Positions 1-38,006 of a stretch of DNA of 38,006 nt are shown here, one piece after another (positions within the stretch are counted from its first letter, which is position 1; every line of letters begins with the position of its first letter). The position numbers and the translations under genes were made by a program. The notes below the pieces were generated by a model, which had not been told where the DNA came from, did no database searches, and saw only the letters and a list, made by a program, of their open reading frames with translations. Source of the stretch: an uncultured Lachnospiraceae bacterium (lineage in GTDB: Bacteria; Bacillota; Clostridia; Lachnospirales; Lachnospiraceae); assembly GCA_900316165.1 (NCBI GenBank), contig ONBW01000020.1, forward strand, positions 1-38,006, read 5' to 3'.

Positions 1-1
1 T

Positions 2-43
2 GCAACGATATCCATCACCGTTGACTCTTATTTTTTGAGGTAA
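2..43 (+). CDS. 3' end of an upstream gene, possibly motB (partial)
   Basis: Frame 2 is open from the window edge to a TAA at 41-43 and gives the tail ATISITVDSYFLR. MotB proteins commonly end with an NRR-V-E-I-type strand, and motB usually precedes fliL in clostridial fla operons, so this tail could follow such a motif. Only 13 residues are visible. Frames 1 and 3 also end within 36 bases, so this is a context-based guess. Confidence 0.3.
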   Translation, partial: ATISITVDSYFLR

Positions 44-115
44 CCTGTCAAAGAAATCCCTAAAAATCGTAATTTGGGGCTTGACATTATAGGAAGGAAG
101 AAAGAGAGACCTCGG

Positions 116-655
116 ATGAAGAAAAGCTTACTTACGATGATCACACTTGCACTTGTGCTGATTAATCTTCTTCTCACTGCAATCATAGCGATAGCTATTG
201 TGCCAGAAGTGAAGAATGTTAATTCTCTTGTTTCAAAAGTAGCTGCTGCTATTGACTTGAATCAGAACGGTGCGTCAACTGAAGATGGAAGTGATGGCAG
301 TTCAAGCGTACCTATCTCAGACCAGACTATGATAGCCATTGGTGGAGATGACGGTCTTACGATTAACCTGAAGTCGAGTGATGGTGATACACATATTGCT
401 GTCGTTCATGCTCAGCTGGTGATGAACTCCAAGGCTGACAGCTATAAGACCAACTACGCTGCTCTTACTAATGAGTCTGGCGCAGCTGCCGGTCAGGTTT
501 CACAGGCTATTCAGCAGACTGTATCTCAGTATACCGTAGATCAGATGCAGAATGACCAGCAGACTGTAATTGATGCCTGCACAAAGGCCGTTCAGAATAT
601 TTTTGATAAGGATTTTGTAGTAGGTGTTTCGTTTACGAATGTTATCTACCAGTAA
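116..655 (+). CDS. fliL: Flagellar basal body-associated protein FliL
   Basis: FliL is a single-pass inner-membrane protein that surrounds the stator units of the flagellar motor and supports torque. The product is 179 residues. It has a basic N-terminus, one membrane segment at about residues 5-30, a Ser/Gly/Asp-rich linker at about 50-68 and a periplasmic alpha/beta domain ending in a typical FliL strand (FVVGVSFTNVIYQ). I start it at ATG 116, downstream of the purine-rich AGGAAGG at 91-97. An in-frame TTG at 74 would add 14 residues but has no ribosome site. It lies directly before fliM, the usual clostridial order. The call rests on topology, size and position, since FliL sequences diverge strongly. 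Confidence 0.85.
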   Translation: MKKSLLTMITLALVLINLLLTAIIAIAIVPEVKNVNSLVSKVAAAIDLNQNGASTEDGSDGSSSVPISDQTMIAIGGDDGLTINLKSSDGDTHIAVVHAQLVMNSKADSYKTNYAALTNESGAAAGQVSQAIQQTVSQYTVDQMQNDQQTVIDACTKAVQNIFDKDFVVGVSFTNVIYQ

Positions 656-673
656 AGAGATTGGGGTGGTATC

Positions 674-1657
674 ATGAGTGATGTCCTCTCCCAGGCAGAA
701 ATCGATAACCTCCTCAATGCGATGAGCAAGGGTGAGGTCGATGTCGAAGAGATGACGGCACCTAAGGAAGTCCCTGTAAAGGATTATGACTTCTCGAGAC
801 CGTCAAAATTCTCTAAGGAACACCTGAGGACACTTGAGATTATATTTGAACATTATGGCAGACTCTTATCGACGAACCTTCCTGTGTATCTGCGCAAGAA
901 CGTTCAGGTCGAAGTAATGAACTCAGAGGCTGTTACATATCAAGAGTTTACAAACGCTCTTTCAAATCCGGTGCTCCTTGGCATCGTTGATGTCGAGCCT
1001 CTAAAAGGCAATATCATAATGGAAATGGCTACCAAGCTTGGGTTTGCGATAGTAGACCGTATGCTTGGCGGAGAGGGAGAACCTCTTGAAAAAACAAGAG
1101 ATTTTTCCGAGATAGAAATACTTATAATTCAGCGAGTAATGAATATGTGCGTTGACCTTCTGCGTGAGCCTTGGGAAAATGTAACAGATCTTCATCCGAA
1201 GCTGAACAGGATAGAAACCAATCCACAGTTTGCGCAGATTATTTCGCCGTCAGAGATGATTTCCATAGTCACTCTGAACATTAAAATAGGCGATGTAGAA
1301 GGACTTATGAATATCTGCCTTCCGTATTTAACGCTCGAGCCTGTAATGGACAAGCTGAATACGAAATATTGGTTTTCTAATATGCAGGAACATGATGAAC
1401 ACGTTTCATCTGATGAGATGGAGTCGCTGATTAAGAAAACTCAGGTTCCTGTTACAGCAATACTTGGTAATTCCACCATCAGCGTGAATGACTTTATTTC
1501 ACTCCAGAATGGTGATATTATTAGACTTGACAGAAAGGCCGATGATGAGCTGGATGTCTATGTCGGGGCTATCAAGAAATTCAATGCGTTGCCCGGTACC
1601 TACGATAACAAGTATGCAGTCCGGGTTACAAATGTGATTCGAGAGGAAGAAGGTTAG
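674..1657 (+). CDS. fliM: Flagellar motor switch protein FliM
   Basis: FliM forms the middle ring of the C-ring. It binds phospho-CheY through its N-terminal peptide and passes the signal to FliG and FliN/FliY to switch rotation. The 327-residue product has the N-terminal CheY-P-binding peptide (SQAEIDNLLNAM, residues 6-17). A CheC-like middle domain of about 45-235 follows, including VDRMLGGEGEP near residue 128. The C-terminal SpoA/FliN-like domain is at about 250-325. Length is normal for the family. The ATG at 674 follows a GGGGTGG ribosome site. The next gene starts one base after the stop, which suggests coupled synthesis of the two C-ring proteins. Confidence 0.97.
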   Translation: MSDVLSQAEIDNLLNAMSKGEVDVEEMTAPKEVPVKDYDFSRPSKFSKEHLRTLEIIFEHYGRLLSTNLPVYLRKNVQVEVMNSEAVTYQEFTNALSNPVLLGIVDVEPLKGNIIMEMATKLGFAIVDRMLGGEGEPLEKTRDFSEIEILIIQRVMNMCVDLLREPWENVTDLHPKLNRIETNPQFAQIISPSEMISIVTLNIKIGDVEGLMNICLPYLTLEPVMDKLNTKYWFSNMQEHDEHVSSDEMESLIKKTQVPVTAILGNSTISVNDFISLQNGDIIRLDRKADDELDVYVGAIKKFNALPGTYDNKYAVRVTNVIREEEG

Positions 1658-1658
1658 G

Positions 1659-2816
1659 ATGGGAGATACTACGATATCTCAGGATGAGATCGATGCACTC
1701 CTTAAAGCTTCTAATAGCGGAGGAGGTACGGCTGCACCTGCTGCGGACGGAGGAGAAGATCTTACCGATGAAGAAAAGGATACCATAGGTGAAGTCGCCA
1801 ACATCAGCATGGGGACGGCTGCAACCACTTTATTCTCCCTTGTGAATAAAAAGGTCGAGATTTCTACACCTGTAGTTTCTCTGGCACGCTGGGATGACAT
1901 TGTAAACATGTACGAGCGCCCATGTGTCATGGTAAAGATCAGCTATACAAAGGGTCTTAACGGAAGTAATATCCTTATTCTGAAAGAAAATGATGTAAAA
2001 ATTATCACTGACCTTATGATGGGTGGTGATGGCTCAAATGTGGATGGAGAGATCACAGAGCTTCATCTTTCAGCTATTTCTGAGGCCATGAATCAGATGA
2101 TGGGATCAGCTTCTACAGCGCTTTCATCAATGCTGAACATGGTGGTTGATATATCGCCACCGCAGTCAGATCTTATTGATCTTCAGGAACAGGTCAATGG
2201 AGGCGATATAGATGCCTTCCTGAACGGGACATTTGTCCTGATTGATTTTAAAATGCTGATCGGTGATCTGGTGGACTCAAAGATGATGCAGCTGTATCCT
2301 ATCAGTCTTGCAAAGGAAATGTGTTCACTCGTGGCAAATAACATGCAGGAAGATTCCAATGCAACAACTGAGGACCTCAACTACAATCCATCAGCAGCAC
2401 CACAGCCACAGCAGTCACAACCGCAGCCTGTTCAGCAGGCTCCGGCAAACAATGGAGTGCCATATATGCAGAATCCGGGTTCTATGCCACCACCACCTTC
2501 ACAGCCTGTTGTAAACAGTACAGTGGATGTCCAGGGGGCACAATTTACACCGTTTGTTTCAAATATCACTCCTCAGCTGGCTAATGAGAATATTGACCTC
2601 ATCATGGATGTACCTCTTGAGGTTACTGTTGAGCTCGGAAGAACTCATAAATCAATTCATGATATACTTGAGTTTGCTCCAGGTACTATCATTGAGCTGA
2701 ATAAAATAGCCGGTGAGCCAGTAGATGTTTTAGTTAATGGAAAATACGTTGCAAAAGGCGAGGTAGTCGTCATCGAGGAGTCGTTCGGTGTTCGTATTAC
2801 CGAAATCGTTAAATAA
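1659..2816 (+). CDS. fliY: Flagellar motor switch phosphatase FliY (CheC-like plus FliN domain)
   Basis: FliY replaces FliN in many Firmicutes. It is the bottom of the C-ring and also removes phosphate from CheY-P. The 385-residue product has a CheY-P-binding peptide at its start (SQDEIDALL, residues 7-15). Two complete phosphatase sites of the pattern D/S-x3-E-x2-N-x22-P follow: D41/E45/N48/P71 and S138/E142/N145/P168. A Gln/Pro-rich linker runs at about 243-285 and a C-terminal SpoA (FliN) domain at about 305-385. Both sites are intact, so it should be active. The ATG is one base after the fliM stop. Together with CheC it gives this operon two CheY-P phosphatases. Confidence 0.97.
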   Translation: MGDTTISQDEIDALLKASNSGGGTAAPAADGGEDLTDEEKDTIGEVANISMGTAATTLFSLVNKKVEISTPVVSLARWDDIVNMYERPCVMVKISYTKGLNGSNILILKENDVKIITDLMMGGDGSNVDGEITELHLSAISEAMNQMMGSASTALSSMLNMVVDISPPQSDLIDLQEQVNGGDIDAFLNGTFVLIDFKMLIGDLVDSKMMQLYPISLAKEMCSLVANNMQEDSNATTEDLNYNPSAAPQPQQSQPQPVQQAPANNGVPYMQNPGSMPPPPSQPVVNSTVDVQGAQFTPFVSNITPQLANENIDLIMDVPLEVTVELGRTHKSIHDILEFAPGTIIELNKIAGEPVDVLVNGKYVAKGEVVVIEESFGVRITEIVK

Positions 2817-2842
2817 TTATAGAAATAAGGAGATGAACAACA

Positions 2843-3205
2843 ATGGGAAAGAATATTCTTATCTGTGACGACGCAGCATTTATGAGGATGATGATAAAGG
2901 ATATCCTTACAAAAAATGGCTATAATGTAGTTGGTGAGGCTGAGAATGGTGTAAAGGCCATTGAGATGTACACAGAGACAAAGCCAGACCTCGTCCTTAT
3001 GGATATCACCATGCCTGAGATGGATGGAATTGGAGCATTAAAGGGCATCCGTGCAAAGGATCCTAATGCAAGTGTTATCATGTGTTCAGCAATGGGACAG
3101 CAGGCCATGGTTATCGAGGCAATCCAGTCCGGTGCCAAGGATTTCATCGTAAAGCCTTTCCAGGCTGAGCGAGTGCTCGAAGCTGTTAAAAAGGTTATTG
3201 GATAA
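2843..3205 (+). CDS. cheY: Chemotaxis response regulator CheY
   Basis: This is a stand-alone receiver domain of 120 residues, phosphorylated by CheA, that then binds FliM and FliY at the motor switch. All receiver residues are present: acidic pair D9/D10, phospho-acceptor D54 (VLMDITMPEMDG), S82 in the Thr/Ser position and K104 (IVKPF). Start ATG 2843 is preceded by AAGGAGATG. The gene sits between fliY and fliO, as in Bacillus and clostridial fla/che operons, and its stop overlaps the fliO start by one base (TAATG). It contrasts with CheB in the same operon, whose receiver has lost the acceptor Asp. Confidence 0.97.
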   Translation: MGKNILICDDAAFMRMMIKDILTKNGYNVVGEAENGVKAIEMYTETKPDLVLMDITMPEMDGIGALKGIRAKDPNASVIMCSAMGQQAMVIEAIQSGAKDFIVKPFQAERVLEAVKKVIG

Positions 3206-3594
3206 TGTTTTTGTCGTCCGGTCTTGAAAGCCTGGGACAATTATTAGTTGCGATTCTAATGTTTGTGGTGGTAGTAGCATTGTGCTACTTTACCACCCAT
3301 TTTATTGCAGGCTATCAGAAAAAACGACTTTCAGTCGGTAATTTTGCTGTAGTCGACACCATGAAGATTGCAAATAACAAATTCCTGGCTATAGTAAAAG
3401 CAGGCAAGGATAACTATTATCTGATTGGAGTAGGAAAAGACGAAATCACTTTTATCGACAAATTAGATAAAGATGACATCAGTTTCAAATCTGATTCTGG
3501 TTCAGGCATTCCTGGAAAGAATCCCGATTTTGACAGGTTTAAGCAGATGTTTATGAAATACGCTGGACGCGGAAAGGATAAGACAGACGACTGA
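3205..3594 (+). CDS. fliO: Flagellar biosynthesis protein FliO
   Basis: FliO is a small membrane protein that helps assemble the FliP core of the flagellar type III export gate. The 129-residue product has one membrane segment at about 10-33, then a cytoplasmic domain with the FliO pattern (residues about 45-95, including FLAIVKAGKDNYYLIGVG). FliO is poorly conserved, so the assignment leans on this pattern and on its place directly before fliP. ATG 3205 overlaps the cheY stop, and its own TGA overlaps the fliP ATG. A strong inverted repeat lies inside the membrane-segment codons (see separate entry). Confidence 0.88.
   Translation: MFLSSGLESLGQLLVAILMFVVVVALCYFTTHFIAGYQKKRLSVGNFAVVDTMKIANNKFLAIVKAGKDNYYLIGVGKDEITFIDKLDKDDISFKSDSGSGIPGKNPDFDRFKQMFMKYAGRGKDKTDD
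3267..3297 (+). repeat. 13-bp interrupted hairpin inside fliO
   Basis: GGTGGTA (3267-3273) pairs with TACCACC (3291-3297), and GTAGCA (3274-3279) pairs with TGCTAC (3283-3288). The loop is TTG and a two-base TT bulge sits on the 3' side. All 13 pairs are Watson-Crick. No U-run follows, so it is not a typical intrinsic terminator. It lies about 60 bases into fliO, just after the cheY/fliO junction. A role in mRNA stability or in damping expression downstream of cheY is inference. Confidence 0.5.
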
Positions 3595-4499
3595 TGAAGC
3601 GTTTTAAGAAAATAATCATTACTGTTCTTATAAGTCTGGGACTCGTATTATTCTCTTCGGCTGTATTTTTACTATGTACCTCTCAGGCTGCAAATGCTAC
3701 GTCTACGACAGATACGACTACCTCTAATAACACTACAAACGAGAGAGCCAGAGATGATGGAAGAGCTCAGGTGAACGAACAGTATGGTGGTACTTCTGAA
3801 GCTCCTAACACTACAAATGAGTCTACAGGTTCAGGTGCTGGTGGGTTCAGTCTGAACTTTAATGGGGATTCGGGATCATTAAGTGCTACAGTAAGGATAC
3901 TTCTTGTACTTACTGTCCTTTCTCTTTCTCCGGCTATACTTGTTATGATGACGAGCTTTACGCGTGTCATTATCGTGCTTCATTTTATCCGCCTTGCACT
4001 TGGTACGCAGACTTCACCTCCAAATCAGGTAATTATAGGTCTTGCGCTTTTCCTGACGCTCTTTATCATGTGGCCGACATTCTCATCAGTTTACAACAAT
4101 GCGATTGTGCCGTTTGATAAGGGAGAAATCACGCAGGAACAGGCTTACCAGCGTGGAAAGGAACCTATCAGAGAATTCATGTATGGGCAGACACAGTCGA
4201 AGGACTTAAACCTCTTCTGTGATATCGCAGGTATTACCTATGAGGACTATGATGATGTGCCGATGCATGTGCTTATACCAAGCTTCATCTTAAGTGAGCT
4301 TCGTACAGCATTTATCATGGGATTCCTTATCTATATACCTTTTATCGTAATCGATATGGTAGTGGCATCTGTACTCATGTCAATGGGTATGATGATGCTG
4401 CCACCTACAACGATATCGCTGCCGTTTAAGATTCTATTGTTTATCATGGCAGATGGATGGAATCTGGTTATCGGAAGTCTTGTAAAGACATTCCAGTAA
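3594..4499 (+). CDS. fliP: Flagellar type III export gate protein FliP
   Basis: FliP forms the pentameric core of the flagellar export gate with FliQ and FliR. The 301-residue product starts with a cleavable-looking signal sequence (about 1-34). The family-typical membrane region begins near residue 97 and includes LVMMTSFTRVIIVLHFIR and PPNQVIIGLALFLTLFIMWP. The FliP C-terminal membrane hairpin ends at SLPFKILLFIMADGWNLVIG. FliP is usually near 250 residues. The extra length is a Thr/Asn/Ser-rich stretch at about 34-82 between the signal and the first core helix. ATG 3594 overlaps the fliO stop by one base. Confidence 0.97.
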   Translation: MKRFKKIIITVLISLGLVLFSSAVFLLCTSQAANATSTTDTTTSNNTTNERARDDGRAQVNEQYGGTSEAPNTTNESTGSGAGGFSLNFNGDSGSLSATVRILLVLTVLSLSPAILVMMTSFTRVIIVLHFIRLALGTQTSPPNQVIIGLALFLTLFIMWPTFSSVYNNAIVPFDKGEITQEQAYQRGKEPIREFMYGQTQSKDLNLFCDIAGITYEDYDDVPMHVLIPSFILSELRTAFIMGFLIYIPFIVIDMVVASVLMSMGMMMLPPTTISLPFKILLFIMADGWNLVIGSLVKTFQ

Positions 4500-4508
4500 G
4501 GAGGAAAA

Positions 4509-4778
4509 ATGACAGAAGGTCAGGTCTTAGATGTAATGCGTGATGCTTTCTATAACGTCATTATCTGTTCGGCTCCAATGCTCATTATTTCACTTGTTGT
4601 TGGTCTTGTAATAAGTATTTTCCAGACGGTTACATCGATTCAGGAGCAGACACTTACTTTTGTTCCAAAGATTATATCTATTTTTATCGCTTTACTGATA
4701 TTTGGCTCTTTTATAATGGGGACTCTTGTGAACTTCATCACGGATCTCTGGTCAAATTTTGACGTTTACATAAAGTAG
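4509..4778 (+). CDS. fliQ: Flagellar type III export gate protein FliQ
   Basis: FliQ packs around FliP in the export gate. The product has the usual 89 residues with two membrane helices at about 17-38 and 55-77, and the conserved stretch VGLVISIFQTVTSIQEQTL between them. ATG 4509 follows AAGGAGG with good spacing. It lies nine bases after fliP and seven before fliR. Confidence 0.97.
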   Translation: MTEGQVLDVMRDAFYNVIICSAPMLIISLVVGLVISIFQTVTSIQEQTLTFVPKIISIFIALLIFGSFIMGTLVNFITDLWSNFDVYIK

Positions 4779-4785
4779 TTTATCT

Positions 4786-5568
4786 ATGGTAAATTATACT
4801 TTTGACCTGTACAACATCGAGTATTTTTTGCTGATACTCGTGCGTATAAGCTGTTTTGTGTTTACAGCTCCTTTCTTTTCGATGAGAGGAGTTCCTAATA
4901 TCACAAAGATCGGTTTATCGGCTATCCTGTCTATGCTTATGATGGGTACCATGACACCTAATGAGGCGGATTATACCAGTGTTATAGGTTATGCTGTTCT
5001 TGTGTTCAGAGAAGCCATAACTGGTTTGTTACTTGGATTTTCAGCAAGTATCGCAAACTATATCGTTATGTTCGCCGGTAATGTCATGGATATGGATATC
5101 GGCTTTGCTATGGTTACTGAGTTTGATATATCATCGAATTCTCAGGTGACTATCACAGCGAATATGTACTATTATTTCACGCTCCTTCTTTTGCTGGTAG
5201 GAGGAATGCACAGATTCCTTATCAGGGCTCTGGCAGATTCATTTTCTCTTATACCGCTTGGTGGAGCAGTGTTCAGGCGAGATGTCCTGCTCCAGTCCAT
5301 GATAGTATACATGAGAAATCTCTTTGTACTGGGATTTAGGATCATGCTTCCGGTATTTGCTGTCATGCTTACCATGAATGTGATCTTAGGTATCATGGCA
5401 AAGGTGGCACCGCAGATGAATATGTTCTCTGTTGGTGTCCAGATAAAAATACTTGTTGCGTTCGCAGTAATGTATCTTATGGTATTCCTTTTCCCGGAGG
5501 TTGTAGATATGATTACCGAGCAGATGAAACTTAATTTGCGTAACGTTGCAGGAGGACTGCACTATTGA
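4786..5568 (+). CDS. fliR: Flagellar type III export gate protein FliR
   Basis: FliR is the third export-gate protein and closes the FliP ring. The 260-residue product is of normal length. It has about six membrane helices, with family features such as the N-terminal LVRISCFVFTAPFFS and the central FREAITGLLLGF. The start at ATG 4786 (MVNYTFDLYN) has only a weak ribosome site and may depend on coupling with fliQ. The stop overlaps the TTG start of flhB (TTGA). In some clostridia fliR is fused to flhB; here they are separate but overlapping. Confidence 0.96.
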   Translation: MVNYTFDLYNIEYFLLILVRISCFVFTAPFFSMRGVPNITKIGLSAILSMLMMGTMTPNEADYTSVIGYAVLVFREAITGLLLGFSASIANYIVMFAGNVMDMDIGFAMVTEFDISSNSQVTITANMYYYFTLLLLLVGGMHRFLIRALADSFSLIPLGGAVFRRDVLLQSMIVYMRNLFVLGFRIMLPVFAVMLTMNVILGIMAKVAPQMNMFSVGVQIKILVAFAVMYLMVFLFPEVVDMITEQMKLNLRNVAGGLHY

Positions 5569-6692
5569 CAAAAGACGTATGTCAGAAGTCACTTCTTTTG
5601 AAGCTTGACCTGACATTTTTCTCAGATAAGACTGAGGAGCCTACTGCCAAGAAGATTTCCGATACTCGTAAAAAAGGTTCGGTTGCAAGAAGCCAGGAGC
5701 TTTCTATGGCAATAGAGCTTCTGGTACTTTTTATAGCTCTAAAGGCTTTTGGTAAGTGGGCTGTAGGGAAGCTCTTAGAAATCTACAGGTGGTCATTAAG
5801 CTCTGCTCTGCCGGATTATATTAATTCAGAGCGCAGGATTCCCACGGTAGCGTCGATGAGTACGCTTTTAAGCGACGTTTACAAACAGATGCTTGTGGTA
5901 ATGATACCGTTTATGGCTGCAGGTTTTCTGTCAGCGCTTTTAGGCACAGGACTTCAGTTCTCTTTTAAGGTTTCTACTGAGCCGTTAAAACCAAAGCTTG
6001 ATAAGTTTAATCCTGTAAATGGGTTCAAGAGAATGTTTTCGAAGCAGGCTCTTGTGAACCTGCTTATATCTATAGCAAAGATTGCTATTATTTTTTTCGT
6101 GGCCTATTCAGTTATTAAAGGTCATATGAATGAGATATTTATTCTGTATGAACTGGATCTGATGCAGGCTGTATCTCTTGTTGTAAACCTTGTGATGGAC
6201 GTAGGTATCCGTATCAGCGTAGTTTATGTCATTCTTGGTTTTCTGGATTTCTTTTATCAGAAGAGGAAATTCAAAAATGATATTAAGATGACAAAACAGG
6301 AAGTAAAGGATGAGTATAAGGATACTGAGGGAGATCCTGAGATTAAAGGGCGTCAGAGACAGAAAATGCGTGAGGTTTCTCAGAGGCGTATGATGCAGCA
6401 GGTTCCAAAGGCCGATGTTGTTATAACGAACCCAACGCATATCGCTGTGGCTATTCAGTATGATTCAGAACATTCAGAAGCTCCGCGTGTTACAGCAAAG
6501 GGTGAAGAACTGGTGGCACAGAGAATCAAAGAGGTTGCCCGCGAAAATAATGTCGATATCGTGGAGAATAAGCCTCTCGCCAGGGCTCTTTATACTACAG
6601 TAGATATCGGCGCAGAAATTCCACCTGAATTGTATCAGGCAGTTGCGGAAGTTCTTGCTGTGATTTATAATAAAAAGCATAAAAGGAGATAG
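5565..6692 (+). CDS. flhB: Flagellar export switch protein FlhB
   Basis: FlhB regulates substrate choice of the flagellar export apparatus and switches from rod/hook to filament proteins after self-cleavage. The 375-residue product has the N-terminal FFSDKTEEPTAKK segment, four membrane helices at about 30-220, and a cytoplasmic domain with the autocleavage motif N289-P290-T291-H292 (TNPTHIAVAI). The start is TTG 5565, which overlaps the fliR stop in TTGA. An AGGAGG sits about ten bases upstream, and no better ATG preserves the N-terminus. A GGAGAT shortly before the stop belongs to the next start region. Confidence 0.97.
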   Translation: MTKDVCQKSLLLKLDLTFFSDKTEEPTAKKISDTRKKGSVARSQELSMAIELLVLFIALKAFGKWAVGKLLEIYRWSLSSALPDYINSERRIPTVASMSTLLSDVYKQMLVVMIPFMAAGFLSALLGTGLQFSFKVSTEPLKPKLDKFNPVNGFKRMFSKQALVNLLISIAKIAIIFFVAYSVIKGHMNEIFILYELDLMQAVSLVVNLVMDVGIRISVVYVILGFLDFFYQKRKFKNDIKMTKQEVKDEYKDTEGDPEIKGRQRQKMREVSQRRMMQQVPKADVVITNPTHIAVAIQYDSEHSEAPRVTAKGEELVAQRIKEVARENNVDIVENKPLARALYTTVDIGAEIPPELYQAVAEVLAVIYNKKHKRR

Positions 6693-6693
6693 T

Positions 6694-6723
6694 ATGAAAG
6701 GAAAGGAGAAGCAGCTTGGATAA
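6694..6723 (+). CDS. Possible 9-codon leader reading frame before flhA
   Basis: An ATG at 6694 follows AAAAGGAGAT at 6681-6690 with ideal spacing and encodes MKGKEKQLG before TAA at 6721-6723. This frame is not that of flhA, whose TTG start (6716) lies inside it. The flhA ribosome site (AAAGGAG) also lies inside the mini-frame. It could couple flhB to flhA or tune initiation at the weak TTG. The peptide itself is unlikely to have a function. It may also be a chance product of two purine-rich ribosome sites. Confidence 0.3.
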   Translation: MKGKEKQLG

Positions 6724-8782
6724 TGTCATTGAGAAAAAGACTGGGCTGAAAAAGACCGATATTGCGGTTGCAGCTTACCTGCTCGCTGCAGTCGTTTTCT
6801 TTATTGTGCCTATTCCTTCATGGCTACTTGATATCTGTCTTGCGCTAAACATTGCAGTAGCACTTACAGTACTTATCAATTCGCTGTTTGTTGTAGAGCC
6901 TTTGGATATGTCGTTCTATCCGACATTGCTGCTTCTTACCACACTTTTTAGAATTTCCCTCAACGTATCGTCTACCAGACTAATTCTTACCACAGGTTCT
7001 CCTGGTAATGTCGTAGAGACCTTCGGTTCCTTCGTAGGTGGTGGTGACCTGATCGTAGGTACCATTGTCTTTATTATTATTCTTGTCGTACAGTTCGTTG
7101 TTATCAATAAAGGTACTGAGCGTGTTTCTGAGGTTACTGCCAGATTCACTCTCGATGCTATGCCAGGTAAACAGATGGCTATCGAGGCTGATGTTTCGTC
7201 CGGCTCTATAGATGAAAAAGAAGCAAAGAGACAGCGTGATAAGCTCCAGGAAGAATCGTCTTTCTTCGGTTCTATGGATGGTGCCACGAAGTATGTAAAA
7301 GGAGACGCCACTGCCGGTCTTATCATTACTGTAATAAATATCGTTGGTGGTACCATAATGGGAGTAGCCAGACAGGGACTTGATATTCAGTCTGCTCTTA
7401 ATAAATATGGTGTACTTACTATCGGTGATGGTATTTCTTCATCTATTCCTTCACTTCTGATCTCACTGGCTACAGGTCTTCTTGTAACAAAGGGTACAAA
7501 GACTGCTGACTTCTCTGGTGTCATGATGAAGCAGCTGTTCGGTATGCCACGAGTTTTATATGTGGTTGGAACCGTACTTGCGCTGCTTGGACTTTTCACC
7601 CCTCTTAATACTGTACTTTTTCTTGGATTTGCAGCCATATTTTTCATTGTTGGATTTCAGATGTCAAAGACGATTGGAAAAGAAGATATCAAGACGCAGG
7701 TACAGGAAGAGGAAACACAGGCAGAAGAGATCAGGAAGCCTGAGAATGTTGTCTCTCTTTTGAATGTCGATCCTATCGAGCTTGAGTTTGGTTATGGAAT
7801 AATTCCTCTCGCCGATGTAAATCAGGGAGGAGATCTTCTTGATCGAGTCGTTATGATAAGGCGTCAGATTGCCCTTGAGCTTGGAACCGTTGTCCCTATT
7901 ATAAGACTCAGGGATAATATCCAGCTGAACCCAAATCAGTATATAATAAAAATCAAAGGTGTCCAGGTGGCTGAAGGAGAGATTCTTTTTGATCACTATA
8001 TGGCCATGAACCCAGGATATGTAGAAGAGGAGATCACAGGTATCCCTACTACTGAGCCTTCGTTCCATCTGCCTGCGCTCTGGATTACAGAGGGACAGAG
8101 AGAGCGTGCAGAGTCCTTAGGCTATACTGTAGTTGACCCGCCTTCTATTATTGCTACACATCTTACTGAGGTGATCAGGAACCATATCGCAGAGCTTCTT
8201 ACGAGACAGGATGTACAGAACCTTGTCAATAATCTCAAGGAGACAAACCCTGCACTTGTCGACGAGCTTACTCCTGCGGAGATGTCTCTTGGAGATATCG
8301 AGAAGGTACTTAAGAATCTCCTTGCAGAGGGTATTTCTATCAGAGACCTGCTTTCTATTTTTGAAATTCTTGCAGATCATGCCGGGAATACAAAAGATAC
8401 GGATGTACTCACAGAGTATGTACGTGCAGGGTTAAAGCCTGCCATCTCTGCGAAGTTCTTTGATAAGGGCGTTCCTAACCAGGTAATTACTGTTGATCCA
8501 AAGGTGGAACAGGAGATTATGGGCTCAGTCAAGCAGACTGAGCAGGGAGCTTATATAACTCTTGATCCTGAAAAAATAAAAGCCATAATGGATTCCCTGG
8601 GAACAGAGATAAAGAAGATGGAGGATCAGGGAAAGACTCCTATAGTTGTTCTTTCACCTATCGTCCGTATGTATTTCAAGAAGATATCAGAGGATTACTA
8701 TTCAGACCTTATTGTGGTATCATATAACGAGATCGAGTCTGACATAGAGCTTCAGTCAGTAGGAATGGTAAGTGACTCATGA
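6716..8782 (+). CDS. flhA: Flagellar type III export protein FlhA
   Basis: FlhA is the largest export-gate protein. Its cytoplasmic nonamer docks chaperone-substrate complexes and couples proton flow to export. The 688-residue product has about eight membrane helices in residues 18-320. The FHIPEP-type cytoplasmic loop (RFTLDAMPGKQMAIEADVSS through GSMDGATKYVKGD) is at about 142-200, and the cytoplasmic domain runs from about 345 to the end. The TTG start at 6716 has AAAGGAG upstream and keeps the expected N-terminus. Length is normal. The stop overlaps the flhF ATG (ATGA). Confidence 0.97.
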   Translation: MDNVIEKKTGLKKTDIAVAAYLLAAVVFFIVPIPSWLLDICLALNIAVALTVLINSLFVVEPLDMSFYPTLLLLTTLFRISLNVSSTRLILTTGSPGNVVETFGSFVGGGDLIVGTIVFIIILVVQFVVINKGTERVSEVTARFTLDAMPGKQMAIEADVSSGSIDEKEAKRQRDKLQEESSFFGSMDGATKYVKGDATAGLIITVINIVGGTIMGVARQGLDIQSALNKYGVLTIGDGISSSIPSLLISLATGLLVTKGTKTADFSGVMMKQLFGMPRVLYVVGTVLALLGLFTPLNTVLFLGFAAIFFIVGFQMSKTIGKEDIKTQVQEEETQAEEIRKPENVVSLLNVDPIELEFGYGIIPLADVNQGGDLLDRVVMIRRQIALELGTVVPIIRLRDNIQLNPNQYIIKIKGVQVAEGEILFDHYMAMNPGYVEEEITGIPTTEPSFHLPALWITEGQRERAESLGYTVVDPPSIIATHLTEVIRNHIAELLTRQDVQNLVNNLKETNPALVDELTPAEMSLGDIEKVLKNLLAEGISIRDLLSIFEILADHAGNTKDTDVLTEYVRAGLKPAISAKFFDKGVPNQVITVDPKVEQEIMGSVKQTEQGAYITLDPEKIKAIMDSLGTEIKKMEDQGKTPIVVLSPIVRMYFKKISEDYYSDLIVVSYNEIESDIELQSVGMVSDS

Positions 8783-10227
8783 CTATAAATAAGTATTCAG
8801 GTAAGACAAAGGAAGAAGCTATTGATGCAGCAAAGCAGGACTTAGGTCCGGCTGCTGTTATTATGAACGTCCGGGAAGTCCGTCCTGGAGGTATTTTTGG
8901 CATATTCAAAAAAAGCACATTTGAGGTGACGGCAGCGATAGAGGATGACTACAAGTCTTCTGACCAGAGTCTTAAGACACCTCCTTACAAGGTTGAGAGT
9001 GCCAAGACTGCCGGAAAAACGTCTAATTTTTCAGCAGTAGCAGATGAAAAAATCAATCTCAATGCTCCGATTGATGATTCAGCTATTAGTCATTATAAAA
9101 AGAAAGCCCCGAATCCTGTTCAAGTAAATACCGGGGAAAAGGCTTCAGCAGATAAGCCTCAGCTGGATGCAGATGAGCTTAAGAGTGCTTTTGAGGCCGT
9201 AAGCCGTGTTATCGAACAGCCGTCTGAGCCTGCACCAGCACCTGTTCCTGATAAGCCGGCTGAAACCGATGAACCAAAAAAAGAGCCTGAAAAGGAATTT
9301 GTGCCTTTTTCTCCAAAGCAGGAAAAGAAGATTACACAGGAGACTGTAAAGAAAGCGGAATCTGAGACGCTAAAGGCTGATAAAATCCAGAATTCTGTTG
9401 AGACTGGTTTTTCTGGAAAAGGAACCGGCTCTTACTTAGGTTTTACCAGAATGCTCTACAATAAAATGGTAGACCACGAAGTTGATGAGAGATATGTGAA
9501 CAGCATCCTTTCTGATATGGATTCTATGATAAAAGCTGGAAACAGCATGGACTATCTCCTGAGCAATATCTACCAGAAGATGGTATTAAAGATTGGTGTT
9601 CCAAATCAGATAAAGCTTAAAGAAAGTGGAGCGCCATCTGTTGTGTTCCTTGTAGGACCAACTGGTGTAGGGAAAACTACGACTTTGGCGAAACTTGCCA
9701 GCCACTATAGAGTTTCTTTAAAGAAAAAGGTCTCTTTTTTAACTGCCGATACATTCAGAATCGCTGCAGCTCAACAGCTTTCCACCTACGCTGATATTCT
9801 CGATGTAAAGTCTACTGTACTTATGGTGCCTGAGGATATTGTATCGGCTCTGAATGAAGAAAAAGAAAATGACATTATCTTTGTGGATACTGTCGGATTT
9901 TCGCATAATAACAAGGAACAGCAGGAGAATCTCTCAAAGCTTCTGTCACTTGTTCCAGCGAAGTATTTAAAGCAGGTCTATCTCGTACTTTCAGCTACAA
10001 CCAAGTACAATGACTTAAAGCAGATAGTGGATTCTTATAAGGCATTCACTGATTTTTCGATTATTTTTACAAAGCTCGATGAGACGGCTAATTATGGTAA
10101 TATCTACAATATCCGTCAATACAGTGGCAAGAACCTATCGTATATAACCAATGGACAGAAGGTTCCGGAGGATATAGCGGTTTTAGATACACAGAAACTG
10201 GTTAAAAATCTTCTTGGAGGAGCATAA
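8779..10227 (+). CDS. flhF: SRP-type GTPase FlhF
   Basis: FlhF is a membrane-recruited GTPase of the SRP family that fixes the site and number of flagella. The 482-residue product has a short N-terminal B-domain start (MTINKYSGKTKEEAIDAAKQ), a long Pro/Lys/Glu-rich linker at about 60-215, an N domain and then the G domain. G1 is GPTGVGKT (293-300), the SRP insertion-box signature is DTFRIAAAQQL and G4 is TKLD (431-434), followed by a closing YITNGQKVPEDI. G3 reads D370-T-V-G-F374, not the usual DTAGR, so the conserved Ala and Arg are missing. ATG 8779 overlaps the flhA stop. FlhG follows with a one-base overlap. Confidence 0.95.
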   Translation: MTINKYSGKTKEEAIDAAKQDLGPAAVIMNVREVRPGGIFGIFKKSTFEVTAAIEDDYKSSDQSLKTPPYKVESAKTAGKTSNFSAVADEKINLNAPIDDSAISHYKKKAPNPVQVNTGEKASADKPQLDADELKSAFEAVSRVIEQPSEPAPAPVPDKPAETDEPKKEPEKEFVPFSPKQEKKITQETVKKAESETLKADKIQNSVETGFSGKGTGSYLGFTRMLYNKMVDHEVDERYVNSILSDMDSMIKAGNSMDYLLSNIYQKMVLKIGVPNQIKLKESGAPSVVFLVGPTGVGKTTTLAKLASHYRVSLKKKVSFLTADTFRIAAAQQLSTYADILDVKSTVLMVPEDIVSALNEEKENDIIFVDTVGFSHNNKEQQENLSKLLSLVPAKYLKQVYLVLSATTKYNDLKQIVDSYKAFTDFSIIFTKLDETANYGNIYNIRQYSGKNLSYITNGQKVPEDIAVLDTQKLVKNLLGGA

Positions 10228-11099
10228 TGGATCAGGCGGAAGGATTGAGAAAAGTTATTAGATCCCAAAACCAGAGGAATGTTTCTTCTGCGAGGGTTAT
10301 AACTATTACAAGCGGTAAAGGTGGAGTAGGAAAATCAAATCTTGCGGTAAATCTTGCGGTTCAGTTCCGCAAAATGGGAAAGAAGGTCATCATCTTCGAT
10401 GCTGATTTTGGTCTCGCTAATGTCGAGGTCATGTTCAATACCCTGCCGAAGCATAATCTCTCAGATGTCATTTTTAAGGGGATTCCTCTTTCAGATATCA
10501 TTACAGAAGGTCCTATGGGAATAGAGTTTATTTCTGCAGGAATAGGTGTTCTTTCTCTGAATGATTTGACTGAAGAGCAGATTCATCTGCTGGTACGTTC
10601 ATTAAACCAGCTTTCGGGACTTTGTGATGTTATTATAGTGGATACCGGAGCAGGTATTTCATCACACGTTATTGATTTTGCGCTGGCATCACCTGAGATA
10701 CTTCTCGTGGCCACTCCTGAACCGAGCTCTATTACGGATTCTTATTCACTGCTTAAGGCTATTTTGTTAAATCCGGTATTTAATAAAAAAGTAACCAGGA
10801 TCAGCCTTGTGGCTAACCGTGTGAAAAATGAATCCGAAGCTGAAAGTGTTTACACAAAGCTTGATGGTGTTGTGTATCAGTTTTTGGAATCACATATCAG
10901 TTTTGCTGGTGGTGTCCCACAGGATCCGAACCTTGAAAAGGCTGTCCGTGCACAGAAAATCGTAAGCATGGCTTATCCGGCCTCAAAAAGTTCGCGTTCA
11001 TTCGAAGATATAGCAAAAAAGATTATGGATTATGATGATGGTGGTAAACCGTGGGGATTTTCCATCAGATCTCTTTTAGACAGTTTATTGAAAAAATAG
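10227..11099 (+). CDS. flhG: MinD-like ATPase FlhG (YlxH)
   Basis: FlhG is a ParA/MinD-family ATPase that stimulates FlhF GTP hydrolysis and controls flagellar number. The 290-residue product begins with the FlhF-activating helix motif DQAEGLR (residues 2-8). The deviant Walker A motif KGGVGKS follows at 31-37, then the FDADFGLANVEVMF Asp segment and the IIVDTGAGISS switch region. A basic hydrophobic C-terminal helix (WGFSIRSLLDSLLKK) resembles a MinD membrane-targeting sequence. ATG 10227 overlaps the flhF stop in TAATG. Pairing with flhF and the intact activation motif make the function secure. Confidence 0.96.
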   Translation: MDQAEGLRKVIRSQNQRNVSSARVITITSGKGGVGKSNLAVNLAVQFRKMGKKVIIFDADFGLANVEVMFNTLPKHNLSDVIFKGIPLSDIITEGPMGIEFISAGIGVLSLNDLTEEQIHLLVRSLNQLSGLCDVIIVDTGAGISSHVIDFALASPEILLVATPEPSSITDSYSLLKAILLNPVFNKKVTRISLVANRVKNESEAESVYTKLDGVVYQFLESHISFAGGVPQDPNLEKAVRAQKIVSMAYPASKSSRSFEDIAKKIMDYDDGGKPWGFSIRSLLDSLLKK

Positions 11100-11106
11100 G
11101 TGTGCT

Positions 11107-11895
11107 ATGGCTCTTAATTACACAGAAGGTATTCTTTCTACCGGCGACAAGGTTACAATCATCATAACTCAGCAGTATGCTCAGGAACAGAACGGTGGCG
11201 AAAAGGCTCAGAGATATCTTTCTTCCATCTATGATGTCAAGGAAGATGGTACTTTAGTCATGGATATACCTGTGCTTCAGAGGAGACTTGTTACGCTTTC
11301 GACAGGACTTCGTTATACGTTTATTTTTACGGTTGAAGACAGAAGCCACGATAAGAGCTTTTATATATCTGAGGGGGAGATTACCAACCGTTACCATCAG
11401 GGTAATTTCTTTCTGATGGATGCGCGGCTCTCAGTTCCGTTAAAGAAATTCCAGAGAAGAGAATATTACAGGCTTGAATGCTCACTTAAAAGCATAGGTG
11501 TTGCACTTGGCGATGATTTCGATCCTAAGCAGATTATAGATGCCGGACAATTCTTACTTGATCACATCAGAGACGGATATCAGGTAGCACATGGCACTAT
11601 TTCGAATATCAGCGGTGGCGGAGCATTGCTTCTTACAAATGAAGATTTCAGAGATGCAAAGTATATTCTCATGAGAGTTATTTTTTATTCTGATGACGAT
11701 GAGGAACATCATAATGCTGAGGATGATACTATGGAACTCTTAGCAAAGATCCTTGAGAAGACTTATAACGAGAATTCGAAGAAATACTCATATCGTCTGA
11801 TGTTTGTCTTCAAAAATCCTAGATTCCGTGAGCGTATCATTAAGTATGTCTTTGATGAGCAGAGAAGGCAGAGAAAAAAGGAGCAGGAACCATGA
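11107..11895 (+). CDS. PilZ domain protein, YcgR-type flagellar brake
   Basis: YcgR-like proteins bind c-di-GMP and slow or bias the motor. The 262-residue product has an N-terminal YcgR/YpfA-type beta domain (about 1-112) and a PilZ domain (about 116-255). Both parts of the ligand site are present: R118-x3-R122 in QRREYYR and N167-x-S169-x2-G172 in NISGGG. It should therefore bind c-di-GMP. It sits between flhG and cheB, so motor control by second messenger is made with the chemotaxis proteins. No cyclase or phosphodiesterase gene is in the window. ATG 11107 follows the flhG stop by seven bases. Confidence 0.9.
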   Translation: MALNYTEGILSTGDKVTIIITQQYAQEQNGGEKAQRYLSSIYDVKEDGTLVMDIPVLQRRLVTLSTGLRYTFIFTVEDRSHDKSFYISEGEITNRYHQGNFFLMDARLSVPLKKFQRREYYRLECSLKSIGVALGDDFDPKQIIDAGQFLLDHIRDGYQVAHGTISNISGGGALLLTNEDFRDAKYILMRVIFYSDDDEEHHNAEDDTMELLAKILEKTYNENSKKYSYRLMFVFKNPRFRERIIKYVFDEQRRQRKKEQEP

Positions 11896-12938
11896 GAAAA
11901 AAAGTCCTGGTAGCAGATGACTCTGCACTCATGAGAAAAACCTTGTGTGATATAATTAATTCAGTTCCTGGATTTGAAGTTACATCAATATGCCGGGATG
12001 GCAAAAGTGCGTTAAAAGCTATATCAGAGAAGTCGTGTGACTGCATAGTGATGAATATCTATCTGGAGGGAATGAGCACAGTTTCACTTTTCAAATCCCT
12101 GAAGGATTTGAAGTGCCATATTCCTATCATCGCCATTACATCGGCTGTAAGTGAGGATAGAGAGCGAACAGTCCAGGCTCTTGAAGCTGGTATTGTCGAT
12201 ATGGTCGTAAGGCCTTATTCATTTGGAGATAAGGCATCGAATGAAAAATTCAGGATGTCTCTTATCTCAGCACTAAAGGCTATACCCGACAGTAATACGG
12301 CATCACTCTTTAATGACCAGGCAAGTCTGGGTGATATGAGTATAAGAAAAAGAAAAGTCAATTATTCTCTTGTTGCCCTGGCATGTTCGACTGGAGGACC
12401 GCAGGCTCTGCACAGGATGATTCCTATGCTTCCTGCACATATAGGTGTACCGATGGTCATTGTGCAGCATATGCCAGCTGGATTTACAGCATCACTTGCC
12501 GAGAGAATTGATCAGGATTCACAGATTAGTGTACGTGAAGCTTCAGATCAGGAGATTTTAAAACCGGATACAGTTTATATAGCTCCGGGCGGAAGACATT
12601 TTGCAGTTGCTGAGGATAGAATGGGAAATCTTATTGCTCATGTCTATGATGGCCCACCTGTCCACAATCTTCGCCCCTGCGCAGATGTGATGTATGAATC
12701 CCTCTGCAGGGTCAGAGCGAATAATATTCTCTGCGTAGTTCTCACAGGAATGGGAGCGGATGGTACAGAGGGTATCAGCAGATTAAGAGACTGCAAGCAT
12801 ATTTATACAATCTCTCAGGACGAGAAGTCCTGTGTAGTATATGGCATGCCGAAGTCGGTGTACGACAAAGGCCTGTCGGATGAAGTGAAACCTATTACAG
12901 AAATAGCAAAGGCTATCAGTAGAGAACTGGGGGTTTAG
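11892..12938 (+). CDS. cheB: Chemotaxis methylesterase CheB with degenerate receiver
   Basis: CheB removes methyl groups from chemoreceptor glutamates and is normally activated by CheA phosphorylation. The 348-residue product has an N-terminal receiver (1-125), a linker and a methylesterase domain (about 155-347). The catalytic triad is intact: S166 (ACSTGGP), H193 (VQHMPAGFT) and D290 (TGMGADGTEG). In the receiver, D9/D10 and T83 remain, but the phospho-acceptor position reads IVMN55IYLEG (codon AAT) and the conserved Lys reads R107 (VVRPYS). The start ATG 11892 overlaps the PilZ gene stop in ATGA. Enzyme function is likely kept, while control by phosphorylation at this site is probably lost. 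Confidence 0.95.
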   Translation: MRKKVLVADDSALMRKTLCDIINSVPGFEVTSICRDGKSALKAISEKSCDCIVMNIYLEGMSTVSLFKSLKDLKCHIPIIAITSAVSEDRERTVQALEAGIVDMVVRPYSFGDKASNEKFRMSLISALKAIPDSNTASLFNDQASLGDMSIRKRKVNYSLVALACSTGGPQALHRMIPMLPAHIGVPMVIVQHMPAGFTASLAERIDQDSQISVREASDQEILKPDTVYIAPGGRHFAVAEDRMGNLIAHVYDGPPVHNLRPCADVMYESLCRVRANNILCVVLTGMGADGTEGISRLRDCKHIYTISQDEKSCVVYGMPKSVYDKGLSDEVKPITEIAKAISRELGV

Positions 12939-12942
12939 ACAC

Positions 12943-15075
12943 ATGGATGTAGGACAGTATCTTGACATTTTCATCGATGAGTCGAACGAGCACATACAGG
13001 CTCTTTCAGACAACATCATGATCTTAGAGAAGGAGCCTGAGAACAAGGACGTTATTAACGAGATTTTCAGAGCTGCTCACTCTCTTAAGGGAATGGCCGG
13101 TACCATGGGATTCAAGAAGATGCAGCACTTGACCCATGATATGGAGGATGTATTCTCAGAGATTAGAAACGACACCGTAAAAGTAAACTCTAACCTCATT
13201 GATATCCTGTTTGACTGCCTTGATGCCATAGAGGCATATGTAGACACTATCAAGCAGACATCTAACGAGGGCGACGAGGATAATGCGGCTCTTATTAAGA
13301 GACTTAACGATTTCCTCGCCGAGGCAAAGGGTGAAAAGCCTGCAGAGGAGACAGCGCCAGCACCGGCAGCTGATGAATCAAAGGAAGCTGCTTCAGACGC
13401 CAAGGATGCATTCAAGCAGATTAAGCTTGAGGAAAATGACATAGCCACTTTAAAGCAGTCACAGGATTCAGGACTTAACCTCTATGGATTTACTGTGCAT
13501 ATTAAGAGTGACTGCCTGTTGAAGGCTGCCAGAGCATTCCTTGTATTTAAGGCTGTAGAGGAATTTGGTCAGATTCTTATTTACTCACCAAGCTCACAGG
13601 ATGTAGAGGATGAGAAGTTTGACCTTGCGTTTTCATTTATTATGGCTGCTTCAGGTGAGCTTGATCCTATTAAGAAGGCAGCTGAGAACGTTTCTGAGAT
13701 TGAGTCTGTAGACTGTGATAAGGTCACACCAGACATGTTTAAAATCGACTCAGCTGCTTCCGCTGCACCAGCTCCAGCTCCTGCGGAAAGTGCCGCACCT
13801 GCTGCACCAGCAAAGCCAGCAGCTCCTGCAGCTAAATCGGCAGCTCCTGCAAAGAAGGATTCGAATAAGAAGCAGACTATTAATAAGCCTGTTACAGCGC
13901 GTACAGTCCGTGTGGATATCGAAAAGCTCGATGCTCTTATGAATCAGGTATCAGAGCTTATTATTGCAAAGAACTCCCTTGTTGCTCTTTCTGCACAGGC
14001 ATCTGAGGCAGCTCAGGCTTCGGGAGATTCAAACAGCAACAGGCAGAACTTCCAGGAACAGATAGAATACTTAGAGCGTATCACGACTACACTTCATGAG
14101 TCAGTCATGAAGGTTCGAATGGTACCTATTGAGAATACAGTAAATAAATTCCCACGAATGATTAGAGACCTGTCCCGTCGTCTGAAAAAGCCGATGGAGC
14201 TTGTTATGACAGGTGAGGATACAGAGCTTGATCGTACAGTTGTAGACCAGATCGGTGATCCGCTGCAGCATCTGCTCCGTAATTCAGCTGACCATGGTAT
14301 CGAAGATCCTGAGACACGTAAGGCTGCAGGAAAGCCTGAGACTGGTAATATCTTCCTGAATGCTTATCAGGAAGGAAACAACGTCATCATCCAGGTAGGA
14401 GATGATGGTGCAGGAATTGATACAGAGGCTGTTAAACAGAAGGCTATTGAAAGAGGCCTTGTTTCTGAGGAAGACGCAGAGAACCTGACCAAGAAGGAAA
14501 TCATCGATTTCCTGTTTATGCCATCATTCTCTATGTCAAAGGTTGTAACTGATATCTCAGGACGTGGTGTTGGACTTGATGTCGTAAAGAGCAACATCGA
14601 GGCCTTAGGCGGAGATGTTGAGGTAAAGACCGAGCTTGGCCAGGGATCTACTTTTACAATAAGACTTCCACTTACACTTGCTATCATCCAGGCTCTTATG
14701 GTAGAGGTAAGAGACGAGAAGTATGCCATTGCGCTTGCTTCTATCATGAATATCGAGAACATTCCTGTATCAGATATCAAGTATGTACAGGCTAAAGAGG
14801 TTATTTACTTAAGAGGTCTTGTTATCCCTCTTATCCATCTGGATGAGCTTCTTGACTGCCCGCCTACAGATGAGAAACCGGATAATCTGATCGTAGTTAT
14901 AGTAAAGAAGGGCGACAATTACGCCGGTCTCGTTGTAGACAGCCTGATAGGACAGCAGGAAATCGTTATCAAGTCCATGGGTAAGGTCATGGATACTAAT
15001 AAGATGATAAGCGGTGCTACTATCCTTGGAGATGGTGAGGTCGCACTTATCCTCGATGCAAATGCTATGTTCTAA
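12943..15075 (+). CDS. cheA: Chemotaxis histidine kinase CheA
   Basis: CheA autophosphorylates in response to chemoreceptors and passes phosphate to CheY. The 710-residue product has all five domains. P1 carries H46 in FRAAHSLKGMAG. A P2-like response-regulator docking domain is at about 165-265, followed by an Ala/Pro-rich linker at about 269-306. P3, the dimerisation domain, is at about 320-395. P4, the ATPase, has the N box HLLRNSADHG near 442-451, G1 DDGAGID near 486 and G2 GRGVGLDVV near 540. P5, the CheW-like domain, runs from about 566 to the end. ATG 12943 lies four bases after cheB. Since CheB here lacks the acceptor Asp, CheY is the only full receiver in the operon. Confidence 0.98.
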   Translation: MDVGQYLDIFIDESNEHIQALSDNIMILEKEPENKDVINEIFRAAHSLKGMAGTMGFKKMQHLTHDMEDVFSEIRNDTVKVNSNLIDILFDCLDAIEAYVDTIKQTSNEGDEDNAALIKRLNDFLAEAKGEKPAEETAPAPAADESKEAASDAKDAFKQIKLEENDIATLKQSQDSGLNLYGFTVHIKSDCLLKAARAFLVFKAVEEFGQILIYSPSSQDVEDEKFDLAFSFIMAASGELDPIKKAAENVSEIESVDCDKVTPDMFKIDSAASAAPAPAPAESAAPAAPAKPAAPAAKSAAPAKKDSNKKQTINKPVTARTVRVDIEKLDALMNQVSELIIAKNSLVALSAQASEAAQASGDSNSNRQNFQEQIEYLERITTTLHESVMKVRMVPIENTVNKFPRMIRDLSRRLKKPMELVMTGEDTELDRTVVDQIGDPLQHLLRNSADHGIEDPETRKAAGKPETGNIFLNAYQEGNNVIIQVGDDGAGIDTEAVKQKAIERGLVSEEDAENLTKKEIIDFLFMPSFSMSKVVTDISGRGVGLDVVKSNIEALGGDVEVKTELGQGSTFTIRLPLTLAIIQALMVEVRDEKYAIALASIMNIENIPVSDIKYVQAKEVIYLRGLVIPLIHLDELLDCPPTDEKPDNLIVVIVKKGDNYAGLVVDSLIGQQEIVIKSMGKVMDTNKMISGATILGDGEVALILDANAMF

Positions 15076-15086
15076 GGGGGTACTAA

Positions 15087-15566
15087 ATGGATAAAAAGAA
15101 CGAAATCAGACGCAAGGATTCAGGCGTCGCAGAAGAAGAAAAAAAACAGTATATTATCTGCCGTATAGGTGATGAACAGTACGGACTCGATATTTCATAT
15201 GTCGATAATATTGTCCGCATGCAGAAAATCACTCGTGTTCCTAAGGTTCAGTTCTACTACATAGGTATAATTAACCTTCGTGGTGAAGTAGTACCTGTTA
15301 TGTCTATCAGAAGAAAAATGGGCCTTGGCGAGGACGAGGTAACAAACAAGTCCCGTATAGTTATCCTGAAACTTGATGAGATAGGATATGTCGGAGTGCT
15401 TGTTGACGAAGTTAAGGAAGTTATTGCGTTAGGCGAGTCTGAGATAAACAGAAATGTCAAATCAAAGAGACAGGATAATATCTTTATAAATGGTATCGGA
15501 AAGCATGGAGATGATCTGATTTCTATTTTTGATATCTCTGCAGTGGTAGATGATCCAAAAGCCTGA
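15087..15566 (+). CDS. cheW: Chemotaxis coupling protein CheW
   Basis: CheW links chemoreceptors to CheA in signalling arrays. The 159-residue product is one CheW domain (about 22-155) with family patterns QYIICRIGDEQYGLDISYV and GIINLRGEVVPVMSIR. It has a charged N-terminal tail of about 20 residues. ATG 15087 is preceded by AAGGGGG with good spacing. It follows cheA by 11 bases and precedes cheC, the Bacillus gene order. Confidence 0.97.
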   Translation: MDKKNEIRRKDSGVAEEEKKQYIICRIGDEQYGLDISYVDNIVRMQKITRVPKVQFYYIGIINLRGEVVPVMSIRRKMGLGEDEVTNKSRIVILKLDEIGYVGVLVDEVKEVIALGESEINRNVKSKRQDNIFINGIGKHGDDLISIFDISAVVDDPKA

Positions 15567-15579
15567 CTTTCTAGAAAGT
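15566..15579. repeat. 14-bp perfect palindrome at the cheW stop
   Basis: ACTTTCTAGAAAGT is its own reverse complement. It overlaps the last base of the cheW stop and fills most of the 20-base cheW-cheC gap, followed by TTTTT. As RNA it gives only a five-pair A/U-rich stem with a CTAG loop, so it would be a weak hairpin. It may be chance. Confidence 0.25.
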
Positions 15580-15586
15580 AGTTTTT

Positions 15587-16207
15587 ATGGGTAAAATGAC
15601 ATTAGACCAGATCAACAAGATGTATCCGGATGTGCTGACCGAAATCGGAAATATCGGTGCAGGAAATGCCACGACTGCCATTGCCAATATGCTGAACCTG
15701 AAGATAAACATGAGCGTTCCTCATGTCGAGCTGATGCCGGTTGAGCAGATAACCGGAGCTATAGGTTCAGAGGATGAGGTTGTCGTAGGTATCATGCTCG
15801 GTGTCGAGAATGATATAACTGGTTCTATGATGTTTCTTATGGATCTTCCATCGGCCCATCATCTGGTTAACCGTCTTATGATGAGAGACGCAGATTATGA
15901 TAAGGATTTCGATGAGATGGATATGTCTGCTATTAGGGAGATTGGAAATATCATCGCAGGTTCCTATCTGTCCGCGTTATCCGGACTTACAAATTTGAAG
16001 ATCACACCGACTGTTCCTTATGTAGCTATAGATATGGCAGGTGCCATTCTTTCGGTTCCGGCTATTCAGTTTGGAATGGTTGGAGACAATGCCCTGATGA
16101 TAAAGACTGAGATGGGTGATGATCTGGATATATCAGGGTACTATATTCTGATGCCGGAGGGAGATTCATATCAGAAGATATTAAAGGCCCTCGGGCTGCC
16201 GGTATAA
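15587..16207 (+). CDS. cheC: CheY-P phosphatase CheC
   Basis: CheC dephosphorylates CheY-P and is stimulated by CheD. The 206-residue product is a CheC-family fold with two complete active-site patterns (D/S-x3-E-x2-N-x22-P): D15/E19/N22/P45 and S114/E118/N121/P144. Length matches classical CheC, and it lacks the FliN domain found in FliY. ATG 15587 has a poor ribosome site, and translation may rely on cheW. It lies next to cheD, its regulatory partner. Confidence 0.96.
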   Translation: MGKMTLDQINKMYPDVLTEIGNIGAGNATTAIANMLNLKINMSVPHVELMPVEQITGAIGSEDEVVVGIMLGVENDITGSMMFLMDLPSAHHLVNRLMMRDADYDKDFDEMDMSAIREIGNIIAGSYLSALSGLTNLKITPTVPYVAIDMAGAILSVPAIQFGMVGDNALMIKTEMGDDLDISGYYILMPEGDSYQKILKALGLPV

Positions 16208-16219
16208 GGAGCAGATGAC

Positions 16220-16702
16220 TTGGGTGAAATGATAAAAGTGGGAATGGCAGACTTAAAGGTCTGTCGTGCTCCCGATAATCTTACAACTATAGGTCTTGGT
16301 TCCTGTATCGGAATAGCTGTCTATGATCCTGTGACCAAAATAACCGGGCTTGCACATATAATGCTACCGGACAGCACTACAATCAGGAATAATTCAAATA
16401 TCGCCAAATTTGCTGACACCGGAATAAAAAAGCTTATTGACGATATGATAAAGATGGGAGCATCTAAGACTCGTCTTCGTGCCAAAATAGCCGGAGGAGC
16501 CAAGATGTTCGATATGGGAAATAATTCTACCATGAATGTCGGTGACAGAAATGCTGCCGCATGCCGTGATATGCTCAAGAAACTTGGCATTCCGCTTATT
16601 GCTGAGGATTGTGGTAAGAATTTTGGACGTACTGTAGAGCTCTATAGTGAGAATGGGGATTTTCTTATCAAGGCAGTTGGAAAAACCCCTTATAAGATAT
16701 GA
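16220..16702 (+). CDS. cheD: Chemoreceptor glutamine deamidase CheD
   Basis: CheD deamidates receptor glutamines to glutamates and, by binding CheC, links CheY-P level to receptor state. The 160-residue product has the expected catalytic residues: T23, C29 (LGSCIGIAVYD) and H46 (GLAHIMLP). I choose TTG 16220 as start because AAGGAG lies eight bases upstream. The in-frame ATG 16229 is badly spaced. An ATG at 16214 is out of frame and stops after five codons. The stop overlaps the next ATG (ATGA). Confidence 0.95.
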   Translation: MGEMIKVGMADLKVCRAPDNLTTIGLGSCIGIAVYDPVTKITGLAHIMLPDSTTIRNNSNIAKFADTGIKKLIDDMIKMGASKTRLRAKIAGGAKMFDMGNNSTMNVGDRNAAACRDMLKKLGIPLIAEDCGKNFGRTVELYSENGDFLIKAVGKTPYKI

Positions 16703-17022
16703 AAAAAAAACAAGAAGAACAAGAATACAAGAAACCAGATACAAGGCCGATTCCCATTCTTATAACTCTGGCTGCTGCTGGAATTTCCAGTGTTGTCAGT
16801 ATTTTAAAAGATGTATCTTTCGGAAGATTTGTCGTTAACCTGCTTATTACAGTAATTATTTTTGGAATATTTGGAAGTCTAGTACGGGTATTCCTTGATA
16901 TGGGTTTTAAAGTCGACAAAAAAGAAGAAGAGAAGAAAAATATGGAATCTGAGGATGAAAAGGCCGATCAGGATGAAGAATCTTCAGATAAAGAGTCTGA
17001 TGAAGAGCAGACACAGGAGTAA
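16699..17022 (+). CDS. Small membrane protein of unknown function
   Basis: I do not recognise this 107-residue protein. It has a Lys/Glu-rich start, two membrane helices at about 19-36 and 43-66, and a strongly acidic C-terminal tail of about 40 residues rich in Glu, Asp and Ser. ATG 16699 overlaps the cheD stop and is followed by a run of nine A, a possible slippage site. It sits between cheD and fliA, so it is made with the chemotaxis and sigma-factor genes. The layout suggests a small membrane anchor with a cytoplasmic acidic tail. No function can be assigned. Confidence 0.75.
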   Translation: MKKKQEEQEYKKPDTRPIPILITLAAAGISSVVSILKDVSFGRFVVNLLITVIIFGIFGSLVRVFLDMGFKVDKKEEEKKNMESEDEKADQDEESSDKESDEEQTQE

Positions 17023-17031
17023 TGATTTTCT

Positions 17032-17793
17032 ATGGCAGTGACCTTTGATTCTTCTCTCTGGGAGAAATACGCTGCTGATCCTACGCCAGCCCTGAGAGAA
17101 AAGCTTATAATCGAATATTCTCCCCTGGTCAAAATTGTTGCTGGGAAGATGAGCATGTACTTAGGCAACAACGTTGAATACGATGATCTCGTAGGATACG
17201 GTGTTTTTGGTCTTATAGATGCTATTGATAAATTCGATGTTCATAAGGATGTTAAATTCGAAACGTATGCCTCACTTCGTATAAAGGGCTCGATTCTTGA
17301 TCAGATCAGAAAAATGGACTGGATACCGCGTACCATCAGACAGAGGCAGAGAGAACTGGAAGCTGCTACTAAAGAGGTTATGGCACGTACAGGCAGAGAG
17401 CCTACTGATGAAGAACTGGCAGAAGAGATGGAGTTGTCCCTTGACGATTACTATTCATTCATTTCTTCATTAAAGATTACAAACCTTGTTTCCCTCAATG
17501 AGTTCATGGAGGCAGGTGGCAATGAGCCTGCAATGGACACAAAGAAAAACTCTTATTTTGAACAGCCTGAGGAAAAGGTTACAAGGGAAGAGTTAGCTGC
17601 AAAGCTTAAAGATGCTCTGGAGGTTCTTACTGATAAGGAAAAGAAAGTTATTCTTCTCTATTATTATGAAGATCTTACCTTAAAGGAAATCAGTGAGGTT
17701 ATGGAAGTGTCTGAATCAAGAGTCTCTCAGCTACATACCAAGGCACTTAAAAAAATGCGCAAAATAATGGGGAATTACATGGAATTTTTCTGA
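17032..17793 (+). CDS. fliA: Flagellar sigma factor FliA (sigma-D/sigma-28)
   Basis: This alternative sigma factor transcribes late flagellar, motor and chemoreceptor genes. The 253-residue product has region 2 (VEYDDLVGYGVFGLIDAI near residue 43, then FETYASLRIKGSILDQIRK), region 3 (RTIRQRQRELE and on) and region 4 with a helix-turn-helix (LKEISEVMEVSESRVSQL). This is the WhiG/FliA subgroup. The ribosome site AGGAG is about 13 bases before ATG 17032, rather far, so translation may be modest or coupled. The anti-sigma gene flgM is not in this window. The position after cheD matches sigD in Bacillus. Confidence 0.96.
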   Translation: MAVTFDSSLWEKYAADPTPALREKLIIEYSPLVKIVAGKMSMYLGNNVEYDDLVGYGVFGLIDAIDKFDVHKDVKFETYASLRIKGSILDQIRKMDWIPRTIRQRQRELEAATKEVMARTGREPTDEELAEEMELSLDDYYSFISSLKITNLVSLNEFMEAGGNEPAMDTKKNSYFEQPEEKVTREELAAKLKDALEVLTDKEKKVILLYYYEDLTLKEISEVMEVSESRVSQLHTKALKKMRKIMGNYMEFF

Positions 17794-17808
17794 CGAAAGC
17801 AGGTTCAT

Positions 17809-19410
17809 ATGGCTAATGCATATATACAGCTCGTATTTAAAGATGGCAAGGCCTATTCAAAATATATCCCGCCAACTGATGGTGGAGAAGATGTTGAGAT
17901 CTCTAAAGCGTATGAGTATATAAAAAATCATGGGGTTCAGATAGATGATATGGCTGCTCTTACGCAGCAGATGTCTGAGAAAAAAGCCTCAGAGGTTCTT
18001 ATATCCAACAAATGTCTGCTCAGTGACTTTGATGAGAAGATGACGATAAAGATTTCTCTCGATCATATGAAGGTGACAGCCATATTTGAGCCGCCTTCAG
18101 CCGGAGGAGATTTGTTGGGTGCTGGAGATATCATTGCAGGACTTAACAGTAAAGGAATCATATATGGCATAAGTCAGGATGCCATTTTAGATTTCATAAA
18201 CAACAGAATTTACTATGTTCCTTATGTGATAGCCAATGGAGACCGCCCTGTCATAGGTCACGATGCCAGGATTATCTATAATTTTAATACCAATCCAAGC
18301 TTAAAACCAAAGATATTACCTGATGGTTCTGTAGATTTCAAGAATCTTAATACTGTCTCAATCGTAAATGAAGGAGACTTGTTAGCAACTCTTATACCGG
18401 CTGATCCTGGTAAACCAGGAAAAGACGTATATGGAAAAGAAATCCCTGTCAGGGAGATTAATGATGCAAAGCTGGTATATGGTGATCATATCAGGCTCTC
18501 TGATGACGGTACAGCTATCTACTCCGAAATCTATGGACATGCGACGTTAGAGAATGGCAAGGTTATAGTTCAAGATGAATTCCTGGTTAAATCCGATGTG
18601 GACAACTCTACTGGAAATATTACCTATGGTGGTAATGTTCATATTATAGGTTCCGTTAGATCTGGGTTTACAGTAAAAGCCGGTGGTGATATCGTAGTAG
18701 ATGGTGTTGTAGAGGGAGCTTACTTAGATGCCGGTGGACAGATCATTGTCCGTCAGGGTATCCATGGTATGAACAAGGGTATGATAAAGTGCAGAGGTGC
18801 TCTGATTGCTCAATTTATAGAGAGTGCAAGAGTGTCTACTGAGAATTATGTCGAGACAGGTTCTATCCTTTACAGTGATGTTAACGCAAAGGATGACGTT
18901 CGCGTTATGAATAAAAAGGGTTTTATCGCCGGTTCATCTGTAAGGGCCGGAGGAAAGGTTGAGTCTGTAACTATAGGCTCTGAAATGGGAGCAGCCACCA
19001 GAATAGAGGTTGGTATTGATCCGGAGAAAAAGGCCCGCTATAATCTGCTTCAGCGTCAGATTGTTGACGAATCTCAGCAGATAGAGAAAGCACGTCCTGT
19101 TATTGCCAGCTATGATCAGTTCGTAAAGAGCGGTAAAAAACTCGACAGCAAAAATATGGCTTATCTGACTACGGTTTTGCAGAAGATTGATGTCTTAAGG
19201 ACTTCTCTTAAGACGCATCGTGAGGAGTTTAATGCTCTCCATCAGGAGCTCCTTACCAGCAAGCATTCTAAGGTTGTAGTACATAGACAGATTTTTCCTG
19301 GAGTTACGATAACTATCTCAGAGCTTTCTTTCACCGTAAAGGAAGAAAGTTCCTATGTGCAGTTTGAGAAGAAAAACGGAGAAATTGTCTCAGGTCCAGT
19401 ATCAGACTGA
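17809..19410 (+). CDS. FapA family (DUF342) polymer-forming-type protein
   Basis: The 533-residue product belongs to the FapA/DUF342 family. It has an N-terminal domain to about residue 175 and then repeated beta-strand turns rich in Gly and Val at about 175-405 (for example TVKAGGDIVVDGVVEGAYLD), followed by a coiled-coil helical region at about 405-490. The right-handed beta-helix resembles that of bactofilins and MinC C-terminal domains. Members often lie in motility operons of Firmicutes. Their exact role is unsettled, and a scaffold or division-related role is inference. ATG 17809 follows an AGCAGG site, 15 bases after fliA. Confidence 0.88.
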   Translation: MANAYIQLVFKDGKAYSKYIPPTDGGEDVEISKAYEYIKNHGVQIDDMAALTQQMSEKKASEVLISNKCLLSDFDEKMTIKISLDHMKVTAIFEPPSAGGDLLGAGDIIAGLNSKGIIYGISQDAILDFINNRIYYVPYVIANGDRPVIGHDARIIYNFNTNPSLKPKILPDGSVDFKNLNTVSIVNEGDLLATLIPADPGKPGKDVYGKEIPVREINDAKLVYGDHIRLSDDGTAIYSEIYGHATLENGKVIVQDEFLVKSDVDNSTGNITYGGNVHIIGSVRSGFTVKAGGDIVVDGVVEGAYLDAGGQIIVRQGIHGMNKGMIKCRGALIAQFIESARVSTENYVETGSILYSDVNAKDDVRVMNKKGFIAGSSVRAGGKVESVTIGSEMGAATRIEVGIDPEKKARYNLLQRQIVDESQQIEKARPVIASYDQFVKSGKKLDSKNMAYLTTVLQKIDVLRTSLKTHREEFNALHQELLTSKHSKVVVHRQIFPGVTITISELSFTVKEESSYVQFEKKNGEIVSGPVSD

Positions 19411-19422
19411 AAGGAGTAGTTT

Positions 19423-19749
19423 ATGGCTATAGCGCCAGTTACTTATCAGGCCACTATCCAGAATACTCAGGCAGTATCTGCGCAGAAAGGCGCTGACGAT
19501 ACAAAACCCGCTATTAATCAGCAGAACCTGGCGGTTACAGTTACAAAAGATGCCGAGCAGGCTCAACGAACTGTTACTGCAAAAAGTGAAAGTGCTAAGG
19601 AGAGTGCCTTGGATCCAGATGCAGAGGGCAGTGGTGCTGCTTTTTCTGATAATGGAAAAAGAAAAAGAAAAAAAGAAGCTATTGAAGATGATTCAGATGG
19701 CAAGGTTATAAAAAAAGGAACTATTGCCTCTTTTGATGTAAAGGTGTGA
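19423..19749 (+). CDS. Small basic/acidic protein of unknown function
   Basis: This 108-residue protein has no membrane segment. It has a Gln/Thr/Ala-rich first half with several short repeats of polar residues, then a basic cluster KRKRKK at about 79-84 followed by an acidic patch, and a short hydrophobic end (GTIASFDVKV). It looks mostly disordered. ATG 19423 follows AAAGGAG. I recall similar small proteins with a Lys-rich cluster in other lachnospiral fla operons, but cannot confirm homology. Function unknown. Confidence 0.7.
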   Translation: MAIAPVTYQATIQNTQAVSAQKGADDTKPAINQQNLAVTVTKDAEQAQRTVTAKSESAKESALDPDAEGSGAAFSDNGKRKRKKEAIEDDSDGKVIKKGTIASFDVKV

Positions 19750-19753
19750 ACAG

Positions 19754-20605
19754 ATGACAGGACTGGAGATTGGTCTACTTATCATAGGAGCTGTATTTTT
19801 TATTGGGAGTTTTTTTATATCTGAAAAAATTTCTCCATCAGATATGAATGAAATAAGTGGCCTTAGTGAAGACCAGATCAAGGCACTTGTAGAAAAGCAG
19901 TTAAATGATGCAGATGATAGAATAGACAAAGCTATTTCAGATAAGGTTGATGAGAAGTCTGAGGAATTTATAGCAGGAGCTGATAAAGAGACAAACAACC
20001 GGATAATGTCCATAGGTGAATATGCGGATTCTGTCTATGATTCAATGAATAAGACTCATGATGAAATCCTATTTATGTACCAGATGCTGAATGACAAACA
20101 GGAGACCATGACTAAGCTTACAAAGTCTCTCGGTGAGGCAGAGTCTCATGTTAGAGAGCTTCTATCAGAGTCTGAAAAACAGAAGAATCTGATTATCGAA
20201 CAGAATAATGTCAATCCAGCTGTTCAGGTTGATGACAGCATAAAAGAAACAAATCAGACAGATAATTCGGTTTTTCCACCTCTTCCTCAGGTAAAAACAG
20301 AAGCTCAGAGCAGTGATGAACCAGACTTGAAAAAGGAGGAGGCAGCTGAAGCACTCTCTGACCTTAAGGCTCAGGCCGACGATAATTCTGAAGATAATAT
20401 ACCTGATGCCAAAAAAGTCGAGAAGAAAGAAGAGGGCAAGGCTTCAAATCAGGCAGATACTAAAAAAATTCGTGAAAAAATAATCTCTATGTATCATCAG
20501 GGCTACTCACTTCTCGACATAGCAAAAGAGACAGGAAAAGGGATTGGTGAGGTCACACTTATCCTTGAACTTTTCGATGAAAAGGAGGAGAAAGCCTCAG
20601 AATGA
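19754..20605 (+). CDS. SwrB-position membrane protein with C-terminal helix-turn-helix-like end
   Basis: The 283-residue product has one N-terminal membrane helix (about 4-22) and a long helical, acidic, likely coiled-coil region at about 30-160. A Lys/Glu/Gln-rich linker follows at about 160-235, then a compact C-terminal segment resembling a helix-turn-helix (IISMYHQGYSLLDIAKETGK and GEVTLILELF). Bacillus SwrB (YlxL), which activates flagellar assembly, has the same layout and lies between sigD and rpsB. This gene sits in the matching place. Orthology is an inference from layout and position. It is longer than SwrB (about 167 residues). ATG 19754 is four bases after the previous stop. Confidence 0.7.
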   Translation: MTGLEIGLLIIGAVFFIGSFFISEKISPSDMNEISGLSEDQIKALVEKQLNDADDRIDKAISDKVDEKSEEFIAGADKETNNRIMSIGEYADSVYDSMNKTHDEILFMYQMLNDKQETMTKLTKSLGEAESHVRELLSESEKQKNLIIEQNNVNPAVQVDDSIKETNQTDNSVFPPLPQVKTEAQSSDEPDLKKEEAAEALSDLKAQADDNSEDNIPDAKKVEKKEEGKASNQADTKKIREKIISMYHQGYSLLDIAKETGKGIGEVTLILELFDEKEEKASE

Positions 20606-21267
20606 AAAAGAAGTACTATATGAGAGGACTCGGAGTCGGTATTATAGCTACAGCTCTGATTCTTATACTTGGACTTTTCTTTTCTGGTGTTCCAATGACA
20701 GATGCAGCTATAAAGAAAAGGGCAAGAGCGCTGGGAATGGTGGACTCCGCTGAAGCATCAGGTGATGCAGCCAGTCGAACGATAAAAGAGCTTCAGGAAG
20801 AAAAACAGAAAAAGACCGGCTCTGACGCAAAAACGACTACAACTACAAATTCTGACGGGGATGTAACTACAACAACTACGAAGATTGCTGATCCTACACA
20901 GAAAAAAGATGACGGTAAGAATTCATCAACAGATCAGAAGTCGTCTGAGAACTCAAATGATGATAAGTCTGATTCAAAATCATCAAAAACTGATTCTGAT
21001 ACTTCTAAGTCAGAAAACAGCTCTAAATCATCTAAGAACACTAAGGATTCAGCACAGACAAAAAATGTTTCGATTACTATCCAGGGAGGAGATACTTCTC
21101 TTAGTGTAGGTAAGAAGCTTCAGAGTGCTGGACTTGTTTCATCAGCCAGTGCTTTTAACGATTATCTGGAACAGAATGGCTATGATCATGTGATCCATAC
21201 AGGAACTTATTCTATATCAAAGGGAAGTTCCTACAAAGAAATCGCAAAAGCTATAACTGGCAGATAA
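20602..21267 (+). CDS. Membrane protein with MltG-type LysM-like domain, no catalytic domain
   Basis: The 221-residue product has an N-terminal membrane helix (about 10-30) and a long disordered Thr/Ser/Lys/Asp-rich stalk at about 62-150. It ends in about 65 residues resembling the LysM-like subdomain of endolytic transglycosylase MltG (YceG): VSITIQGGDTSLSVGKKLQ, then SASAFNDYLEQNG and HTGTYSISKGSSYKEIAKAI. The MltG catalytic domain that normally follows is absent. It could bind peptidoglycan glycan strands through this domain, but this is inference. ATG 20602 overlaps the previous stop in ATGA. It is the last gene before the rpsB promoter. Confidence 0.75.
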   Translation: MKKKYYMRGLGVGIIATALILILGLFFSGVPMTDAAIKKRARALGMVDSAEASGDAASRTIKELQEEKQKKTGSDAKTTTTTNSDGDVTTTTTKIADPTQKKDDGKNSSTDQKSSENSNDDKSDSKSSKTDSDTSKSENSSKSSKNTKDSAQTKNVSITIQGGDTSLSVGKKLQSAGLVSSASAFNDYLEQNGYDHVIHTGTYSISKGSSYKEIAKAITGR

Positions 21268-21275
21268 ATTTTCTA

Positions 21276-21304
21276 TTGCATTTTATTTAAGCCTGTAGTA
21301 TAAT
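21276..21304 (+). promoter_or_regulatory. Sigma-A-type promoter for rpsB
   Basis: TTGCAT at 21276-21281 and TATAAT at 21299-21304 are separated by 17 bases. The -10 is a perfect consensus match and the -35 matches at four of six positions. Transcription should start near 21311. It lies in the only sizeable gap between the fla/che genes and rpsB, so ribosomal protein genes would have their own start as well as any read-through. Confidence 0.75.
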
Positions 21305-21320
21305 ACCATAGGCTCAGTTG

Positions 21321-21348
21321 AGAGGCCAGGGTGGCCTCTTTTATTTTG
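21321..21348 (+). terminator. Hairpin with U-rich tail between fla/che and rpsB
   Basis: AGAGGCCA (21321-21328) pairs perfectly with TGGCCTCT (21332-21339) around a GGG loop, followed by TTTATTTTG. It looks like an intrinsic terminator for the upstream fla/che transcript. It lies about ten bases downstream of the start predicted from the rpsB promoter, too near for normal termination of that transcript. On that RNA it would instead form a 5'-end hairpin. Confidence 0.65.
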
Positions 21349-21425
21349 CACAGCCGTTAATGCAGAGGATGGTGCCTTTTATGCAGAGGTTTCCGATGTA
21401 GGTGAGGCGGCTGGATGTTTAACCA
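21349..21425 (+). promoter_or_regulatory. Structured 5' leader of rpsB
   Basis: After the hairpin, CAGCCG (21351-21356) can pair with CGGCTG (21408-21413), enclosing two direct copies of ATGCAGAGG at 21360-21368 and 21381-21389, 21 bases apart. The rpsB ribosome site AGGAGGT follows. Leaders of rpsB operons in other bacteria bind S2 for feedback control. Whether this one does is inference. No known motif was recognised. Confidence 0.4.
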
Positions 21426-21438
21426 TAGGAGGTAAAAA

Positions 21439-22179
21439 ATGAGCGTTATTTCAATGAAACAGTTACTCGAGGCAGGTGTCCATTTTGGTCACCAGACACG
21501 TAGATGGGATCCTAAGATGGCTCCTTACATCTACACTGAGAGAAACGGAATCCACATCATCGACCTTCAGAAGACTGTAGGAATGGTTGATGAGGCTTAC
21601 AAGGCTATTTTTGATATCGTAGCCCAGGGCGGAACTATTCTCTTCGTAGGTACAAAGAAGCAGGCTTCTGAGACAATCGCTGAGGAAGCTACACGTTGCG
21701 GTATGTACTATGTAAACGAGAGATGGCTCGGCGGTATGCTTACAAACTTCCGCACAATCCGTTCTAGAATCGAGCGCCTCAAGAAGATCGAGAAGATGGC
21801 TGAGGATGGCACCTTCGACGTTCTTCCTAAGAAGGAAGTAGCTAACCTCAAGAAGGAGCAGGAGAAGCTCACAAGAAACCTTGGCGGAATCAAGGATATG
21901 GAGAGAATTCCTGACGCTGTATTCGTAGTTGATCCTAAGAAGGAAGCTCTCTGCGTAAAGGAAGCCAACACTCTTGGACTTACAGTTATCGGTATCGCTG
22001 ATACTAACTGCGATCCTGATCAGCTCGACTATGTAATCCCTGGTAACGACGACGCTATCCGTGCTGTTAAGCTTATAGTTTCAAAGATGGCTGATGCTGT
22101 TATCGAGGCTAAGCAGGGTGAGGAAGCTCAGGCTCCAGCTGAGGATGCTTCTGAGGAGACAACAGAGGCTGCAGAGTAA
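21439..22179 (+). CDS. rpsB: 30S ribosomal protein S2
   Basis: S2 is a late-binding protein of the small ribosomal subunit. The 246-residue product has the classical start ([20 protein letters not shown]), the RWNPKM-type segment (here [11 protein letters not shown]), IHIIDLQKT and the [20 protein letters not shown] signature. An acidic Ala/Glu-rich tail ends it. ATG 21439 follows AGGAGGT with ideal spacing. Codon use favours frequent codons, as expected for a highly expressed gene. Confidence 0.99.
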
Positions 22180-22214
22180 TTTTTATTAATTAGCGTATAC
22201 ATAAAGGAGATAAA

Positions 22215-23144
22215 ATGGCTGTTACAGCAAAAATGGTAAAAGACCTTCGTGAGCAGACCGGTGCAGGAATGATGGACTGCAAGAAGGCACTTAGTGAGAC
22301 AAATGGTGATATGGATGCTGCCGTTGAGTATCTTCGTAAGAATGGCCAGGCAAAGGCTGAGAAGAAGGCAGACCGTATCGCAGCAGAGGGCCTAGTAGAT
22401 GTTGTATCTGAGGGCAACACAGCAGCTATCGTTGAGGTTAACTCAGAGACAGATTTCGTTGCTAATAACGATAAGTTCAAGGCATATGTAAGAGAGGTTG
22501 CAAACGCAGCTCTTAAGACAAATGCAGCTGATATCGATGCTTTCCTTGCTGACAAGTGGATTTCAGATCCTTCAAAGACTGTAAAGGAAGCTCTTGATGA
22601 GGAGATCGCTGTTATCGGTGAGAAGCTTTCTATCAGACGTTTCAAGAAGGTTACAGCTGATAATGGTATCGTAGTTTCTTACATCCATGGCGGCGGAAGA
22701 ATCGGTGTTGTAATCAACGCTGAGTGCTCTAACGCTAACGATGATGTTAAGGAAGCTCTTCATAACGTTGCTATGCAGATCGCAGCTTTAAATCCTAAGT
22801 ACATCAGAGATGCTGATGTAGATAAGGAGTACTTAGATCACGAGACAGAGATCATCAAGGCTCAGATCGAGAATGATCCTAAGGAAGCAGCTAAGCCGGA
22901 TAAGGTTAAGACTGGTATCGTTAAGGGTCGTCTTAATAAGGAGCTCAAGGAAGTCTGCCTTATGGATCAGGTTTATGTAAAGGCTGAGGATGGAAAGCAG
23001 TCTGTAGCCAAGTACTTAGACCAGGTAGCTAAGGCAGCCGGAACTGATCTTACAATCAAGGAGTTCGTACGTTTTGAGACAGGCGAAGGACTTGAGAAGA
23101 GAAATGAGAACTTTGCTGAAGAAGTAGCAAAGCAGATGCAGTAA
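22215..23144 (+). CDS. tsf: Translation elongation factor Ts
   Basis: EF-Ts exchanges GDP for GTP on EF-Tu. The 309-residue product starts with the signature VKDLREQTGAGMMDCKKAL and has the second family motif VEVNSETDFVANNDKF at about 75-90. The two core domains follow, to the end. Full length for the family. ATG 22215 follows AAAGGAG. It lies 35 bases after rpsB and ends just before a strong terminator. Confidence 0.99.
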   Translation: MAVTAKMVKDLREQTGAGMMDCKKALSETNGDMDAAVEYLRKNGQAKAEKKADRIAAEGLVDVVSEGNTAAIVEVNSETDFVANNDKFKAYVREVANAALKTNAADIDAFLADKWISDPSKTVKEALDEEIAVIGEKLSIRRFKKVTADNGIVVSYIHGGGRIGVVINAECSNANDDVKEALHNVAMQIAALNPKYIRDADVDKEYLDHETEIIKAQIENDPKEAAKPDKVKTGIVKGRLNKELKEVCLMDQVYVKAEDGKQSVAKYLDQVAKAAGTDLTIKEFVRFETGEGLEKRNENFAEEVAKQMQ

Positions 23145-23158
23145 TTTTTGAAGCAACG

Positions 23159-23198
23159 GCACTGGTATTACATAAACAGTAGTATCAGTGCTTTTTTT
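23159..23198 (+). terminator. Intrinsic terminator after tsf
   Basis: GCACTGGTATTAC (23159-23171) pairs with GTAGTATCAGTGC (23179-23191) over 13 pairs including two G-U, with loop ATAAACA. Seven T follow at once. This is a textbook rho-independent terminator that should end the rpsB-tsf transcript. The deacetylase gene begins only about ten bases later. Confidence 0.92.
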
Positions 23199-23208
23199 AT
23201 AGGTACTG

Positions 23209-24147
23209 ATGAACGAGACTGATAACTCAGAGCAGATAATTAAGCAGAGACAGAAAGTTGGCAGAGTCCACAGGATGAAGAAATTCATCACAGGCTTTCT
23301 GGTTTTCTGGACTATTTTTTCAATAATAGCTGTGATCCTGCTCGGTATTTTTTCATATCATCTGTATAAAGAGGTTAAAGATCTAAATCTCACTGTCCGA
23401 ACGATGCTCGAGAAAGAGAGCTCTTCTTCAAAAAATAAAAGCAAAGCTTCGACTGATTCTGACCTGAAGACAAATGATGTAACTTCAGATGTAGAGAATC
23501 TTGCGGACGAGGCAGATGTCAGAAAAGTTTATCTGACTTTTGATGATGGGCCGAGCAAAAACACCGGGAAAATCCTTGATATTCTCGATGACTATAATGT
23601 TAAGGCTACATTTTTTGTAAATGGACGTACAGATGATCATTCTAAAAAAATGTATAAGCGGATAGTGGACGAGGGTCACACTATTGGGATGCATTCCTAC
23701 ACTCATAATTACAGTCAGGTCTATGCATCCCTTTCGTCGTTTAAGAGTGATTTTTTCAGGATTCAGCAGCTTATCTACGATTATACCGGGGTAAAGTGTA
23801 ATCTGTACCGTTTTCCAGGGGGCAGTTCGAATCAGGTTTCTGCCACAGATATGTCGACCCTTATACGTTTTCTGAATAAAGAAAATGTCCGCTACTTTGA
23901 TTGGAACGTGTCAAGCGGAGATGCCACAACAAATGAAGAGAGTTCTGATGAAATTATTGAAAACGTTATGAAAGATGTGGTAAAATATAAGACGTCGGTT
24001 GTTCTAATGCATGATGCCGCGACAAAGGATACTACTGTAAAGGCTTTACCAAAGCTTATTCAGAAGATTCAAGGCGAGGGGGATCTGATACTGCCGATAG
24101 ATGATGATACCAGACTGATTCAGCATGTCAGTCTTTCCACTAAATAA
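23209..24147 (+). CDS. Membrane-anchored NodB-type polysaccharide deacetylase
   Basis: Such enzymes remove acetyl groups from cell-wall or surface polysaccharides outside the membrane. The 312-residue product has an N-terminal membrane helix (about 27-50), a polar stalk and a NodB domain from about residue 105. Motif residues are present: D112/D113 in TFDDGPS, H162 and H166 in HSYTHNY, R201 in RFPGGSS, D231-W232, and H269 in LMHD. Metal-dependent catalysis is therefore expected. The substrate (peptidoglycan or other glycan) cannot be told. The start is unsure: ATG 23209 has a weak ribosome site and M23 (23275) is an alternative, but both keep the membrane helix. No clear promoter lies between the terminator and this gene. 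Confidence 0.92.
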   Translation: MNETDNSEQIIKQRQKVGRVHRMKKFITGFLVFWTIFSIIAVILLGIFSYHLYKEVKDLNLTVRTMLEKESSSSKNKSKASTDSDLKTNDVTSDVENLADEADVRKVYLTFDDGPSKNTGKILDILDDYNVKATFFVNGRTDDHSKKMYKRIVDEGHTIGMHSYTHNYSQVYASLSSFKSDFFRIQQLIYDYTGVKCNLYRFPGGSSNQVSATDMSTLIRFLNKENVRYFDWNVSSGDATTNEESSDEIIENVMKDVVKYKTSVVLMHDAATKDTTVKALPKLIQKIQGEGDLILPIDDDTRLIQHVSLSTK

Positions 24148-24166
24148 AGTTTATGGAGGTAAACAA

Positions 24167-25075
24167 ATGGGTTTCTTCAAGGATTTTAAGGACGACTTCT
24201 CAAGTGCAGTGGATGAGATGTCAAATGAAAAGACAGATGAGAAAGACACAGGCTCATCTGCAGCTTCTATCGATGATTCAAACATCGATGTCGACTCAGA
24301 GCTTTCTAAGCTTGATGGTCTTTTAGAGAAGGTTTCAAAGAAGGTTGATTCTGATGAGGAAAAGCCTGCTGAGGCAGCACACAAGGTTACTGCAGCTGAG
24401 CTTTTAGGTGGAGCAGGTAACAGCACACCGAAAGCTGAATCTGTAGCAGACATTTTAGGAAGCACACCTCAGGCAGCAGTTGAAGAAGCTCAGCCAGCAA
24501 GCACTGAAGAGAATATACCAGCCCCAGCACCAGAAGAGAAGGAGACAAATACAATGGATTACCAGACACCTGCAAACGATTCACTCGACACTTTAAATAC
24601 ACGTCCATCAGCTTCAAATGAGAACGCTGTTATCACCTCTGGAATGACTATTACTGGTGACCTTGATTCTACAGGATCTATCAGTGTAGAGGGAACTATC
24701 AATGGTAATGTCAGATGTAACGGAAAGCTCACTGTTTCAGGAGCAATCAATGGTAATTCACAGGCTTCTGAGTTCCTTGCAGATCAGGCTCACATTCAGG
24801 GTGAGGTTGTTTCAGACGGAACTGTAAAGATTGGTGTAGGTTCAGTTGTAGTAGGAAATGTCAGCGCTTCATCAGCTGTTGTTGCTGGAGCTGTAAAGGG
24901 CGATATCGATGTTCAGGGACCAGTTGTTGTTGATACTTCAGCTGTAGTCATGGGTAATATCAAGTCAAAGAGCGTACAGATAAACAATGGTGCTATCATC
25001 GAGGGCTTCTGCTCACAGGCTTATGCTGATGTCGATGTAAGTGCAGTATTTGGTGACGAGGCTGACGCTCAATGA
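24167..25075 (+). CDS. Bactofilin (polymer-forming cytoskeletal protein)
   Basis: Bactofilins form nucleotide-free filaments that scaffold cell-wall enzymes and shape-determining proteins. The 302-residue product has a long acidic, Ala/Pro-rich disordered N-terminal part (1-150) and a bactofilin beta-helix at about 155-285, with regular turns such as GSISVEGTINGNVRCNGKLT and SGAINGNSQA. ATG 24167 is chosen because TGGAGGT sits just upstream. An in-frame ATG at 24125 overlaps the deacetylase gene and has no site. The stop overlaps the pyrH ATG in ATGA. Neighbouring a deacetylase, it may localise wall modification, which is inference. Confidence 0.9.
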   Translation: MGFFKDFKDDFSSAVDEMSNEKTDEKDTGSSAASIDDSNIDVDSELSKLDGLLEKVSKKVDSDEEKPAEAAHKVTAAELLGGAGNSTPKAESVADILGSTPQAAVEEAQPASTEENIPAPAPEEKETNTMDYQTPANDSLDTLNTRPSASNENAVITSGMTITGDLDSTGSISVEGTINGNVRCNGKLTVSGAINGNSQASEFLADQAHIQGEVVSDGTVKIGVGSVVVGNVSASSAVVAGAVKGDIDVQGPVVVDTSAVVMGNIKSKSVQINNGAIIEGFCSQAYADVDVSAVFGDEADAQ

Positions 25076-25767
25076 AACGTATCTTATTAAAACTCTCAGG
25101 AGAGGCTCTTTCAGGTGATAAGGGCTTCGGCTTTGATGAAGCCAATGCAGCCTCTGTAGCAGCTCAGATTAAAAAAGTAGCTGATTCAGGAGTTCAGATT
25201 GGTATAGTTATCGGTGGTGGTAATTTCTGGAGAGGCCGTACCTCAGGTGATATGGGCCGCTCACAGGCAGACCAGATCGGTATGCTTGCCACAGTCATGA
25301 ACTGTATCTATATGTCTGAGGCAGTAAGAAATACCGGCCTTATGACAAATATCCTTACACCTTTTGAGTGCGGCTCATTTACAAAGCTCTACTCAAAGGA
25401 CAGGGCAGAGAAGTATCTGAATGCAGGTCACATCGTATTTTTTGCAGGTGGAACAGGCCATCCGTATTTTTCAACGGATACAGCTACAGCACTTCGTGCC
25501 ATAGAGATTGAGGCTGATATGATCCTCCTTGCGAAGGCAGTTGACGGTGTATATGATTCTGATCCGAAGGTCAATCCAAACGCGAAGAGATACGATACAA
25601 TCTCTATCTCTGATGTGATCGATCAGAAGCTCGGTGTTATGGACCTTACAGCTTCCATCATGTGCATGGAGAATAAGATGCCGATGCGTATTTTTGCTCT
25701 CGATGAGAAGGACAGTATCCTAAAGGCTATCAGCGGAGACTTTAACGGTACCACAGTTACAGTATAA
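25072..25767 (+). CDS. pyrH: UMP kinase PyrH
   Basis: PyrH converts UMP to UDP with ATP in pyrimidine nucleotide synthesis. The 231-residue product starts with the amino-acid-kinase motif RILLKLSGEAL. It continues with the UMP-binding IGGGNFWRGR and the DQIGMLATVMN segment, and has the C-terminal LLAKAVDGVYDSDPK nucleotide region. Length is normal. It overlaps the bactofilin stop by four bases and precedes frr, the common bacterial order. Confidence 0.98.
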   Translation: MKRILLKLSGEALSGDKGFGFDEANAASVAAQIKKVADSGVQIGIVIGGGNFWRGRTSGDMGRSQADQIGMLATVMNCIYMSEAVRNTGLMTNILTPFECGSFTKLYSKDRAEKYLNAGHIVFFAGGTGHPYFSTDTATALRAIEIEADMILLAKAVDGVYDSDPKVNPNAKRYDTISISDVIDQKLGVMDLTASIMCMENKMPMRIFALDEKDSILKAISGDFNGTTVTV

Positions 25768-25777
25768 GGAAATTCAT

Positions 25778-26332
25778 ATGGATAAGAGATTAAATGAATT
25801 CAAGGACAAGATGCAGAAATCCCTTGAGTCACTTCAGAAGGATTACTCATCTATCCGTGCAGGAAGAGCTAACCCACATATATTAGACAAGCTTACTGTT
25901 GACTACTATGGAGCACCTACTCCTATTCAGCAGGTAGCAAATGTTTCTGTACCAGAGGCCAGAGTCATTCAGATCACTCCTTGGGAGCCTTCAATGGTTA
26001 AAGAGATTGAAAAGGCTATCATGGTTTCTGACTTAGGCATCAATCCTACAAACGATGGTAAGAATATCCGCCTTGTCTTCCCAGACCTCACAGAGGAGCG
26101 CCGTAAGGAGCTTGCGAAGGAGGTAAAGAAGATGGGTGAAAATGCCAAGGTCGCTTTAAGAAACGTCCGCCGTGATGCGAATGATTTCGTCAAAAAGACC
26201 GGAAAGGCAGAGGCTCTTTCAGAGGATGAGACAAAGGACTTAGAGGATCAGATCCAGAAGCTCACAGATGAGTACAGTAAAAAGGTCGATGTCGCAATCG
26301 AGGACAAGACTAAAGAGATAATGACAGTTTAA
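25778..26332 (+). CDS. frr: Ribosome recycling factor
   Basis: RRF splits post-termination ribosomes together with EF-G. The 184-residue product is a typical three-helix-bundle RRF, with SIRAGRANPHILDKLTVDYY at the start, the NPTNDGKNIRLVFPDLTEER loop and KVALRNVRRDAND. Full length. ATG 25778 follows TAAGGAAA, ten bases after pyrH. A terminator follows the stop. Confidence 0.99.
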   Translation: MDKRLNEFKDKMQKSLESLQKDYSSIRAGRANPHILDKLTVDYYGAPTPIQQVANVSVPEARVIQITPWEPSMVKEIEKAIMVSDLGINPTNDGKNIRLVFPDLTEERRKELAKEVKKMGENAKVALRNVRRDANDFVKKTGKAEALSEDETKDLEDQIQKLTDEYSKKVDVAIEDKTKEIMTV

Positions 26333-26340
26333 AAAGCAAA

Positions 26341-26368
26341 GGGGACTATTTGGTCCCCATTTTTTATT
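26341..26368 (+). terminator. Intrinsic terminator after frr
   Basis: GGGGACT (26341-26347) pairs with GGTCCCC (26352-26358) with loop ATTT, followed by ATTTTTTATT. The closing pair is U-G and the rest are Watson-Crick. It probably ends or dampens transcripts from pyrH-frr. uppS starts fewer than 20 bases later with no obvious promoter in between, so partial read-through is likely. Confidence 0.85.
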
Positions 26369-26385
26369 AAAGGTGAAGTTTGGAT

Positions 26386-27087
26386 ATGGAAGAAGAACTG
26401 CTGCCTGTTCCAAGGCATGTAGCTATAATACTTGATGGAAACGGACGCTGGGCCAAGGCAAAGGGAATGCCGCGTACTTACGGACACATTCAGGGAGCAA
26501 AGAGAGTTGAGCCAATTACAAAGGCTGCAGATGAGCTTGGGATTAAATATTTGTCTCTCTATGCATTCTCTACTGAGAACTGGAACCGCCCGGCTGACGA
26601 AGTCTCAACTCTTATGAAGCTTCTGGCCAAATACATGAAGATCTGCCAGAAGCTCTGCACAGAGCAGGGCATGAGAGCTCGGATTATAGGAGATAAGAGC
26701 GGCCTGCCTGATGACCTTTTAAGAGAGGCAACAGAGCTTGAGAAGGCTACTGAGAAAAATACCGGTATGTGTCTGTGCATCTGCATCAACTATGGAAGCC
26801 GTGATGAGATGGTCCGCGCGATGAGAAGGATGTATTCAGATGTATCTGATCCATCTGAGATTACAGAGGAGAAATTCAGTGAGTATCTGGATACAGCTGA
26901 TATCCCGGATCCTGACCTTCTTATCAGGACGAGTGGCGAGCAGAGGCTTTCGAACTTTTTTCTGTGGCAGCTCGCTTACGCAGAGTTTTATTTCACACCT
27001 GTAGACTGGCCAGACTTTACAGAGGAAGAGCTTAAGAAAGCAGTAGATACCTACAGACACAGAAACCGCAGATACGGAAAGGTTTGA
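26386..27087 (+). CDS. uppS: Undecaprenyl diphosphate synthase
   Basis: UppS adds isopentenyl units to farnesyl diphosphate to make the C55 lipid carrier for wall synthesis. The 233-residue product has the cis-prenyltransferase signatures HVAIILDGNGRWAKAKG (substrate Asp), LYAFSTENWNRP and, near the C-terminus, PDLLIRTSGEQRLSNFFLWQ. The start ATG 26386 is well spaced from AAGGTGA. The TTG at 26380 is too close to it. Confidence 0.97.
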   Translation: MEEELLPVPRHVAIILDGNGRWAKAKGMPRTYGHIQGAKRVEPITKAADELGIKYLSLYAFSTENWNRPADEVSTLMKLLAKYMKICQKLCTEQGMRARIIGDKSGLPDDLLREATELEKATEKNTGMCLCICINYGSRDEMVRAMRRMYSDVSDPSEITEEKFSEYLDTADIPDPDLLIRTSGEQRLSNFFLWQLAYAEFYFTPVDWPDFTEEELKKAVDTYRHRNRRYGKV

Positions 27088-27089
27088 TT

Positions 27090-27944
27090 ATGTTTTGGAC
27101 CAGACTTTTAAGCGGAGTAGTTCTTGTTATACTCGCGCTTTTACTTATAATTCCGGGAGGAATCGTACTTCTGATATCCACCTGTGTTATTTCTCTTATT
27201 GGATTGTTTGAGTATTACAGGGCATTGGATCTTCAGAAGAAACCGGCCGCCTGGGCTGGATACCTGTTTACTGCAGTTTATTATCTGAACCTGTATTTTA
27301 GTAGAAACGCCCTCTTTTCGATGCCAAAGAAAGCTGTGTCGCTTTATATCTGGAAGGGCGTGCCTTTCGAAATGCTCATCGTGATAATGCTTATTGCCCT
27401 GCTTTTCTTCTATGTGCTTTCCTATCCGAAGTACGATATAAAGCAGATAACAGAGCTGTTTTTCGGGCCTGTATATGTGTCAGTGATGCTTTCATACATC
27501 TATCAGGCCAGAATGTACACCCACGGGAAATACCTCGTATGGCTTATTTTCCTTACAGCCTGGGGCTGCGATACCTGTGCCTACTGCGCCGGAAGACTAT
27601 TCGGTAAGCATAAGATGTCACCTGTTCTCTCACCTAAGAAGACGGTAGAGGGCGCGATAGGCGGAGTAGCTGGAGCGTTTCTTTTAAACCTCATCTACAT
27701 GATGATTTTTAGGGGAAGGCTTACCTCAATGGGAATGACAGAGATCGTAATTCTCTCGCTGCTTTCTATGATAGGAGCGCTGATCTCTATGGTCGGAGAC
27801 TTAGCTGCGTCTGCAATAAAGAGAAACGTCGGTATAAAGGATTACGGAAAGCTGATCCCTGGACACGGCGGAATACTCGACCGCTTCGATTCGATACTTA
27901 TCACAGCACCTGTCATCTATTATCTGGTGACAATCATCGTATAA
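27090..27944 (+). CDS. cdsA: Phosphatidate cytidylyltransferase
   Basis: CdsA makes CDP-diacylglycerol from phosphatidic acid and CTP for phospholipid synthesis. The 284-residue product has about seven to eight membrane helices and the full C-terminal family signature SAIKRNVGIKDYGKLIPGHG followed by GILDRFD. ATG 27090 is favoured by the AAGG spacing. A TTG at 27084 overlapping the uppS stop is possible but too near the ribosome site. It follows uppS, as in most bacteria. Confidence 0.97.
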   Translation: MFWTRLLSGVVLVILALLLIIPGGIVLLISTCVISLIGLFEYYRALDLQKKPAAWAGYLFTAVYYLNLYFSRNALFSMPKKAVSLYIWKGVPFEMLIVIMLIALLFFYVLSYPKYDIKQITELFFGPVYVSVMLSYIYQARMYTHGKYLVWLIFLTAWGCDTCAYCAGRLFGKHKMSPVLSPKKTVEGAIGGVAGAFLLNLIYMMIFRGRLTSMGMTEIVILSLLSMIGALISMVGDLAASAIKRNVGIKDYGKLIPGHGGILDRFDSILITAPVIYYLVTIIV

Positions 27945-27953
27945 GGATTTTTT

Positions 27954-29105
27954 ATGAAAAAAATAGCTATAATCGGCTCCACTGGTTCAATCGGCACACA
28001 GGCACTTGAAGTCATAGACCAGATGAGCGATGTAAAAGTAACCTCGCTTTCTGCCGGCCGCAATGTCAAGCTTCTTTTGGAGCAGGCCAGAAAGTACATG
28101 CCACATCTGATATCATGTGAGCTGAAGGAGGACGCTGATTTTTTAAAGGAAGACTTAAAAGAGCTTCCGATAGAGGTTCTCTGGGGCGAGGAGGGACTTG
28201 CTGCCGTAGCAGAGGACTCTGAGTCTGAGATGCTTCTTAATGCCATAGTTGGCATGAAGGGCATAGTACCGACTATTAAGGCCATTAAGAAAAATAAAAC
28301 GATAGCCCTTGCAAACAAGGAGACTCTTGTAGCTGCCGGACATATCATCATGCCTCTTGCAAAGGAGTACGGTGTAAAAATTCTGCCGGTAGACTCCGAG
28401 CATTCGGCTATTTTTCAAAGCATAAAAGGAAATCGTGGAGAGGATATTAAGAGAATCCTGCTTACTGCTTCAGGCGGTCCGTTCCGTGGAATGAGCTATG
28501 AGGACCTCGAGAATGTGACTTTACAGGATGCTCTTAAGAATCCGAACTGGTCGATGGGTAAAAAGGTTACTGTCGACTCTGCTTCAATGGTAAATAAAGG
28601 CCTCGAGGTTATGGAGGCTCACTGGCTTTTCGATGTACCGGTAAATCATATTCAGGTACTGGTTCATCCTGAAAGCATTCTGCACTCTGCTGTAGAGTTT
28701 GATGATGGAGCAGTGATCGGACAGATGGGTGTGCCTGATATGAAGATACCTATTCACTATGCCTTCACTTATCCGAAGCGCGGTGAGCTCGACGTAGAGC
28801 CTTTAGACCTTTTCGAGATTCAGACTCTTCATTTCTATCATCCTGATATGGAGACCTTCTTTGGGCTTCAGCTCGCGTTTGACGCGTCACTTGCCGGAGG
28901 CAATATGCCTTGCGTATTTAATGCCGCAAATGAAGAGGCAGTAGCTGCATTTTTAGATGAAAAGATCCGCTTTATTCAGATTCCGGAGATAATCCAGACA
29001 GCTATGATGGAGGCTGATTTCGAGGATGATCCGGATGTGGACGACATACTTCAGACAGAGCACGACGTAAGAGAAATTGTGAGGAAACTGATTTGCACAT
29101 TATAA
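27954..29105 (+). CDS. dxr: 1-deoxy-D-xylulose 5-phosphate reductoisomerase
   Basis: Dxr catalyses the first committed step of the non-mevalonate isoprenoid pathway, NADPH-dependent conversion of DXP to MEP. The 383-residue product has the nucleotide-binding start IGSTGSIGTQAL, the metal-binding VDSEHSAIFQ and the substrate loop SMGKKVTVDSASMVNKGLEV. Normal length. ATG 27954 follows AAGGA. Its end overlaps the rseP start by 13 bases. It supplies precursors used by uppS upstream, and ispG downstream acts in the same pathway. Confidence 0.98.
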   Translation: MKKIAIIGSTGSIGTQALEVIDQMSDVKVTSLSAGRNVKLLLEQARKYMPHLISCELKEDADFLKEDLKELPIEVLWGEEGLAAVAEDSESEMLLNAIVGMKGIVPTIKAIKKNKTIALANKETLVAAGHIIMPLAKEYGVKILPVDSEHSAIFQSIKGNRGEDIKRILLTASGGPFRGMSYEDLENVTLQDALKNPNWSMGKKVTVDSASMVNKGLEVMEAHWLFDVPVNHIQVLVHPESILHSAVEFDDGAVIGQMGVPDMKIPIHYAFTYPKRGELDVEPLDLFEIQTLHFYHPDMETFFGLQLAFDASLAGGNMPCVFNAANEEAVAAFLDEKIRFIQIPEIIQTAMMEADFEDDPDVDDILQTEHDVREIVRKLICTL

Positions 29106-30133
29106 TAGCGATACTCATATTCGGATTTATAATTATATTTCATGAGCTGGGACATTTTCTGACCGCAAAGGCCTGCAACGTCCGGGTTAATGAATTCACC
29201 CTTGGCCTCGGACCAACGCTTGTTTCGTTTGGAAAGGGCGAGACGAAGTACTGTCTTAAGCTTCTTCCGTTCGGCGGAAGCTGCGTCATGGAGGGTGAGG
29301 ATTCAGAAAGTGACGATGACAGAGCCTTTAACAAAAAGCCGCTCTGGCAGAAGTTTCTTATAGTCTTTGCCGGGCCGTTCTTTAACTTCGTTCTGGCGTT
29401 TATTTTATCCCTGATTATGATAGGATCAGCTGGTTACTACGCGCCGACAGTTGGAGAGGTTACAGAAGGCTATCCGGCTGAGAAGGCTGGCATTGCAGCT
29501 GGTGATGAGATAGTTTCTATCGATAGCTATCCGATTCATTTTTACAATGAGATAAGTATCTATACTTTCTTTCATAAGAGAAGCAGCTACGACGTAGTCT
29601 ACAGGCACGATGGAGAGTTAAAGAATACTACAATAACTCCGAAGTATGATAAGAAGCTTGGCAGATATCTATTAGGAGTTGTAGGTTCTTCAGACAGAAC
29701 TCACCCTGGAATAGTAGGAACTGTGCAGTACAGCTTCTATGAGATTAAGTACCAGATCTACGTAGTGATTCAAAGCTTAAAGGAGCTTTTCTTAGGGCAT
29801 GTAACGATAAACGATATGTCAGGTCCGGTAGGCATCGTAAAGACGATTGGTGATACTTATAAGGCATCGCTTATCGACGGCGTTTACTACTTGGTCATGA
29901 ACATGATAAATATCGCTATACTTCTTACGGCAAACCTCGGAGTCATGAATCTGCTTCCGTTCCCGGCACTCGATGGCGGAAGGCTGTTGATTTTTATCAT
30001 AGAGGGTATCTCGAGGAAGAAGATTCCTGAGAAGGTCGAGGCGTATATAAACGCTGTTGGTTTCATTTTGCTTATGGTGCTGATGGTTGTTATCATGGGT
30101 AACGACATCAGAAAGATTATTGTAGGAAGCTGA
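29093..30133 (+). CDS. rseP: Site-2 zinc metalloprotease RseP/RasP family
   Basis: Intramembrane proteases of this family cut membrane-bound anti-sigma factors and signal-peptide remnants. The 346-residue product has H17-E18-L19-G20-H21 in the first membrane helix, one PDZ domain at about 115-190 (EVTEGYPAEKAGIAAGDEIV) and the second active-site motif NLLPFPALDGGRL near residue 285-297. About four membrane helices are seen. The start is TTG 29093 inside the end of dxr, with GAGGA seven bases upstream. It shares the dxr-adjacent position of Bacillus rasP. Confidence 0.96.
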   Translation: MHIIIAILIFGFIIIFHELGHFLTAKACNVRVNEFTLGLGPTLVSFGKGETKYCLKLLPFGGSCVMEGEDSESDDDRAFNKKPLWQKFLIVFAGPFFNFVLAFILSLIMIGSAGYYAPTVGEVTEGYPAEKAGIAAGDEIVSIDSYPIHFYNEISIYTFFHKRSSYDVVYRHDGELKNTTITPKYDKKLGRYLLGVVGSSDRTHPGIVGTVQYSFYEIKYQIYVVIQSLKELFLGHVTINDMSGPVGIVKTIGDTYKASLIDGVYYLVMNMINIAILLTANLGVMNLLPFPALDGGRLLIFIIEGISRKKIPEKVEAYINAVGFILLMVLMVVIMGNDIRKIIVGS

Positions 30134-30134
30134 T

Positions 30135-31187
30135 ATGAAAACAAAAGAAGTTCATATAGGTGACAGGGTTATCGGAGGCGGTAATCCTGTCCTTATTCAA
30201 TCAATGACAAATACAAAGACAGAGGATGTAGCATCCACTGTCGCACAGATCTTAAAGCTCGAAAAGGCAGGCTGTGATATAATCCGCTGCACAGCTCCAA
30301 CCATGGAGGCAGCAAAGGCAATAGGTGAGATAAAAAAACAGATACATATCCCGCTTGTCGCAGACATTCATTTTGACTATAAGCTTGCTATCGCTTCAAT
30401 TGAAAACGGCGCTGATAAGATCCGTATAAATCCTGGAAATATCGGAAGCAGGGACAGGGTAAAGGCTGTGGTTGACTGCGCGAGGGAGAGGAATATCCCG
30501 ATTAGAGTAGGAGTAAACTCTGGCTCTCTCGAGAAGGATCTCCTCGAAAAATACGGCGGAGTAACTGCTGAAGCCTTAGTTGAAAGTGCCTTGAAAGAGG
30601 CTGCTGTAATCGAGGACATTGGATACGACAATCTCGTCATATCAATCAAATCTTCAGATGTGCTGACGGCTGTAAAGGCTCACGAGCTTATCGCAAAAAA
30701 GACCGACCATCCTCTCCATGTAGGTATCACAGAGGCTGGAACCTTAAAGAGAGGACTTATAAAATCATCAATTGGCCTTGGACTTATACTTTCTCAGGGA
30801 ATTGGTGATACAATAAGAGTATCTCTTACGGCTGACCCTGTTGAGGAGGTCTACGCCGCAAAGGAAATTTTAAAGACCTTAGGCTTAAGAAGGGGCGGAA
30901 TCGAGGTTGTTTCCTGTCCTACCTGCGGCAGAACGCAGATAGACCTTATCGGTCTTGCTGAACAGGTTGAAAAAATAGCCGCTGAATACGATGACCTGGA
31001 TCTTAAAATCGCAGTTATGGGCTGTGTAGTTAACGGACCGGGAGAAGCCAGAGAGGCAGACCTTGGCATAGCTGGCGGAAAGGGAGTAGGACTCCTTATA
31101 AAGAATGGGGAGTCTAAGAAGTACCCGGAGAATGAGCTTCTCGGGGCACTCAGAAATGAACTGGATCAAATAAGGGCTGGCAAATAG
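30135..31187 (+). CDS. ispG: 4-hydroxy-3-methylbut-2-en-1-yl diphosphate synthase (IspG)
   Basis: IspG is an iron-sulfur enzyme that converts MEcPP to HMBPP in the non-mevalonate pathway. The 350-residue product has a TIM-barrel N-terminal part (PVLIQSMTNTKTEDV, then LVADIHFDYKLA) and a C-terminal cluster-binding part with CPTCGRTQIDL and GCVVNGPGEAREADLG. The three cluster Cys are present. ATG 30135 begins one base after the rseP stop. In Bacillus proS occupies this place before polC. Confidence 0.98.
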   Translation: MKTKEVHIGDRVIGGGNPVLIQSMTNTKTEDVASTVAQILKLEKAGCDIIRCTAPTMEAAKAIGEIKKQIHIPLVADIHFDYKLAIASIENGADKIRINPGNIGSRDRVKAVVDCARERNIPIRVGVNSGSLEKDLLEKYGGVTAEALVESALKEAAVIEDIGYDNLVISIKSSDVLTAVKAHELIAKKTDHPLHVGITEAGTLKRGLIKSSIGLGLILSQGIGDTIRVSLTADPVEEVYAAKEILKTLGLRRGGIEVVSCPTCGRTQIDLIGLAEQVEKIAAEYDDLDLKIAVMGCVVNGPGEAREADLGIAGGKGVGLLIKNGESKKYPENELLGALRNELDQIRAGK

Positions 31188-31208
31188 GATTTTTTACAGG
31201 GGAATTTT

Positions 31209-34200
31209 ATGGAGAGAAAATTCTTTGATGTCTTTGGAAAATTAAAGGATGAAAATAAGGGCGGTTTTGTACTCGAAAACTGCTCTATAGAGAGACTCTC
31301 AACAGACAGGGATGAGACTGTCCTGAGAGTCTTTTTGAAATCCGATACTATAATTCCAAAGCGCGCAATCTGGAAGCTTGAGGACAGGATAAAGGACCAG
31401 TATTTTGGTTCGAAGAAAACGAAGGTAAAAATCTATGAGTCCTTCAATCTGCCGGATTCGTATTCTGCAGAGGATTTATATAATTCATACAGAGACAGCA
31501 TTTTAGAAGAGTTTTACAGGTATTCGCCGCTGCTTTTTCAGATACTTGAGAAAAGCAGCTTCCGCTTCGATGAGGGGAAACTCATTTTAACTCTTGAGGA
31601 TACGTATCTGGCGAGAAGTCATGAGGAGGAGATTGTCTCAATCCTCGATAAAATCTTCTGTGAGAGGCTTGGTGCCAAGGTAATTATCGACACTGATTTT
31701 GTGCCGCCGGTCGGACATCCTGAGCAGGACGAGCTTAAGGAGCAGGCTATCCAGAAACAGATAGAAGAGATCTGGGATAAGGCCGAAAACAGCGGCAAGG
31801 AAGATTCTGAGAAAACCGATGATAAAAATCAGGAAAATATTCCAACTGAAAATCCTTACGATAAGCCTTCAGAAGAGAAGCCAGCTGAAAAGGGTGAGAA
31901 GCCTGCCTTCGAGAAGAAGGTCTATCTGACCAAGTCCAAAAATCCTGATACCATCTATGGCCGTGATTTTGATGACAGCAGTATTGATATCAAAGACATC
32001 AATGGTGCGATGGGTGAAGTGGTAATTCACGGTCAGGTAAGAGTTACAGAGGACAGAGAGCTTAAGAATGGCAAGGTTCTTTTCATTATCACTCTTACTG
32101 ACTTTACAGATACAATAAGGGCAAAGCTTTTCCTATCGAAGGAGCAGGCTGACCTTATTAAGGAAAAAATAAACGCAGGTGCTTTTATTAAAATCAAGGG
32201 CGATGCCTCTGAGGATTCGTTTGACCACGAGATTTCTATTGGCCGAATCCGCGGTATTATGAAGATTAACGACTTCCGTATCAAGCGAATGGATAACGCC
32301 ATAGAGAAGCGTGTAGAGCTGCACTGCCACACAAAGATGAGCGATATGGACGGCGTAAGTGATGTAGGAGACATCATTAAGCAGGCCATAAAGTGGGGAC
32401 ACAAGGCTATCGCTATCACAGATCACGGTGTGGTTCAGGCCTTCCCTGACGCAGCAGCTGCCGTCGAGGGACACGAGGATTTCAAGGTCATCTACGGCTG
32501 CGAAATTTACCTCGTAGACGATACGAAGACTATATGCACGAACGTAAAGGACCAGACTCTCGACGATACCTTTGTGGTCTTTGATATAGAGACTACAGGT
32601 CTTAACGCTGAAAACTGCGAGATCATAGAAATAGGTGCTGTAAAAGTAAAAGACGGCCAGATTCTCGACCGCTTCTCTGAATTCGTAAATCCAGGAGTTC
32701 CTATTCCTTTCAGAATCACTGAGCTTACAAGTATCACTGATTCTGATGTAGCTGATGCACCTGGAATAGATGTGATTCTGCCGAAGTTTAAGGAATTCAT
32801 AGGCGATGCTGTACTCGTAGCTCACAATGCTGATTTCGATACTGGATTTATCCATAACAAGGCGAGAAAGCTTGGTATAGACTGGGACTTTACATTTGCA
32901 GATACAATGCCAATGGCGAGATACTTAATCCCTGGCATAGGAAAGCTTACTCTCGATAATGTCGCAAAGGCTCTCGATGTGCACCTCGGTCACCACCACA
33001 GAGCAGTAGATGATGCAGAGTGCACAGCGCTTATTTTCATCGAGCTTTCAAAGAAGCTTAGGGCTAAGGGTATCGAGACTCTTGCTGAGATAAATGAGCA
33101 GGGAAAAATGGACGCTGAGGCCATAATGAAGGCCAAGCCTCACCATTGCATAGTTCTTGCTAAAAACGATGTCGGACGTATAAACCTCTACAGGCTGGTT
33201 TCGCTTTCTCATCTTCACTACTACAGGAGATACCCGAGGGTTCCAAAAAGTGAAGTCTTAAAGCACAGAGAGGGCCTTATCATCGGAAGCGCCTGCGAGG
33301 CAGGTGAGCTGTATCAGGCTGTGCTCTTGGGTAAGGACGAGGCCGAGATTTCACGAATAGTCTCTTTCTATGACTATCTCGAAATACAGCCGAATGGTAA
33401 TAACCGCTTTATGCTTTCGGATGAGAAGAGTGGCATCACAGATGAAGAGGGCTTAAACGAGATAAACAGGAAGATAGTCGCCTTGGGTGAGGAATTCAAT
33501 AAGCCGGTTTGCGCCACCTGTGACGTTCATTTTTTAAATCCTGAGGATGAGGTCTACAGGCGTATCATACAGGCGGAGAAGGAGATGAAGGGCGCTGACA
33601 ATCAGCCGCCTCTTTTCCTGCACACGACTGACGAGATGCTTGCTGAATTCTCGTACTTAGGAGATAAAAAGGCGCATGAGGTTGTTATTGATAATCCGAA
33701 TATGATCGCCGATATGGTAGATTTCATTAAGCCTACCCGTCCTGATAAGTGTCCGCCTGTAATCGAAAACTCCGACGGTATGCTCAGGAAAATCTGCTAC
33801 ACCAGGGCTCACGAGATGTATGGAGATGAGCTCCCGGAGCAGGTTTCAGCCCGCCTTGAAAGAGAGCTTAACTCAATTATTTCGAACGGTTACGCCGTTA
33901 TGTATATCATCGCGCAGAAGCTCGTGTGGAAGTCTGTCGAGGATGGCTATCTCGTAGGAAGCCGTGGTTCAGTCGGTTCCTCGTTCGTAGCTACGATGGC
34001 TGGAATCACTGAGGTAAACCCTCTGCCTCCTCACTATCTGTGCCCGAAGTGTCACTATGTGGACTTTGATTCGCCTGAGGTAAAGGCCTTTGCGGGAAAT
34101 TCCGGCTGCGATATGCCTGATAAGATCTGTCCTGTCTGCGGTCACGAGATGACCAAGCAGGGTTTTGATATCCCGTTCGAGACATTCCTTGGATTCAAGG

Positions 34201-35675
34201 GAAATAAGGAGCCTGATATCGATCTGAATTTCTCAGGTGATTATCAGTCTAAGGCTCATGCGTATACCGCAGTAATCTTTGGTGATGGCCAGACCTTTAA
34301 GGCTGGTACTATTGGCACTCTTGCAGATAAGACTGCCTATGGCTACATCATGCATTACTGCGATGAGCACGGAATCAGAAAAAGACATTGTGAAATAGAC
34401 AGGATTGTTGAGGGCTGCACCGGTGTAAGGCGTACGACCGGCCAGCATCCCGGTGGAATCGTCGTTCTGCCTGTGGGTGAAGAGATTGATACCTTCACTC
34501 CGGTCCAGCATCCGGCAAATGATATGACAAGTGATATCATTACAACTCACTTCGATTATCATAAGATCGATTCGAACCTCTTAAAGCTCGATATCTTAGG
34601 ACACGATGATCCTACAATGATAAGGATGCTTGAGGACCTGACAGGCCTCGATGCGACGAAGATACCTCTCGATGACAAGTCTGTCATGAGCCTGTTCAAG
34701 GATACGTCAGCTCTCCATGTTACGCCGGATCAGCTCTGGAAAAATACTGATATGGGGACTCTCGGCATTCCTGAGTTCGGTACTGACTTTGCGATGGGGA
34801 TGCTCAAAGAGGCAAAGCCTCAGATGTTCTCCGACCTGATCAGGATTTCAGGTCTATCACATGGTACCGATGTGTGGCTGGGTAATGCGGCTGACCTTAT
34901 CGCAAGCGGTACAGCGACACTTTCTACCTGTATCTGCTGCCGTGATGATATCATGATATATCTGATCAACAAGGGCCTCGATCCGGAGGAGAGCTTTACC
35001 ATAATGGAGCGCGTCCGTAAGGGTAAGGTCGCCAAAGGAAAAGTAAAGGAGTGGCCTGAGTGGGTAGCTGATATGAAGGCACATGGCGTACCTGACTGGT
35101 ACAAGGGCTCCTGTGAGAAGATCAAGTACATGTTCCCGAAAGCCCATGCAGCAGCCTATGTCATGATGGCATGGAGGATAGCGTACTTCAAGGTATTCTA
35201 TCCTCTGGCTTACTATGCAGCCTTTTTCTCGATAAGAGCTACAGACTTCTCATACGAGAAGATGTGCATGGGCGAGGAGACCTTAAAGCACTATCTCCAG
35301 GAGATCGATGACAAGGAGAAGAGCGGAGAAAAGCTTACGGCAAAGGATAAGGGCAGCTACAGGGACATGAGGATAGTCCAGGAGATGTATGCCCGTGGGT
35401 TCGAGTTCCTGCCGATTGACCTGTACAGATCGGATGCGAGGTATTTCCAGATAATTGATGGAAAGCTGTTACCGCCGTTTTCGTCTATCGACGGAATGGG
35501 TGATACAGCTGCAGAGTCGCTGGCTATCGCGGCTTCGCAGCAGGAATTTTTGTCAATCGACGACATCAAGGAGAGAGGAAAAGTATCACAGACTATCTGT
35601 GATACGATGAAGCGGCTCGGACTCTTGAAGGGGCTGCCGGAGAGCAACCAGCTGTCGATGTTCGACTTTATGTGA
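31209..35675 (+). CDS. polC: DNA polymerase III alpha subunit, PolC type
   Basis: PolC is the replicative polymerase with built-in 3'-5' proofreading found in low-GC Gram-positives. The 1488-residue product has an N-terminal region with a charged Lys/Glu/Pro-rich linker (about 185-235) and an OB domain (about 260-350). A PHP domain beginning with VELHCHTKMSDMDG near 369 is interrupted by the DEDD exonuclease (FVVFDIETTGLN near 454, VAHNADFD, HHRAVDDAE near 594). The polymerase domain has a four-Cys zinc knuckle near 943-980 and catalytic PDIDLNFSGDYQ near 1001. The LDILGHDDPTM fingers motif follows. ATG 31209 follows AGGGGAA. No terminator is seen after it. Confidence 0.98.
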   Translation: MERKFFDVFGKLKDENKGGFVLENCSIERLSTDRDETVLRVFLKSDTIIPKRAIWKLEDRIKDQYFGSKKTKVKIYESFNLPDSYSAEDLYNSYRDSILEEFYRYSPLLFQILEKSSFRFDEGKLILTLEDTYLARSHEEEIVSILDKIFCERLGAKVIIDTDFVPPVGHPEQDELKEQAIQKQIEEIWDKAENSGKEDSEKTDDKNQENIPTENPYDKPSEEKPAEKGEKPAFEKKVYLTKSKNPDTIYGRDFDDSSIDIKDINGAMGEVVIHGQVRVTEDRELKNGKVLFIITLTDFTDTIRAKLFLSKEQADLIKEKINAGAFIKIKGDASEDSFDHEISIGRIRGIMKINDFRIKRMDNAIEKRVELHCHTKMSDMDGVSDVGDIIKQAIKWGHKAIAITDHGVVQAFPDAAAAVEGHEDFKVIYGCEIYLVDDTKTICTNVKDQTLDDTFVVFDIETTGLNAENCEIIEIGAVKVKDGQILDRFSEFVNPGVPIPFRITELTSITDSDVADAPGIDVILPKFKEFIGDAVLVAHNADFDTGFIHNKARKLGIDWDFTFADTMPMARYLIPGIGKLTLDNVAKALDVHLGHHHRAVDDAECTALIFIELSKKLRAKGIETLAEINEQGKMDAEAIMKAKPHHCIVLAKNDVGRINLYRLVSLSHLHYYRRYPRVPKSEVLKHREGLIIGSACEAGELYQAVLLGKDEAEISRIVSFYDYLEIQPNGNNRFMLSDEKSGITDEEGLNEINRKIVALGEEFNKPVCATCDVHFLNPEDEVYRRIIQAEKEMKGADNQPPLFLHTTDEMLAEFSYLGDKKAHEVVIDNPNMIADMVDFIKPTRPDKCPPVIENSDGMLRKICYTRAHEMYGDELPEQVSARLERELNSIISNGYAVMYIIAQKLVWKSVEDGYLVGSRGSVGSSFVATMAGITEVNPLPPHYLCPKCHYVDFDSPEVKAFAGNSGCDMPDKICPVCGHEMTKQGFDIPFETFLGFKGNKEPDIDLNFSGDYQSKAHAYTAVIFGDGQTFKAGTIGTLADKTAYGYIMHYCDEHGIRKRHCEIDRIVEGCTGVRRTTGQHPGGIVVLPVGEEIDTFTPVQHPANDMTSDIITTHFDYHKIDSNLLKLDILGHDDPTMIRMLEDLTGLDATKIPLDDKSVMSLFKDTSALHVTPDQLWKNTDMGTLGIPEFGTDFAMGMLKEAKPQMFSDLIRISGLSHGTDVWLGNAADLIASGTATLSTCICCRDDIMIYLINKGLDPEESFTIMERVRKGKVAKGKVKEWPEWVADMKAHGVPDWYKGSCEKIKYMFPKAHAAAYVMMAWRIAYFKVFYPLAYYAAFFSIRATDFSYEKMCMGEETLKHYLQEIDDKEKSGEKLTAKDKGSYRDMRIVQEMYARGFEFLPIDLYRSDARYFQIIDGKLLPPFSSIDGMGDTAAESLAIAASQQEFLSIDDIKERGKVSQTICDTMKRLGLLKGLPESNQLSMFDFM

Positions 35676-35696
35676 TATCGTAAAAGAGGTTTATGA

Positions 35697-36422
35697 ATGG
35701 TTATAAAAATAGCAATATGTGATGACAGCGAGGAAATGCGGGGACAAATAATAAGAATGCTTGACAGTTACTTCGCTGATAAGGAGCTTAGTTACACAGC
35801 TGATGAATATTGCTGCGGAGAGGATCTGATTTTGTCACTGAAAGAGTATAATCTGATATTCATGGATTATAAGTTTAACAGTACTCAGATGGATGGAATT
35901 GAAGCATCAAGAATTCTGCGCAGCAGACAGTGTTTTTCAACTCTTATTTTTCTGACGAGTTATCCTGATGCGGTTTATGAATCATTTGAGGTGAATGCCT
36001 TCAGATTCCTGATAAAGCCTCTTGATGAAAAAAAGTTCTACGCTGTTATGGACGCCTTTCTTGAGTCAAGGATCAGAACAGTGTTTTTTCATGTGCATTC
36101 AGATGGAACCACGTATTATCTGGATCAGAGAGAAATTTCCTTTGTAGAGGGCAGCGGAAAGGACAGTATAATTCATTTTATTACGAAAACTTCTGAGATT
36201 TTATGTCATGAAACCCTTCTTTCAATAGAAAACAGGATGTCAGGGGATTATTTCTTCAGATGCTACAGGTCTTTTATCATTAATCTGATGCATGTAAAGG
36301 GATATGACAGACATAATGTGTTCATGAAGGATGAAAGTGTAATCCCGCTCAGCAGGAATAAATACAGGGAGCTGATGGCCGTTCATTCTGATTTTTTAGC
36401 TGATCACGCGGGTGAGATATGA
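35697..36422 (+). CDS. LytTR-type response regulator (AgrA/ComE-like)
   Basis: This is a DNA-binding response regulator typical of peptide quorum-sensing and bacteriocin systems. The 241-residue product has a receiver with D9/D10, phospho-acceptor D57 (FMDYKFNSTQMDG), T87 and K107 (LIKPLDEKKF). A LytTR domain follows at about 140-235 (EISFVEGSGKDSIIHFI, then FFRCYRSFIINLMHVKGYD). All phospho-relay residues are intact. ATG 35697 follows AAAGAGG. It is only 21 bases after polC without a terminator, and its stop overlaps the kinase start. A likely binding site lies downstream of the kinase gene at 37723-37752. Confidence 0.93.
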   Translation: MVIKIAICDDSEEMRGQIIRMLDSYFADKELSYTADEYCCGEDLILSLKEYNLIFMDYKFNSTQMDGIEASRILRSRQCFSTLIFLTSYPDAVYESFEVNAFRFLIKPLDEKKFYAVMDAFLESRIRTVFFHVHSDGTTYYLDQREISFVEGSGKDSIIHFITKTSEILCHETLLSIENRMSGDYFFRCYRSFIINLMHVKGYDRHNVFMKDESVIPLSRNKYRELMAVHSDFLADHAGEI

Positions 36423-37714
36423 TTATTACTTTTATTGTTTATACCATCTGGGGTATTTGTGATTTTTTAACTCAGAAAGCTTTTTTTGATGAGTTTGATA
36501 TACTTGGGATTCCAAAGAAGCATACGTACAGGTGCGTCTGGGCAGTTTATTATTTCACTGTGACATACCTGTACTGGTTCAGCAAATATCAGGGGTACAG
36601 GGTTGTATTTAACTGCACATACTTCGCATACTATCTGCGTATAGTACCATTTATCTGGAGCGCTTTTGGCTTTAACCTGAAAGTGCCTGCGATCTCGTTT
36701 TTCTACGAGCAGGTGGAAGCAGTACTGGCGTCAAGTCTTGCCATTGTGTCCATTCTTGTTTTGAATTCTAAAGCGTCTCCTGGATTTCTTGATGATTTCT
36801 TTGCTTCGGTTGTATCCTTATTCTTTCTGATATTTATAAAAGTATTATCACGATTGAACAGAAGAAAGGTTCTTGAGAGCTGTATGGCAGATCTTTCTTT
36901 CTGGGATTATCTGCTTATGATAGTTGTTATTTATATGGTGGGCAGTTTTGAGACTGATGTCTGTCTCGGCTACCATTCGATCATGCATACCAGAGCAGTC
37001 TCTGTTCTGGCGATGATACTGGTCATTCTTGTCTGCGGACGACTTATAATAATAAACGAGCAGAAGCTGTCACATTCCAAGGTAATAAAGCTTCTGGATG
37101 ATCAGATGCAAAGGCAGCTGTCTTTCTACAGGCAGGTGAGTGAAAAGGATGATGAGCTGAGAGAGTACAGACATGATACTATTAATCATCTGATTGTGAT
37201 AGATTCGATGATCACAGACGAGAGACTGTCTGAGGCCAGTGATTATATACACAGCCTGATGATGGGACTTAAAAGTACTAAGAGAACCTTTTATACAGGC
37301 AGCTATATCGCCGACGCTATTTTAAGCACCAAAACTTCTGAAGCTGCAAAAGAAGGAATAAGGATAGAATTCGCGGGAAGAATACCATGTGAAAAAATAA
37401 AGGATCTTGACATGGTTATAATTTTTTCAAATCTTATCGACAATGCAGTTGAAGCCTGTGAAAAGGTGTGTTCAGACAGAATTATCACTGTAGACTCTGT
37501 AAATAAAGATGATTTCTGGATCCTTACTATCAGAAATCCTCTGTCAGAGCCCGTACAAATAAAGGATAACCATATAAAGACAACTAAATCAGACAAAAAG
37601 CTTCACGGCATCGGAATAATGGATGTTGAAAAAGTAATTGACCGATACGATGGAATGGTCAGATTTTTTTCAGAAAATAATGAATTTACAGTAAGGGTTA
37701 CGGTTAAAATGTGA
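36419..37714 (+). CDS. GHKL-type sensor histidine kinase
   Basis: The 431-residue product has about five or six membrane helices in the first 213 residues, a linker helix, then a kinase core. The phospho-acceptor H252 is in EYRHDTINHL, the N box with N342 is in SNLIDNAVEACE, and a glycine box HGIGIMDV is at 396-403. This is the AgrC/ComD/NatK layout, in which the membrane part senses a peptide or another small signal. ATG 36419 overlaps the regulator stop (ATGA), so the pair is co-expressed. No agrB or agrD gene is visible in the 290 bases after it. The signal is unknown. Confidence 0.92.
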   Translation: MIITFIVYTIWGICDFLTQKAFFDEFDILGIPKKHTYRCVWAVYYFTVTYLYWFSKYQGYRVVFNCTYFAYYLRIVPFIWSAFGFNLKVPAISFFYEQVEAVLASSLAIVSILVLNSKASPGFLDDFFASVVSLFFLIFIKVLSRLNRRKVLESCMADLSFWDYLLMIVVIYMVGSFETDVCLGYHSIMHTRAVSVLAMILVILVCGRLIIINEQKLSHSKVIKLLDDQMQRQLSFYRQVSEKDDELREYRHDTINHLIVIDSMITDERLSEASDYIHSLMMGLKSTKRTFYTGSYIADAILSTKTSEAAKEGIRIEFAGRIPCEKIKDLDMVIIFSNLIDNAVEACEKVCSDRIITVDSVNKDDFWILTIRNPLSEPVQIKDNHIKTTKSDKKLHGIGIMDVEKVIDRYDGMVRFFSENNEFTVRVTVKM

Positions 37715-37722
37715 GGACGTTT

Positions 37723-37752
37723 ACAATTTATTCCTATTTTTGAACAGTTTAT
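37723..37752 (+). promoter_or_regulatory. AgrA-like LytTR operator (two direct repeats, 21-bp period)
   Basis: ACAATTTAT (37723-37731) and ACAGTTTAT (37744-37752) are separated by 12 bases. The match extends to 12 bases (ACARTTTATTCC) in both copies. The known AgrA/LytTR operator is two nine-base direct repeats of the type (T/A)(A/C)(C/A)GTTN(A/G)(T/G) spaced 12-13 bases, and the second copy fits fully while the first has one mismatch. It lies next to a LytTR regulator gene and just upstream of a promoter with a poor -35. Binding by that regulator is inference. Confidence 0.6.
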
Positions 37753-37758
37753 TCCTTT

Positions 37759-37790
37759 TTGCTTTTTTTTTCGTCATAATGTGTTATGAT
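37759..37790 (+). promoter_or_regulatory. Activator-type extended -10 promoter
   Basis: TATGAT at 37785-37790 is preceded by TGT (37782-37784), an extended -10. The nearest -35-like element is TTGCTT at 37759-37764 with a 20-base spacer made largely of T. Long-spacer, weak -35 promoters are typical of AgrA-activated promoters, and the LytTR-like repeats end six bases upstream. Transcription would start near 37797. Confidence 0.55.
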
Positions 37791-37826
37791 AGCTTTAGTG
37801 GAAGTGCACGAACCACGATAAGCGGA

Positions 37827-37939
37827 AGGAGGATGATGAGTATGTGGCAATGGCCGTTATTTTACTGATGAGATGTAACATCGAATTAACCAGAAAAGAG
37901 TTCGAGGAAGCCTCCTGTATAATATAAAGTGTCAGGGGG
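37827..37939 (+). promoter_or_regulatory. Possible RNA switch that hides or frees the ribosome site
   Basis: CCTCCT at 37911-37916 can pair with the AGGAGG ribosome site at 37827-37832. The same segment (CCTCCTG, 37911-37917) can instead pair with CAGGGGG at 37933-37939 over seven pairs (one U-G) with a 15-base loop. The two pairings exclude each other, so translation of the micro-frame could be switched. This is base-pairing logic only. Confidence 0.3.
37842..37868 (+). CDS. Candidate aromatic micropeptide frame (MWQWPLFY)
   Basis: A nine-base purine site, GGAAGGAGG at 37824-37832, precedes ATG 37842 with nine bases of spacing from the GGAGG core. The frame encodes MWQWPLFY and stops at TGA 37866-37868. 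In-frame ATGs at 37833 and 37836 would add MMS or MS but lie too close to the site. Four of eight residues are aromatic. It could be a leader peptide that senses aromatic amino-acid supply, or a very short secreted or imported signal peptide. It could also be chance, with the site serving GTG 37844, which opens a 27-codon frame in another phase ending at 37927. Confidence 0.35.
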   Translation: MWQWPLFY

Positions 37940-37968
37940 TTGACATATAAAAATACCTCAAGTAGATT
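37940..37968 (+). promoter_or_regulatory. Second candidate sigma-A promoter
   Basis: TTGACA at 37940-37945 is a perfect -35. After 17 bases TAGATT at 37963-37968 matches the -10 at four of six positions. Transcription would start near 37975 and run off the window into an unseen gene. Confidence 0.45.
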
Positions 37969-37975
37969 TGAATCA

Positions 37976-37997
37976 TTACTGACCTGGACGTTAGTAA
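37976..37997. repeat. Inverted repeat downstream of the second promoter
   Basis: TTACTGAC (37976-37983) and GTTAGTAA (37990-37997) form an inverted repeat with one mismatch (G-U in RNA) around CTGGAC. It begins at about +2 relative to the start predicted from the TTGACA promoter. It could be an operator for a repressor or a leader hairpin. No U-run follows within the window. Confidence 0.4.
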
Positions 37998-38006
37998 AAT
38001 TCAAAA

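Follow-up and report, generated by a model that had tools for sequence, protein, structure and literature searches.

The window analysed here, a stretch of 38,006 nt that makes up the whole of contig C98 in the genome of an uncultured Lachnospiraceae bacterium (2.59 Mb in 117 contigs, 91% complete), carries near its right-hand end a two-component system, a predicted operator and promoter, and a reading frame of eight codons, MWQWPLFY (Table 1). The response regulator gene starts 22 bases past the stop of a polC-type gene and stands in tandem with the gene of a GHKL membrane kinase whose N-terminal half, as judged by hydropathy, contains several hydrophobic segments; by Pfam, this is the pairing of LytTR regulator and kinase found in systems of the Pln/Blp type, while models of AgrC and AgrA gave weak matches to the pair, far below their cut-offs. 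Since the bases from 37908 onward belong to one end of an IS110-type insertion element, a boundary placed by an alignment of seven copies, the native sequence 3' of the micro-ORF is absent from the window. The same end is common to six other contigs, recurring at the ends of C115, C94, C27, C25 and C17 and inside C77, where it is accompanied by a transposase that matches DEDD_Tnp_IS110; the element thus interrupts the assembly at several places, in the window right after the micro-ORF. A role for the micro-ORF as leader of the transposase was weighed and rejected. No Rfam family matched between 35600 and 38006 (E up to 1).

Table 1. Features of the window and micro-ORFs of related loci
Feature	Location	Strand	Basis or remark
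Response regulator, receiver + LytTR, 241 aa	35697..36422	+	Pfam LytTR 2.8e-16, Response_reg 1.9e-8
GHKL sensor kinase, 431 aa	36419..37714	+	Pfam HATPase_c_5 2.8e-26
Predicted LytTR operator, direct half-sites ACAATTTATTCC / ACAGTTTATTCC, 21 bp period	37723..37755	+	AgrA/Pln class
Extended -10 element TGTTATGAT	37782..37790	+	hexamer 37 bp behind second half-site, no good -35
Predicted 5' leader with Shine-Dalgarno GGAAGGAGG	37797..37841	+	AGTGGAAGTGCAC also in C105; start site inferred
Micro-ORF MWQWPLFY, 8 codons + stop	37842..37868	+	identical peptide in C105; kin Trp-rich micro-ORFs
IS110-type insertion element end	37908..38006	.	last 99 bases, contig end
Micro-ORF MWLWPWLP	L097 9002-9028		pRUMAL03; Shine-Dalgarno-like site, behind 16/16 operator
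Micro-ORF MQDWFDWWGW	L097 5735-5703	minus	Shine-Dalgarno-like site, behind 16/16 operator
Micro-ORF MVGYWWDIFHG	L071 1181-1216		G374; Shine-Dalgarno-like site, behind 15/16 operator

The two nine-base repeats spaced 21 bp apart that the initial annotation had described are present as ACAATTTAT (37723-37731) and ACAGTTTAT (37744-37752), and so is its extended -10 element with a poor -35 (TATGAT at 37785-37790, with no recognisable -35). Because the -35 is absent, a simple sigma-70 scan did not list the promoter, as expected. When operators are scored as two half-sites TT[TC][AG][CT]T[CA][CT] at 21 bp, with a maximum of 16, the window reaches 16/16 at a single place on its two strands, and paired 9-mers with up to three mismatches occur in it once, with no mismatch, against a mean of 0.20 per shuffle; a search of the whole genome for double sites returned 14 matches (one exact, 13 at three mismatches) against 15 in a reversed control. 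The Pln/Blp arrangement of paired 9-bp direct repeats, separated by 12 bp and placed upstream of a -10 element, is found here and at six kin promoters; it is the layout described for PlnC/PlnD (PMC2714321). The proposed operator class, and its link to this family of LytTR regulators, gain support from comparison, the same operator standing beside kin pairs.

Behind this promoter the annotated Shine-Dalgarno site GGAAGGAGG (37824-37832) and eight-codon frame were both recovered. The frame reads ATG TGG CAA TGG CCG TTA TTT TAC TGA and encodes neither Cys nor Ser. In-frame ATG codons two and three codons upstream would allow MSMWQWPLFY or MMSMWQWPLFY, and a 42-codon frame that opens with TTG (37740-37868) and has a hydrophobic N-terminus ends at the same stop, its start lying within the operator, upstream of the predicted start of the transcript. 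Among ATG frames of 7-12 codons with at least two Trp and a Shine-Dalgarno-like site, the window holds only MWQWPLFY and its in-frame start variants. A weak terminator-like hairpin overlaps 37844-37857, and a search of the leader against phages and plasmids gave no match.

A second copy of the micro-ORF lies on contig C105 of the same genome (minus strand), which begins at the same promoter and runs through TATGAT, AGTGGAAGTGCAC, leader and micro-ORF, the position of the operator falling past the contig end. Its frame, ATG TGG CAG TGG CCA TTA TTT TAC TAA, encodes the identical peptide, and all three differences in frame and stop are silent, an outcome reached by 87 of 78,975 triple single-base changes of the frame (0.1%) and by 41 of 2,925 triples restricted to transitions (1.4%), in a comparison that covers 27 nt. 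From AGTGGAAGTGCAC to the start codon, the leader has diverged far more between the two copies than the frame has. An in-frame stop precedes the C105 start codon by 12 nt, with no earlier start, and the 42-codon TTG frame is not open there; the eight-codon frame is thus the conserved one. Directly after its stop comes a predicted hairpin, and downstream follow a lipoprotein-like ORF (469 aa), a permease-like ORF of 658 aa and an ABC ATPase, the last being the only one of these three large ORFs with a Pfam match (ABC_tran/AAA-type families). No RiPP maturase was recognised among the three by Pfam, nor any MccB-type adenylating enzyme in C105; the permease and one other of its large ORFs match no Pfam family. 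The absence of a visible exporter remarked upon in the initial annotation was therefore a product of the cut made by the insertion element and contig end, for the C105 frame precedes an ABC ATPase and a permease-like ORF, and the kin clusters described below hold ABC genes. A further possible small ORF in C105 is MERKTTILMKIAAPVLLE.

The regulator and kinase have relatives within the same genome. A paralogous pair with its own operator upstream (C68 3280-4323 and C61 13617-13793) shares 45% identity with the window regulator and 40% with the window kinase, the C68 kinase being truncated by the contig end; what lies beyond, perhaps another micro-ORF, is outside the contig. A decayed 3' remnant of a kinase gene, with one internal TAA and 46% identity to the window kinase, lies at C74 70633-70845 (L047), and the remnant of a related kinase 3' end is found further on in C105, which together suggest that the family has duplicated and decayed here. 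Four of 12 other genomes of the genus contain kinase matches (best 4.9e-27), which are taken as paralogues. At 1e-50 the window kinase matched two of 397 genomes, its own included; the other, G374, belongs to another genus of the same family and carries two pairs.

A plasmid search with the window kinase led to pRUMAL03 of Ruminococcus albus 7 (locus L097), whose regulator is 32% identical over 232 aa and whose kinase is 30% identical over 70% of its length. Here the LytTR regulator and GHKL kinase are followed by two huazacin-family RiPP precursor genes, radical SAM genes and ABC genes, and three 16/16 operators lie after the kinase, before a micro-ORF (MWLWPWLP) and divergent from the regulator. 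The divergent operator precedes a second micro-ORF, MQDWFDWWGW, and then an ABC ATPase fragment, so that two candidate signals stand beside one kinase. No terminator-like site was found between MWLWPWLP and the RiPP genes.

Both kinase-regulator pairs of G374 directly precede RiPP-type genes. At the first (L071), a 15/16 operator, TATAAT, the micro-ORF MVGYWWDIFHG and a DUF5975 ORF, which starts about 20 nt past the micro-ORF stop, stand directly before kinase and regulator. Because a hairpin resembling a terminator (1612-1641) and then a promoter-like site (1670-1699) intervene, the idea of a promoter shared by micro-ORF and kinase was dropped; the micro-ORF/DUF5975 unit and the kinase are probably neighbours on separate transcripts. 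A second operator (16/16) lies after the regulator and before a Gly/Cys-rich, RiPP-like gene of 55 aa, for whose product no NCBIfam match was found, and downstream are genes for an ABC ATPase, a radical SAM/SPASM enzyme and an ABC exporter. At the second locus (L072, G374:C123) a related pair is followed by a SagD-type YcaO protein; a repeat-containing Cys-rich peptide ORF is seen at 10394-10723, and a putative operator has, by eye, an apparent spacing of 20 bp. Small ORFs also occur behind the shared operators, namely the DUF5975 ORF (L071:1237-1626) and, as a weak match below cut-off, a DUF5085-like ORF (L097:8136-8597); such ORFs could possibly encode an accessory factor.

Taken together with the window site and a 16/16 site shortly before the gene of the C68 regulator (in L044, with half-sites from 2479 and a start codon at 2562), these loci provide seven promoters, in all of which the -10 hexamer lies 36-38 bp past the start of the second half-site. 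Four of the seven operators drive Trp-rich frames of 8-11 codons, MWQWPLFY, MWLWPWLP, MQDWFDWWGW and MVGYWWDIFHG, each with a Shine-Dalgarno-like site and each 73-94 nt from the second half-site; the other three, before the C68 regulator, the L071 RiPP-like gene and the pRUMAL03 stretch toward the DUF5085-like ORF, have no Trp-rich micro-ORF. Upstream in-frame stops, with no earlier ATG, GTG or TTG, lie 18 nt before MWLWPWLP, 51 nt before MQDWFDWWGW and 60 nt before MVGYWWDIFHG, and as with the C105 stop (12-60 nt in all) this means that these frames are not the tails of longer precursors. Measured as the share of positions with such a micro-ORF 70-100 nt downstream, the background is 0.00009 for control kinase loci (328,350 bases over both strands), 0.0005 for the window, 0.0015 for L071 and 0.0021 for pRUMAL03. 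Since the window site was given beforehand and the L071 micro-ORF promoter was recognised through its micro-ORF, neither counts as independent, and independent support comes from two of the five remaining kin operators, which the score by itself had picked out, or from two of eight operator matches if the other 16/16 sites are included, which are in L053 (a low-complexity run with two overlapping matches) and in L158 (a kinase locus from the class search). The idea that the micro-frame is conserved has thus held up, both in the C105 copy, with its silent changes, and in the module of operator, promoter and micro-frame beside related pairs, both in R. albus and in another genus of the same family as the window.

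We consider the best explanation, with a probability of roughly 55%, to be a gene for a leaderless micro-peptide, probably a pheromone, that its own two-component system switches on, a reading founded on the anatomy of the locus, the recurrence of the module, silent-only divergence and the lack of any longer precursor in the kin copies. The GHKL/LytTR pair (35697-37714) would be a peptide-responsive system, its nearest kin standing beside RiPP clusters; once phosphorylated, the regulator would bind the two half-sites and activate the -35-less promoter, yielding a transcript that bears the eight-codon gene. Translation would give N-formyl-MWQWPLFY or its deformylated form, at final size and with no leader to cleave, and its most likely role is that of an autoinducer. 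The peptide would then leave the cell, perhaps via the ABC transporter encoded downstream in C105, and act on the kinase as its signal, which would complete a positive loop that also drives the linked transporter or RiPP genes.

More tentative is the broader proposal of a class of leaderless, directly encoded Trp-rich pheromones of 8-11 residues, each with a LytTR-activated promoter dedicated to it, sensed by an adjacent GHKL kinase and governing RiPP and ABC-transporter genes in rumen and gut Clostridia. Gene finders would miss such a class because its genes are only 27-36 nt long, and no report of such micro-ORFs was found among the matches listed in the open-licence literature. GHKL/LytTR pairs appear orphan where neither an AgrD nor a double-glycine precursor can be seen; if their signals are genes of 8-11 codons, missing ligands could be sought behind a recognisable operator. 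If the proposal is true, a synthetic octapeptide might switch on silent RiPP clusters, such as the huazacin-type cluster on pRUMAL03, and a peptide signal made at final size without a leader would raise the question of how it exits the cell.

Several observations count against the pheromone reading. The kin pair at L072 has neither a 16/16 operator nor a Trp-rich micro-ORF; three of the seven operators lack a Trp-rich frame behind them; homologues of the C105 permease at four loci (G171, two in G344, G209) have no Trp-rich micro-ORF upstream; and the G374 hairpin before the kinase does not support co-transcription of micro-ORF and receptor there. Searches for further MWxWP micro-ORFs point the same way, with none in the module layout beyond these loci in the collections scanned. 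Within the family (299 genomes, up to three mismatches) such frames occurred in seven genomes including the source genome, the other six having 2-3 mismatches and an upstream operator score of at most 13/16, and across the class in 10 of 245 genomes, again including the source, with a pattern that requires GGAG and therefore misses C105 itself; the nine others lacked the operator layout. The 18 exact stretches in genome_contigs belong to other taxa and were judged chance from taxon and upstream sequence, the three from Halobacillus having one common upstream sequence, and three scans of viral_contigs returned 0, 1 and 23 stretches, all 24 without the operator layout and the 23 scoring at most 13/16. 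One candidate, MWQWQFYS of G128 (L021, G128:C22:7909-7935, minus), lies in a 28-codon open frame without Shine-Dalgarno site or operator and is probably chance.

R1, a model built on the sequences of the seven promoters alone, found all seven training sites again, at 34.9-48.3 bits, and no other site in 66 loci (384,134 bases) exceeded 13.4 bits; its two best sites in the source genome, in the window (34.9) and at the C68 regulator promoter (44.3 bits), are both training sites. Applied to 355 genomes, it gave many weak sites, in 255 genomes at E<=0.5 with the source included, the best others reaching about 20-26 bits and several having clear paired half-sites. A five-row kinase profile proved too generic in 265 genomes of the class (84 genomes at 1e-30, the source included), and the scan of its matches covered 29 newly fetched loci. 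In the R1 follow-up, for which 29 new loci were re-scored, 21 of these read downstream and five enlarged, no further ATG frame of 8-11 codons with two Trp stood behind an operator. One locus (L190, G176:C8, minus 7751) has, directly after a LytTR/GHKL pair and behind half-sites spaced 20 bp, a 19-codon frame, MYFSTGESLWKLLKELFGW, a longer and amphipathic-looking cousin of the module, and G022 has an operator-like site directly after such a pair and before an 84-aa ORF. The layout of pair, operator and short or target gene looks wider than the micro-ORFs themselves.

The main rival to the pheromone reading, unlikely in our estimation, is a cis-acting leader peptide with no life outside the ribosome, whose translation, or stalling at W/P-rich codons, would tune the downstream ABC, RiPP or DUF genes. 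Short leader frames of this kind occur elsewhere, and the gene order would suit one: the C105 micro-ORF precedes transporter genes with a predicted hairpin just past its stop, the G374 micro-ORF is closely followed by its DUF5975 ORF in a unit closed by a terminator-like hairpin ahead of the kinase, and on pRUMAL03 no terminator-like site separates MWLWPWLP from the RiPP genes. Yet in R. albus no ORF of at least 60 aa starts between MWLWPWLP and the RiPP gene some 480 nt on, MQDWFDWWGW is followed only by the ABC ATPase fragment, about 340 nt on, and the four peptides, Trp-rich as they are, differ in sequence, unlike a single stalling motif.

Less probable still is that the micro-ORF yields a bioactive peptide, ultrashort and without a leader, of RiPP or bacteriocin-like kind, that is no signal and that the linked ABC system exports or resists. 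Microcin C, with its precursor of seven codons, offers a precedent, and reiterative translation is possible for frames of 2-8 codons (PMC6495379); RiPP maturases are moreover present in kin clusters. Those of R. albus and G374, however, already contain precursors of ordinary size, and C105 has no recognised maturase, the downstream side of the window being cut off. A poorer account again, and a very improbable one, regards the micro-ORFs as incidental, with downstream genes or an RNA as the output, and puts silent differences and Trp richness down to chance or RNA structure. The shortness of the 27-nt comparison and the weak hairpin within the window frame lend this some weight, against which stand the frames found at 73-94 nt behind four of seven operators where the background is 0.0001-0.002, the Shine-Dalgarno-like sites in four of four and the silence of three changes in three. 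Hardly credible, lastly, is that MWQWPLFY forms the C-terminus of a longer precursor, in the way that ComS carries its pheromone, for although the TTG frame is open in the window and ends in WQWPLFY, its start codon falls within the operator, ahead of where the transcript is predicted to begin, and its counterparts are stopped 12 nt before the ATG in C105 and 18-60 nt upstream in three kin frames.

Set beside known systems, the pheromone reading borrows from several. With Agr (AgrBDCA) the window shares a GHKL kinase and a LytTR regulator, and in this respect, that of the kinase and regulator fold, its first description as Agr-like stands; the remainder does not, since no AgrB (PF04647) was found in the 91% complete genome, by a search of unproven sensitivity that in a control matched one of 14 genomes, below cut-off. 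A Trp-rich micro-ORF takes the place of the AgrD precursor; no Cys/Ser thiolactone or lactone precursor of AgrD type was encountered, and the sole longer frame, of 42 codons from TTG, is interrupted in C105. Membership of Agr was rejected because that search found no AgrB and the frame has neither Cys nor Ser.

No LytTR operator is known for microcin C, an antibiotic made with an adenylating enzyme of which none was recognised here. Its likeness to the window lies in a functional, very short peptide gene and a role for formyl-Met: even very short frames can be translated efficiently, mccA having seven codons that are read reiteratively, and the formyl group matters for its product (PMC6495379). 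The active streptococcal pheromones of the SHP and ComS/XIP kinds are C-terminal peptides of about eight residues, the ComS examples carrying WW, and the ABC transporter PptAB exports SHPs and contributes to ComS signalling (PMC5167397). MQDWFDWWGW and MVGYWWDIFHG contain WW as well. The precursors of SHP and ComS, however, number 17-32 residues in the examples given there (PMC5167397), whereas about the final size is encoded here, and they act on Rgg/ComR; no adjacent cytosolic receptor of that type was encountered, the upstream neighbours being a LytTR regulator and a GHKL membrane kinase.

In the Pln/Blp systems the induction peptide is cut from a longer double-glycine precursor. In the window and its kin a frame of 8-11 codons takes its place, in which a leader is absent, and no exporter of peptidase type was recognised; a double-glycine precursor with a peptidase ABC exporter was encountered neither in C105 nor in the window, whose downstream side is cut off, and eight codons leave no room for a leader. 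PlnA-PlnB-PlnCD of Lactobacillus plantarum otherwise pairs a LytTR regulator with a membrane kinase, as in the window, and in both systems a tandem pair of 9-bp repeats, separated by 12 bp, immediately precedes the promoter (PMC2714321). Both are alike, too, in the control of peptide clusters and in a signal gene that lies near the kinase and regulator.
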